Positions 1-40,196 of a DNA stretch of 40,196 nucleotides are shown in pieces (the first letter of the stretch is position 1; each line of letters starts with the position of its first letter). This stretch comes from Eubacterium sp. GTDB taxonomy: Bacteria > Bacillota > Clostridia > Lachnospirales > Lachnospiraceae. The position numbers were made by a program, and so were the translations under genes. Below the pieces are notes generated by a model, which saw only the letters and a list, made by a program, of their open reading frames with translations, was not told the DNA's origin and searched no databases. Where the stretch lies: the NCBI GenBank assembly GCA_024698585.1, contig JAILRB010000006.1:1-40196 (forward strand), in the 5' to 3' direction.

Positions 1-70
1 AGTTTAAAAAGCTCTTATTAACACAGGGCTTATTAAAGTGCCTCTAAAATCAACAATTATGATAACTGAA

Positions 71-114
71 CATAAAGAAACAGAACTGCATTGGCAATGG
101 CCAATGCAGTTCTG
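71..114 (-). terminator. Rho-independent terminator of the 150-869 gene
   Basis: Positions 81-94 and 101-114 form a perfect 14-bp inverted repeat with a 6-base loop. Read on the minus strand the stem is followed by TTTCTTTATG, a usable U-rich tail, and it lies 35 bases past the stop of the minus-strand gene. The plus-strand side lacks a direct T run. Confidence 0.75.
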
Positions 115-149
115 CTATTTAGGGAGTTTTTTTACAGCCCCTTTCGTTA

Positions 150-869
150 TTAATAAGAAGGACGGAATTCTGTAATTCCTAAAAAAATCCGTCCCATATC
201 CTTGTCTTTTCCGATGAGAACTTCACAATATTGATAAGCGTATTTGTCATAATCATCATAAATAATCTTTATGGTATATTCTGTCATGTTTTCCAGATGA
301 TAAAAGTCATCATTATAATCTTCTAATAATTTCTTAGGGATTTCATTAGAATCAATAATTTCATAATCAAAATGCTGGTCGCTTAAAAGATAACTTTCTT
401 TCATGTAATCTGTATAAAAATCAGCAACTTCGTCATCGTCTTTATAATCTTTTCCGGAAAATTCCATGTCATTTTTTATCTGGTCCTCATCCAACAAGTC
501 TGCATAAGCTTCTCCGTCCATCTTTTGATAAGCCTTCAGCACTTTTTTAATCGTGCGTTTGTCGTTTTTACTGAAGGCGACGCATAGAACGATTAGTGCA
601 ATGATAATGCAAAGTGCAGCAATAATTGGAATGATTGGTAAGGACTTTTTCTTTGGAGCTTCTACTGATGGAATGGAACGAAAGTCCTCATAAAATTCAT
701 TGTTCGTTTCTGCTTCGTCGAAGATGTCGAAATCTTCTGAAGTGTCGTAAGGAGTTTCAGATTCCTTCGAGTCTAATGCATCACTTTCTTCTAAGATTTT
801 ATCTAATAATTCTTCCTGCTCTTTCTGAGAAATATCATCAGGAAGATCCTCTTTGGGGTTAGATTTCAT
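150..869 (-). CDS. Acidic single-pass membrane protein of unknown function
   Basis: I do not recognise a family. The 239-residue protein has a very acidic cytoplasmic N-terminus (residues 1-70, many D/E), a lysine-rich stop at 73-75, one strongly hydrophobic segment at about 76-100, and an outside domain of about 135 residues that opens with charged helices (KNDKRTIKKVLKAYQKMDG) and ends in beta-like sequence. That pattern resembles NTF2/DUF4878-like extracytoplasmic domains, but this is only an impression. The start at 869 is chosen because AAAGGAGA lies 8-9 bases upstream; an in-frame ATG at 941 has no such site. The gene is monocistronic, with its own promoter and terminator. Its layout (acidic tail, one TM, outside domain) is like the protein at 14379-15095. 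Confidence 0.8.
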   Translation of the reverse strand: MKSNPKEDLPDDISQKEQEELLDKILEESDALDSKESETPYDTSEDFDIFDEAETNNEFYEDFRSIPSVEAPKKKSLPIIPIIAALCIIIALIVLCVAFSKNDKRTIKKVLKAYQKMDGEAYADLLDEDQIKNDMEFSGKDYKDDDEVADFYTDYMKESYLLSDQHFDYEIIDSNEIPKKLLEDYNDDFYHLENMTEYTIKIIYDDYDKYAYQYCEVLIGKDKDMGRIFLGITEFRPSY

Positions 870-950
870 AGCCGGTCTCCTTTGGTAAATATTGATTTCT
901 TTGCGCAAAGCAACGCTTTTAAACAAAAGAAATATTTTCACTTAATTAGT

Positions 951-979
951 ATTTTATCAAAGAATGTTTTTTATAACAA
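951..979 (-). promoter_or_regulatory. Sigma-A-type promoter for the 150-869 gene
   Basis: On the minus strand TTGTTA (974-979) and TAAAAT (951-956) are 17 bp apart. The leader between here and the start holds a perfect 12-bp palindrome at 899-910 and an overlapping AAAGC/GCTTT stem at 907-919. These two stems cannot form at the same time. Confidence 0.6.
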
Positions 980-1027
980 GAATGAATCGGCAAGGTGTAG
1001 GATAAGTTTGACAAATGAATAAAATAG

Positions 1028-1055
1028 TAGAAAATGTTGAAAAAGATAGTATAAT
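1028..1055 (+). promoter_or_regulatory. mscL: Possible mscL promoter
   Basis: A perfect TATAAT at 1050-1055 lies 33 bases before the mscL start. The best -35 at the right distance, TAGAAA (1028-1033, 16-bp spacer), is weak. A better TTGACA at 1008-1013 is too far from this -10. Confidence 0.45.
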
Positions 1056-1088
1056 AGAAGTAGCAATTTTTTGGAAAGGAGACACATT

Positions 1089-1472
1089 ATGAAGAATTTT
1101 TTTAATGAATTTAAAAAATTCATTGCACAAGGAAATGTAATGGACATGGCTGTTGGTATTATCATCGGTTCTGCTTTTACTGCGATTGTAACTTCGTTGG
1201 TAGAAGACATTTTAACACCATTGATCACCATGGCAACAAAGGATTTGAAGTTTAAGGAATTAGAGTTTAAGGGATTAATGTACGGAAACTTCATTAATGC
1301 AGTGATTACATTTATTCTTACTGCATTTGTTCTGTTCTTAATTGTTAAGGCGATGAACAAGTTCAAGAAGGAAGAACCAAAGGCAGATCCTACCACAAAA
1401 ACTTGTCCATTCTGTAAATCAGAAATTGATAAAGATGCTACAAAGTGTCCACATTGTACATCTGATTTATAA
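1089..1472 (+). CDS. mscL: Large-conductance mechanosensitive channel MscL with C-terminal zinc ribbon
   Basis: MscL forms a homopentameric pore that opens under membrane tension and lets solutes out during osmotic downshock. The protein has 127 residues. The amphipathic N-terminus (MKNFFNEFKKFIAQGN) and TM1 (VMDMAVGIIIGSAFTAIV) match the family closely; a short outer loop and TM2 (about 69-88) follow. After residue 100 the usual cytoplasmic helical bundle is replaced by a zinc ribbon with Cys106, Cys109, Cys120 and Cys123 (CPFCK...CPHC). GGAAAGGAGA lies 7 bases before ATG 1089, which is preferred to an in-frame ATG at 1071. The gene is monocistronic. The channel call is secure; the role of the ribbon is unknown. 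Confidence 0.95.
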   Translation: MKNFFNEFKKFIAQGNVMDMAVGIIIGSAFTAIVTSLVEDILTPLITMATKDLKFKELEFKGLMYGNFINAVITFILTAFVLFLIVKAMNKFKKEEPKADPTTKTCPFCKSEIDKDATKCPHCTSDL

Positions 1473-1483
1473 AAAATATTATG

Positions 1484-1518
1484 ACAGCACCCGGAAATCG
1501 GGTGTTGTTTTCTTTTTT
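1484..1518 (+). terminator. mscL terminator
   Basis: CACCCG (1488-1493) pairs with CGGGTG (1499-1504). The stem extends outward by four more pairs, one of them G-U, and is followed by TTTTCTTTTTTT. Confidence 0.9.
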
Positions 1519-1531
1519 TACGGGATGCATC

Positions 1532-1560
1532 TTGAAAGAAACGAATAATTCGTTTATAAT
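1532..1560 (+). promoter_or_regulatory. Promoter of the OFA transporter gene
   Basis: TTGAAA (1532-1537) and TATAAT (1555-1560) are separated by exactly 17 bp. Downstream, in the leader, CGTGTTT (1574-1580) and AAACACG (1587-1593) form an inverted repeat that could be an operator or a small hairpin. Confidence 0.8.
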
Positions 1561-1623
1561 TAATACGTTTATGCGTGTTTTTTTAGAAACACGTAAATAT
1601 TTTGAATACGGAGTACAAAAGTT

Positions 1624-3000
1624 ATGAGTGAAAATGTGAACACACAAAAAGGCTGGAGAGCCAACAAGTGGATTCGCGCAGCGATTCCTGCTTTGTTATT
1701 ACACTTTAGTATTGGTACTGTTTATTGCTGGTCATTATTCAGTGAAGCAATCTCAAAGGACATCGGTTGGGATAAGCCGGCCGTAGAATGGGCATTCAGT
1801 TTCGCAATCTTCTTCCTTGGTATGTCAGCAGCATTCCTTGGTGGTATTGTAGAAAAGAACATTCATTTATCATCCTTGATTGCAACAATCTGTTTTGCAT
1901 CAGGTATGGCAGGAACAGGATTCTTTATTTACTATGGTACACACCATACCCATTCTGTTCTCGCATTAATCGGTATCTATGTATGTTATGGTTTCATCAT
2001 GGGTGTTGGTCTTGGAACGGGTTATTTATCACCGGTTAAGACATTAATGCTTTGGTTCGAAGACCGTAAAGGTTTAGCAACAGGTCTTGCCGTTGCAGGA
2101 TTCGGTGGAGCAAAAGCGATTGCCAGCCCAATCATGGAATGGTTACAGCCAAAATTTGGTACAAGCAAAATGTTCTACATTCTTGCAGTTGTATACTTTA
2201 TCATGATGTTCATCGGACATTTACTTCTTAAGAAACCTGAAGGCTGGGTTGAACCGGCTAAGAAGGATAAGAGCGAAGGTATCATTGCTACAATCAAGAC
2301 AAAGGGTTGGGCAAACTACATTGGTATCTGGGTAATGTTCTACATCAACATTACTTGTGGTCTTGCATTAATCTCACAGGAAAAGATGATTGTTAAATGT
2401 ATTGGTCTTGCAGCATTCGCTGGTATCATCTCTACATTCTCAGCAATCTTCAATGCAGGTGGTCGTTTAGGATTCTCTGCATGGGCTGATAGCTTAAAAG
2501 ATAGAAACACAATTTACAAGTTAATCTTCATTCTTTCCATCGCCTTAACAGCACTTGTTATGGTAACAAACGGAATCAAGAACGCAGCAAATCCAGCAGA
2601 CGGATTTACATCAATCAGCGTTCAGAATGCAGTACTTGTTGTATTAGTTTTAGCATTGATCTTTATGGTAAACGCTGGATACGGTGGTGGATTCTCAAAT
2701 GTTCCTACATTATTATCTGACCACTATGGAATGGGTAACATCAGTGCAATCCACGGAATTACACTTTCTGCATGGGCATTCGCTGGTCTCTCAGGAAACC
2801 AGATGGCTACATGGATTGTAGGTAAATTCGGAAAGCCTGTAACAGGAACTCTTCACGGAGAAGAAGTAATCGTTAACCCAACAGGTTACCAGTATGTACT
2901 TTACGCAACAATCGCGTTATACATCGTAGCACTTTGCATGTCATTATTCTTAGTAAAGAAGAGCGACAAAGCAATCGCAGCTGAAAAGGCAGCAAAATAA
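1624..3000 (+). CDS. OFA-family MFS transporter (oxalate/formate antiporter type)
   Basis: The 458-residue, 12-helix major facilitator belongs to the oxalate:formate antiporter family. It opens with a tryptophan- and charge-containing cytoplasmic segment and a first helix (IPALLLHFSIGTVYCWSLF) typical of that family; the G-rich stretch GYLSPVKTLMLWF around helix 4-5 also fits. Family members exchange small monocarboxylates or oxalate/formate; the substrate cannot be read from sequence. TACGGAGT lies about 10 bases before ATG 1624. The gene has its own promoter and a strong terminator. Its codons favour C-ending forms (ATC, TTC, TAC, AAC) more than most neighbours, which suggests high expression. 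Confidence 0.88.
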   Translation: MSENVNTQKGWRANKWIRAAIPALLLHFSIGTVYCWSLFSEAISKDIGWDKPAVEWAFSFAIFFLGMSAAFLGGIVEKNIHLSSLIATICFASGMAGTGFFIYYGTHHTHSVLALIGIYVCYGFIMGVGLGTGYLSPVKTLMLWFEDRKGLATGLAVAGFGGAKAIASPIMEWLQPKFGTSKMFYILAVVYFIMMFIGHLLLKKPEGWVEPAKKDKSEGIIATIKTKGWANYIGIWVMFYINITCGLALISQEKMIVKCIGLAAFAGIISTFSAIFNAGGRLGFSAWADSLKDRNTIYKLIFILSIALTALVMVTNGIKNAANPADGFTSISVQNAVLVVLVLALIFMVNAGYGGGFSNVPTLLSDHYGMGNISAIHGITLSAWAFAGLSGNQMATWIVGKFGKPVTGTLHGEEVIVNPTGYQYVLYATIALYIVALCMSLFLVKKSDKAIAAEKAAK

Positions 3001-3019
3001 TCATTCAAGTATAGGATGG

Positions 3020-3054
3020 CCCCTTCATTTCTTAGGAAATGAAGGGGATTTTTT
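3020..3054 (+). terminator. OFA transporter terminator
   Basis: A perfect 12-bp stem (3020-3031 with 3036-3047), a TTAG loop and an ATTTTTT tail. Confidence 0.95.
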
Positions 3055-3081
3055 GTACCTTGGGATCCGGTGGAGGAGGAT

Positions 3082-3458
3082 GACCCTATGATGCGTGATT
3101 TGGCGAAAACTAAGGTACAGTTTCTGGAGCACTGAAAGGTGGAAATGCCTTATGAATGTCATTTTTGTGAAAGGTAGGGTACAGTTTCTGGAAGATTAAA
3201 AGTCGGCGATACCTTATGAATGTCATTTTTATAAAATGTAAGGTACAACTGTGGTTTGGCTGAGTGTTGAGGCATACCCTATATATTGAATATTGGCAAA
3301 ATACATGGTAGAAGTTGTGCACAATTGGATTTTTGGTGTACCTTACATATTGTAAGATTGTAAAAGATAGGGTAAAAGTTGTACGCAATCAAATTTGAAG
3401 TGTACCCTATAGATTGGTTTTTTTAAAAGGATAGGGAAATAAGAGTAGAATCCCCTAT
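3082..3458 (+). repeat. Array of an octamer near ATAGGGTA alternating in orientation every 32 bp
   Basis: This is the main content of the gene-free stretch 3001-3670. GGTA-type arms start at 3114, 3178, 3242, 3307, 3371 and (imperfect, GGGA) 3435. The inverse TACC-type arms start at 3082 (GACC), 3146 (TGCC), 3210, 3275, 3339 and 3403. Steps are 32 bp throughout except one of 33. Same-orientation copies therefore repeat at 64-65 bp. Sequence between arms is only partly shared: units at 3114 and 3178 share CAGTTTCTGG and TATGAATGTCATTTTT, and units at 3307 and 3371 share AAGTTGT. The last copy ends in an extra dyad, ATAGGG (3431-3436) with CCCTAT (3453-3458). A 64-bp period is not a multiple of three, so it is not a coding repeat. 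The function is unknown. Confidence 0.8.
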
Positions 3459-3539
3459 ACATATAAAGGGAAAAAACAGGCTGAGGTTGAAGAGAAAGTC
3501 AAGGTCATAATTTGTTAACAAAAATATAACAGAAAGTTA

Positions 3540-3581
3540 TTAGCACTCACTATTGACGAGTGCTAACAGAAGTGCTATAAC
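3540..3581 (+). promoter_or_regulatory. CIRCE operator (HrcA) with overlapping promoter of hsp20
   Basis: TTAGCACTC (3540-3548), a 9-base spacer and GAGTGCTAA (3558-3566) match the CIRCE consensus exactly. CIRCE is bound by the heat-shock repressor HrcA. TTGACG (3553-3558), within the CIRCE spacer, and TATAAC (3576-3581) are 17 bp apart, so bound HrcA would cover the -35 element. Between the repeat array and CIRCE (3460-3539) I see nothing clear. Confidence 0.95.
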
Positions 3582-3670
3582 ATAATCAAGCGAAGGGAAA
3601 ACATAGGATTCCACAAGCTGCATATAATAAAAAACGACGCAAAGCCGTTAAAATAAAGGAGGTAGTGATT

Positions 3671-4105
3671 ATGTTAACACCTAGTATTTTTGGAAGAGGA
3701 TTTTTTGATGACTTTAATGATTTTTGGACAGTGGAGCCAGCGTATAAGCAACATATGCCGGACTTTAAGAAAATGAGCACTGATGTAAAAGAAGTCGAAA
3801 AGGGATATGAAATCGATATGGAACTTCCGGGATTTAAGAAGGAAGAAGTTACAGCGGAGTTGAAGGATGGTTATCTTACCATTTCTGCCGAGCATAAAAC
3901 AGAAAATAATGGAGAGAAAAAAGAAGGAAAATATATCCGCCGGGAGCGGTATTATGGAAAATATCAGAGAAGCTTCTTTGTGGGCGACCAAGTGGAACAG
4001 GAAGATGTGACGGCAAAGTTTGAAGACGGAATATTGAAACTGTTTGTTCCGAAAAAAGAAGCAAAGCCTCAGGTAGAGGAAAAGAAGTATATTACAATTG
4101 AATAA
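3671..4105 (+). CDS. Hsp20/alpha-crystallin small heat-shock protein
   Basis: An ATP-independent holdase chaperone that keeps unfolding proteins soluble. The protein has 144 residues: a short aromatic N-terminal arm (GRGFFDDFNDFW), an alpha-crystallin domain from about residue 35 (YEIDMELPGFKKEEV ... LTISAEHK) ending in the family motif GILKLFVPK, and a short tail. The start at ATG 3671 is chosen over GTG 3665 because AAGGAGGT ends 7 bases before the ATG and directly at the GTG. It is under perfect CIRCE control, so induction by heat or misfolding through HrcA is expected. The gene is monocistronic. Confidence 0.95.
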   Translation: MLTPSIFGRGFFDDFNDFWTVEPAYKQHMPDFKKMSTDVKEVEKGYEIDMELPGFKKEEVTAELKDGYLTISAEHKTENNGEKKEGKYIRRERYYGKYQRSFFVGDQVEQEDVTAKFEDGILKLFVPKKEAKPQVEEKKYITIE

Positions 4106-4150
4106 GAAACATTATCGGTACCCGCAAAACAAATATTGTTTCTAGAAACA

Positions 4151-4187
4151 GAAGTCTCCTTAACGTAAAGGAGGCTTCTTTCTTTTC
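4151..4187 (+). terminator. hsp20 terminator
   Basis: An 11-bp stem (4151-4161 with 4168-4178, one G-T pair), a 6-base loop and a TTTCTTTTC tail. Confidence 0.9.
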
Positions 4188-4221
4188 ATATGGTGTGGAA
4201 AATGATATAATTGCAGGGAAT

Positions 4222-4271
4222 ATTTTCAATGTAAAAGAATTTTTACATTGAAAATAAGCCGATGTAAAAGA
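4222..4271 (+). promoter_or_regulatory. Perfect 15-bp dyad plus a third half-site upstream of the XRE regulator gene
   Basis: Positions 4222-4236 and 4241-4255 are perfect inverted repeats with a 4-base GAAT centre. The half-site ATGTAAAAGA recurs directly at 4262-4271. No T run follows, so it does not look like a terminator. A TATAAT at 4206-4211 just upstream would place the dyad at a start site, and the better promoter (4279-4307) lies downstream of it. Confidence 0.6.
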
Positions 4272-4278
4272 CCTTTGA

Positions 4279-4307
4279 TTGAATCAGGGGCTTTCGGAGA
4301 ATATAAT
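4279..4307 (+). promoter_or_regulatory. Promoter of the XRE regulator gene
   Basis: TTGAAT (4279-4284) and TATAAT (4302-4307) with a 17-bp spacer, 23 bases before the start codon. Confidence 0.65.
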
Positions 4308-4330
4308 TTGACAAAAAAGGGGAGAGACTA

Positions 4331-4969
4331 ATGGAACTTGGAAACAAACTAAAAAATGCTAGAACGTCTGCTTCATACACGCAGGAACAGGCTGCAGAAT
4401 TATTGGGAGTCAGTAGACAAACAATATCGAACTGGGAGAATGATAAGACTTATCCGGACATTGTCAGCGTGATTAAAATGAGCGATGTCTACAACATTAG
4501 TCTTGACCTGCTATTAAAGGAGGACAAAAAAATGTCAAGTTATGTATCTTATTTAGAGGAAAGCACCAATGTAGTAAAAAGCAAGAAAAGATTACTGAAA
4601 TTACTCGAGGTGGGAATTTATCTCGCGGTATGGTCTCTTGCACTGTTAATGTTTTGGCTTGGAACACAACCGGACGATGCCATGGGTTATTCATTGCTGG
4701 TATTCTATCTGGTGTTGCCGGTAGTCACCTTAAATGTTTCGCTATTTATCGGTCTGGATTCCGGATGGGGAAAGGGGAAATGGCTGATGTCATTGTTCTT
4801 TGGCGTTATGTATATGTTAGCAGGATACGGAACGTTTAGTCTTGCAAATATGAAATCATTCCATAAATTTAATTCGCCGGAGTTTGGAATGATTATTCCG
4901 GGATTGATCATTTCGTTAACTGGAATGGGAATTGGTTCGGCGATTGGTTATTTTAGTGGAAGAAAATAG
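4331..4969 (+). CDS. XRE-family HTH regulator with four-helix membrane domain
   Basis: Residues 5-60 are a Cro/CI-type helix-turn-helix (LKNARTSASYTQEQAAELLGV, then SRQTISNWENDKTYPD). After a lysine-rich linker come four hydrophobic segments (about 90-110, 120-140, 150-170 and 185-208). The 212-residue protein is therefore probably a DNA-binding domain tethered to the membrane, as in many Firmicutes proteins of this type that sense envelope conditions or peptides. No ligand can be inferred. GGGGAGAG lies just upstream of ATG 4331. The perfect dyad at 4222-4255 is a candidate self-operator. No neighbouring gene shares its strand and transcript. Confidence 0.85.
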   Translation: MELGNKLKNARTSASYTQEQAAELLGVSRQTISNWENDKTYPDIVSVIKMSDVYNISLDLLLKEDKKMSSYVSYLEESTNVVKSKKRLLKLLEVGIYLAVWSLALLMFWLGTQPDDAMGYSLLVFYLVLPVVTLNVSLFIGLDSGWGKGKWLMSLFFGVMYMLAGYGTFSLANMKSFHKFNSPEFGMIIPGLIISLTGMGIGSAIGYFSGRK

Positions 4970-5039
4970 CTTTCAAAAAACAAAGTGGTGTCATTCGCAT
5001 ACCGCTTGGCGGCATGCTCGTTCAGTGATAACGTACTAA

Positions 5040-5104
5040 AAAAATAAAACAGCAGACACTCGTTTGTGAGGAAACTCCCAACGAGCATCTGCTGTTTTAT
5101 TTTT
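5040..5104. terminator. Long bidirectional terminator between convergent genes
   Basis: Arms 5040-5064 and 5080-5104 are inverted repeats of 25 bp with two mismatches. Each begins or ends in an A/T run (AAAAATAAAA, TTTTATTTTT), so transcripts from the XRE gene (plus) and the purine operon (minus) can both end here. Confidence 0.9.
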
Positions 5105-5113
5105 GCACCACTT

Positions 5114-6289
5114 TTAGTGATGGAATAATCTTAATCCGGTGAAGCTCATTACCATACCGTGCTTGTTACAAGCGTCGATAACGTCCTGATCTCTGATGGA
5201 TCCACCTGGCTGTGCAACATACTTAACACCACTCTTAGCAGCTCTTTCAATGTTGTCGCTGAATGGGAAGAATGCGTCAGAACCAAGAGTGATTCCTTCA
5301 GCCTGAGCAAGCCAAGCCTGTTTTTCTTCCTTCGTGAATACTGCCGGCTTTTCTGTGAAAACTCTTTCCCATTCGCCGTCAGCTAAAACGTCCATATAGT
5401 CTTCGCCGATGTAAAGGTCAATGGCGTTGTCTCTTTCAGCTCTCTTGATGTCATCTCTGAATGGAAGATTTAATACCTGTGGAGACTGACGAAGTAACCA
5501 ATTGTCAGCCTTCTGTCCTGCAAGACGAACACAGTGGATACGGGACTGCTGTCCGGCACCAACACCGATTGCCTGTCCGTTCTTTACGAAACATACAGAG
5601 TTAGACTGTGTATACTTTAATGTAATCATAGAGATTGCCATATCAATCTTTGCCTGTTCAGAAAGTTCCTTGTTTTCTGTAACAACATTTGCGAAGAATT
5701 CATCGTCGATGTTTAATGCGTTACGTCCCTGTTCGAAAGAAATACCGAAAACTTCTTTTGTTTCTAATTCTTCCGGTTCATAATCAGGGTCAATCTGGAT
5801 GATTGCGTAAGTACCTTTCTTTTTACCTTTTAATAATTCAAGAGCTTCCGGTTCATAACCCGGTGCAATGATTCCGTCAGAGAATTCTCTCTTAATAACT
5901 TCTGCAGTAGAAACGTCACATACATCAGAGAGGGCAATGAAGTCACCGTAAGAAGACATTCTGTCCGCGCCTCTTGCTCTAGAGTATGCACAAGCAAGTG
6001 GAGATAATTCTCCAAGATCGTCTACCCAGTAAATCTTTGCTTCTGTTTCGCTTAATGGAAGACCAACAGCAGCACCGGCTGGTGAAACGTGCTTGAATGA
6101 TGTTGCAGCAGGAAGACCTGTTGCTTTCTTTAATTCACGAACTAACTGCCATCCGTTGAATGCATCAAGGAAGTTGATGTATCCAGGCTTTCCGTTTAAT
6201 ACTTCGATTGGAAGTTCGCCATTCTTCATATAAATACGAGATGGCTTCTGATTAGGGTTACAACCATATTTTAATTCTAATTCTTTCAT
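5114..6289 (-). CDS. purH: Stand-alone AICAR transformylase (PurH transformylase domain)
   Basis: This enzyme moves a formyl group from 10-formyl-tetrahydrofolate to AICAR, giving FAICAR, the penultimate step of IMP synthesis. The 391-residue protein covers only the transformylase part of bifunctional PurH; the N-terminal MGS-like cyclohydrolase domain is absent. It keeps the catalytic Lys66-His67 in SFKHVSPAG and the C-terminal PGGSIRDQDVI. The start at 6289 has GGAG 7 bases upstream; a longer reading from 6367 would run into the preceding gene. It lies 13 bp behind the cyclohydrolase gene, which supplies the missing activity, and both are under the ZTP riboswitch. Confidence 0.93.
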   Translation of the reverse strand: MKELELKYGCNPNQKPSRIYMKNGELPIEVLNGKPGYINFLDAFNGWQLVRELKKATGLPAATSFKHVSPAGAAVGLPLSETEAKIYWVDDLGELSPLACAYSRARGADRMSSYGDFIALSDVCDVSTAEVIKREFSDGIIAPGYEPEALELLKGKKKGTYAIIQIDPDYEPEELETKEVFGISFEQGRNALNIDDEFFANVVTENKELSEQAKIDMAISMITLKYTQSNSVCFVKNGQAIGVGAGQQSRIHCVRLAGQKADNWLLRQSPQVLNLPFRDDIKRAERDNAIDLYIGEDYMDVLADGEWERVFTEKPAVFTKEEKQAWLAQAEGITLGSDAFFPFSDNIERAAKSGVKYVAQPGGSIRDQDVIDACNKHGMVMSFTGLRLFHH

Positions 6290-6302
6290 TGAAAATCTCC
6301 TT

Positions 6303-7016
6303 TTACTGATTCTTATTAACAATCTTTGTTTCGTACTTTCCTGTTTCAATGTCGATGTAACGAACAAAGAGAGAAACCTTGTTATCTTCGTTTAAGCTGT
6401 TCCAAACTAAATCTGTGAACTCATTGATGTCGTCCAATACAGAAACAAGCTTTGGTTCACCTTCAAAACTTGGAAGCGGATTTCCGTCGTGCATATATGT
6501 GTGAATGAAGTGTGCTTCACCGTTTACCGGTTTATCATATGAGAATGTGTATCTGTTGCAGCAAGACGGATCACCGTTGTTGCTCTTTAAGATGGACATG
6601 CTGTAGTTATATGCACCATCAGCTACATTCATGATACCTGAAATTCTAGGGGTGTAGTTTGGACCGTCCGGCTCAAATTCACGAGTGCGAAGAGACTGTT
6701 CGAAAGTTTGTCCTTCTTTCATTAAATCGTAAATTGTATCAGTCTGGTCACCGTTTGTTACGATTGTGTCATTTCCAAGAACGCGAACCGGCGCGTAAAT
6801 GATTAAGCTTGGATCAACTAATTTGGAAGGATCAAAAGCTTCTGTACGGATGCCTTCTCCTTCTGTTACAAAAACACGGTTTCTACTGTTTTCGCTTCTT
6901 CCCATAATAAAGTAAGCAGTTACAGCGTACTTTCCGTTTGGTGATTTTCCGATGACAATTCCACGTCCCGGATATGAATTTTCTTTCAATTCATTTTCAA
7001 GTGACAACATCTTCAT
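6303..7016 (-). CDS. purO: IMP cyclohydrolase, PurO type
   Basis: The 237-residue protein matches the PurO-like IMP cyclohydrolase family (N-terminal YPGRGIVIGKSPNGKYAVTAYFIMGRS, middle PNYTPRISG), which closes FAICAR to IMP. This family is known from archaea and from some Clostridia, where it replaces the unrelated PurH cyclohydrolase domain. GGAGGTTC lies 5 bases before ATG 7016. It is the first gene after the ZTP riboswitch and is followed 13 bp later by the transformylase, so two consecutive steps are made together. Confidence 0.9.
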   Translation of the reverse strand: MKMLSLENELKENSYPGRGIVIGKSPNGKYAVTAYFIMGRSENSRNRVFVTEGEGIRTEAFDPSKLVDPSLIIYAPVRVLGNDTIVTNGDQTDTIYDLMKEGQTFEQSLRTREFEPDGPNYTPRISGIMNVADGAYNYSMSILKSNNGDPSCCNRYTFSYDKPVNGEAHFIHTYMHDGNPLPSFEGEPKLVSVLDDINEFTDLVWNSLNEDNKVSLFVRYIDIETGKYETKIVNKNQ

Positions 7017-7029
7017 AATAGAACCTCCT

Positions 7030-7083
7030 AAAAATAAATAAAATAAGCCGCCTGAGAAGCCCCCATTTGGCTGCCCAGGCGGT
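7030..7083 (-). terminator. Riboswitch-controlled intrinsic terminator
   Basis: On the minus strand the arm at 7069-7083 (containing CCGCCTGGGCAGCC) pairs with the arm at 7047-7061 (GGCTTCTCAGGCGGC) and is followed by TTATTTTATTTATTTTT. The first arm is also the conserved 3' strand of the ZTP aptamer, so aptamer folding and termination exclude each other. Confidence 0.9.
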
Positions 7084-7142
7084 CGACGTTCTTACCTTCG
7101 TGCTCCCTGTGGTTTTCTCCACTAATCCGCCAGTCACACGAA
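7072..7142 (-). promoter_or_regulatory. ZTP riboswitch (pfl motif)
   Basis: The minus strand carries the pfl consensus: P1 TTCGTG (7137-7142) with CACGAA (7097-7102), then GTGACTGGCGG, a GTGG/CCAC P2 hairpin, CAGGGAGC, and the 3' CCGCCTGGGC that makes the pseudoknot with GGCGG. The aptamer binds ZMP/ZTP, which builds up when 10-formyl-folate is short. Because the 3' strand is shared with the terminator, ligand should allow read-through into purO-purH: an ON switch for the step that uses ZMP (AICAR). Confidence 0.96.
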
Positions 7143-7152
7143 TCATACAATT

Positions 7153-7181
7153 AGGATAAACGATTTTCAAATTCTTTTCAA
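7153..7181 (-). promoter_or_regulatory. Promoter of the purO-purH operon
   Basis: On the minus strand TTGAAA (7176-7181) and TATCCT (7153-7158) are 17 bp apart, so transcription would start a few bases before the aptamer's P1 stem. Confidence 0.7.
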
Positions 7182-7264
7182 TGTCTTTTTTGTCAAAAAT
7201 AGTCAAGTTTTTTATGAGAATACTAGGCATAATACCCGAAAAATAAGGAATATATATGGAAAGG

Positions 7265-7293
7265 GTGCAAAAAAGAAAAATTAGTGTTATAAT
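7265..7293 (+). promoter_or_regulatory. Possible promoter of the phospholipid operon
   Basis: TATAAT at 7288-7293 with a poor -35 (GTGCAA, 7265-7270) 17 bp upstream, about 50 bases before the PAP2 start. Confidence 0.45.
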
Positions 7294-7345
7294 GCTTTTT
7301 GTTGTAGTATGCGATAGTATGCGTTATAGAGAAGAAAGGGGAACT

Positions 7346-8047
7346 ATGGAAAGAATTTTTAAAATACTTCCTAAGTATGCTATTTTACCCATAATTGTAT
7401 CTTTGTCATTTAATATGTTTGCATATTTTGGAACAAGACCAATTACAAACAAATTACATCACTATGACTTGAGTATTCCACTGGATCATCAATTACCGAT
7501 GATTCCGTTTTTTATGATACCCTATCTATTAGCGTTTGCCACATGGATTGTTGGATTTATTATAATATGTAGGGAAAATAGACAGTTATGCTATATGGTT
7601 ATGACTGCAGAGCAGATTGCGAAATTATTCTGCGTGACATTCTTCTTGCTAATGCCAACAGAAATGGCAAGACCGGAAGTTGTGGGAGACGGCTTGAGTG
7701 TATGGCTGACCAATTTTGTTTATGCCATGGATGAACCAAATAATTTATTCCCATCCATTCATTGCCTTTTGAGCTGGCTTGTATTCCGAGGAGCCATGAG
7801 ATGTAAGAAGGTAGGAAATGGTTACAGAACCTTTATGTTTTTATATGCAATCTTAATTTTTGCTACAGTATTATTAACGAAGCAACATCTCTTTGTAGAT
7901 ATTCTTGCGGGAATTGCCGTTGTGGAAATTGGATTGTATGTGTCAAGAAACTTTAAGGTTTACCGGGTTTACTACTTGATTGAGCGATTGTATCGAAGAA
8001 CCTGGTTGGAACCGCGAACCAACATTGCGGACAGCACAGAACGGTAA
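7346..8047 (+). CDS. PAP2-family membrane phosphatase
   Basis: A 233-residue integral membrane protein with about six hydrophobic segments. It holds the PAP2 superfamily signatures PSIH (in LFPSIHCLLSW) and TKQHLFVD, the latter with the catalytic His and Asp of motif C3. Motif C1 is diverged (MPTEMARP, with RP but without the leading Lys in place). Such enzymes remove phosphate from phosphatidate, diacylglycerol-pyrophosphate or undecaprenyl-pyrophosphate; the Aur1-like branch is also possible. The start at 7346 has AAAGGGGA 6 bases upstream; an upstream in-frame ATG at 7256 has no site. It heads a run that leads into pssA and psd, which suggests a lipid substrate. Confidence 0.82.
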   Translation: MERIFKILPKYAILPIIVSLSFNMFAYFGTRPITNKLHHYDLSIPLDHQLPMIPFFMIPYLLAFATWIVGFIIICRENRQLCYMVMTAEQIAKLFCVTFFLLMPTEMARPEVVGDGLSVWLTNFVYAMDEPNNLFPSIHCLLSWLVFRGAMRCKKVGNGYRTFMFLYAILIFATVLLTKQHLFVDILAGIAVVEIGLYVSRNFKVYRVYYLIERLYRRTWLEPRTNIADSTER

Positions 8048-8098
8048 TGTTAGTGGATGAATGGGTAACTGGGAAAAAGATTTAGAAGAGAGCATATT

Positions 8099-9148
8099 AT
8101 GAAGGGTGCAAAAAAGAAACTAATTTGGTCGATTGTGTTTATCCTTCTTGTAATTGTCACCATCTGGACGATGACGAAACAGAGTGGTTCTTTTACAATT
8201 GAGGGATTCATCGCCTTTGCAAAAAAAATAAAATGGTACTGGATGCTTCTGGCACTTTTGGCAATGTTTGGTTTTGCTTTTTTTGAAGGAATGGCAATTC
8301 GAACTTTAGCGAAGATGTTTGGCTATGAGAAAAGTGTGGGAAGAAATGTGGTTTACGCATCGGCAGATGTGTATTTTTCTGCAATCACGCCTTCCGCATC
8401 CGGCGGACAGCCGGCATCAGCCTTGTTTATGATTGGGGACGGAATTCCAGCAACGGTAACGACCATTGTGCTGTTGATTAATCTGACATTGTATGCACTG
8501 TCTATAATTGCAGTGGCATTAATCTGTTTAATTTTCGGGTTTACACAGTTGCAACAGTTTGATCATTTTTCCGTGACATTGATTATTTTTGGAATTGTAT
8601 TACAGGTTGTATTGGTGATTGTCTTCCTGTTATTGGTATATAAAGAGAAAATTATTATGAAAATAGCAGATTTTGCGATTCGCATTTTAAGCCGTTTTCA
8701 TATGGTGAAAAGAGGACATGCCTGGAGACTTCGTATTGTGAGAGCGGAGGCACAGTATAAGCAATGTGCACAGGCGATTCTTCAGAATAAACGTTATGTG
8801 TTCAAAGCATTTATTTACAATTTCCTGCAAAGAGCTTCTATGATGATGGTATCGGTGTTTGTATTTGCCGGTTATTATGGAAGACTTCCGGAATTAGGAA
8901 AAGTGTTCATCACACAGGGATATGTGGTAATTGGTTCGAATACAGTGCCAATCCCGGGAGCGGTCGGCGTTGCAGATTATCTGTTTATGGATGGTTTTGG
9001 GGATATGGTAAAGGAAGCAACGAATTTCGAACTACTTAGTCGAGGAATTGCCTTTTATGGAGGAGTTCTCGTTTGTGGAGTTATTACATTGGTTGCTTAT
9101 GCAGCAAAAGGGTTAAAAGAAATGAGGCAAAAGAAAAATGAAGAATAA
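8099..9148 (+). CDS. Flippase-like domain protein (LPG synthase TM region / UPF0104, YbhN-like)
   Basis: The 349-residue polytopic protein matches the lysylphosphatidylglycerol-synthetase transmembrane region, as in the N-terminal half of MprF, without the aminoacyl-transfer domain. Family marks seen here are FFEGMAIRTLAKMFGY, YASADVYFSAITPSASGGQPA and NTVPIPGAVGVADYLF. The MprF membrane half moves lysyl-PG across the bilayer; stand-alone members are thought to move or handle lipids, with no settled substrate. It overlaps pssA by 11 bp, implying translational coupling and a link with phosphatidylserine/ethanolamine. Confidence 0.85.
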   Translation: MKGAKKKLIWSIVFILLVIVTIWTMTKQSGSFTIEGFIAFAKKIKWYWMLLALLAMFGFAFFEGMAIRTLAKMFGYEKSVGRNVVYASADVYFSAITPSASGGQPASALFMIGDGIPATVTTIVLLINLTLYALSIIAVALICLIFGFTQLQQFDHFSVTLIIFGIVLQVVLVIVFLLLVYKEKIIMKIADFAIRILSRFHMVKRGHAWRLRIVRAEAQYKQCAQAILQNKRYVFKAFIYNFLQRASMMMVSVFVFAGYYGRLPELGKVFITQGYVVIGSNTVPIPGAVGVADYLFMDGFGDMVKEATNFELLSRGIAFYGGVLVCGVITLVAYAAKGLKEMRQKKNEE

Positions 9149-9848
9149 ATGGATTGGAATTTGGGATTACACAGTAGTATTGACATATTGTTCACTGATG
9201 ACAGCAGTTGTGGGAATCATTGTATCCTTGAGTGGGAATGGTCATCCGTATATCGGAGCATTGCTGTTACTTTTATGTGGATTTTTTGATACCTTTGACG
9301 GAAAGGTGGCTCGTTCAAAAAAGAACAGAACCGAAATGGAAAAACAGTTTGGAATTCAGATTGATTCTTTAGCTGATTTGGTAGCCTTTGGTGTATTTCC
9401 GGTTTGTATCGGATTCGCGTTATATCGTCGAGATTTGTTTGATATCCAGGAAATCGGATTAAGAAGTCGTTTGGCAGGTGTGCCAATGTGGATTCTCGTG
9501 GTATTGAGTGCATGTTTTGTTCTTTGTGCACTGGTGCGTTTAGCTTACTTTAACGTAACCGTCGAAGAAACACAGGGCTCCGGTGTGGAAGAAAAGATTT
9601 ATTGGGGACTTCCTGTAACGGTTACTTCCCTGGTATTTCCATCATATCTGTTAGTGAGACATATGTTCTATATCAACTACATCAATATTTCATGGATATA
9701 CTTTGTGCTGCTGATTTTAGTAGCAATCTTATTTATTCGTAAGTTTAAATTAAAGAAACCAGATAATACAATGATTTACATCGGCATTCTTATTGGAGCA
9801 ATTGAGTTTATTGCAGTAGTAATTGCCTGGGTCGTAGGTCGTTCGTGA
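9138..9848 (+). CDS. pssA: CDP-diacylglycerol-serine O-phosphatidyltransferase (CDP-alcohol phosphatidyltransferase)
   Basis: This membrane enzyme joins CDP-diacylglycerol and serine to phosphatidylserine. The CDP-alcohol phosphatidyltransferase motif is present: DTFDGKVAR, then GIQIDSLAD, giving the metal-binding aspartates D-x2-DG-x2-AR ... G-x3-D-x3-D. The stretch between AR and G is 12 residues, longer than the usual 8-9. There are 236 residues and about six to seven membrane helices. The start overlaps the end of the flippase gene. The serine assignment rests on motif style and on psd lying 14 bp downstream; a PgsA-like role is unlikely in this setting. Confidence 0.87.
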   Translation: MKNKWIGIWDYTVVLTYCSLMTAVVGIIVSLSGNGHPYIGALLLLLCGFFDTFDGKVARSKKNRTEMEKQFGIQIDSLADLVAFGVFPVCIGFALYRRDLFDIQEIGLRSRLAGVPMWILVVLSACFVLCALVRLAYFNVTVEETQGSGVEEKIYWGLPVTVTSLVFPSYLLVRHMFYINYINISWIYFVLLILVAILFIRKFKLKKPDNTMIYIGILIGAIEFIAVVIAWVVGRS

Positions 9849-9862
9849 TAGGAAAATGAGAA

Positions 9863-10711
9863 ATGAATCAATATTTTAATCATAAAGTCAAGATAGAACC
9901 AGATACGAAAAGTCTTCGGTTCTTATATCATACAGTACCTGGACGAGTTCTATTAAAACTTTTGATTCGTCCGGGATTATCAAAAATAGCAGGAAAATAT
10001 ATGGACAGCCCGTTGTCTAAGATTCACATTAAGGGATTTATAAAAAATGCCGGAATTGATATGAGCGAATATTTAGAAGAAACTTATGGTTGTTTCAATG
10101 ATTGCTTTACCAGAAGAATTAAGCCGGAAATGCGTCCGGTTTGTATGGATAGAGAAAAATTGATTTCTCCATGTGATGGGAAATTGTCCGCATACCATAT
10201 TGATGAACAGTCATCCTTCTATATTAAAAAGAGCCGATACGGAATTCAGGACTTACTGGAGGAAAGTGAAAAGGCACCGAATTATCAGGGAGGGACCTGT
10301 CTGGTATTTCGTTTGTGTGTTGATAATTACCATCGATATGGATATATTGATGATGGAGAAATTTTGGAAAATAAACCGTTAAAGGGAAAACTTCATACTG
10401 TGAGACCTATTGCAGTGAACGAATATCCGGTATTCATTCAAAATGCCAGAGAATATACGGTTATGCAGACAGAAAACTTTGGTGTGGTTTCCCAGATTGA
10501 AGTGGGTGCAATGATGATTGGAAAAATAAAGAATCATCAAACATCCGGAACAGTTGTGAGAGGTGCAGAAAAGGGAATGTTCCTTTATGGAGGATCTACC
10601 GTGGTTGTGCTTCTGGAAAAGGGCTATGGAGACATTCCGGAGGAATGTTTCCGTGCCACAGAAGAAGGTTATGAAATACCTGTAAAGTATGGACAGGTAG
10701 TTAGCAAATAA
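9863..10711 (+). CDS. psd: Phosphatidylserine decarboxylase proenzyme
   Basis: Psd turns phosphatidylserine into phosphatidylethanolamine. The 282-residue proenzyme should cut itself at a G-S-T motif, converting Ser into the pyruvoyl cofactor. Here the motif is GGST (residues 243-246, Ser245) instead of LGST, the variant common in Clostridia. SPCDGKL, the metal/active-site region DNYHRYGYIDDG and VGAMMIGKI are as in the family. The beta chain would be residues 1-244 and the alpha chain the last 38. It directly follows pssA, completing the PE pathway. Confidence 0.93.
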   Translation: MNQYFNHKVKIEPDTKSLRFLYHTVPGRVLLKLLIRPGLSKIAGKYMDSPLSKIHIKGFIKNAGIDMSEYLEETYGCFNDCFTRRIKPEMRPVCMDREKLISPCDGKLSAYHIDEQSSFYIKKSRYGIQDLLEESEKAPNYQGGTCLVFRLCVDNYHRYGYIDDGEILENKPLKGKLHTVRPIAVNEYPVFIQNAREYTVMQTENFGVVSQIEVGAMMIGKIKNHQTSGTVVRGAEKGMFLYGGSTVVVLLEKGYGDIPEECFRATEEGYEIPVKYGQVVSK

Positions 10712-10733
10712 ATTTGAAAGTGAGGATGATGGA

Positions 10734-11660
10734 ATGCCAATCAAAATCAGACAAAATATACAGGCGAGAGATATTCTGGAAAATGAGAATATTTTTGTAA
10801 TGACAGAGACACGTGCTATGACTCAGGACATCCGTCCGTTAAAAATACTCATCCTCAATTTGATGCCGACGAAGGTTGTGACAGAGACACAGATTTTGAG
10901 AAAGTTGTCCAATACACCGCTACAGTTGGAAGTGGAATTTTTACAGACAGCAACTTATCAGTCACGCCATGCAGACAAAAATTATCTGGATGAATATTAT
11001 AGAACCTTTTATGAGGTCAAGGAACATTATTATGATGGGTTGATTATTACCGGGGCACCATTGGATTTTATTGATTACACGGAAGTGGAATATTGGGATG
11101 AAGTGTGTGAAATTATGGAATGGTCCAAGAAGCATGTGCATTGTACCTTCTATTTGTGTTGGGGTGCTTTTGCCGGTCTTTATTATCATTATGGAATTCG
11201 AAAAAGGGATCGTTTACCAAAATTATCCGGTATTTATGAACATAAAATTTTAAATCGCCAGTCCCCGCTGTTCCGTGGATTTGATGACGTGTTCTTTGCA
11301 CCGCATTCCCGGGCTACGGAGATTACGAGAGAGCAGATTCTGGCAGAACCGAAACTGGAATTAATGGCGGAATCAGAAGAAGCCGGAGTGGCAATTGTCA
11401 AGACGGTGGACAGTAGACAATTCTATGTATTCTGTCATTCAGAATATGATGCAGATACATTAAAGTTAGAATATGATCGAGATGTGAGTAAGGGCTTGAA
11501 TCCAAAACCACCACTGAATTATTTTCCGGATGATGATCCGACTAAGGCACCAATTGTGAATTGGAGAGCTGCAGGTCAGTTGTTGTGGACAAACTGGATA
11601 AACTACTATGTTTATCAGACCACTCCTTATGACATTAATGAGGTACAGAACGAAGAATAG
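10734..11660 (+). CDS. metA: Homoserine O-acyltransferase MetA (probably acetyltransferase)
   Basis: MetA acylates homoserine at the start of methionine synthesis. The 308-residue protein has the nucleophile Cys142 (LCWGAFAG), His235 and Glu237 (CHSEYD), exactly at the family positions. Residue 111 sets the acyl donor in studied enzymes: Glu for acetyl-CoA, Gly for succinyl-CoA. Here it is Asp (GAPLD), neither of the reference residues; an acid suggests acetyl-CoA but this is inference. GAGGA lies 7 bases before ATG 10734. It follows psd by 22 bp with no terminator between, so it is probably co-transcribed with unrelated lipid genes. Confidence 0.94.
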   Translation: MPIKIRQNIQARDILENENIFVMTETRAMTQDIRPLKILILNLMPTKVVTETQILRKLSNTPLQLEVEFLQTATYQSRHADKNYLDEYYRTFYEVKEHYYDGLIITGAPLDFIDYTEVEYWDEVCEIMEWSKKHVHCTFYLCWGAFAGLYYHYGIRKRDRLPKLSGIYEHKILNRQSPLFRGFDDVFFAPHSRATEITREQILAEPKLELMAESEEAGVAIVKTVDSRQFYVFCHSEYDADTLKLEYDRDVSKGLNPKPPLNYFPDDDPTKAPIVNWRAAGQLLWTNWINYYVYQTTPYDINEVQNEE

Positions 11661-11680
11661 ATTAGAAGGGAAGGAATCGA

Positions 11681-12691
11681 ATGGTAAAGATTATTGCAGA
11701 TAGTACTTGTGATTTATCAAAAGAATTAATCGAACAATATGATATTGATTTAATTCCATTATATATCCACCTGGGTGAAGAAGAGTATCAGGATGGAGTC
11801 AACGTGACACCGGAAGATATTTACCAATGGTCGGAAGAAAATAAATCCACACCGAAGACTGCAGCATCTTCCATTGAAGATGTTATAAATGTCTTAAATC
11901 CGTATGTGGAAGCAGGGCAGGAAGTGGTATTTTTTACAATTTCCAGCGAAATGTCAACAGAATACAATGTTGTCAATATGGCAATTGACGAATTGGAATG
12001 TGAGGATTTAGTTACCGTAATAGATTCCAGAAATCTTTCCACGGGAATTGGTCTGTTGGTATTAGAAGCAGCAGAAATGGCACAGCAGGGAAAAACAGCA
12101 AAAGAGATTGAAAGCGTTATGGAAGCACTAAAGCCATATGTTCGTTCCAGCTTCGTGGTGGATACATTGAAATACCTTCATCGAGGCGGCAGGTGTTCGG
12201 CAACATCTGCTTTGGTGGGTGGAATATTTAAGGTGAAACCGAAAATTGTGGTGAAAGATGGAAAGATGGATGCTGGGAAAAAATATCGTGGCAGCTTAGA
12301 ACATGTTCTTTCGGAATATACCAAGGAAATGGAAAAGCAGTTGCTTTCCGCCAGGGATAATCATGTATTTATTACCCACTCCGGTTGTGATGAGAGTATT
12401 GTATCTGAAATAAAAGGCTATCTGGAAGGTTTGAGTCGATTTAAGCAGATTCACGTGACAAGGGCAGGAGGCGTAATCTCCAGCCATTGTGGTCCGGGAA
12501 CCTTAGGTGTGCTGTTTATTGAAAAAGAAAAGCAGTATGGACCATATGACAGTAAGTTTGACAAAAACCGTAATGGTATTATGGAGGCAGAAGAAAAAGC
12601 TGCAGAAAACTCCTATATTCAGCGTCTTGCGGAAATTGATAAAGGTCCGGACGATTATGACGAAGAGGATGATTCCGGGGAGGATTTCTAA
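11681..12691 (+). CDS. DegV-family fatty-acid-binding protein with C-terminal EF-hand-like loop
   Basis: DegV proteins (FakB type) hold a fatty acid for phosphorylation by FakA, feeding phospholipid synthesis. The 336-residue protein shows the family marks IIADSTCDL (residues 4-12), TPKTAASS, and DTLKYLHRGGR (161-171). The DegV fold ends near 281. The extra tail of about 55 residues holds DKNRNGIMEAEE (294-305), which fits the EF-hand calcium loop pattern (D1, N3, N5, G6, hydrophobic 8, E12), then a very acidic end. GAAGGGAAGGAA precedes ATG 11681. Its place after the phospholipid genes fits fatty-acid supply. The stop overlaps the next start by one base. Confidence 0.9.
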   Translation: MVKIIADSTCDLSKELIEQYDIDLIPLYIHLGEEEYQDGVNVTPEDIYQWSEENKSTPKTAASSIEDVINVLNPYVEAGQEVVFFTISSEMSTEYNVVNMAIDELECEDLVTVIDSRNLSTGIGLLVLEAAEMAQQGKTAKEIESVMEALKPYVRSSFVVDTLKYLHRGGRCSATSALVGGIFKVKPKIVVKDGKMDAGKKYRGSLEHVLSEYTKEMEKQLLSARDNHVFITHSGCDESIVSEIKGYLEGLSRFKQIHVTRAGGVISSHCGPGTLGVLFIEKEKQYGPYDSKFDKNRNGIMEAEEKAAENSYIQRLAEIDKGPDDYDEEDDSGEDF

Positions 12692-12888
12692 TGGCAAAGA
12701 AAACAGCTCGAGAGAAACATAATAGACTGATAAAAATCATTGCAGGGATTTTAATTGCAATTTGTATCATCTTTATTGTATTACTGCTTCAGGCAGCGGA
12801 TCAAAGAAGTTTTTTGGTAGTGTTCGTATTACCTTGCATTATTGCAATTGCAATCATTATTTTTACTGCCCGGGACATGATGAAGTGA
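12691..12888 (+). CDS. Small two-helix membrane protein
   Basis: A 65-residue protein with a basic N-terminus (AKKTAREKHNR) and two hydrophobic segments at about 14-34 and 40-58, so both ends would be cytoplasmic. GGGGAGGA inside the end of degV lies 7 bases before the ATG, and the start shares its A with the degV stop (TAATG), a classic coupling. This arrangement supports a real gene even though I do not know the family. It appears to end the operon that starts at the PAP2 gene; I see no convincing terminator after it. Confidence 0.75.
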   Translation: MAKKTAREKHNRLIKIIAGILIAICIIFIVLLLQAADQRSFLVVFVLPCIIAIAIIIFTARDMMK

Positions 12889-12950
12889 CGAATCTTTCAA
12901 TAATGACTGATTCAGCCAGCATTTTTGATGAAAAATTGTGGATTATGTCT

Positions 12951-12980
12951 ATGACATTTTTTTCTCAAATGCGATATAAT
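12951..12980 (+). promoter_or_regulatory. carD promoter
   Basis: ATGACA (12951-12956) and TATAAT (12975-12980) with an 18-bp spacer. In the leader CTCGA (12999-13003) and TCGAG (13008-13012) form a small stem. Confidence 0.65.
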
Positions 12981-13048
12981 TATGAGTAGTGTTAACGACT
13001 CGATTTGTCGAGAAAAGATAGAGAAATGATTGTTCGCAGGAGGAAATT

Positions 13049-13543
13049 ATGTTTGATGTTGGAGAGTATATTGTTCATGGAAGAAATGGTGTATGTCAGG
13101 TTAAGGAAATAACGCATATTGACATTTCAGGGGCAGATAAAAATCAGCTATATTACACATTGGTTCCGGTGCATTCAGAAGATCGAAAAATATTTTATCC
13201 GGTTGACAGTGATAAGGTTGTGATGCGTTCTGTCATCAGCAAGGAAGAGGCAGAAACAATCGTAAATCATATGGATAACATTGAACCGATGTGGATTGAA
13301 AATGAAAAGCAGAGAGAAAACAGTTACAAGGAAGCAATTAGCTCCGCTGATTGTCAGAAGCTGATTGGAGTCATTAAGGCATTATATGAAAGAAACCGTC
13401 AGCGTATGGCAGAAGGAAAACGAATTACTTTCGTGGACGACAGATATTTAAAGGAAGCAAAGAAAAATCTGTTTGATGAATTTGCTATTGCATTGGATAT
13501 TGAGCAGGACGAAGTAGAAGATTATATTATGACACATAAGTAG
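13049..13543 (+). CDS. CarD-family transcription regulator
   Basis: CarD/CdnL proteins bind the RNA polymerase beta subunit through an N-terminal Tudor-like domain and steady the open promoter complex. The 164-residue protein starts with the typical FDVGEYIVHGRNGVCQVKEI, continues YYTLVPVHSEDRKIFYPVDS, and has a helical C-terminal half (from about 65) that in the family contacts the upstream edge of the bubble. AGGAGG lies 7 bases before ATG 13049. It has its own promoter and terminator and so is probably free-standing. Confidence 0.92.
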   Translation: MFDVGEYIVHGRNGVCQVKEITHIDISGADKNQLYYTLVPVHSEDRKIFYPVDSDKVVMRSVISKEEAETIVNHMDNIEPMWIENEKQRENSYKEAISSADCQKLIGVIKALYERNRQRMAEGKRITFVDDRYLKEAKKNLFDEFAIALDIEQDEVEDYIMTHK

Positions 13544-13569
13544 AAGGATGCGGATGCATCCTTTTTTTA
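13544..13569 (+). terminator. carD terminator
   Basis: AAGGATGC (13544-13551) pairs with GCATCCTT (13556-13563), followed by TTTTT. The stem begins at the base after the stop codon. Confidence 0.9.
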
Positions 13570-13709
13570 TTATGCTTTATCTTTTATTTTTTAGACAATA
13601 CCTTTACAATTCAAAAAAACAACTTAAGCATATTAGTGAAAATGAGACAGGTGTTGAGGGAAAAGAGGAATAATGATAGATTTACATAAATAAAAAGCGG
13701 AGGTGAAAA

Positions 13710-13865
13710 ATGAAAATAGAAAAGTGGTTCAACAGCATCAGTAATTATGATGTTTGTTATTCACGGGAAAAGGTTGTGAACAGGAGGAAGAACGATGAGG
13801 AAAAAATCAACAATTTTGACAATAATGTTATTGGTTTTAGCAACTTTGTTTTTAACGTCTTGTAA
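13710..13865 (+). CDS. Possible 51-residue small protein overlapping the lipoprotein start
   Basis: An ATG at 13710 follows GGAGGTGAAAA, one of the best ribosome sites in the window, and opens a 51-codon frame (MKIEKWFNSISNYDVCYSRE...) that ends at TAA 13863-13865. It runs through the lipoprotein start at 13795 in another frame, overlapping it by 71 bp. The first half is mixed and plausible as protein. The second half is Asn/Phe-rich, as expected where it only shadows the signal peptide codons. It may be a true small protein, a coupling leader for the lipoprotein, or the remnant of a longer gene. Confidence 0.35.
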   Translation: MKIEKWFNSISNYDVCYSREKVVNRRKNDEEKINNFDNNVIGFSNFVFNVL

Positions 13866-14178
13866 TAAAACGAAGGGTGGAGAGGACTCACTCACGGTTT
13901 TTGATGTTGATACAGATGAAGTTGAAGTGATGTATAATAACCAGACGGTTTCCCTGAAAGGGGGAGAACATAAAAAATTCATCGATGTCATAAAGGACAT
14001 TAGTAAAGGAGAAAGTGTAAAAGTCGATGATGATATTGAATATGATATGATGATTGATTTTAAGAACGGTTATACTGCAAAAATTTCGACTGAAAAAAAT
14101 ATTTTTTGGTTTGATAACGAAGAGAAAGAAATCTCAGATGAAAACATGAGTACAATATGGAATCTTATTGCAAAATGA
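13795..14178 (+). CDS. Small putative lipoprotein
   Basis: The 127-residue protein has a lipoprotein signal (basic MRKK, hydrophobic 6-20, lipobox LTSC with Cys23), followed by about 105 mostly acidic residues with beta-type patterns (LTVFDVDTDEVEVMYNN, then YDMMIDFKNGYTAKIS). I do not recognise the family. CAGGAGGAAG lies 6 bases before ATG 13795. The upstream short frame at 13710 overlaps it and could couple translation. The gene seems to end without a strong terminator; only AT-rich weak stems occur at 14197-14226. Confidence 0.8.
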   Translation: MRKKSTILTIMLLVLATLFLTSCNKTKGGEDSLTVFDVDTDEVEVMYNNQTVSLKGGEHKKFIDVIKDISKGESVKVDDDIEYDMMIDFKNGYTAKISTEKNIFWFDNEEKEISDENMSTIWNLIAK

Positions 14179-14266
14179 TGTGGCTCTTGAAACCTAGAAA
14201 TTATTTTTGTTCATAATAACAATTTCGTTTAGCAATTGCGTTTTGCTGTGTTCTTAAAATAAAAGG

Positions 14267-14296
14267 TTGCCAATTTAGTTCTGTGTGAATTATAAT
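14267..14296 (+). promoter_or_regulatory. Promoter of the 14379-16713 operon
   Basis: TTGCCA (14267-14272) and TATAAT (14291-14296) with an 18-bp spacer. Downstream in the leader, TTCTATA-T-TATAGAA (14332-14346) is a perfect 7-bp dyad and may be an operator. Confidence 0.6.
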
Positions 14297-14378
14297 GAAA
14301 CAGATTGAAATATAAACGGAATTATAGTCGTTTCTATATTATAGAATGAAGTGTAGAAGCGATGAAAGGAGTTATACA

Positions 14379-15095
14379 ATGGATGAAAAGAGAGGGTTTG
14401 GTCAGGACATTGATCTTGATGAAACAAAAATCATTCCGGAAATTGACGATTCTGATTTTGCAGAAACAAAGATTATTCCGGATTTAGAGGGAGTAAAGGA
14501 TTTCGGTCAGACCGGAGAAATTGTTCCACCGATTCAGATTGACGATTCAGATTTCGTGGATGAAGTGGAATTCGTGGAAGATGATTTAGATTTTGATTTC
14601 CCGGAAGAGGAAGAAGAATATTTCGAGGATGAAATTGTCATTGAAGATGAAGATGAGGAAGATGATGACCTCGAAAAGATGGAATTGACTAATAAGAATA
14701 AGAAGTTAAACATCATTGCGATTGTTGTAGCTGTTGTTGTGATTGCAGGGATTGTTACAGTAGCGGCGGTGATGTCAAAGAACTTTAGTAAAGAGGAAGA
14801 AACTACACAGGAAGTGACTACTGTTGTGACGACCTCAGAGGAAACCACTACGGAAAGCAAGACTGAAGAACCAAAGGAAGAATGGACAGAGGAAGATACG
14901 GACGCGCCGGAAGAAGTGTGGACGGAAGAAGAAGTCGATGAACCGGAAGAGGTTTGGACAGAAAAGAAAGCGGAACCAAAAACAGAAAAGGTGACAGAAG
15001 CACCACAGACAGAAGCGCCGCAGACGGAAGCTCCACAGACGGAAGCTCCAACAGAGGCTCCGCAGGATGAAGAAATAAATACCGTTGAGGAATAG
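14379..15095 (+). CDS. Acidic single-pass membrane protein with Thr/Glu/Pro-rich repeats
   Basis: I do not recognise a family. The 238-residue protein has a strongly acidic cytoplasmic part (1-108) in which ETKIIP and IDDSDF occur twice each, one membrane helix at about 110-132, and an outside part of low complexity: three copies near EEVWTEE, then TEAPQ repeats. No folded domain is evident, so it may be a spacer, a scaffold, or a target for Ser/Thr kinase and FHA proteins at the ETKII sites (inference). GAAAGGAG precedes ATG 14379. It is the first gene of a three-gene run, with one base between it and the next. Confidence 0.8.
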   Translation: MDEKRGFGQDIDLDETKIIPEIDDSDFAETKIIPDLEGVKDFGQTGEIVPPIQIDDSDFVDEVEFVEDDLDFDFPEEEEEYFEDEIVIEDEDEEDDDLEKMELTNKNKKLNIIAIVVAVVVIAGIVTVAAVMSKNFSKEEETTQEVTTVVTTSEETTTESKTEEPKEEWTEEDTDAPEEVWTEEEVDEPEEVWTEKKAEPKTEKVTEAPQTEAPQTEAPQTEAPTEAPQDEEINTVEE

Positions 15096-15096
15096 T

Positions 15097-16230
15097 ATGG
15101 AAATTAATCAGAAGACCAGTAATTACTTAATTGCATTATTAAGAGCCATGGTTCGTCAGGAACAGCCGGCGGAAAAGCCGGAAGAAGTGGATTGGAAAGA
15201 TGTGTTGAATCTGGCCAGATATCATCAAGTAGATGAGATGATTTATGATGCAGTGAAGCGTCTGGAGAAAGGTCCGGAAGGTGACCTTTTGGAACGCCTG
15301 GAGGAAGTTCATAGAAACAATCAGCTTGTTCATATGTTCCAGCAGGCAGAGGCAAAATTGATTATAGAGCAGGCTACAAAGGGAGAATATTATATTCTCC
15401 CTTTAAAAGGTGCTCTGATGAAGAAAATCTATCCGAATCCATTGTACCGTCAGATGGGGGATTTGGATTATCTTGTGGAGGAAAAGAATATCAATGATTT
15501 TGTTCCACTGATGAAGGAATTGGGTTACGAGGCTTATGATGTAGGTCTGGAAGACAGTCATGACGTGTATAAGAAACGTCCTTATATTGAGGTAGAAATT
15601 CACAGACGACTGTTGCCACCGACGGAAGAAAATCATTGGTACACCGATGATATTTGGGAACGTCTGGTACCGGATACAGAAAATCCGTATTTGCTCCATA
15701 TGACATTGGAAGATTATTATTTATTCCATCTGCTTCATTTTGAGAAGCATTATTCCATGGGTGGAAGTGGAATTCGTTCCATCTTAGATCAGTATTATCT
15801 GATGAAAGCCTATCAGGAACAATTGGATTGGAATTATATTAACGAAATCCTGCCGAAATTCCAGTATGTGGAATTTGAAAAAATGTGCCGCGATTTAGCG
15901 GAGTGCTGGTTTGGCGAAGGGACAATGACCGAGGAACTGAAAGGACCGGCAGAATACATCATTAACAGTGGTGTTTTCGGAAACTTTGAGCAATATCAGA
16001 AATGGTCTTTTGAACGTTATCAGAGAGAGCAGGGAATTAAAACGAAAAAAGGATACTTTTTCCGACGAATGTTTATGGAAAGAGAACGAATGGAATTTAT
16101 CTATCCATCCATTAAAAAACATGGGTGGCTTCTTCCGTTTTGCTGGATACACAGATTGTTTAAATCGGTATTCTGCAACTGGGGAAGAGTGAAAATGGAA
16201 CTGAAGCATTTTCAGAAAAAAGAAAAATAG
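15097..16230 (+). CDS. Nucleotidyltransferase-family protein (NTP_transf_5 type)
   Basis: The 377-residue protein has the pattern of the uncharacterised nucleotidyltransferase family (DUF/NTP_transf_5): LPLKGALMKKIYPNP followed by RQMGDLDYLV, which gives the G-D-x-D metal site near residue 125, and later EVEIHRRL with a third acidic residue. A helical C-terminal half ends in a basic region. Members often sit in surface-polysaccharide or aminoglycoside-modification-like settings; the substrate here is unknown. The ATG lies one base after the stop of the preceding gene, so the two are coupled. The alternative start at 15085 lacks a ribosome site. Confidence 0.82.
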   Translation: MEINQKTSNYLIALLRAMVRQEQPAEKPEEVDWKDVLNLARYHQVDEMIYDAVKRLEKGPEGDLLERLEEVHRNNQLVHMFQQAEAKLIIEQATKGEYYILPLKGALMKKIYPNPLYRQMGDLDYLVEEKNINDFVPLMKELGYEAYDVGLEDSHDVYKKRPYIEVEIHRRLLPPTEENHWYTDDIWERLVPDTENPYLLHMTLEDYYLFHLLHFEKHYSMGGSGIRSILDQYYLMKAYQEQLDWNYINEILPKFQYVEFEKMCRDLAECWFGEGTMTEELKGPAEYIINSGVFGNFEQYQKWSFERYQREQGIKTKKGYFFRRMFMERERMEFIYPSIKKHGWLLPFCWIHRLFKSVFCNWGRVKMELKHFQKKEK

Positions 16231-16248
16231 AGCTGATGGGAATGTGTG

Positions 16249-16713
16249 ATGAAATTTAATAAGGAACGACTGATTCAGGATATCAAGAATTTATATAAGC
16301 CGGCAATAGCAATTGGCGTATTTATCGTTCTCTTTGAACTATTGTTTCACAAAATTTGTCCGAGCAGATTACTTTGGGGCGTCCCTTGTCCGGGATGCGG
16401 GATTACCAGGGCAATGCTTCTGGTTTTTCAGGGGCGTTTTGTAGAAGCAACGCGGATGCATCCCTTCTGGATTGCCGTGGTTGTGGGAACCGTTGTGGCA
16501 CTGGGAACGCGGTATCTGATTCAGGATGAGGAACGATATAAGAAAATCAATAAAATCAATGAGAAGATTCTGTTTGTTGTGTTATTGGCTTGCCTGGTCT
16601 ATTACGCATATCGTATGAAGACCATGTATCCGAATCATGAACCAATGATTTATGAAAAAGACAATTTAAGTAATTGGATGAAACAGTTTATGGATCATTT
16701 CAAGACCCCGTAA
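16249..16713 (+). CDS. DUF2752 membrane protein
   Basis: The 154-residue protein carries the DUF2752 signature CPGCGITRA in WGVPCPGCGITRAMLL, between a first helix at about 18-33 and further helices at about 70-88 and 105-120. The function is unknown; the paired Cys (CPGC) could bind metal or be redox active. ATG 16249 is chosen over the adjacent GTG 16246; both have only a weak ribosome site (GATGGGA), which fits translation coupled to the gene 18 bp upstream. Last gene of the 14379-16713 operon. Confidence 0.85.
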   Translation: MKFNKERLIQDIKNLYKPAIAIGVFIVLFELLFHKICPSRLLWGVPCPGCGITRAMLLVFQGRFVEATRMHPFWIAVVVGTVVALGTRYLIQDEERYKKINKINEKILFVVLLACLVYYAYRMKTMYPNHEPMIYEKDNLSNWMKQFMDHFKTP

Positions 16714-16743
16714 TCCTTGAAAAAGGGATTACGGGATTTTTTT
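16707..16743 (+). terminator. Terminator of the 14379-16713 operon
   Basis: CCCGTAATCC (16707-16716) pairs with GGATTACGGG (16726-16735), followed by ATTTTTTT. The stop codon lies inside the first arm. Confidence 0.95.
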
Positions 16744-16761
16744 ACGTCATTCTGACTTTAC

Positions 16762-16797
16762 AACTGTCTTGTCAGTTCTCCGAAGTTGTGTTATAAT
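16762..16797 (+). promoter_or_regulatory. nadB promoter with a dyad over the -35 (candidate NiaR site)
   Basis: TTGTCA (16769-16774) and TATAAT (16792-16797) are 17 bp apart. AACTG (16762-16766) and CAGTT (16773-16777) form an inverted repeat straddling the -35. Since the operon ends with niaR, a nicotinate-responsive repressor, this dyad is a natural candidate for its operator. Confidence 0.7.
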
Positions 16798-16844
16798 GAC
16801 CTAAATTTTCACTAAAAAATGCTGAATAGCAGAAAGAGTAATTT

Positions 16845-18140
16845 ATGAAAACTGATATATTAATTATCGGAAGCGGATGTGCAGGACTCTATTGTGCATT
16901 AAACCTTCCAAAAGACAAAAACATATTGATGATCACGAAGGATGTAGTGGAACACAGTGATTCTTTCCTGGCTCAGGGTGGAATCTGTATGCTTCAGAAT
17001 GAAGAGGACTTTGATAGTTTCTTTTATGACACTATGAAAGCAGGTCACTTCGAGAATAATACGGCAGCAGTAGAAACCATGATTAAGGAATCGCCGGATT
17101 TATTAAAGGATCTGATTTCTTATGGTGTGGATTTCCAGAAAGATGAGGATGGAAATCTCATGTATACCAAAGAAGGAGGTCATGCAAGAAAACGAATTCT
17201 TTATCACAAGGATATTACGGGAAAGGAAATAACCAGTCACCTGTATGACCGTTGTAAGGAATTAGAGAATCTCACCATTAAGGAACATTGGAGCATGGTG
17301 GACTTACTTTGTGAGGACAATGTCTGCTATGGTGCCGTGGTTCGAAAAGCCGATGGAACCCTGGAGACTATTACTGCAAAGATTACCGTTCTGGCTTGTG
17401 GTGGAATCGGAGGAATCTATCGTCATTCCACAAATTACAGACACCTTACCGGAGATGGTGTGGCAGTGGCATTGAAAAACGGTGTGGAATGTGAACACGT
17501 GGATTATATTCAGATTCATCCGACTACGTTTTACAATGAGGATGAGAAAGACCGGAGCTTTTTGATTTCCGAATCTGTCCGAGGGGAAGGCGCGCAATTG
17601 TTTAATGCGAAGAAGCAGCGTTTTACCGATGAACTTCTTCCGCGCGATATCTTAACCCATAATATTCGAAAGCAGATGAAGAAGGAAGGCAGCAGGCATG
17701 TATGGCTTTCCATGAGACCGATTAAGAAGGATGATTTATTGAGTCATTTCCCAAATATCGTGAAGCATTGTAAAGAACATGGATACAGTGTTCCAAAAGA
17801 AATGATTCCGGTAGTTCCTGCCCAGCATTATTTCATGGGAGGAATAAAGGTAAATCTCAATAGCAAGACTTCCATGAACCAGTTATATGCCATTGGAGAA
17901 ACGGCTTGTAACGGAGTTCACGGAAAAAATCGATTGGCTAGTAATTCCCTTTTGGAAAGTATGGTTTTTGCAAAACGAGCTGCATTGGATATGATGAATG
18001 ATTATGATGCGGCATTGGAAAAGGATTATCCGGAATTTGATTATGCACCTTATGAAGATGCGAAAAAACTGGAAGATTCTTATAAAAAATTAATTCAGGA
18101 TGAGATAAAAAGAAGTAAAGGAGAGGTAGAAGATGTTTGA
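16845..18140 (+). CDS. nadB: L-aspartate oxidase
   Basis: NadB is a flavoprotein that oxidises aspartate to iminoaspartate, the first step of de novo NAD synthesis. The 431-residue protein has the FAD-binding start DILIIGSGCAGLYCAL, SFLAQGGI, the catalytic-arginine regions RDILTHNIR and HGKNRLASNSLLE, and IHPTTFY. It is about 100 residues shorter than E. coli NadB, lacking most of the C-terminal helical domain, as is common in Clostridia. It overlaps nadC by 8 bp. The partner nadA, which uses iminoaspartate, is not beside it. Confidence 0.93.
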   Translation: MKTDILIIGSGCAGLYCALNLPKDKNILMITKDVVEHSDSFLAQGGICMLQNEEDFDSFFYDTMKAGHFENNTAAVETMIKESPDLLKDLISYGVDFQKDEDGNLMYTKEGGHARKRILYHKDITGKEITSHLYDRCKELENLTIKEHWSMVDLLCEDNVCYGAVVRKADGTLETITAKITVLACGGIGGIYRHSTNYRHLTGDGVAVALKNGVECEHVDYIQIHPTTFYNEDEKDRSFLISESVRGEGAQLFNAKKQRFTDELLPRDILTHNIRKQMKKEGSRHVWLSMRPIKKDDLLSHFPNIVKHCKEHGYSVPKEMIPVVPAQHYFMGGIKVNLNSKTSMNQLYAIGETACNGVHGKNRLASNSLLESMVFAKRAALDMMNDYDAALEKDYPEFDYAPYEDAKKLEDSYKKLIQDEIKRSKGEVEDV

Positions 18141-18987
18141 TCCGATTACATTAAAGTTAAATGTGGACCCGTTGATTTTAAGCGCAATTAAGGAGGATGT
18201 TACCAGCGAAGATGTAACAACAAACTCCGTTATGCCGGAAGGCTGTATGGGAAGCGTGGATTTAATTTGTAAGGAAGATGGAGTGATTTGTGGACTGCAG
18301 GTATTTTCCCGTGCTTTTGAATTACTGGATGATCAGGTTCAGGTGGAATTATTTGTGAAGGATGGCGACCAGGTAGAAAAAGGTCAGCTGATGGGAAAAG
18401 TTACCGGAGATATCAGAGTTCTTCTGGTTGGGGAACGAACCGGATTAAATTATCTTCAGAGAATGAGTGGAATTGCCACTTACACCCGTTCCATTGCAGA
18501 ACTGTTGAAAGACAGCAAGATTAAATTACTGGATACCAGAAAAACCAGTCCGAACAATCGTATTTTTGAGAAGTACTCTGTAAGAATCGGTGGTGGAAAC
18601 AATCATCGTTATAATCTGACGGACGGAGTTCTGTTAAAAGATAATCACATCGGAGCAGCCGGTGGCGTGAAGGAAGCCGTTACCATGGCAAAGGAATATG
18701 CTCCTTTTGTAAGAAAAATCGAAGTAGAAGTAGAAAACTACGATATGGCGAAAGAAGCAGTGGAAGCCGGTGCAGACATCATTATGTTAGATAACATGGA
18801 ACATGATGAGATGAAACGCACCATTGATATGATTGATGGAAGAGCAGAAATCGAAGTATCAGGAAATGTGACCAAGGAAAACATTGCACGCTTAATTGAT
18901 TTAGGTGTGGATTATATTTCCAGTGGAGCATTGACTCATTCTGCACCAATTATGGATATTTCATTAAAGAATCTTCATAGAATTTAA
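18133..18987 (+). CDS. nadC: Nicotinate-nucleotide pyrophosphorylase (carboxylating)
   Basis: NadC makes nicotinate mononucleotide from quinolinate and PRPP with loss of CO2. The 284-residue protein, of normal length, shows the family core: GERTGLNYLQRMSGIAT, DTRKTSP, RIGGGNNHRYNL, LLKDNHI, and the barrel strands IEVEVEN and IIMLDNM. AAAGGAGAGG in the end of nadB serves as its ribosome site. It is coupled to nadB and followed 12 bp later by niaR. Confidence 0.96.
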   Translation: MFDPITLKLNVDPLILSAIKEDVTSEDVTTNSVMPEGCMGSVDLICKEDGVICGLQVFSRAFELLDDQVQVELFVKDGDQVEKGQLMGKVTGDIRVLLVGERTGLNYLQRMSGIATYTRSIAELLKDSKIKLLDTRKTSPNNRIFEKYSVRIGGGNNHRYNLTDGVLLKDNHIGAAGGVKEAVTMAKEYAPFVRKIEVEVENYDMAKEAVEAGADIIMLDNMEHDEMKRTIDMIDGRAEIEVSGNVTKENIARLIDLGVDYISSGALTHSAPIMDISLKNLHRI

Positions 18988-18999
18988 GTGAGGTATAAA

Positions 19000-19545
19000 A
19001 TGAGTGGAGAAAAAAGAAGGGAGAATCTGCTAAAGATTTTGCAGGAAAGTGATGAACCGGTATCCGGAACAAAACTGGCGGAAAATTTTCGTGTGAGTCG
19101 TCAGGTCATCGTTCAGGACATTGCCCTGCTTCGTGCAAAGAATCACGATATCATATCGACCCATCGTGGATATGTGCTGCAGGAAAAGGGAAGTATCCAA
19201 CGGGTGTTCAAAGTGAAACACAGCGCAGAGAAGCTGCTGGATGAACTGAACCTGATTGTAGATCTGGGCGGCCAGGTGGAAGACGTTTTCGTTTACCATA
19301 AGCTGTATGGCGTGATTCGCGTGGAAATGAATGTGAAATCCAGAAAAGATGCAAAAAAATACGTGGATGGAATTTACGGTGGTGTTTCCGTTCCATTGGA
19401 GCAGATTACATCAGAATATCATTATCATACTGTGACGGCAGATTCTACAGAGACTTTAGATGAAATTCAGGAAGAGCTTCAGAAACAGGGATATCTGGTA
19501 GCATTAAGGGACTATGAACCGGTAGATTTTTGGAGCGGAGTGTAG
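19000..19545 (+). CDS. niaR: NiaR-type nicotinate-responsive repressor (HTH_11 and 3H domains)
   Basis: NiaR (YrxA) represses NAD synthesis and niacin uptake genes when nicotinate is bound. Residues 1-60 are a winged helix (RRENLLKILQESDEPVSGTK, then SRQVIVQDIALLRA). Residues about 75-178 form the 3H domain with its spaced histidines (VKHSAEKLLDEL, YHKLYGVI, EYHYHTVTAD) that bind metal and ligand. The start at ATG 19000 has GAGGT 5-6 bases upstream; a GTG at 18988 directly abuts the nadC stop and lacks a site. As last gene of nadBC it probably represses its own operon. I see no terminator after it. Confidence 0.92.
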   Translation: MSGEKRRENLLKILQESDEPVSGTKLAENFRVSRQVIVQDIALLRAKNHDIISTHRGYVLQEKGSIQRVFKVKHSAEKLLDELNLIVDLGGQVEDVFVYHKLYGVIRVEMNVKSRKDAKKYVDGIYGGVSVPLEQITSEYHYHTVTADSTETLDEIQEELQKQGYLVALRDYEPVDFWSGV

Positions 19546-19592
19546 TTATTGGACGAAAAAAGACATTTGTATGACAAAAACAGACAATTTTC

Positions 19593-19620
19593 TTGAAATG
19601 AAAAAGTATTATGTTATAAT
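19593..19620 (+). promoter_or_regulatory. Promoter of the large lipoprotein gene
   Basis: TTGAAA (19593-19598) and TATAAT (19615-19620) with a 16-bp spacer. Confidence 0.75.
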
Positions 19621-19653
19621 TAAATGTGAAAAATTTAAAATGGAGGAGAAAAA

Positions 19654-20877
19654 ATGAAGAAGAAAATTTTAGCTTTATTTATGGTTTTAGTTTTAGCTAT
19701 GAGCGTTCTTGCAGGCTGTGGAGATAAGAAAGAGGATAAGAAATCTTCCGGTGAAAAGAAAGTAGAGGCTCAGGAAGACAGTTCTTTCTTTAAGGAATTC
19801 CAGAAACTGTCAAACTTCAAGACTGGTACTGAAAAGGTTAACCTCAAGTATGTGATTAAATCTGATAAGTTTTCTGAAGAAGAATCTTTAAAGGATTTTC
19901 TTGATGCAAATGGAGATCTTGTAGTTGACATTACAGCAGATGTTGCCATTGAATCTGAAAAGAAAATGGCAGTTGATTTATCTGCAAACATGGGAACTAA
20001 GGTAAACGGAAAGATGATGACAATCGTTGTGGATGGAGATATTTTATATCTTGAATATTCCGGATTACTTGATGTATTAAAGTCTTACAAGGATAATGAA
20101 CAGATTGCCAGCGCTGTACAGCAGATTGAATCAAATTTTGGTTCTGCAATCAAGGTTGACGTAAAGAAGGTATCTGAAGTAGTTAAGCCAATCATTGATT
20201 CTTTAATGGAATCAGCAGAAGCTGAAAATGAAGGAATGAACAACCTTTTAAAAGTTTACATGGCAGTAATTAAGGATGCTATGCAGAATCCTGAAAGCGT
20301 GAATGAACTTGTAAAATCATTTGCAGATGCAGCGGAAAAGAATTATTCAAACCTTGAAGGTGTTGATGGTGATATGTATACATTAACAATTAATGCTGAT
20401 AATGCGAAGGATATGGTAGATGATACAGAAAACCTTGTTAAGAATGATGGACAGAAGTTAGTCGAAGATGCAATCACATATGTTTATAAGGTTGCAGGGG
20501 AAAATGCTTTAGGAAAATCTGAAGATGAAATGAAAGCAAAAGTTCCTGAATGGATCGAAAAGGCTTCTGCATCAATTGCTGAAAACAAGGATAAGACTGT
20601 AGAAGAATTTCAGAAATCTAAGTTAGATGGAGTTTTGAAGATTAAAGCTGATGAAGGAAAATCTGCAAACTTTGAAATCGCAATGAAGATGGAAGAAGAA
20701 GGAACTGCAATTGACTATACAGCAGCAATTGAAATTGAAGCAGGTTCCGCTTCAATCAAGGATAAGATTCCAGCAGATGCAAACGACATCACAACAATGA
20801 TTACTACATTAATCAATATGTATTCTAGCCAGATTACAGGCGCAGCATCTGGGGCTGAAGCACCAGTAGAACAGTAA
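19654..20877 (+). CDS. Putative lipoprotein of unknown function (407 residues)
   Basis: A lipoprotein signal (MKKKILALFMVLVLAMSVLAG, lipobox LAGC, Cys22) is followed by a charged linker rich in K/E/S (24-45) and a long soluble domain of mixed helices and strands. Stretches such as VNLKYVIKSDKF, KMAVDLSANMG and KMMTIVVDGDILYLEY, then later GVLKIKADE and ANFEIAMKMEEEGTAIDYTA, look like paired beta sheets that recall LolA/LppX-type or DUF6612-like lipoproteins, but I cannot assign it. TGGAGGAG lies 6 bases before ATG 19654. It is monocistronic, with clear promoter and terminator. Confidence 0.85.
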   Translation: MKKKILALFMVLVLAMSVLAGCGDKKEDKKSSGEKKVEAQEDSSFFKEFQKLSNFKTGTEKVNLKYVIKSDKFSEEESLKDFLDANGDLVVDITADVAIESEKKMAVDLSANMGTKVNGKMMTIVVDGDILYLEYSGLLDVLKSYKDNEQIASAVQQIESNFGSAIKVDVKKVSEVVKPIIDSLMESAEAENEGMNNLLKVYMAVIKDAMQNPESVNELVKSFADAAEKNYSNLEGVDGDMYTLTINADNAKDMVDDTENLVKNDGQKLVEDAITYVYKVAGENALGKSEDEMKAKVPEWIEKASASIAENKDKTVEEFQKSKLDGVLKIKADEGKSANFEIAMKMEEEGTAIDYTAAIEIEAGSASIKDKIPADANDITTMITTLINMYSSQITGAASGAEAPVEQ

Positions 20878-20899
20878 AAATAATAAATGAATCATTGAA

Positions 20900-20930
20900 A
20901 TACCGGCAGATTTTCTGTCGGTATTTTTTT
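20900..20930 (+). terminator. Terminator of the large lipoprotein gene
   Basis: An 11-bp stem (20900-20910 with 20914-20924, one G-T pair) and a run of seven T. Confidence 0.93.
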
Positions 20931-20945
20931 GCTATGTTACCAAAC

Positions 20946-20978
20946 GAAAAAGAGGTCCCCTGATTATTCAGGAGACCT
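20946..20978 (-). terminator. pyrG terminator
   Basis: On the minus strand 20968-20978 pairs with 20953-20963 (one mismatch, TTAT loop) and is followed by CTTTTTCG. Confidence 0.8.
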
Positions 20979-20989
20979 GTTTAATATTC

Positions 20990-22591
20990 TTATTTTTTAT
21001 TATCAATGGAAGCTTTTACAAATCCTAAGAATAATGGATGTGGTTTATTCGGACGACTCTTTAATTCCGGATGTGCCTGTGTGGCAACAAAGAACGGATG
21101 GGATGGGATTTCTACCATCTCTACAATTCGTCCGTCCGGTGAAATACCGGAAAGAAGCATTCCATGTTTGGTTAAATCTTCACGATAGTCGTTATTAACT
21201 TCATAACGATGACGATGTCTTTCGTGAATTAATTCTTTTCCATAGAGCTGGAAGGCTTTGCTGTTTTTATCTAAAAGACAAGGATAAGATCCCAGTCTTA
21301 AGGTTCCACCAATATCGGTGACACCTTCCTGATCCGGTAACAGATTGATGACCGGATGAGTTGTTTCAGGATTTAATTCGATACTATGTGCATCCTGGAA
21401 TCCGATGACGTTTCTGGCAAATTCCACAATGGAAAGCTGCATACCAAGACAAAGTCCTAAATAAGGAATCTTATTTTCGCGGGCATACTTGATAGCTGCC
21501 AGTTTTCCGTCGATACCTCTGGTTCCAAAACCACCCGGAACTAAGATACCGGAAACGTCGCCGAACAATTCAGCAGCATTATCTGCAGTAACTGTTTCAG
21601 AATCAATCCATTTAATGTTAACTGTGGCACGGTTCGGGTAACCGGCATGCTTTAAGGATTCCACAACACTGATGTAAGCATCGTGTAATGCTATATATTT
21701 TCCGACCAAAGCTACGTTAACAACCTGAGTCGGGTTCTTTGCGTTTTCAACCATTGCTTTCCATTCTGTTAAATCCGGTTCCGGACAATCCAGCTGTAAG
21801 CTCTGGCATACGATTTCAGCCAAATGTTCTTTTTCCATAGCCAATGGCGCTTCATAAAGCATCGGAACTGTTAAGTTCTGAACAACGTGACTCTTTGGAA
21901 CATTACAGAACAAACTGATTTTATCTTTTAAGTTCTCATCAATTTCATATTCGGTTCTGCAAACAACAATATCCGGCTGAATCCCAAGATGCTGCAATTC
22001 CTTAACACTCATCTGAATCGGTTTCGTTTTCATTTCCTGGGATGCAGGAAGATAAACCATCAATGCAACGTGAATTAAAATGCAGTTTTCACGGCCTACA
22101 TCATGCTGAAACTGTCGAATTGCCTCGATGTATGGCTGAGATTCAATATCTCCCACGGTTCCACCAACTTCGATAATTGCGATTTCTGTTTCTTCGGAAT
22201 CGCTCTGATGGAATCGACTTTTAATTTCATTGGTAATGTGGGGAATTACCTGAACTGTTCCACCGCCAAAATCTCCATGACGTTCTTTTTCTAAAACGCT
22301 CCAGTAAACCTTTCCGGTAGTAACATTAGAATTTTTTGTAAGACTTTCGTCAATAAAACGTTCGTAGTGACCTAAATCCAAGTCTGTTTCAGCACCGTCG
22401 TCTGTTACAAAGACTTCCCCGTGCTGAACGGGATTCATTGTACCCGGATCAATGTTGATGTATGGGTCAAATTTCTGCATCGTTACCTTATAGCCGCGGG
22501 CTTTTAACAATCTTCCAAGGGAAGCTGCTGTAATACCTTTCCCAAGACCGGAAACGACACCACCTGTTACGAAAACATATTTCACTGCCAT
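20990..22591 (-). CDS. pyrG: CTP synthase
   Basis: PyrG aminates UTP to CTP with ATP and glutamine. The 533-residue, full-length protein has the synthetase domain first ([52 protein letters not shown]) and the glutamine amidotransferase domain from about 285, with the nucleophile Cys in GLCLGMQLS and the His-Glu pair in ATQAHPE. GGAGGAAA lies 7 bases before the ATG at 22591. It is monocistronic and divergent from ftsH. The GGGC start-site pattern that drives reiterative transcription at Bacillus pyrG was not found. Confidence 0.97.
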
Positions 22592-22863
22592 GTAACATTT
22601 CCTCCTATTAAATTGTAAACATATTTTTCAGTGTGCCTAAAATAAAAAACACCTTTCTAGTATACTACCAGTCGTAGCATTGCGCTAGTTTACAAAATTA
22701 GTTAAAAGACGTTAATTGTTAAAATTTAATGAATTCTTAACTAAATTTTCACAATAAAATCTTCATATATGTTATAGTATCATAGGAAAACTTAAAGGAT
22801 TTTTGGGAATACTGAAAATATAATTGCATGAGGATTAATCCTTAAAATCAAAGGAGGAAGACA
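22592..22863. promoter_or_regulatory. Divergent pyrG/ftsH control region
   Basis: For ftsH, TTCACA (22748-22753) and TATAGT (22773-22778) form a loose promoter with a 19-bp spacer. For pyrG, TATACT (minus, 22659-22664) lies within a 10-bp palindrome, TAGTATACTA (22658-22667), with no good -35. Nothing else stands out. Confidence 0.4.
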
Positions 22864-24768
22864 ATGGATAATAATCAGAATCGTTCAAATAACAATCAGA
22901 ATTCGAATAAGGATTCGAAGAAAAATACAATTCTGCCAATTGTTATTGCTGTTTTGGCAGCATTTTTATTTACAACAATGACTTCATATTTTTATGATAA
23001 GTTGACGACTAAAGAAATTGGCTATAATCAGTTTATTTATATGCTGGATCATAAGTATGTAAAAACAGTGGTGTTTGATGAGGATAAGATTCTCATTACA
23101 CCGACGGACTCCATGGAAACCAGATATAAAACTTATTGGACCATGTATCTGGAAGATCCGGAACTGATTTCTGATTTAAAGAATAAGTATACGACTGTAA
23201 AATTCAAAGGAGAGGATGAGGGAAGTGCGGCAGCATTACTAATCATCCTGCAGTGGGTTCTTCCGTTCGTAATCTTCTATGGATTTATTATGTTCATGAT
23301 GAAGAAAACCGATGGAATCGGAGGTTCCTTTAGCGTTGGAAAGAGCAAGGCGAAAATTTATGTGCAGAAGGAAACCGGCGTGACCTTTAAGGATGTTGCG
23401 GGACAGGAAGAAGCAAAAGAATCCGTATCTGAACTGGTGGACTTCTTGCATAATCCGGGAAAATATACTGCTATTGGTGCAAAGTTACCGAAGGGAGCGT
23501 TGTTAGTAGGACCTCCGGGTACCGGTAAAACATTGTTGGCGAGAGCTGTTGCCGGGGAAGCTCATGTTCCGTTTTTCTCATTGTCCGGTTCGGACTTTGT
23601 GGAAATGTTTGTGGGGGTCGGTGCATCCCGTGTGCGTGACTTGTTCAAGCAGGCAGAAGAAAATGCACCATGTATTATCTTTATCGATGAAATTGACTCC
23701 ATTGGTAAGAGCCGTGACTCCCGATATGGTGGAGGAAACGATGAAAGAGAACAGACCTTGAATGCATTGCTGGCTGAGATGGATGGATTTGATCCGTCCA
23801 AGGGAATTCTCATTCTTGCGGCAACCAACAGACCGGAAGTGTTAGACCCTGCTTTATTAAGACCGGGACGATTTGACCGAAGAGTTATTGTGGATACTCC
23901 GGATTTGAAGGGACGTGTGGATACCCTGAAAGTTCATTCCAAGGATGTGAAGATGGATGAAACCGTTGATTTGGATGCTATCGCAAACATTACCAGTGGT
24001 GCTGTGGGATCTGATTTAGCAAATATGGTCAATGAAGCAGCAATCAATGCTGTCAAATGCGGACGAAACGCAATCAGCCAGGACGACCTGATGGAAGCCG
24101 TGGAAGTGGTAATTGCCGGAAAAGAAAAGAAAGACCGCATTTTAAGTAAGGAAGAAAAGAAAATTGTAGCATACCATGAAGTAGGACACGCTCTTGTTTC
24201 TGCATTGCAGAAGGATGCAGAGCCGGTTCAAAAAATTACCATTGTTCCAAGAACTATGGGCTCCCTAGGATATGTGCTTTCCGCACCGGAAAAAGAAAAG
24301 TATCTGATGACAAAGGCAGAATTAGATGCGGAACTGGTAGTGCTGTTAGCCGGACGTGCTTCTGAGGAATTGGTTTTTGATTCCGTAACTACAGGAGCAT
24401 CCAATGATATGGAAAAGGCTACGAAGATGGCCCGTTCCATGATTGCTCAGTACGGTATGTCAGAAAAATTCGGATTGATGAGTTTGGAACAGGTTGAAAA
24501 TCCATATCTCAGTAAATCCTCTCAGCTTAATTGTAGTGACAAAACTGCAACGGAAATTGAAGAGGAAGTGAAGCTTCTTTTGAAAGAACGTTACGAAGAT
24601 GCAAAGAGAATGCTCAGTGAAAACAGGGATAAACTGGACAACATTGCAGGATTCCTTTACAATAAAGAAACCATTACCGGAAAACAGTTTATGGACATTT
24701 TCCATCATGGTGTGCCACAGGAAGTGGGAAATACTATAGAAAAAAATGAAACAACAGAAGGAGAGTAA
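22864..24768 (+). CDS. ftsH: ATP-dependent zinc metalloprotease FtsH
   Basis: FtsH is a membrane-anchored hexameric AAA+ protease that degrades unneeded membrane and regulatory proteins. In order: an Asn/Ser-rich start (1-20), TM1 (about 21-43), a short outside domain, TM2 (about 122-144), the AAA module with Walker A GPPGTGKT (216-223), Walker B IIFIDEID and the second region of homology ending RPGRFDR, then the peptidase with HEVGH (438-442). The length of 634 is normal. AAAGGAGGAAGACA precedes ATG 22864. The next gene starts 3 bp after its stop, so it is co-transcribed with a secreted protein. Confidence 0.97.
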
Positions 24769-24770
24769 AA

Positions 24771-25814
24771 ATGAGAATGAAGACAAAAGCAATTGCAATG
24801 GCATTATCTCTTGCAATGGTAGGGAGTATGATTGGGGGCGTGGATGTTTCCGCGAAATCATCTAAAAAGTACAAGACAGAAACGAAATGGGTGAGTACAA
24901 AAGAAGTATCGTATGTTGCAGATTTTGATGGGAAACTGCGTTTAGAGTCGGATAAAGAGTCTAAGTATGACAAGTTTGGGAATTGTGTGTATTTGTTATT
25001 TTACGCTATTGATTCCAATGGAAATAAACTTGGATATACCACATACCAGGAGAAGTATGATAGTAGGAATCGAATAAAATGGGCTAAATCCTGCAGTGGA
25101 AAAGTGTGTGAATCCGTTGATAAATATACTTATAAAAAAAATAAAAGAATCCATAAATCTTATTATGATGGAAAGAAAAAATTCACGGATAAGAGTGTAA
25201 CAACTTACAAAAAAAACAAGGCAACAGCTGTTTACTATGAAAACGGGAAAAAGACAGGTACGAGTGTCGAAACATTTGACAAGAATGGAAATTCCATTAA
25301 AGAGGTATATAAAAATAATAAAAAAATCGATTCTATAGAAACAAGAAAATATAAAAAGAATGTTTTGATAAAAGAGGTATTTAAAAATTACAATGAGAAT
25401 GGAAAACTCTCACATACAATGGAAAAGAACTATAATAAGAACGGAAAATTCGTGAGCCTGATTGTTACAAATTATAGTGATGGTAAAGTATTCTCTAAAA
25501 AAACTGATAAATTCAGATATGAAGGAAAAGATATTTATCAAACGGCTATTGAAACATCTAGTTACACTAAGGATGTAAGGAGAAATGAATTAAAATACAG
25601 ATATGATAAAGCATATAATTTAATCAATTTATGGCAAAAAAGCTATGTTAATGACGAATTAAAAAATACGATTACTTACCAAAATGAATTTTACACCAGC
25701 GGTGAAGCGAAAGGTTGTCTGAAAAAATCAACTAGTTACCAGGATGGAGAACTTGTTGATGTATGGATGTATACCGTAAAGAAAATCAAAGTAAAAGTAT
25801 TGAAAAAGAAATAA
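24771..25814 (+). CDS. Secreted protein with MORN-like/YD-like beta repeats
   Basis: The 347-residue protein has a signal peptide (MRMKTKAIAMALSLAMVG, cut near VSA at 25-28) and a lysine- and tyrosine-rich mature part. Segments such as YYENGKKTGTSVETFDKNGN, IKEVYKNNKKID, NYNENGKLSHTMEKNYNKNG and YQDGELVD repeat a pattern of one strand, a turn at NG, and another strand. This recalls MORN_2-type and YD-type repeats, but the call is by pattern only. GGAGAG in the last ftsH codons lies 7 bases before ATG 24771. Co-transcription with ftsH is likely and unexplained. No anchor motif is visible. Confidence 0.75.
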   Translation: MRMKTKAIAMALSLAMVGSMIGGVDVSAKSSKKYKTETKWVSTKEVSYVADFDGKLRLESDKESKYDKFGNCVYLLFYAIDSNGNKLGYTTYQEKYDSRNRIKWAKSCSGKVCESVDKYTYKKNKRIHKSYYDGKKKFTDKSVTTYKKNKATAVYYENGKKTGTSVETFDKNGNSIKEVYKNNKKIDSIETRKYKKNVLIKEVFKNYNENGKLSHTMEKNYNKNGKFVSLIVTNYSDGKVFSKKTDKFRYEGKDIYQTAIETSSYTKDVRRNELKYRYDKAYNLINLWQKSYVNDELKNTITYQNEFYTSGEAKGCLKKSTSYQDGELVDVWMYTVKKIKVKVLKKK

Positions 25815-25823
25815 GAGAAACGA

Positions 25824-25858
25824 AAAGAAGCTGTCAGGATGGGCAGCTTCTTTCTATT
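25824..25858 (+). terminator. Terminator of the ftsH transcript
   Basis: A 12-bp stem (25824-25835 with 25842-25853, one G-T pair), with the T-rich tail TTTCTATTTA overlapping the end of the stem. Confidence 0.8.
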
Positions 25859-25901
25859 TATGAGAAAATCAGTTATACTAGAACCCAACGGAGGAAGGAA
25901 T

Positions 25902-27803
25902 ATGTCGGAGTTTAATGTCTCAGAAGAACTGAAGAAAATGCCTCAGACTCCTGGGGTGTATTTGATGCATGATTCCCATGATGATATCATCTATGTGGGA
26001 AAAGCAGTAAACCTGAAACGAAGGGTCAGTTCTTATTTTAGAAAAAGCACAAAGAAATCCAGTAAAATAGAGTCTATGGTTTCGAAGATTTGTCGGTTTG
26101 AATATATTCTGACGGATTCCGAATTAGAGGCTCTTATTTTAGAGTGCAATTTAATCAAGGAATATCGACCGAAATATAATACTATGCTGATGGACGACAA
26201 GGCTTATCCTTATATCTGTGTGACCGTGACGGAAGATTTCCCGCGAATTGTTTTTGCAAGGCGGATGAAGAAGGACGGCAATAAATATTTTGGTCCCTTT
26301 ACCAGTAGTGGGGCGGTGCGGGATACCATAGAATTACTGCAGAAGATGTATCAGATTCGAAATTGTAATAAGGCAATTTCCATGGAGGAGGGATACAGCT
26401 TTTCCGGAAATATTAAGGAAGTTCCGAAAATCAACGGACGTCCATGCCTCTACTATCACATTGGACAATGTAAGGGAGCCTGCCAGGGGTATATTTCCAA
26501 AGGAGATTATCGAAAGCAGGTGGAACTGGCAATCAAATTTCTGGAAGGAAACTATCGGGACACATTAAAAGAATTAGAAGAAAAGATGCAGGCAGCATCG
26601 GCGCAGATGGAATTTGAACAGGCTATGGAGTATAGAGATTTGATTAACAGCATTTTGCATGTTGCCGGGAATCAGAAGATTACCACCCATCAGTTTGAAG
26701 ATCGGGATATCATTGCCTATGCAGAAGAAGGAAATGATGCGGTAGTTCAGATTTTCTTTGTGCGAAACGGAAAGTTAATTGGCCGGGAGCACTTTTATCT
26801 GACTACAGTACCGGGGGACACGGGAAAGGATATTCTGACCAGTTTCGTAAAACAGTATTATAGTGGAACACCATTTATTCCGCATGAACTATTAGTGCAA
26901 ACAGAAATAGAAGAGCCGGAACTGTTAAGCGAAATGCTCAGCAGAAATCAGAACTATACCGTCAAGATTGTTCACCCGCAGAAGGGAAAGAAAAATAAAC
27001 TGGTGGAACTGGCAGCGAAAAATGCCAGAACCCTTTTGGAACAGAATAAAGACAAGTATCGGAGGGAACAGAAGCGGACGGTAGGAGCCGTAAGAGAAAT
27101 CGAGGAACTCATTGGACTTCCCGGAATTGAACGAATGGAATCCTTTGATATTTCCCACACCGGCGGAATTGAAACCGTTGCTTCCATGATTGTCTATGAA
27201 AATGGGAAACCGAAGAAAAACAAATATCGAAAGTTCCGAATGAAGTGGGGACAGGGAAATGATGATTATGTCAGTATGGAAGAGGTGCTGACAAGACGAT
27301 TTACCCACGGCTTGGAAGAACGGGAAAAACTGGATGCAGAAGGCAGGGAATATGAACTGGGAAGCTTCAGTCATTTTCCGGATTTAATCATGATGGATGG
27401 TGGAAAAGGTCAGGTAAACGTAGCCTTAAAGGTTCTGGAAAAACTGGGACTGAACATTCCGGTATGTGGCATGGTGAAGGATGATAACCATAGAACCAGA
27501 GGATTGTATTATAACAATGTGGAACTGCCCATTGATACCCACTCCGAAGGATTTAAACTGATTACGAGAATGCAGGATGAAACTCATCGGTTTGCCATCG
27601 AGTATCATCGCAGCCTTCGAAATAAAAAAGAAGTGCATTCCGTACTGGACGATATCCCAGGTGTAGGACCGTCCAGAAGAAAAGCTTTGATGAAATACTT
27701 TAAGTCCATCGAGAAGATTCGAGAGGCTTCCGTGGAAGAATTAAAAAATGCCCCTTCTGTCACGGAAAAAGTGGCAAAAAGCATTTACGATTACTTTCAC
27801 TAA
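25902..27803 (+). CDS. uvrC: Excinuclease ABC subunit C
   Basis: UvrC cuts the damaged strand on both sides of a lesion in nucleotide excision repair. The 633-residue protein has the GIY-YIG nuclease (PGVYLMHDSHDDIIYVGKAV, residues 18-37), Cys residues in the middle part, the UVR motif (MEFEQAMEYRDLIN) that binds UvrB, the RNase-H-like second nuclease (ESFDISHTGG, LIMMDGGKGQV) and a C-terminal helix-hairpin-helix pair (DDIPGVGPSRRKAL). GGAGGAAGG lies just upstream of ATG 25902, so the longer frame from 25839, which lies in the terminator, is rejected. TATACT at 25874-25879 is a possible -10. First gene of the uvrC-hprK cluster. Confidence 0.96.
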   Translation: MSEFNVSEELKKMPQTPGVYLMHDSHDDIIYVGKAVNLKRRVSSYFRKSTKKSSKIESMVSKICRFEYILTDSELEALILECNLIKEYRPKYNTMLMDDKAYPYICVTVTEDFPRIVFARRMKKDGNKYFGPFTSSGAVRDTIELLQKMYQIRNCNKAISMEEGYSFSGNIKEVPKINGRPCLYYHIGQCKGACQGYISKGDYRKQVELAIKFLEGNYRDTLKELEEKMQAASAQMEFEQAMEYRDLINSILHVAGNQKITTHQFEDRDIIAYAEEGNDAVVQIFFVRNGKLIGREHFYLTTVPGDTGKDILTSFVKQYYSGTPFIPHELLVQTEIEEPELLSEMLSRNQNYTVKIVHPQKGKKNKLVELAAKNARTLLEQNKDKYRREQKRTVGAVREIEELIGLPGIERMESFDISHTGGIETVASMIVYENGKPKKNKYRKFRMKWGQGNDDYVSMEEVLTRRFTHGLEEREKLDAEGREYELGSFSHFPDLIMMDGGKGQVNVALKVLEKLGLNIPVCGMVKDDNHRTRGLYYNNVELPIDTHSEGFKLITRMQDETHRFAIEYHRSLRNKKEVHSVLDDIPGVGPSRRKALMKYFKSIEKIREASVEELKNAPSVTEKVAKSIYDYFH

Positions 27804-27850
27804 TGTTAAACTAAAAGACAGAGCAAATTTGAAAAAGAAAGGTGCGGAAT

Positions 27851-28786
27851 ATGGAAAGTATTGCATTTAGCAAGATTATTGAAAATTATAATCTGAAATA
27901 TCATACGCCGGATATTGATGCCAGTAAGGTAATCATTAATACCCCGGAAGTCAACAGACCGGCGTTGCAGTTAGCAGGTTTTTTTGAACATTTTGATAAA
28001 GAACGAGTTCAGATTATCGGAAATGTGGAATGTGCATTTTTAGATAATATGGAACGTCAAAACAGACAATGGGTTTATGATAAGTTAATGACCAGCGGAA
28101 TCCCATGTCTGATTTTATGTCGTGGACACGAACCGGATGAGGATATGTTGGAAGCAGCTAATTTAAATGGTGTTCCAATCTGTTCCACACAGGAGGCAAC
28201 CTCGCCTTTTGATGCGGAACTGACTCGTTGGTTAAAGGTTCAGCTGGCGCCATGTATTACCATTCACGGTGTGCTGGTGGATGTTTATGGTGAAGGTGTG
28301 TTAATCATGGGAGAAAGTGGCATCGGTAAAAGCGAAGCTGCCCTGGAACTGATCAAGCGTGGACATCGTCTCGTGACTGACGACGTTGTGGAAATCCGTA
28401 AAGTCAGTGAGGAAACCTTAATCGGTACAGCTCCGGCGATTACAAAGCATTTCATCGAATTGCGTGGTATCGGAATTATCGATGTGAAGGCATTGTTTGG
28501 TGTGGAAAGTATTTTGGACACCATCAATATTGACATGGTAATCAAGCTGGAAGAGTGGGACCGCGAAAAAGAATACGACCGTCTTGGATTGACGGATAAT
28601 TATACAGAATTTTTGGGCAATAAAGTCGTATGTTACTCAATCCCAATCAGACCGGGACGTAACCTGGCTGTCATTGTTGAGGCTGCATCAGTTAACCACA
28701 GACAGAAGAAGATGGGTTATAATGCTGCTCAGGAATTGTATAATCGTGTAAATCAAAATCTGTTAAAGAATATGGAGGATCAATAA
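27851..28786 (+). CDS. hprK: HPr kinase/phosphorylase
   Basis: HprK phosphorylates HPr and Crh on Ser46 when glycolytic intermediates are high and removes the phosphate when they are low, driving carbon catabolite control. The 311-residue protein has a variable N-terminal domain, then the Walker A GESGIGKS (154-161) and the family signature IELRGIGIIDV, with VTDDVVEI between. The start at ATG 27851 is 6 bases after AAAGGTG; the GTG at 27842 lies within that site. A Ser46-bearing HPr-like partner is encoded 3.8 kb downstream in the same cluster. Its end overlaps the ribosome site of glcK, 3 bp later. Confidence 0.96.
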   Translation: MESIAFSKIIENYNLKYHTPDIDASKVIINTPEVNRPALQLAGFFEHFDKERVQIIGNVECAFLDNMERQNRQWVYDKLMTSGIPCLILCRGHEPDEDMLEAANLNGVPICSTQEATSPFDAELTRWLKVQLAPCITIHGVLVDVYGEGVLIMGESGIGKSEAALELIKRGHRLVTDDVVEIRKVSEETLIGTAPAITKHFIELRGIGIIDVKALFGVESILDTINIDMVIKLEEWDREKEYDRLGLTDNYTEFLGNKVVCYSIPIRPGRNLAVIVEAASVNHRQKKMGYNAAQELYNRVNQNLLKNMEDQ

Positions 28787-28789
28787 AAA

Positions 28790-29734
28790 ATGAAGAAGTA
28801 TTGTTTTGGAGTAGACGTTGGAGGAACAACAGTAAAGATTGGATTATTTGAAACGGTTGGAAATTTAATTGATAAATGGGAAATTAAAACACGTACAGAA
28901 AATTTCGGAGAAAATATTCTTTCTGATATCTGCGATTCCATGGATGCGAAATTAGCAGAAAAAGGAATCAGCTTAGATGAAATTGAAGGTGTAGGAATCG
29001 GTCTTCCGGGTCCTGTTCTGGCAGATGGAACGGTATTGCAGTGTGTAAACCTTGGTTGGGGAACTTTTAATGTGGCAGAAAAAATGTCTGAAATGTTCCA
29101 TGGATTAAAGGTTAAGGCTGGAAATGATGCCAACGTTGCCGCTTTAGGAGAAGCCTGGAAAGGTGGCGGAAAAGATTATGATGATATTGTCATGATTACA
29201 TTAGGAACCGGTGTTGGCGGTGGTGTTGTTCTTGGTGGTAAGATTATCACAGGATACAATGGTGGTGCCGGAGAAATCGGTCATATGCATGTGAATGATG
29301 AAGAAGAATTAACATGTGGTTGTGGAAGAAAGGGCTGTCTGGAACAGTATACTTCTGCTACCGGTGTGGTACGTCTCGCAGGAAGATATATGAAAGCGAC
29401 GAATCAGCCATCTAAGATGAGAGACTTCGGGGATGCCATCACAGCAAAAGATGTTTTTGATTTAGCAAAAGAAGGCGATGAAGGTGCTAATGCAGTTGTG
29501 GCACAGATGGGAGATTATTTAGGAAAGGCAATGTCTTCCATTGCTGCAGTCATCAACCCACAGGCATTTATCATTGGTGGTGGTGTAAGTAAGGCAGGAC
29601 AGTTCCTCATTGATGCCATTAAGGGTGTTTACAGAGAAACCTGTTTTGCAGCTTGTGGTGATGCAGCAGTGCATTTGGCAGAACTTGGAAATGATGCAGG
29701 AATGTATGGTTCCGCAGCATTAATCGTAAAATAA
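28790..29734 (+). CDS. glcK: ROK-family glucokinase
   Basis: Phosphorylates glucose to glucose 6-phosphate with ATP. The 314-residue ROK protein has the N-terminal phosphate-binding loop GVDVGGTTVKIGLF, the glucose-contact regions GIGLPGPV, AGNDANVAALGEA and GEIGHMHV, and the ROK zinc motif CGCGRKGCLE. GGAGG within the hprK end serves as ribosome site. Placing a non-PTS glucose kinase right behind hprK ties sugar phosphorylation to the HprK signal. N-acetylmannosamine or other sugars cannot be excluded by sequence alone. Confidence 0.92.
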   Translation: MKKYCFGVDVGGTTVKIGLFETVGNLIDKWEIKTRTENFGENILSDICDSMDAKLAEKGISLDEIEGVGIGLPGPVLADGTVLQCVNLGWGTFNVAEKMSEMFHGLKVKAGNDANVAALGEAWKGGGKDYDDIVMITLGTGVGGGVVLGGKIITGYNGGAGEIGHMHVNDEEELTCGCGRKGCLEQYTSATGVVRLAGRYMKATNQPSKMRDFGDAITAKDVFDLAKEGDEGANAVVAQMGDYLGKAMSSIAAVINPQAFIIGGGVSKAGQFLIDAIKGVYRETCFAACGDAAVHLAELGNDAGMYGSAALIVK

Positions 29735-29768
29735 TAAGACAGAAATAAGAACTCTCAGGAGGATGATT

Positions 29769-30668
29769 TTGGAAAATATCATAGCGCGTTTAAGCGATAT
29801 TGTTGGAAGTGATTATGTAAAAGTCAATGAGTCCATGGCAGGACATTGTACCTTCCGTTGTGGAGGAAATGCAGCAGTTTATGTCATTCCGGGAAGCATT
29901 GATGAAGTGGTTGAAGTGGTGAAGGCTTGCCGGGAAGAAGAGCAAAAGTTCATGATTATCGGAAACGGTAGCAATCTGTTGGTTCGCGATGAAGGATACG
30001 ATGGCGTTATTGTGGAGATTGGCGCAAGAGTCAGCACCATTGATATCATTGGTGAAGATATTGTGGTAGATGCCGGTGCAAAACTTTCCGTGACTGCCAC
30101 AGCAGCTATGGAAAATGATTTGGCAGGAATGGAATTCGCTCATGGAATTCCGGGCAATGTGGGTGGAGCAGTGGCAATGAATGCCGGTGCTTACGGCGGA
30201 GAAATGGCACAGATTATTAAGACTGTGAAAGTATTGGATGAAAACAATGAAGTAAAGGATTTATCTCTGGAAGAACTGGACCTGGGATATCGATGCAGCA
30301 GAATCCAGAAGGAAAACCTGATTGTACTTCAGGCAAGATTAGGTCTGATGTTAGGTAGTGCCGGAGAAATCGCCATGGTAATGCAGATGCTGATGTCAAA
30401 AAGAAAGGCAAAGCAGCCATTGGAATATCCAAGTGCAGGAAGCACCTTTAAGAGACCGGAAGGACACTTTGCCGGAAAGCTCATTGAGGATGCAGGACTT
30501 CGTGGCTATACCGTGGGTGGAGCCCAGGTATCAGAAAAGCATTGCGGATTTGTAATTAATTATGACAATGCCACAGCCACAGACATTATTCAGTTAATGC
30601 AGGATGTGAAACAGAAGGTAAAAGAACAGTTTGATGTTGAATTGGAACCGGAAGTAAAGATTATTTAA
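29769..30668 (+). CDS. murB: UDP-N-acetylenolpyruvoylglucosamine reductase
   Basis: MurB reduces UDP-GlcNAc-enolpyruvate to UDP-MurNAc with NADPH and FAD, an early step of peptidoglycan synthesis. The protein shows TFRCGGNAAVYV, the FAD loop GNGSNLLVRDEGYDG, GNVGGAVAMNAGAYGG, the proton-donor serine region AGSTFKRP, and the C-terminal glutamate in LEPEV. AGGAGG (29757-29762) directly touches an ATG at 29763 but is 6 bases before an in-frame TTG at 29769, so TTG is the better start (299 residues). The ATG would add only two residues. Confidence 0.95.
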   Translation: MENIIARLSDIVGSDYVKVNESMAGHCTFRCGGNAAVYVIPGSIDEVVEVVKACREEEQKFMIIGNGSNLLVRDEGYDGVIVEIGARVSTIDIIGEDIVVDAGAKLSVTATAAMENDLAGMEFAHGIPGNVGGAVAMNAGAYGGEMAQIIKTVKVLDENNEVKDLSLEELDLGYRCSRIQKENLIVLQARLGLMLGSAGEIAMVMQMLMSKRKAKQPLEYPSAGSTFKRPEGHFAGKLIEDAGLRGYTVGGAQVSEKHCGFVINYDNATATDIIQLMQDVKQKVKEQFDVELEPEVKII

Positions 30669-30701
30669 CGGATTACATACAACCGGTGGAATGGAGAAAG
30701 A

Positions 30702-31562
30702 ATGCGATTTGTTATTGTTACGGGGATATCAGGAGCAGGAAAAATTACCGCATTAAAAATATTTGAAGATAATGGGTTTTATTGTGTAGATAATTTACCG
30801 ATTGCCTTGATTGAGAACTTTGTGGACTTATTGTTTTCCCAGACCAGTGAAAAAAATAAGGTCGCAATCGGAGTGGATATCCGAAGCGGTGAGAATCTGG
30901 ATATGATGAATCAGATTTTGGAAAACATGAAGGCAAAAGACCAGAACTATGAAATTCTGTTCTTGGATTGTAACAATGAAACTTTGATTAAACGATTCAA
31001 GGAAACCAGAAGAAGCCATCCGATGGGTGATTCGGACAGTGTTGAAAATGAAATCAATGAAGAACGACATCAGCTGGAGTTCTTGAGAGAACAGGCAGAC
31101 TATATCATTGATACCAGTAAGCTGTTGGTTCGTAATTTACGAAGCCAGTTAGAGAGTATCTTTATTAATAATCAGGATTATAAAAATCTGTTTGTGACCA
31201 TTATGTCTTTTGGGTTTAAGTATGGGGTACCGGCAGATTGCGATTTGGTTTTTGATGTGAGATTCCTTCCGAATCCTTACTATATTCCGGAACTGAAAAA
31301 GAAAACCGGATTGGAAAAAGAGGTACAGGATTATGTAATGGACTCTCCGATTTCATATGAGTTTCTGGAGAAACTGGTGGACATGGTTTCTTTCCTGATT
31401 CCAAATTATATTGCAGAAGGAAAGAATCAGTTAGTCATTGGAATCGGGTGTACCGGTGGACATCATCGTTCTGTGACCATAGCAGGAGAATTGTATCATA
31501 AATTGTTTGATGAAAAGGCGAATTATGGAATAAGAATTGCACATCGAGATATATTAAGATAG
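30702..31562 (+). CDS. rapZ: RapZ-family nucleotide-binding protein with altered Walker A
   Basis: RapZ/YvcJ proteins bind GTP or ATP; in E. coli RapZ guides RNase E to a sugar-sensing small RNA, and in Bacillus YvcJ affects competence. The 286-residue protein has the P-loop region GISGAGKIT (8-16), with Ile15 where the family has Ser or Thr; the codon is ATT, one base from AGT. The rest is typical: FYCVDNLP, FLDCNNETLIKRFKETRRSHP, FGFKYGVP, DVRFLPNPYY and the C-terminal IGIGCTGGHHRSV. GGAGAAAG precedes ATG 30702. It sits between murB and whiA (8 bp) as in many Firmicutes. Confidence 0.95.
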   Translation: MRFVIVTGISGAGKITALKIFEDNGFYCVDNLPIALIENFVDLLFSQTSEKNKVAIGVDIRSGENLDMMNQILENMKAKDQNYEILFLDCNNETLIKRFKETRRSHPMGDSDSVENEINEERHQLEFLREQADYIIDTSKLLVRNLRSQLESIFINNQDYKNLFVTIMSFGFKYGVPADCDLVFDVRFLPNPYYIPELKKKTGLEKEVQDYVMDSPISYEFLEKLVDMVSFLIPNYIAEGKNQLVIGIGCTGGHHRSVTIAGELYHKLFDEKANYGIRIAHRDILR

Positions 31563-31569
31563 GAGAAGT

Positions 31570-32517
31570 ATGAATTTTTCCCAAAAAGTCAAAGAAGAGT
31601 TAGTAGATAAAATTAGTAATGCAAATCATTGTAGAATAGCTGAGATTTCAGCTATTCTATCTTTGTGTGGCAATGTGTTGATTGATGAAAATAATCAGTA
31701 CGCCCTTGCGGTTCGCACAGAAACGGAAATGACTGCAAGAAAAATGTATCATTTGCTTCGCAAGACCTTTCGAATTGAAGCAGAATATGCAGAAAAAGTC
31801 AGTGCATATTCGAAAAGCCAGCGAACATATATTGTAACCATAGAAGATCATGAAGAAGCCATGAGAGTTTTACAGGCAACGAAATTAATTCGTGAAGACG
31901 GAGAGATTGAGGAAAACCTGTCCATTACCAATAATATTGTCATTAAGAAGGAATGCTGTAAGAGAGCTTTTATTCGTGGAGCATTCATGGCAGCGGGTTC
32001 CATCAGTGATCCGTCAAAAGGTTATCACTTTGAAATTTCGTGCAATAGTGATGGAAAATCGATACAATTGATAAATTTATTAGAATATTTTCAAATTGAC
32101 GCAAAAGTAGTTGCAAGAAAAGGTAAATTTGTGGTATATATCAAGGAGGGTGAGGGCATTGTTGATGTGTTGAATGTTATGGAGGCACCCATTGCTTTGA
32201 TGGAAATGGAGAATATTCGTATCCTGAAAGATATGAGTAATTACTATAACAGACAGGTCAACTGCGAGACGGCGAATATTAAAAAAACTGTTACTACGGC
32301 GTGTAGACAGATCGAAGATATTCAGTTCATTATGAAAGTTAAAGGAATTAATTATTTACCTGAGAAACTTCAGGATATTGCGCAGATGCGCATCGAACAC
32401 CCCGATGTTCCGCTACAGGAGCTGGGCACCATGATGACGCCGCCCCTTGGTAAATCAGGGGTCAATCATCGACTGAGAAAAATCAGTCAGATTGCAGACG
32501 AGTTGCGAGGAACATGA
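31570..32517 (+). CDS. whiA: WhiA DNA-binding protein
   Basis: WhiA has an N-terminal domain related to LAGLIDADG homing endonucleases and a C-terminal helix-turn-helix. It acts in sporulation control in actinomycetes and in division or chromosome segregation in Bacillus. The 315-residue protein begins with the standard SQKVKEELVDK, has RGAFMAAGSISDPSKGYHFE in the LAGLIDADG-like part, MEAPIALMEMENIRILKDM, and the HTH TPPLGKSGVNHRLRKI near the end. TAGGAGAAG precedes ATG 31570. The RapZ-WhiA-HPr-like order is the same as yvcJ-(yvcK)-yvcL-crh in Bacillus, though the gluconeogenesis factor yvcK is absent between them here. Confidence 0.96.
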   Translation: MNFSQKVKEELVDKISNANHCRIAEISAILSLCGNVLIDENNQYALAVRTETEMTARKMYHLLRKTFRIEAEYAEKVSAYSKSQRTYIVTIEDHEEAMRVLQATKLIREDGEIEENLSITNNIVIKKECCKRAFIRGAFMAAGSISDPSKGYHFEISCNSDGKSIQLINLLEYFQIDAKVVARKGKFVVYIKEGEGIVDVLNVMEAPIALMEMENIRILKDMSNYYNRQVNCETANIKKTVTTACRQIEDIQFIMKVKGINYLPEKLQDIAQMRIEHPDVPLQELGTMMTPPLGKSGVNHRLRKISQIADELRGT

Positions 32518-32554
32518 TTTGTGAGTTCATTAAAGCATATGGAGGAATGAAGAA

Positions 32555-32809
32555 ATGACAACGAGAGACATTACGATTGAAGTTCAAAATGGAGTTGAGG
32601 TAAGTCCCGTAGCAAAATGCGTACAGGTTGCCAGCCAGTTTGAAAGTAAAATCTATGTTGAAAGGGACACAAAGAGAGTTAATGCGAAAAGCATCATGGG
32701 AATGATGGCATTAGGAATTGTCCCGGGACAGAAAGTAAGTGTTTCAGCCGAAGGAGCGGACGAAGTACAAGCTATTGAGGGGATTGCAAAATTTTTAGAG
32801 AATAAATAA
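32555..32809 (+). CDS. HPr-like protein of Crh type (Glu15, Ser46)
   Basis: The 84-residue protein has the HPr fold pattern, but the PTS phosphorylation site is lost: at positions 13-18 it reads GVEVSP where HPr has G-[IL]-H-A-R-P, so residue 15 is Glu. The regulatory site is kept: KSIMG with Ser46 exactly in place, then MMALGI, the surface used by HprK and CcpA. Bacillus Crh has the same logic (Gln15, Ser46), is found after the whiA homologue, and works only in catabolite control. Databases may label this simply HPr. TGGAGGAA lies upstream of ATG 32555. Probably phosphorylated by the HprK of this cluster (inference). Confidence 0.9.
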   Translation: MTTRDITIEVQNGVEVSPVAKCVQVASQFESKIYVERDTKRVNAKSIMGMMALGIVPGQKVSVSAEGADEVQAIEGIAKFLENK

Positions 32810-32813
32810 GAGG

Positions 32814-32853
32814 AAAGGGAAAACTTGCAGAAGCATTTTTTCCCTTTTGTCTT
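32814..32853 (+). terminator. Terminator of the uvrC-to-HPr-like cluster
   Basis: AAAGGGAAAA (32814-32823) pairs with TTTTCCCTTT (32838-32847); TGC/GCA inside the loop extends the hairpin; the tail is TGTCTTT. Confidence 0.75.
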
Positions 32854-32871
32854 TAAGATAAAGGAGCGCTT

Positions 32872-33507
32872 ATGGGCAAAGGAAAGAGAATACTGATTAT
32901 TGTAATGTGTATCCTGTCGGAATTATCGATTCTGTTACAGATGTGGAAGGTTAATTACTTTACCGGGACTTCCTGTCTGATGAAAATGGCAGCTGGAGAA
33001 AAATTAGGCACACATTCCGTATATTTTAAATCACATATCGTAACGGCTGTGGTAATGTCGCTGGAATTCTTGGCTATGTTGATTTTCTTTATTTCATTTC
33101 TTAGAAATAACAGAAAAGGAAGATTGAAAACATCCTATATTGTGTTGTTGTTACATACAGGAATTATGGCATTTACATCAATGATGTTCCAGAGAGCTTA
33201 TAAAGTGGAAAACAGTAATTTGAAGTTAAACATTACGGTTTATTTCCTTTCTATGTTGATTTTAGGGGCTGTTTTAGTAGTTTTCATTATGAGAGAACAA
33301 ATGGGAGCCCATTATGGTTTTGTCTTTTCACCGGTATTACTTCTGGTGATGGTGGGACTGTTTTCCACCAATGGATTGTTTGGAATGAATGGAATGTCCC
33401 GTGTGACGGGAATTCTGACTGGAGGTACAGTGATTCTTCCGTATCTGACAATCTTTACCTTTGAAAAAATTGTGCTGGAACCGTCAATGAAAAAATATCG
33501 ATATTAA
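32872..33507 (+). CDS. Polytopic membrane protein of unknown function
   Basis: I do not recognise a family. The 211-residue protein has about six hydrophobic segments (near 6-23, 55-77, 88-105, 118-138, 145-163 and 178-195) with short loops and a basic end (MKKYRY). AAAGGAGCG lies 5 bases before ATG 32872. It follows the cluster terminator by about 20 bp without an obvious promoter, so it may be read through from the uvrC cluster, and it has its own strong terminator. Confidence 0.75.
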   Translation: MGKGKRILIIVMCILSELSILLQMWKVNYFTGTSCLMKMAAGEKLGTHSVYFKSHIVTAVVMSLEFLAMLIFFISFLRNNRKGRLKTSYIVLLLHTGIMAFTSMMFQRAYKVENSNLKLNITVYFLSMLILGAVLVVFIMREQMGAHYGFVFSPVLLLVMVGLFSTNGLFGMNGMSRVTGILTGGTVILPYLTIFTFEKIVLEPSMKKYRY

Positions 33508-33513
33508 ATAAGT

Positions 33514-33546
33514 TGATGCAGTAGAGTTTCTACTGCATCATTTTTT
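33514..33546 (+). terminator. Terminator after the membrane protein
   Basis: A perfect 11-bp stem (33515-33525 with 33529-33539), a 3-base loop and an ATTTTTT tail. Confidence 0.95.
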
Positions 33547-33564
33547 AGTTTGGTACGAATTCTA

Positions 33565-33586
33565 TTTTTGTTATCGATAACAAAAA
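33565..33586 (+). promoter_or_regulatory. Perfect 22-bp palindrome upstream of the GH64 gene
   Basis: Five T, GTTATCGATAAC, five A: a perfect palindrome centred on CG, 138 bases before the glucanase start. The right half also belongs to a second inverted repeat, CAAAAAGG (33581-33588) with CCTTTTTG (33608-33615). A further dyad GTGATA/TATCAC lies at 33671-33684. A central CG flanked by TG...CA is the form of LacI/CcpA-family operators. The rest of 33547-33723 shows no clear -35/-10 pair. Confidence 0.65.
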
Positions 33587-33723
33587 GGCATTTTACAAAA
33601 ATAAATACCTTTTTGATAAAAATTCCACTTTAGAGGTTCGTTTCTTTTTAGTAAAACTATTCTTGTACGAGTGATAAATATCACGAAGGGATCGAGAAAA
33701 AAATTGAAAGAGGAGAAGAAAAA

Positions 33724-36180
33724 ATGAAAAAGAGAACGATCAAAAGAGTTACGGCAGCTCTTTTAGCAGTGGCATTAGTATTAACATCTTTTGCTACACC
33801 TGCTACAAAGAAGGCAGTAACCGCAGCAACTATTGGCACAGGTTCAGATTACACTGTAACCGCAACAGACGATTCGTCTACACAGACGACTTTAACTTTT
33901 AAGGCTAACAATTACGCACAGTATGTTATTGCACACTTTAAAGTGAACGACGGTGCAATGCAGAATGTCAACATGACCAGTGGAAACGGATATGATTATA
34001 ATCTTGCTATTGCAGGATTAAAGACCGGTGACACAATTAAAGTATTCTTTACTTACAACAAAGGTGGCTTGCAGTATGACTCACCGGAAATGACTTACAA
34101 GACCGGTTCTTCAACAAGCACAAATGCTTCCATTGAAAAGCCATTCGGTTTAGTAGCAAGCAGCCCATCAAACAATACCATCGGCGTTGTTTGGGGAAGA
34201 GGAAACATTAACAGCTATAATGTTTACATTGATGGAAATAAAGTAAGCAGCGCAGTAGGATGTGCTTACTATACATACACAGGATACGCAGCAGGAACTC
34301 ACACCGTTGCAATCTCAACAGTTAGTGGTTCTTCTGAATCAGAAAAAGTATCCGTAACAGTAACCGTAGCAGGAAGCACAGCTCCAGCTACAACAAAGGC
34401 AGCTGAAACCGGTGTTGTATATATCTATCAGGATATTAACTATGGTGGACGTGTTGCAGCATTAAATGAAGGTTCTTATAACCTTGCAGCATTAAGCGCT
34501 AAAGGATTTAGAAATGATGACTTAACCGCTTTAAAGGTAGCATCAGGATATGAAGCAGTACTTTACTGGGATGATAATTTCCAGGGAGCACAGAAGGTTG
34601 TTTCTTCTGATACTGCTTGGATTGGAAATGATTGGAATGACAAGATGTCTTCTATCGTAGTTCGTAAGAAAACACAGACTACACAGGCTCCGACAACCAC
34701 AAAGGCTTCAACATCTACAGATACAAGTATTGCACAGCCATTTGGCTTAGTAGTATCTTGCCCGGCAAATAACACCATCGGAGTTGTTTGGGGAGCAGGA
34801 AACATTAACAACTACAACGTATACATTGATAATAACCGTGTTGCATCCGGAGTGAAATGTGCATATTACACATATACAGGAATTGCAGCAGGAACCCATA
34901 CCGTATCTGTTACAACAGTAAGCGGAAACAAGGAATCAGCTAAGACATCCTTATCAGTAAATGTTACAGGTTCCGGATCAGTTCAGCAGACAACAACGAC
35001 AAAGCAGCAGCAGCCATCCGGCGGAACAGTTTCCGGTGTTGAAAAGCCAGCACTGAGAAATGACATTCCTGTCAATGACAAGATGTTCTTACAGTTAAAC
35101 AACAAGACAAACGGAAAATATTCAGACAGCCAGATTTATTGGTGTGTACTTGGTTACAACTCAAGCAATCAGCTTTGCTACTTAGATACAAACGGAAACT
35201 TAATCCCAGCAAACACAGGAATGAATACAATTGAAAAGAATGGAAGAAAATGTGCAAACATTTGCCATCCAATCTCTGAAAAGAGTTGGGTATACCTTCC
35301 AAGTATTGTTTCAGGAAGAATGTACTTAAGCTATGGAAGTCCTGTTTACATTACATTTAATCAGGCAGCTGACGGAAGAATCGGATATGCAGGTCCTGAC
35401 CTTAACAACACATCAGATCCTAACCAGGATGTATTATTCGAATTTGCAGAATTTACAGTAACAGGAAGAGAATATTGGGGAAATACAACACGTGTAGACT
35501 TCTACTCCTTCCCAATGGTAACAAGATTATACGGAACAGGTGGTTTTGATAACAGACCTGGTGATTACCCAACATACGATAAGGTTGTTGGTGACATCGG
35601 ATCAAGAACAGATATCTTTAACAAGTTTAAAAACAATGCTCCTTCAGAATGGAAGACTTTAGCAGACGACAAGAGAATCATGGCACCATGTAAGAAGACA
35701 TTTAATGAAGGACAGGCATATGGAAGATACTTTGATAACTATATCAATGAATTCTGGAATAAGTATTCTTCACAGAACTTAGTATTCCAGTGCGAAGCAG
35801 GAACCTTTACAGGACGTGTAGAAGGCGACAGAATGAGATTTACAAAAGCTGGTGATGGCGGAACATACTATGTATACAAGCCAACCACTCAGGATGTATT
35901 AGAAGGAAAGGGTAACTTCAACAGAGGAAACTCCACAGAACTTGTCATTGAAGCGCAGCTTTGTGCAGCATTCAACAGAGGTGTTGCAACAGATCCTGCA
36001 AACTACAATAACCCAAGTGCTTACTACAAGAACAGCACTTACAACTGGTATTCAAGATTCTGGCATGAAAATTCAGTAAGCAACCTTGCATATGGATTCT
36101 GCTACGATGATGTAAATGACCAGAGTACATTACTTCATTACACAAATGCAACCGCATTAGTAATTGACTTAAAGTGGTAA
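33724..36180 (+). CDS. Secreted modular beta-1,3-glucanase (GH64)
   Basis: An 818-residue exported enzyme. In order: signal peptide (1 to about 36); a beta-sandwich at about 38-128 that resembles the CBM56 type; an FN3-like domain (about 133-222); a beta/gamma-crystallin-like domain (about 230-315, IYQDINYGGRVAALNEGSYN ... LYWDDNFQG); a second FN3-like domain (about 333-415), a clear duplicate of the first; a Thr/Gln linker; and a GH64 thaumatin-like catalytic domain (about 438-818). Glu576 and Asp592 are 16 residues apart, like the catalytic Glu154/Asp170 pair of Streptomyces laminaripentaose-producing glucanase. It should cut beta-1,3-glucans outside the cell. GAGGAG precedes ATG 33724. Codons are rich in C-ending forms. 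Confidence 0.85.
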   Translation: MKKRTIKRVTAALLAVALVLTSFATPATKKAVTAATIGTGSDYTVTATDDSSTQTTLTFKANNYAQYVIAHFKVNDGAMQNVNMTSGNGYDYNLAIAGLKTGDTIKVFFTYNKGGLQYDSPEMTYKTGSSTSTNASIEKPFGLVASSPSNNTIGVVWGRGNINSYNVYIDGNKVSSAVGCAYYTYTGYAAGTHTVAISTVSGSSESEKVSVTVTVAGSTAPATTKAAETGVVYIYQDINYGGRVAALNEGSYNLAALSAKGFRNDDLTALKVASGYEAVLYWDDNFQGAQKVVSSDTAWIGNDWNDKMSSIVVRKKTQTTQAPTTTKASTSTDTSIAQPFGLVVSCPANNTIGVVWGAGNINNYNVYIDNNRVASGVKCAYYTYTGIAAGTHTVSVTTVSGNKESAKTSLSVNVTGSGSVQQTTTTKQQQPSGGTVSGVEKPALRNDIPVNDKMFLQLNNKTNGKYSDSQIYWCVLGYNSSNQLCYLDTNGNLIPANTGMNTIEKNGRKCANICHPISEKSWVYLPSIVSGRMYLSYGSPVYITFNQAADGRIGYAGPDLNNTSDPNQDVLFEFAEFTVTGREYWGNTTRVDFYSFPMVTRLYGTGGFDNRPGDYPTYDKVVGDIGSRTDIFNKFKNNAPSEWKTLADDKRIMAPCKKTFNEGQAYGRYFDNYINEFWNKYSSQNLVFQCEAGTFTGRVEGDRMRFTKAGDGGTYYVYKPTTQDVLEGKGNFNRGNSTELVIEAQLCAAFNRGVATDPANYNNPSAYYKNSTYNWYSRFWHENSVSNLAYGFCYDDVNDQSTLLHYTNATALVIDLKW

Positions 36181-36214
36181 TAAGATTTTTTCAACATATG
36201 TTTTTCTCACAGGG

Positions 36215-36245
36215 GGAGCACACTTCGGTGTGCTCCTTCCTTGCG
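36215..36245 (+). terminator. GH64 terminator with UUCG loop
   Basis: GGAGCACAC (36215-36223), TTCG, GTGTGCTCC (36228-36236), then TTCCTTGCG. The stem is strong, with the stable C(UUCG)G loop, but the T tract is poor. Confidence 0.75.
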
Positions 36246-36277
36246 TGAAAAAAATTTTTTCTTAATATGAAATAAAA

Positions 36278-36307
36278 GTGAAATAATCTTCGTTTAATAG
36301 GTATAAT
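36278..36307 (+). promoter_or_regulatory. Promoter of the leucine-rich-repeat gene
   Basis: GTGAAA (36278-36283) and TATAAT (36302-36307) with an 18-bp spacer. Confidence 0.6.
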
Positions 36308-36349
36308 GATGAGTCCCAAAGGACGAATCAAAAAATTAGGAGGATTGTT

Positions 36350-38263
36350 ATGAATAGAGCAACAAAGAAAATTACATTGGTAGCAACTAGTTTGACATTA
36401 GCATTAGGAATGTCCATGAGTGTTATGGCGGCAAAGAACGACAGCAATAAGTGTGGAAAGAATGCGATTTATGAGTTTAATAAGTCTACAAGGACACTTA
36501 CCATTCAGGGAAAAGGAACTGTTAAAGGAAAACATTCTTGGAAAAAACTGAAGCCGAAAAAAGTCGTGATTAAAGACGGAATTACGGAAATTGGATATAG
36601 CGCATTTGCAAGTCTGAAAACATTAAGGAGTGTTAAAATTCCAAAATCCGTTCGAAAAATCGATGGATATGCGTTTGAATGTACTTCTCTGAAAAAACTG
36701 AATCTTCCGAAGTCCGTAGAAGTAATCGAAACGGGTGCTTTTTCAGGAACCAACTTAAAGGAAGTAACTGTTCCTAAAAGCGTGAAGAAAATGGGAAATA
36801 ATGTTTTTGGCAGTTGTGGACGATTGAAAAAGGTAGAATGGAATTATAGTGACATCCCGGCTGGAACATTTTCTAATTGTACATCATTAGATAAGATTTC
36901 CATCAAATCAAAAGTTCAGCATATTGGCAGAGAAGCATTAGAGGGAACCGCAATAAAGTCATTTACGGTTCCAAGTAGTGTAACAAATATGGAAAGAGGT
37001 GTTTTTTCTAATTGTAAGAAATTAGAAAGTGTAAAGTTATCAAGCCGTTTAAAAGAAATTCCGGAGGATACTTTTTTCTATACCCCGGCTTTAAAGAAGA
37101 TTCACATTCCAAACGGTGTTCAGGTAATTGAGGGAGAAGCATTTGAAGAAAGCGGAGTGGAAAATCTAGTGCTTCCAAATAGTGTTACACAGATGAAACC
37201 TTATGCGTTTGCCGATGCAAAGCAGTTGAAGCAGATTACACTTTCCAATAGCTTGAAAAGAATTGAACATGACACCTTTAACAACTGTGTTCAGTTAGAA
37301 CAAGTAAAATTTGGTTCCAGGCTTGAATTAATCGGAGAAGAAGCTTTTGTAAATTGTAAATTAACAAACTTAGTGATTCCATCAACAGTAAAAACAGTAG
37401 AATATGGAGCATTTAAAAATACAAAATGTCAGAAGGTTACAATTCAGGAAGGTGTTAGAATTATTGATTACTGGATTTTTGCGCAGTGTGGAGAATTAAA
37501 GAGCATCTCTATTCCAAGTACGGTAACAACCTTCCAGACCAATGCATTATCAAAGTGTCCAAAATTGACTACAATTACAGTGGCAGCAAAGAATGGAAAA
37601 TATGCCGTTAGTGATAATTGTCTGACAAGCAAGGATGGAAAGACCTTATTAGTAGTTCCGGGTTCAAAAACAGGAACTTTTGAAATCCCGGAAGCAGTAA
37701 CCACGATTGATCAGGAAGCGTTTACCGGATGTACGAAGATTTCAGCATTTGCAACCAATAAGAATCAGAACATGATTACAAAGAACGGAATGTTATGCAG
37801 CAAGGATGGAACAAAGTTAATTGCAGCACCACAGAATGTTTCAGGAACGTTAAGAATTCCTGATGGAATTAAAACCATTGGCGCAGCAGCAGTTCATTAT
37901 TCCAAAGCATCTGCCATCGTTATTCCGAACACAGTAACAGTCATTGATCCATGTGCATTTGAATACTGTAATAACATTACTGAAATCACAATTCCGGGAA
38001 GCGTATATCAGATTCCGGAAGCAGGGTTCTGGGAATGTTCAAAACTACGTACTGTAACATTGGAAGAAGGAATTAGCAGAATCTGGAGAAACGGATTTTA
38101 TGGATGTAAGAACTTAAAGAAGATTACTTTACCGAAGTCATTATCTTATATTCACAAGACAGCTTTTGAAGAATGTTCCCGCGGATTCAAAATCTACTGT
38201 AACAAGAATTCCTTAGCGATGGCTTATGCGATAAAGTATTATTTCAATTATAGAATTATTTAA
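36350..38263 (+). CDS. BspA-like leucine-rich-repeat secreted protein
   Basis: The 637-residue protein has a signal peptide (cut near VMA/AKN at 26-28) and at least fifteen LRR_5 (BspA, Treponema pallidum type) repeats of about 23 residues, for example VRKIDGYAFECTSLKKLNLP and VEVIETGAFSGTNLKEVTVP. About two thirds of the way along are two copies of the variant LTSKDGKTLLVVP / LCSKDGTKLIAAP that often breaks such arrays. No LPXTG, cohesin or choline-binding end is visible, so how it is held at the surface is unclear. Members bind host or matrix proteins or other cells. TTAGGAGGA precedes ATG 36350. Monocistronic. Confidence 0.92.
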   Translation: MNRATKKITLVATSLTLALGMSMSVMAAKNDSNKCGKNAIYEFNKSTRTLTIQGKGTVKGKHSWKKLKPKKVVIKDGITEIGYSAFASLKTLRSVKIPKSVRKIDGYAFECTSLKKLNLPKSVEVIETGAFSGTNLKEVTVPKSVKKMGNNVFGSCGRLKKVEWNYSDIPAGTFSNCTSLDKISIKSKVQHIGREALEGTAIKSFTVPSSVTNMERGVFSNCKKLESVKLSSRLKEIPEDTFFYTPALKKIHIPNGVQVIEGEAFEESGVENLVLPNSVTQMKPYAFADAKQLKQITLSNSLKRIEHDTFNNCVQLEQVKFGSRLELIGEEAFVNCKLTNLVIPSTVKTVEYGAFKNTKCQKVTIQEGVRIIDYWIFAQCGELKSISIPSTVTTFQTNALSKCPKLTTITVAAKNGKYAVSDNCLTSKDGKTLLVVPGSKTGTFEIPEAVTTIDQEAFTGCTKISAFATNKNQNMITKNGMLCSKDGTKLIAAPQNVSGTLRIPDGIKTIGAAAVHYSKASAIVIPNTVTVIDPCAFEYCNNITEITIPGSVYQIPEAGFWECSKLRTVTLEEGISRIWRNGFYGCKNLKKITLPKSLSYIHKTAFEECSRGFKIYCNKNSLAMAYAIKYYFNYRII

Positions 38264-38295
38264 AAAGATAGTTCTTGTTCATATATATTTCTTTT

Positions 38296-38328
38296 GGGAG
38301 TGCACTCGTTGTACTCCCGCTTTTTTTC
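38296..38328 (+). terminator. Terminator of the leucine-rich-repeat gene
   Basis: GGGAGTGCA (38296-38304) pairs with TGTACTCCC (38310-38318, one G-T), followed by GCTTTTTTTC. Confidence 0.93.
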
Positions 38329-38358
38329 TGTACAAATATCTTTGTTTCGGGTTATAAT
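38329..38358 (+). promoter_or_regulatory. Exonuclease III promoter
   Basis: TGTACA (38329-38334) and TATAAT (38353-38358) with an 18-bp spacer. Confidence 0.55.
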
Positions 38359-38405
38359 AAAAATAATGTGCAAAAAGAAAAAGGAACACCATTAGGAGGC
38401 AAAAG

Positions 38406-39164
38406 ATGAAACTGATTTCGTGGAATGTGAATGGAATTCGTGCCTGTGTTACGAAGGGATTCATGGATTTTTTTAATTCAATTGATGCAGATATTTTCTG
38501 TATTCAGGAATCAAAAATGCAGGAAGGACAGTTGGAATTGGAACTGCCGGGGTACCATCAGTATTGGAACTATGCAGAGAAAAAGGGATATTCCGGGACT
38601 GCCGTTTTCACAAGGCGGGAGCCAATCCAGGTAACCAATGGGATTGGAATCGAGGAACATGACCACGAAGGTCGTGTCATTACCTTGGAATTTGAACAGT
38701 TTTATCTGGTGACCTGCTACACGCCGAATTCCCAGAATGAATTAAAGCGTCTGGACTACCGGATGCAATGGGAAGATGATTTTAAGGCATATCTGAAAAA
38801 ATTAGAAGAAACAAAACCGGTGATTCTTTGCGGGGATTTAAATGTTGCCCATCAGGAAATTGACTTAAAAAATCCGAAAACCAATCGAAAAAATGCCGGA
38901 TTTACCGATGAAGAACGCCAAAAGATGACAGACTTGCTGGCAGATGGATTTATTGATACCTTCCGATATTTTTATCCGGAAGAGGAAGGTTGTTACAGCT
39001 GGTGGTCTTATCGTTTTAAGGCGCGAGAAAAGAATGCCGGATGGCGGATTGATTATTTTATTGTTTCCGAGGCGTTGAAAGATCAATTAGAGGGAGCAGA
39101 CATTCATAAGGATGTCATGGGCTCTGATCATTGCCCTGTGGAATTAACCATTCATTTGGATTAG
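38406..39164 (+). CDS. xth: Exodeoxyribonuclease III / AP endonuclease
   Basis: Cuts DNA at abasic sites and trims 3' ends in base excision repair. The 252-residue protein of the EEP family shows [10 protein letters not shown] at the start, the metal Glu in CIQESKMQ, the catalytic Tyr region VTCYTPNSQ, the metal Asp/Asn in CGDLNVAH, the [16 protein letters not shown] loop, and the C-terminal GSDHCPVEL with the general-base Asp-His. It is of the ExoA/APE1 type. TTAGGAGGCAAA precedes ATG 38406. dnaE starts 20 bp downstream, so the two are likely co-transcribed. Confidence 0.96.
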
Positions 39165-39184
39165 AGATAGAAAGAGAGTAACCA

Positions 39185-40196
39185 ATGAGTTTTACCCATT
39201 TACACGTCCATACGGAATACAGTCTGTTGGACGGTTCCAGTAAAATTAAAGAAATAACAAAACAGGCCAAGGCACTGGGGATGGATAGTCTTGCCATTAC
39301 GGACCACGGAGTGATGTATGGAGTCATTGACTTTTACCGAGCTGCCCGGGCGGAGGGAATTAAGCCGATTATCGGATGCGAGGTCTATGTGGCACCGGGT
39401 TCTCGTTTTGACAAGGAAAAGAATGAGAGTGAAAGCCGATACAATCATTTGATTTTGTTGGCAGAAAATAATACAGGTTATGAGAACTTATGCAGAATTG
39501 TATCCAAGGGATTCGTAGAAGGTTTTTACTATAAACCCCGCGTGGATTACGAGGTACTGCAAGAGTTTCATGAAGGGCTGATTTGCTTAAGTGCCTGTCT
39601 GGCAGGAGAGGTGCAGCGTCATCTCGCCAGAGAAGATTACGAAAGTGGAAAGGCAGCAGCATTGCGCCATCTGGAAATTTTTGGAAAAGACAATTATTTT
39701 CTGGAAATGCAGGACCATGGAATTCCGGAGCAGAGAACGGTAAACCAGCAGTTAATGCGCTTAAGTCAGGATATCGGTGTAGACTTGGTTTGTACCAACG
39801 ATGTTCATTATACCTATGCCGACGACGTGGAAGCCCATGATATTTTGTTATGCATTCAGACCGGCAAGAAAAAATCTGATGAAGACCGTATGCGCTATGA
39901 GGGGGGACAGTTTTATTTGAAGTCTCCGGAAGAGATGGCGCAATTGTTCCCGTATGCACCGCAGGCATTGGAGAATACCGGAAAGATTGCTGAACGCTGT
40001 AATGTGGAATTTGAATTTGGCGTGACAAAACTTCCGAACTTTCCGGTTCCGGAGGGATACACTGCATGGACTTATCTGAAAGAACTTTGTGAGCAGGGAC
40101 TCCATAACCGATACCCGATTTTTCAGGGACAGGAGGATCCGTTCTGTAAATTGAGTCAGGCGGAACTTCAGGAACGTTTGGACTACGAATTAAATA
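39185..40196 (+). CDS. dnaE: DNA polymerase III alpha subunit DnaE (5' part; runs off the window)
   Basis: The frame opens at ATG 39185 and stays open to the window end (337 codons seen). The first part is the PHP domain of DnaE: SFTHLHVHTEYSLLDGSSKI with the metal histidines, LAITDHGVMYGVIDFY, IKPIIGCEVYVAP, LSACLAGEVQ and LVCTNDVHYTYADDVEAHDI. The order of PHP motifs and the later FYLKSPEEM is that of DnaE, not PolC, which would carry an OB and exonuclease part first. The PHP domain keeps most metal-binding residues. GAGAG precedes the start. It follows xth by 20 bp. Confidence 0.96.
   Translation, partial: MSFTHLHVHTEYSLLDGSSKIKEITKQAKALGMDSLAITDHGVMYGVIDFYRAARAEGIKPIIGCEVYVAPGSRFDKEKNESESRYNHLILLAENNTGYENLCRIVSKGFVEGFYYKPRVDYEVLQEFHEGLICLSACLAGEVQRHLAREDYESGKAAALRHLEIFGKDNYFLEMQDHGIPEQRTVNQQLMRLSQDIGVDLVCTNDVHYTYADDVEAHDILLCIQTGKKKSDEDRMRYEGGQFYLKSPEEMAQLFPYAPQALENTGKIAERCNVEFEFGVTKLPNFPVPEGYTAWTYLKELCEQGLHNRYPIFQGQEDPFCKLSQAELQERLDYELN

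Follow-up and report, generated by a model that had tools for sequence, protein, structure and literature searches.

The alternating repeat at positions 3080 to 3440 of the DNA analysed here is probably a dispersed satellite of an array that belongs to a PD-(D/E)XK nuclease-like protein, which would bind arrays of both kinds as its cognate sites and be regulated or loaded by those ahead of its own gene. The window is the whole stretch analysed, 40,196 nucleotides of contig JAILRB010000006.1 of a Eubacterium sp. (Lachnospiraceae), and G000 denotes the genome that holds it (2.51 Mb, 65 contigs). Arrays of this design are linked to the nuclease gene and also dispersed through the genome, the periods of the gene-linked arrays are quantised to helical turns, and at one locus array and gene diverge jointly. 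The dispersal of the window array, and the match of its motif to a nuclease-linked array, go beyond what the window alone could show.

The array in the window

The first-pass annotation had described an octamer that alternates in orientation every 32 bp, about twelve times. The alternating repeat is real: the pattern TGTACCNTR-N22-YANGGTACA fits 6/6 inward dyads of the array at 1-3 mismatches, with 0.23 expected, and none of 100 shuffles of the window contained six such dyads. The autocorrelation proposed as a check, run over 3060-3480, peaks at 64 (0.54). Taken as 9-mers, the arms start at -3080, +3111, -3144, +3175, -3208, +3239, -3273, +3304, -3337, +3368, -3401 and +3432. The overall period of the annotation stands, at 64 bp with one of 65, but its even 32/32 steps do not; they arose because the frames differed between the two strands, and true reverse-complement 9-mers give steps of 31 and 33 in turn, once 34, with a sum of 64. 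Its plus-strand coordinates are not starts of ATAGGGTA, and position 3114 reads GGTACAGT. The array and its surroundings comprise the following features.

1624..3000, plus strand: MFS transporter gene (PF07690), left neighbour of the array
3020..3054, plus strand: terminator-like hairpin, perfect 12-bp stem at 3020-3047, then a T run
3080..3440, no strand: whole alternating array, 12 arms, 6 inward dyads, period 64 (one 65)
3080..3119: dyad 1, arms ATGACCCTA (-) and TAAGGTACA (+), 3 mismatches
3144..3183: dyad 2, arms AATGCCTTA (-) and TAGGGTACA (+), 3 mismatches
3208..3247: dyad 3, arms GATACCTTA (-) and TAAGGTACA (+), 2 mismatches
3273..3312: dyad 4, arms CATACCCTA (-) and CATGGTAGA (+), 3 mismatches
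3337..3376: dyad 5, arms TGTACCTTA (-) and TAGGGTAAA (+), 1 mismatch
3401..3440: dyad 6, arms TGTACCCTA (-) and TAGGGAAAT (+), final arm decayed, 3 mismatches
3540-3566: inverted repeat TTAGCACTC-N9-GAGTGCTAA, which we take to be CIRCE-like, ahead of hsp20 and downstream of the array
3671..4105, plus strand: hsp20 gene (PF00011), right neighbour of the array

The hairpin lies 3' of the MFS transporter gene and immediately ahead of the array. Among gene 3' ends that face an array, 27/51 have a terminator-like hairpin before it, a point against a structured RNA that is limited by the roughly one half without one. An Rfam scan of the window found nothing at the array; its sole match was a ZMP/ZTP riboswitch elsewhere, at 7066-7147 on the minus strand (61.3 bits).

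Two readings had been offered for the repeat, a cooperative protein array phased on the helix and a switching structured RNA. The former is favoured by steps that are tight even when no spacing filter is applied and by gene-linked periods near whole helical turns. The latter received no support: the fold z-score is only -1.84, and a covariation excess at arm position 3 under genome-wide shuffles is gone with within-array shuffles. RNA structure for the arrays is disfavoured by this z-score and by the absence of pairing covariation within arrays.

Whether the arms are better kept than what lies between them, as the annotation held, depends on the comparison. Against the closest relative, G398, the claim fails: the window array and its orthologue differ at 4/81 arm and 11/218 filler positions (the script marked 9 of the 12 arms), so that in these two hsp20 arrays the arms show no extra conservation. 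Pooled orthologous arrays favour the arms: over 8 alignments of 7 arrays, some of the alignments poor, 94/768 arm versus 341/1725 filler positions differ (odds ratio 0.57, p 3e-6). Between different arrays of G000 the inner filler is only 32% identical (median) and arms and spacing persist; conservation of the core is here by construction because arms were chosen by motif, from which the spacing is exempt.

A nuclease-like protein and the arrays ahead of its gene

The partner protein, P0001, has 264 aa and is encoded outside the window (G000:C13:93550-94341). Its own array has the same TANGGTACA arm as the window array and ends 22 bp 5' of the start codon. P0001 is homologous to P0002, the product of the gene after the array at 649651 in the related genome G282, and the left neighbours of the two genes differ. 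Neither protein reached a curated cut-off in Pfam or NCBIfam or matched a PHROG at 1e-3, and no Pfam family was found at 1e-3 in any of the 84 members of the nuclease family. The AlphaFold model of P0001 (pLDDT 92.7) shows a C-terminal alpha/beta domain preceded by an N-terminal region of helix and beta-hairpin. For that C-terminal domain, most of the top PDB matches are nucleases (Bax1, arenavirus endonuclease, DrdV, R2, BamHI) at weak E-values, the best being 5.7e-3 and none reaching 1e-3, and four viral models matched at <=1e-3. Among PADLOC candidates, the C-terminal domain matches PDC-S68 (2.8e-29), PDC-S69 (4e-7) and HEAT_CxxC_PDDEXK (1.5e-6), and E161, D192 and E207 are invariant in 84 relatives. 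The predicted fold is probably that of a PD-(D/E)XK nuclease; activity is unsure because the ExK lysine is missing, with E-H in its place.

Searches of mobile elements returned mainly the C-terminal part. Viral contigs held 8 nuclease loci, each matching residues 135-263 only, with peptide patterns that were derived from that part itself. Phage records with a nuclease match were three unannotated faecal contigs, and in the one checked (H9, 84% cover) no upstream periodicity was found. Among 72,556 plasmid records no relative covered 80% of P0001, and 7 records matched at 25-48% cover. In six of these seven (H1-H7) the P0001-type C-terminal domain sits in annotated AAA ATPases or helicases of distant bacteria; one is unannotated.

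The nuclease gene occurs in 116/396 Lachnospiraceae genomes and in 98/280 genera (genomes filtered at 90% completeness). Within the genus, the five genomes with arrays have 3-5 nuclease matches each, fragments counted (one in G404), and the other 18 have 0-1, a co-occurrence counted without correction for common descent. We assembled 92 copies, comprising 24 of the 26 genus matches (two fragments were dropped), 28 family loci and another 40 chosen approximately by rank among those with a long enough flank and no stop shown; three had too little upstream sequence, which left 89 for testing. Periods were searched between 40 and 110 bp only, at an autocorrelation cut-off of 0.44 that was set after looking and lies near the top shuffle values (0.34-0.45). 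Strong periodicity was present upstream of 69/89 copies, compared with 9/87 regions downstream, 4/63 regions upstream of other ORFs and 4/107 unrelated control pieces, and the strongest of the four periodic control pieces turned out to sit 5' of a further nuclease copy. Seven of the nine periodic downstream regions fall in the same period classes as the upstream arrays. The 20 copies below the cut-off have no clear upstream array; 12 of their best peaks are at 52-54 or 62-65, the others at 45, 47, 55, 61, 75, 84, 87 and 104. At one locus (L126, G415) periodic DNA flanks the nuclease gene on both sides, with 54 bp upstream and 74 bp downstream.

An alternating inverted motif was found in 64/69 periodic upstream regions, and 54 of these 64 arrays have at least three motif copies each way in register, compared with 0/40 control windows inside genes. 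In 41/69 the distance from the array end to the matched start is below 100 bp. Among the 24 copies of the genus, exact 7-mers revealed an alternating upstream array in 19 and an approximate search added L129, L133 and L136; L130 is periodic with no alternating motif found, and L125 shows neither. The motifs vary from copy to copy, among them GGTACA, CGGGTAC, GCATATA, GGGTGCA, CACCCAC, TTACGTG, TAGGTGG, TACGAAT and CTAGTAG. A simple promoter consensus, which is too strict, placed a promoter between array and gene in 6/69 and before the array in 4/69; by eye, promoter-like sequence lies between array and gene in L123 and L137, of which the script flagged L137 and not L123. A ACATAATGT-like box, also noted by eye and unrelated to the arm motif, recurs near nuclease genes, upstream in L117, L119, L129, L130, L131 and L137. 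In L123 several of the 94-bp units carry it in their long spacer, and it may explain the 94-bp period in G282.

The periods of the 69 gene-linked arrays are 52-54 bp (33 arrays, counting three at 106-108 as double), 62-65 (28), 71-75 (6), 94 (1) and 45 (1), with none at 55-61, 66-70 or 76-93. These classes correspond to 5, 6, 7 and 9 helical turns; the sole exception, 45 bp (L191), is without an alternating motif. In a Rayleigh test at 10.5 bp, with the three periods >100 halved and L132, L142, L174, L191 and L207 left out as not in alignment A2, R was 0.89 for 33 protein clusters at 60% identity and 0.80 with 20 clusters; the p of 5e-5 for the former is the lowest that 20,000 draws allow, with periods drawn uniformly from 45-95. 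Because the repeats come near 5, 6, 7 or 9 turns, arms of the same orientation are expected on one face of the DNA. We know of no reason for RNA periods to follow helical turns, and the quantised periods argue for protein-bound DNA and not for RNA hairpins.

Dispersed arrays, motifs and paralogs

At <=3 mismatches G000 contains 73 dyad matches, compared with 16 for the reversed pattern, and at <=1 mismatch 40 compared with 0; the other 396 Lachnospiraceae genomes have at most two each at <=1 mismatch. These matches form at least 14 arrays, the window array and one gene-linked array included, with the same motif, the same 31/33 grammar and, for the most part, unrelated filler. Across the genus, dyad matches number 65 in G000, 61 in G398, 31 in G404, 14 in G282 and 4 in G403, which has one 26-arm array, and the majority of genus genomes have about as many TGTACC dyads as the control. 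Among named genomes, the exact three-arm pattern was found only in three MAGs, Eubacterium sp. Tb.RUG.99, RUI397 and Lachnospiraceae RUG11188. TGTACC dyads in viral contigs amounted to 20 stretches with one dyad site apiece. Counted with no spacing filter in the five genomes, 174/178 inner steps are 30-32 bp (an earlier count of 205 inner steps used such a filter), and 173/179 outer steps are 32-34 (141) or 62-64 (32, all in G282). At the dyad centre, two positions are A/T in ~99% of 112 non-redundant G000 arms and in 88-92% of 51 G282 arms. Arrays of relatives differ by whole units, for example by 128 bp in the C33 array, and some arrays are near-homogeneous.

The arrays avoid divergent gene pairs: with both neighbours called, 24/38 lie between co-directional and 14/38 between convergent genes, and 0/38 between divergent ones (automatic ORF calls; orthologous arrays included; 7/45 arrays with no neighbour on one side dropped). 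No common function emerged among 20 flanking proteins scanned, the named ones being varied. Orthologous places hold arrays in different species, as behind a gltD-like gene in G000 and G282, where the gltD-like proteins are 92.6% identical and the arrays have periods of 64 and 94 and unlike filler. One array stands immediately 5' of rbfA in an apparent infB-rbfA operon (G000:C41:132023-132382, L081 4024-4383; gene names assigned by eye). It is present in G000, G404 and G398 and absent there in 17/20 genus genomes with a match; comparison of the insertion boundaries in 20 genomes made neither a clean boundary nor a duplication readable. The single-contig chromosome of G282 has 64 matches (control 0) at 18 loci, four of them single dyads, and none in the 694 kb of G282:C1 1.58-2.28 Mb, on approximately the other side of the chromosome from the parS cluster (525 kb). 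This gap is a weak pattern, recognised only after the fact and based on 18 loci. The dispersed arrays checked had no nuclease next to them. A search with 6 query proteins (E<0.01) detected no nuclease remnants beside the window array and 19 other array pieces, and the sole piece that matched, L043, contains a nuclease copy with its own upstream array.

Nuclease paralogs within one genome have different motifs. Dispersed arrays of a nuclease's own repeat type were seen for two paralog motifs in G000 and for G282, and only approximately in G398, G404 and G403. The second of these motifs in G000, TAGGTGG, belongs to the nuclease on C62 and has 17 matches in that genome (control 0), 5 at the C62 gene and 12 on C1, C25 and C41, contigs on which the search detected no nuclease copy. 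G403 has a TAGGTGG array on C76 besides the gene-linked one on C64. TAGGTGG dyads also occur in G398 (4) and G404 (3; control 0), and the motif is absent from the nuclease upstreams read there, which argues against strict dependence on a resident gene. For the TGTACC family, the consensus of dispersed and nuclease-linked arrays agrees only in G000 and G282: arm position 2 of the resident nuclease's array is C in 5/5 arms of G398, 12/12 of G404 and 5/7 of G403, and the dispersed arrays of these genomes have A or G there. Replacement of the nuclease allele after the arrays had spread may account for this mismatch; it could equally mean that another protein binds the dispersed arrays.

The clearest case of joint change is a gltD-like locus of G000 and G404, with the order gltD-like gene, array, nuclease, sigma-factor-like gene (the last by eye). 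Identity is 95-100% on the flanks, apart from 86% in a final gapped piece; it is ~50% across the array, climbs from 50% at the start of the nuclease gene to 88% at its end, and is back directly after the stop codon. Array motif and protein differ here as one block. In a comparison that covered 50 of the 64 arrays, 6/7 pairs with N-terminal identity >70% share a motif, compared with about 2/35 at 50-70% and ~1% or fewer at lower identity; above 60%, 8/14 pairs share a motif and 6/14 do not, including L138/L122 at 71%. Six pairs have C-terminal halves >80% identical and N-terminal halves <60% identical, and in 6/6 the motifs differ. The partial correlation with motif similarity is 0.069 for the N-terminal half given the C-terminal half and 0.070 for the reverse, with p 0.02 in each case, and L178 (G101) and L123 (G282) have a common motif, GTACCCCG, at an N-terminal identity of only 27% and periods of 75 and 94. 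The N-terminal half may read the motif, an assignment that we only infer, since neither half stands out statistically and L138 and L178 depart from the pattern.

Explanations and related systems

Taken together, the comparisons lead us to propose that a P0001-type protein would bind the 9-12-bp arms as many protomers, with arms of the same orientation aligned on one DNA face. Arrays ahead of the nuclease gene would control or load the nuclease; the dispersed arrays, the window array included, would be non-autonomous satellites that reached the 3' ends of genes and the gaps between genes, to be retained, lengthened or shortened there by whole units. Binding, cleavage and the mode of spread are inferred, and a plausible route of movement would be that the nuclease cuts and copying repair follows. 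More tentatively, the Lachnospiraceae may harbour a family-wide class in which every nuclease recognises an alternating, helically phased array of its own, gives rise to dispersed arrays with that motif and swaps specificity; on that same tentative reading, array and reading domain would be exchanged together at a fixed locus, and older arrays would record past specificities.

Gyrase and IHF bind BIMEs in E. coli, and the arrays might likewise organise the chromosome, bound by a host nucleoid or topology protein for which the nuclease gene is merely one more site. Their position downstream of genes (0/38 between divergent genes), their orthologous placement in different species and the array-free 694 kb of G282 roughly opposite the parS cluster would suit such a role. 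We nevertheless consider it unlikely: paralogs in one genome have different motifs, two of which also form arrays away from their gene; TGTACC dyads do not rise clearly above the control in most of the genus; at one locus a different nuclease allele comes with a different motif; and the terminus gap was seen post hoc on 18 loci. A role in defence, in which a solitary nuclease would sit inactive on its own arrays until a phage attack frees it, the dispersed arrays enlarging the sink, finds an echo in the PADLOC matches of the C-terminal domain, in the cassette-like divergence between conserved flanks and in the patchy occurrence of the gene. By eye, however, no defence gene was recognised beside copies at seven loci read, none of the 92 loci has a neighbouring ORF with the [ND]PP[YFW] methylase motif, and the plasmid records hold no relative covering 80% of P0001, so that this explanation appears quite improbable.

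Very unlikely, in our judgement, is an RNA antitoxin in the style of type III toxin-antitoxin systems, transcribed ahead of the gene and holding the protein in its RNA units. A tandem array does precede the nuclease-like gene in most tested copies, often closely (<100 bp before the matched start in 41/69), but the periods are quantised to helical turns, pairing covariation within arrays is absent and the fold signal weak, promoter-like sequence lies between array and gene in L123 and L137 (by script, L137 only), and dispersed arrays checked have no adjoining nuclease. Functionless decay of a tandem duplication would explain the whole-unit length differences between relatives (128 bp in the C33 array), the near-homogeneity of some arrays and the lack of extra arm conservation in the hsp20 arrays of G000 and G398; it is hardly credible, given that periods follow helical turns, spacing is tight, inverted motifs persist across unrelated filler and the arrays are linked to one gene family.

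Among known systems the nearest in manner of working is RAYT/REP. REP and BIME units alternate in orientation in arrays, REP units form stem-loops, and RAYT is an HUH tyrosine transposase. An enzyme gene with its own repeat type, and dispersed intergenic repeats in the same genome, characterise RAYT/REP in the passages cited (PMC8049555). To that extent the nuclease arrays are alike, sharing an enzyme gene with its own repeat type, dispersed intergenic copies in the genome, which match that type in G000 and G282 and only approximately in G398, G404 and G403, arrays that alternate in orientation and long vertical persistence. They differ in that the P0001 model matches mostly nucleases, weakly, and not an HUH Y1 transposase, in arms of 9-12 bp that form no stem-loop of their own, with ~22 nt between them and no covariation, and in a nuclease-linked array period set by helical turns. 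The nuclease-array system works somewhat like RAYT/REP and is not a member of it, enzyme type and repeat structure being unfit.

Other resemblances are narrower. ToxIN combines a repeat array ahead of a toxin gene with a different protein fold; the likeness is in layout only, a tandem array immediately 5' of a nuclease-like gene, whereas the present arrays consist of inverted DNA motifs that alternate at close to whole helical turns, are also dispersed, and accompany another protein fold. In plasmid parC/ParR, centromere repeats lie upstream of the gene for their binding protein, much as phased repeats here precede the gene of the presumed binder; here, however, that binder is nuclease-like and many arrays are dispersed. 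The TnsA endonuclease has a PD-(D/E)XK fold. Tn7-like ends are arrays of TnsB sites (PMC8649781). Inverted binding-site arrays and a PD-(D/E)XK enzyme, both predicted in our case, are common to the two systems, but no TnsB or TnsC was recognised beside the copies read and no paired ends were seen. CRISPR was rejected, the arms being short and inverted and no cas gene being recognised among the neighbours read. Restriction-modification was likewise rejected, as an [ND]PP[YFW] ORF of >=150 aa was near 0/92 loci (a crude motif test on loci of ~2-4 kb). In a full-text literature search that covered few subscription papers, no nuclease with its own alternating array was among the matches listed. 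The arrays ahead of many relatives of the gene, often with different motifs, suggest an undescribed nuclease-and-repeat system.

If the proposal is true, it would define a new kind of repeat-enzyme partnership, independent of RAYT/REP and present in ~29% of the Lachnospiraceae genomes searched. It points to sequence-specific nuclease-like proteins with many different targets, and the 54 natural protein-motif pairs with clean motifs would make their reading code directly testable. The system may also account for other unnamed intergenic arrays of gut bacteria.
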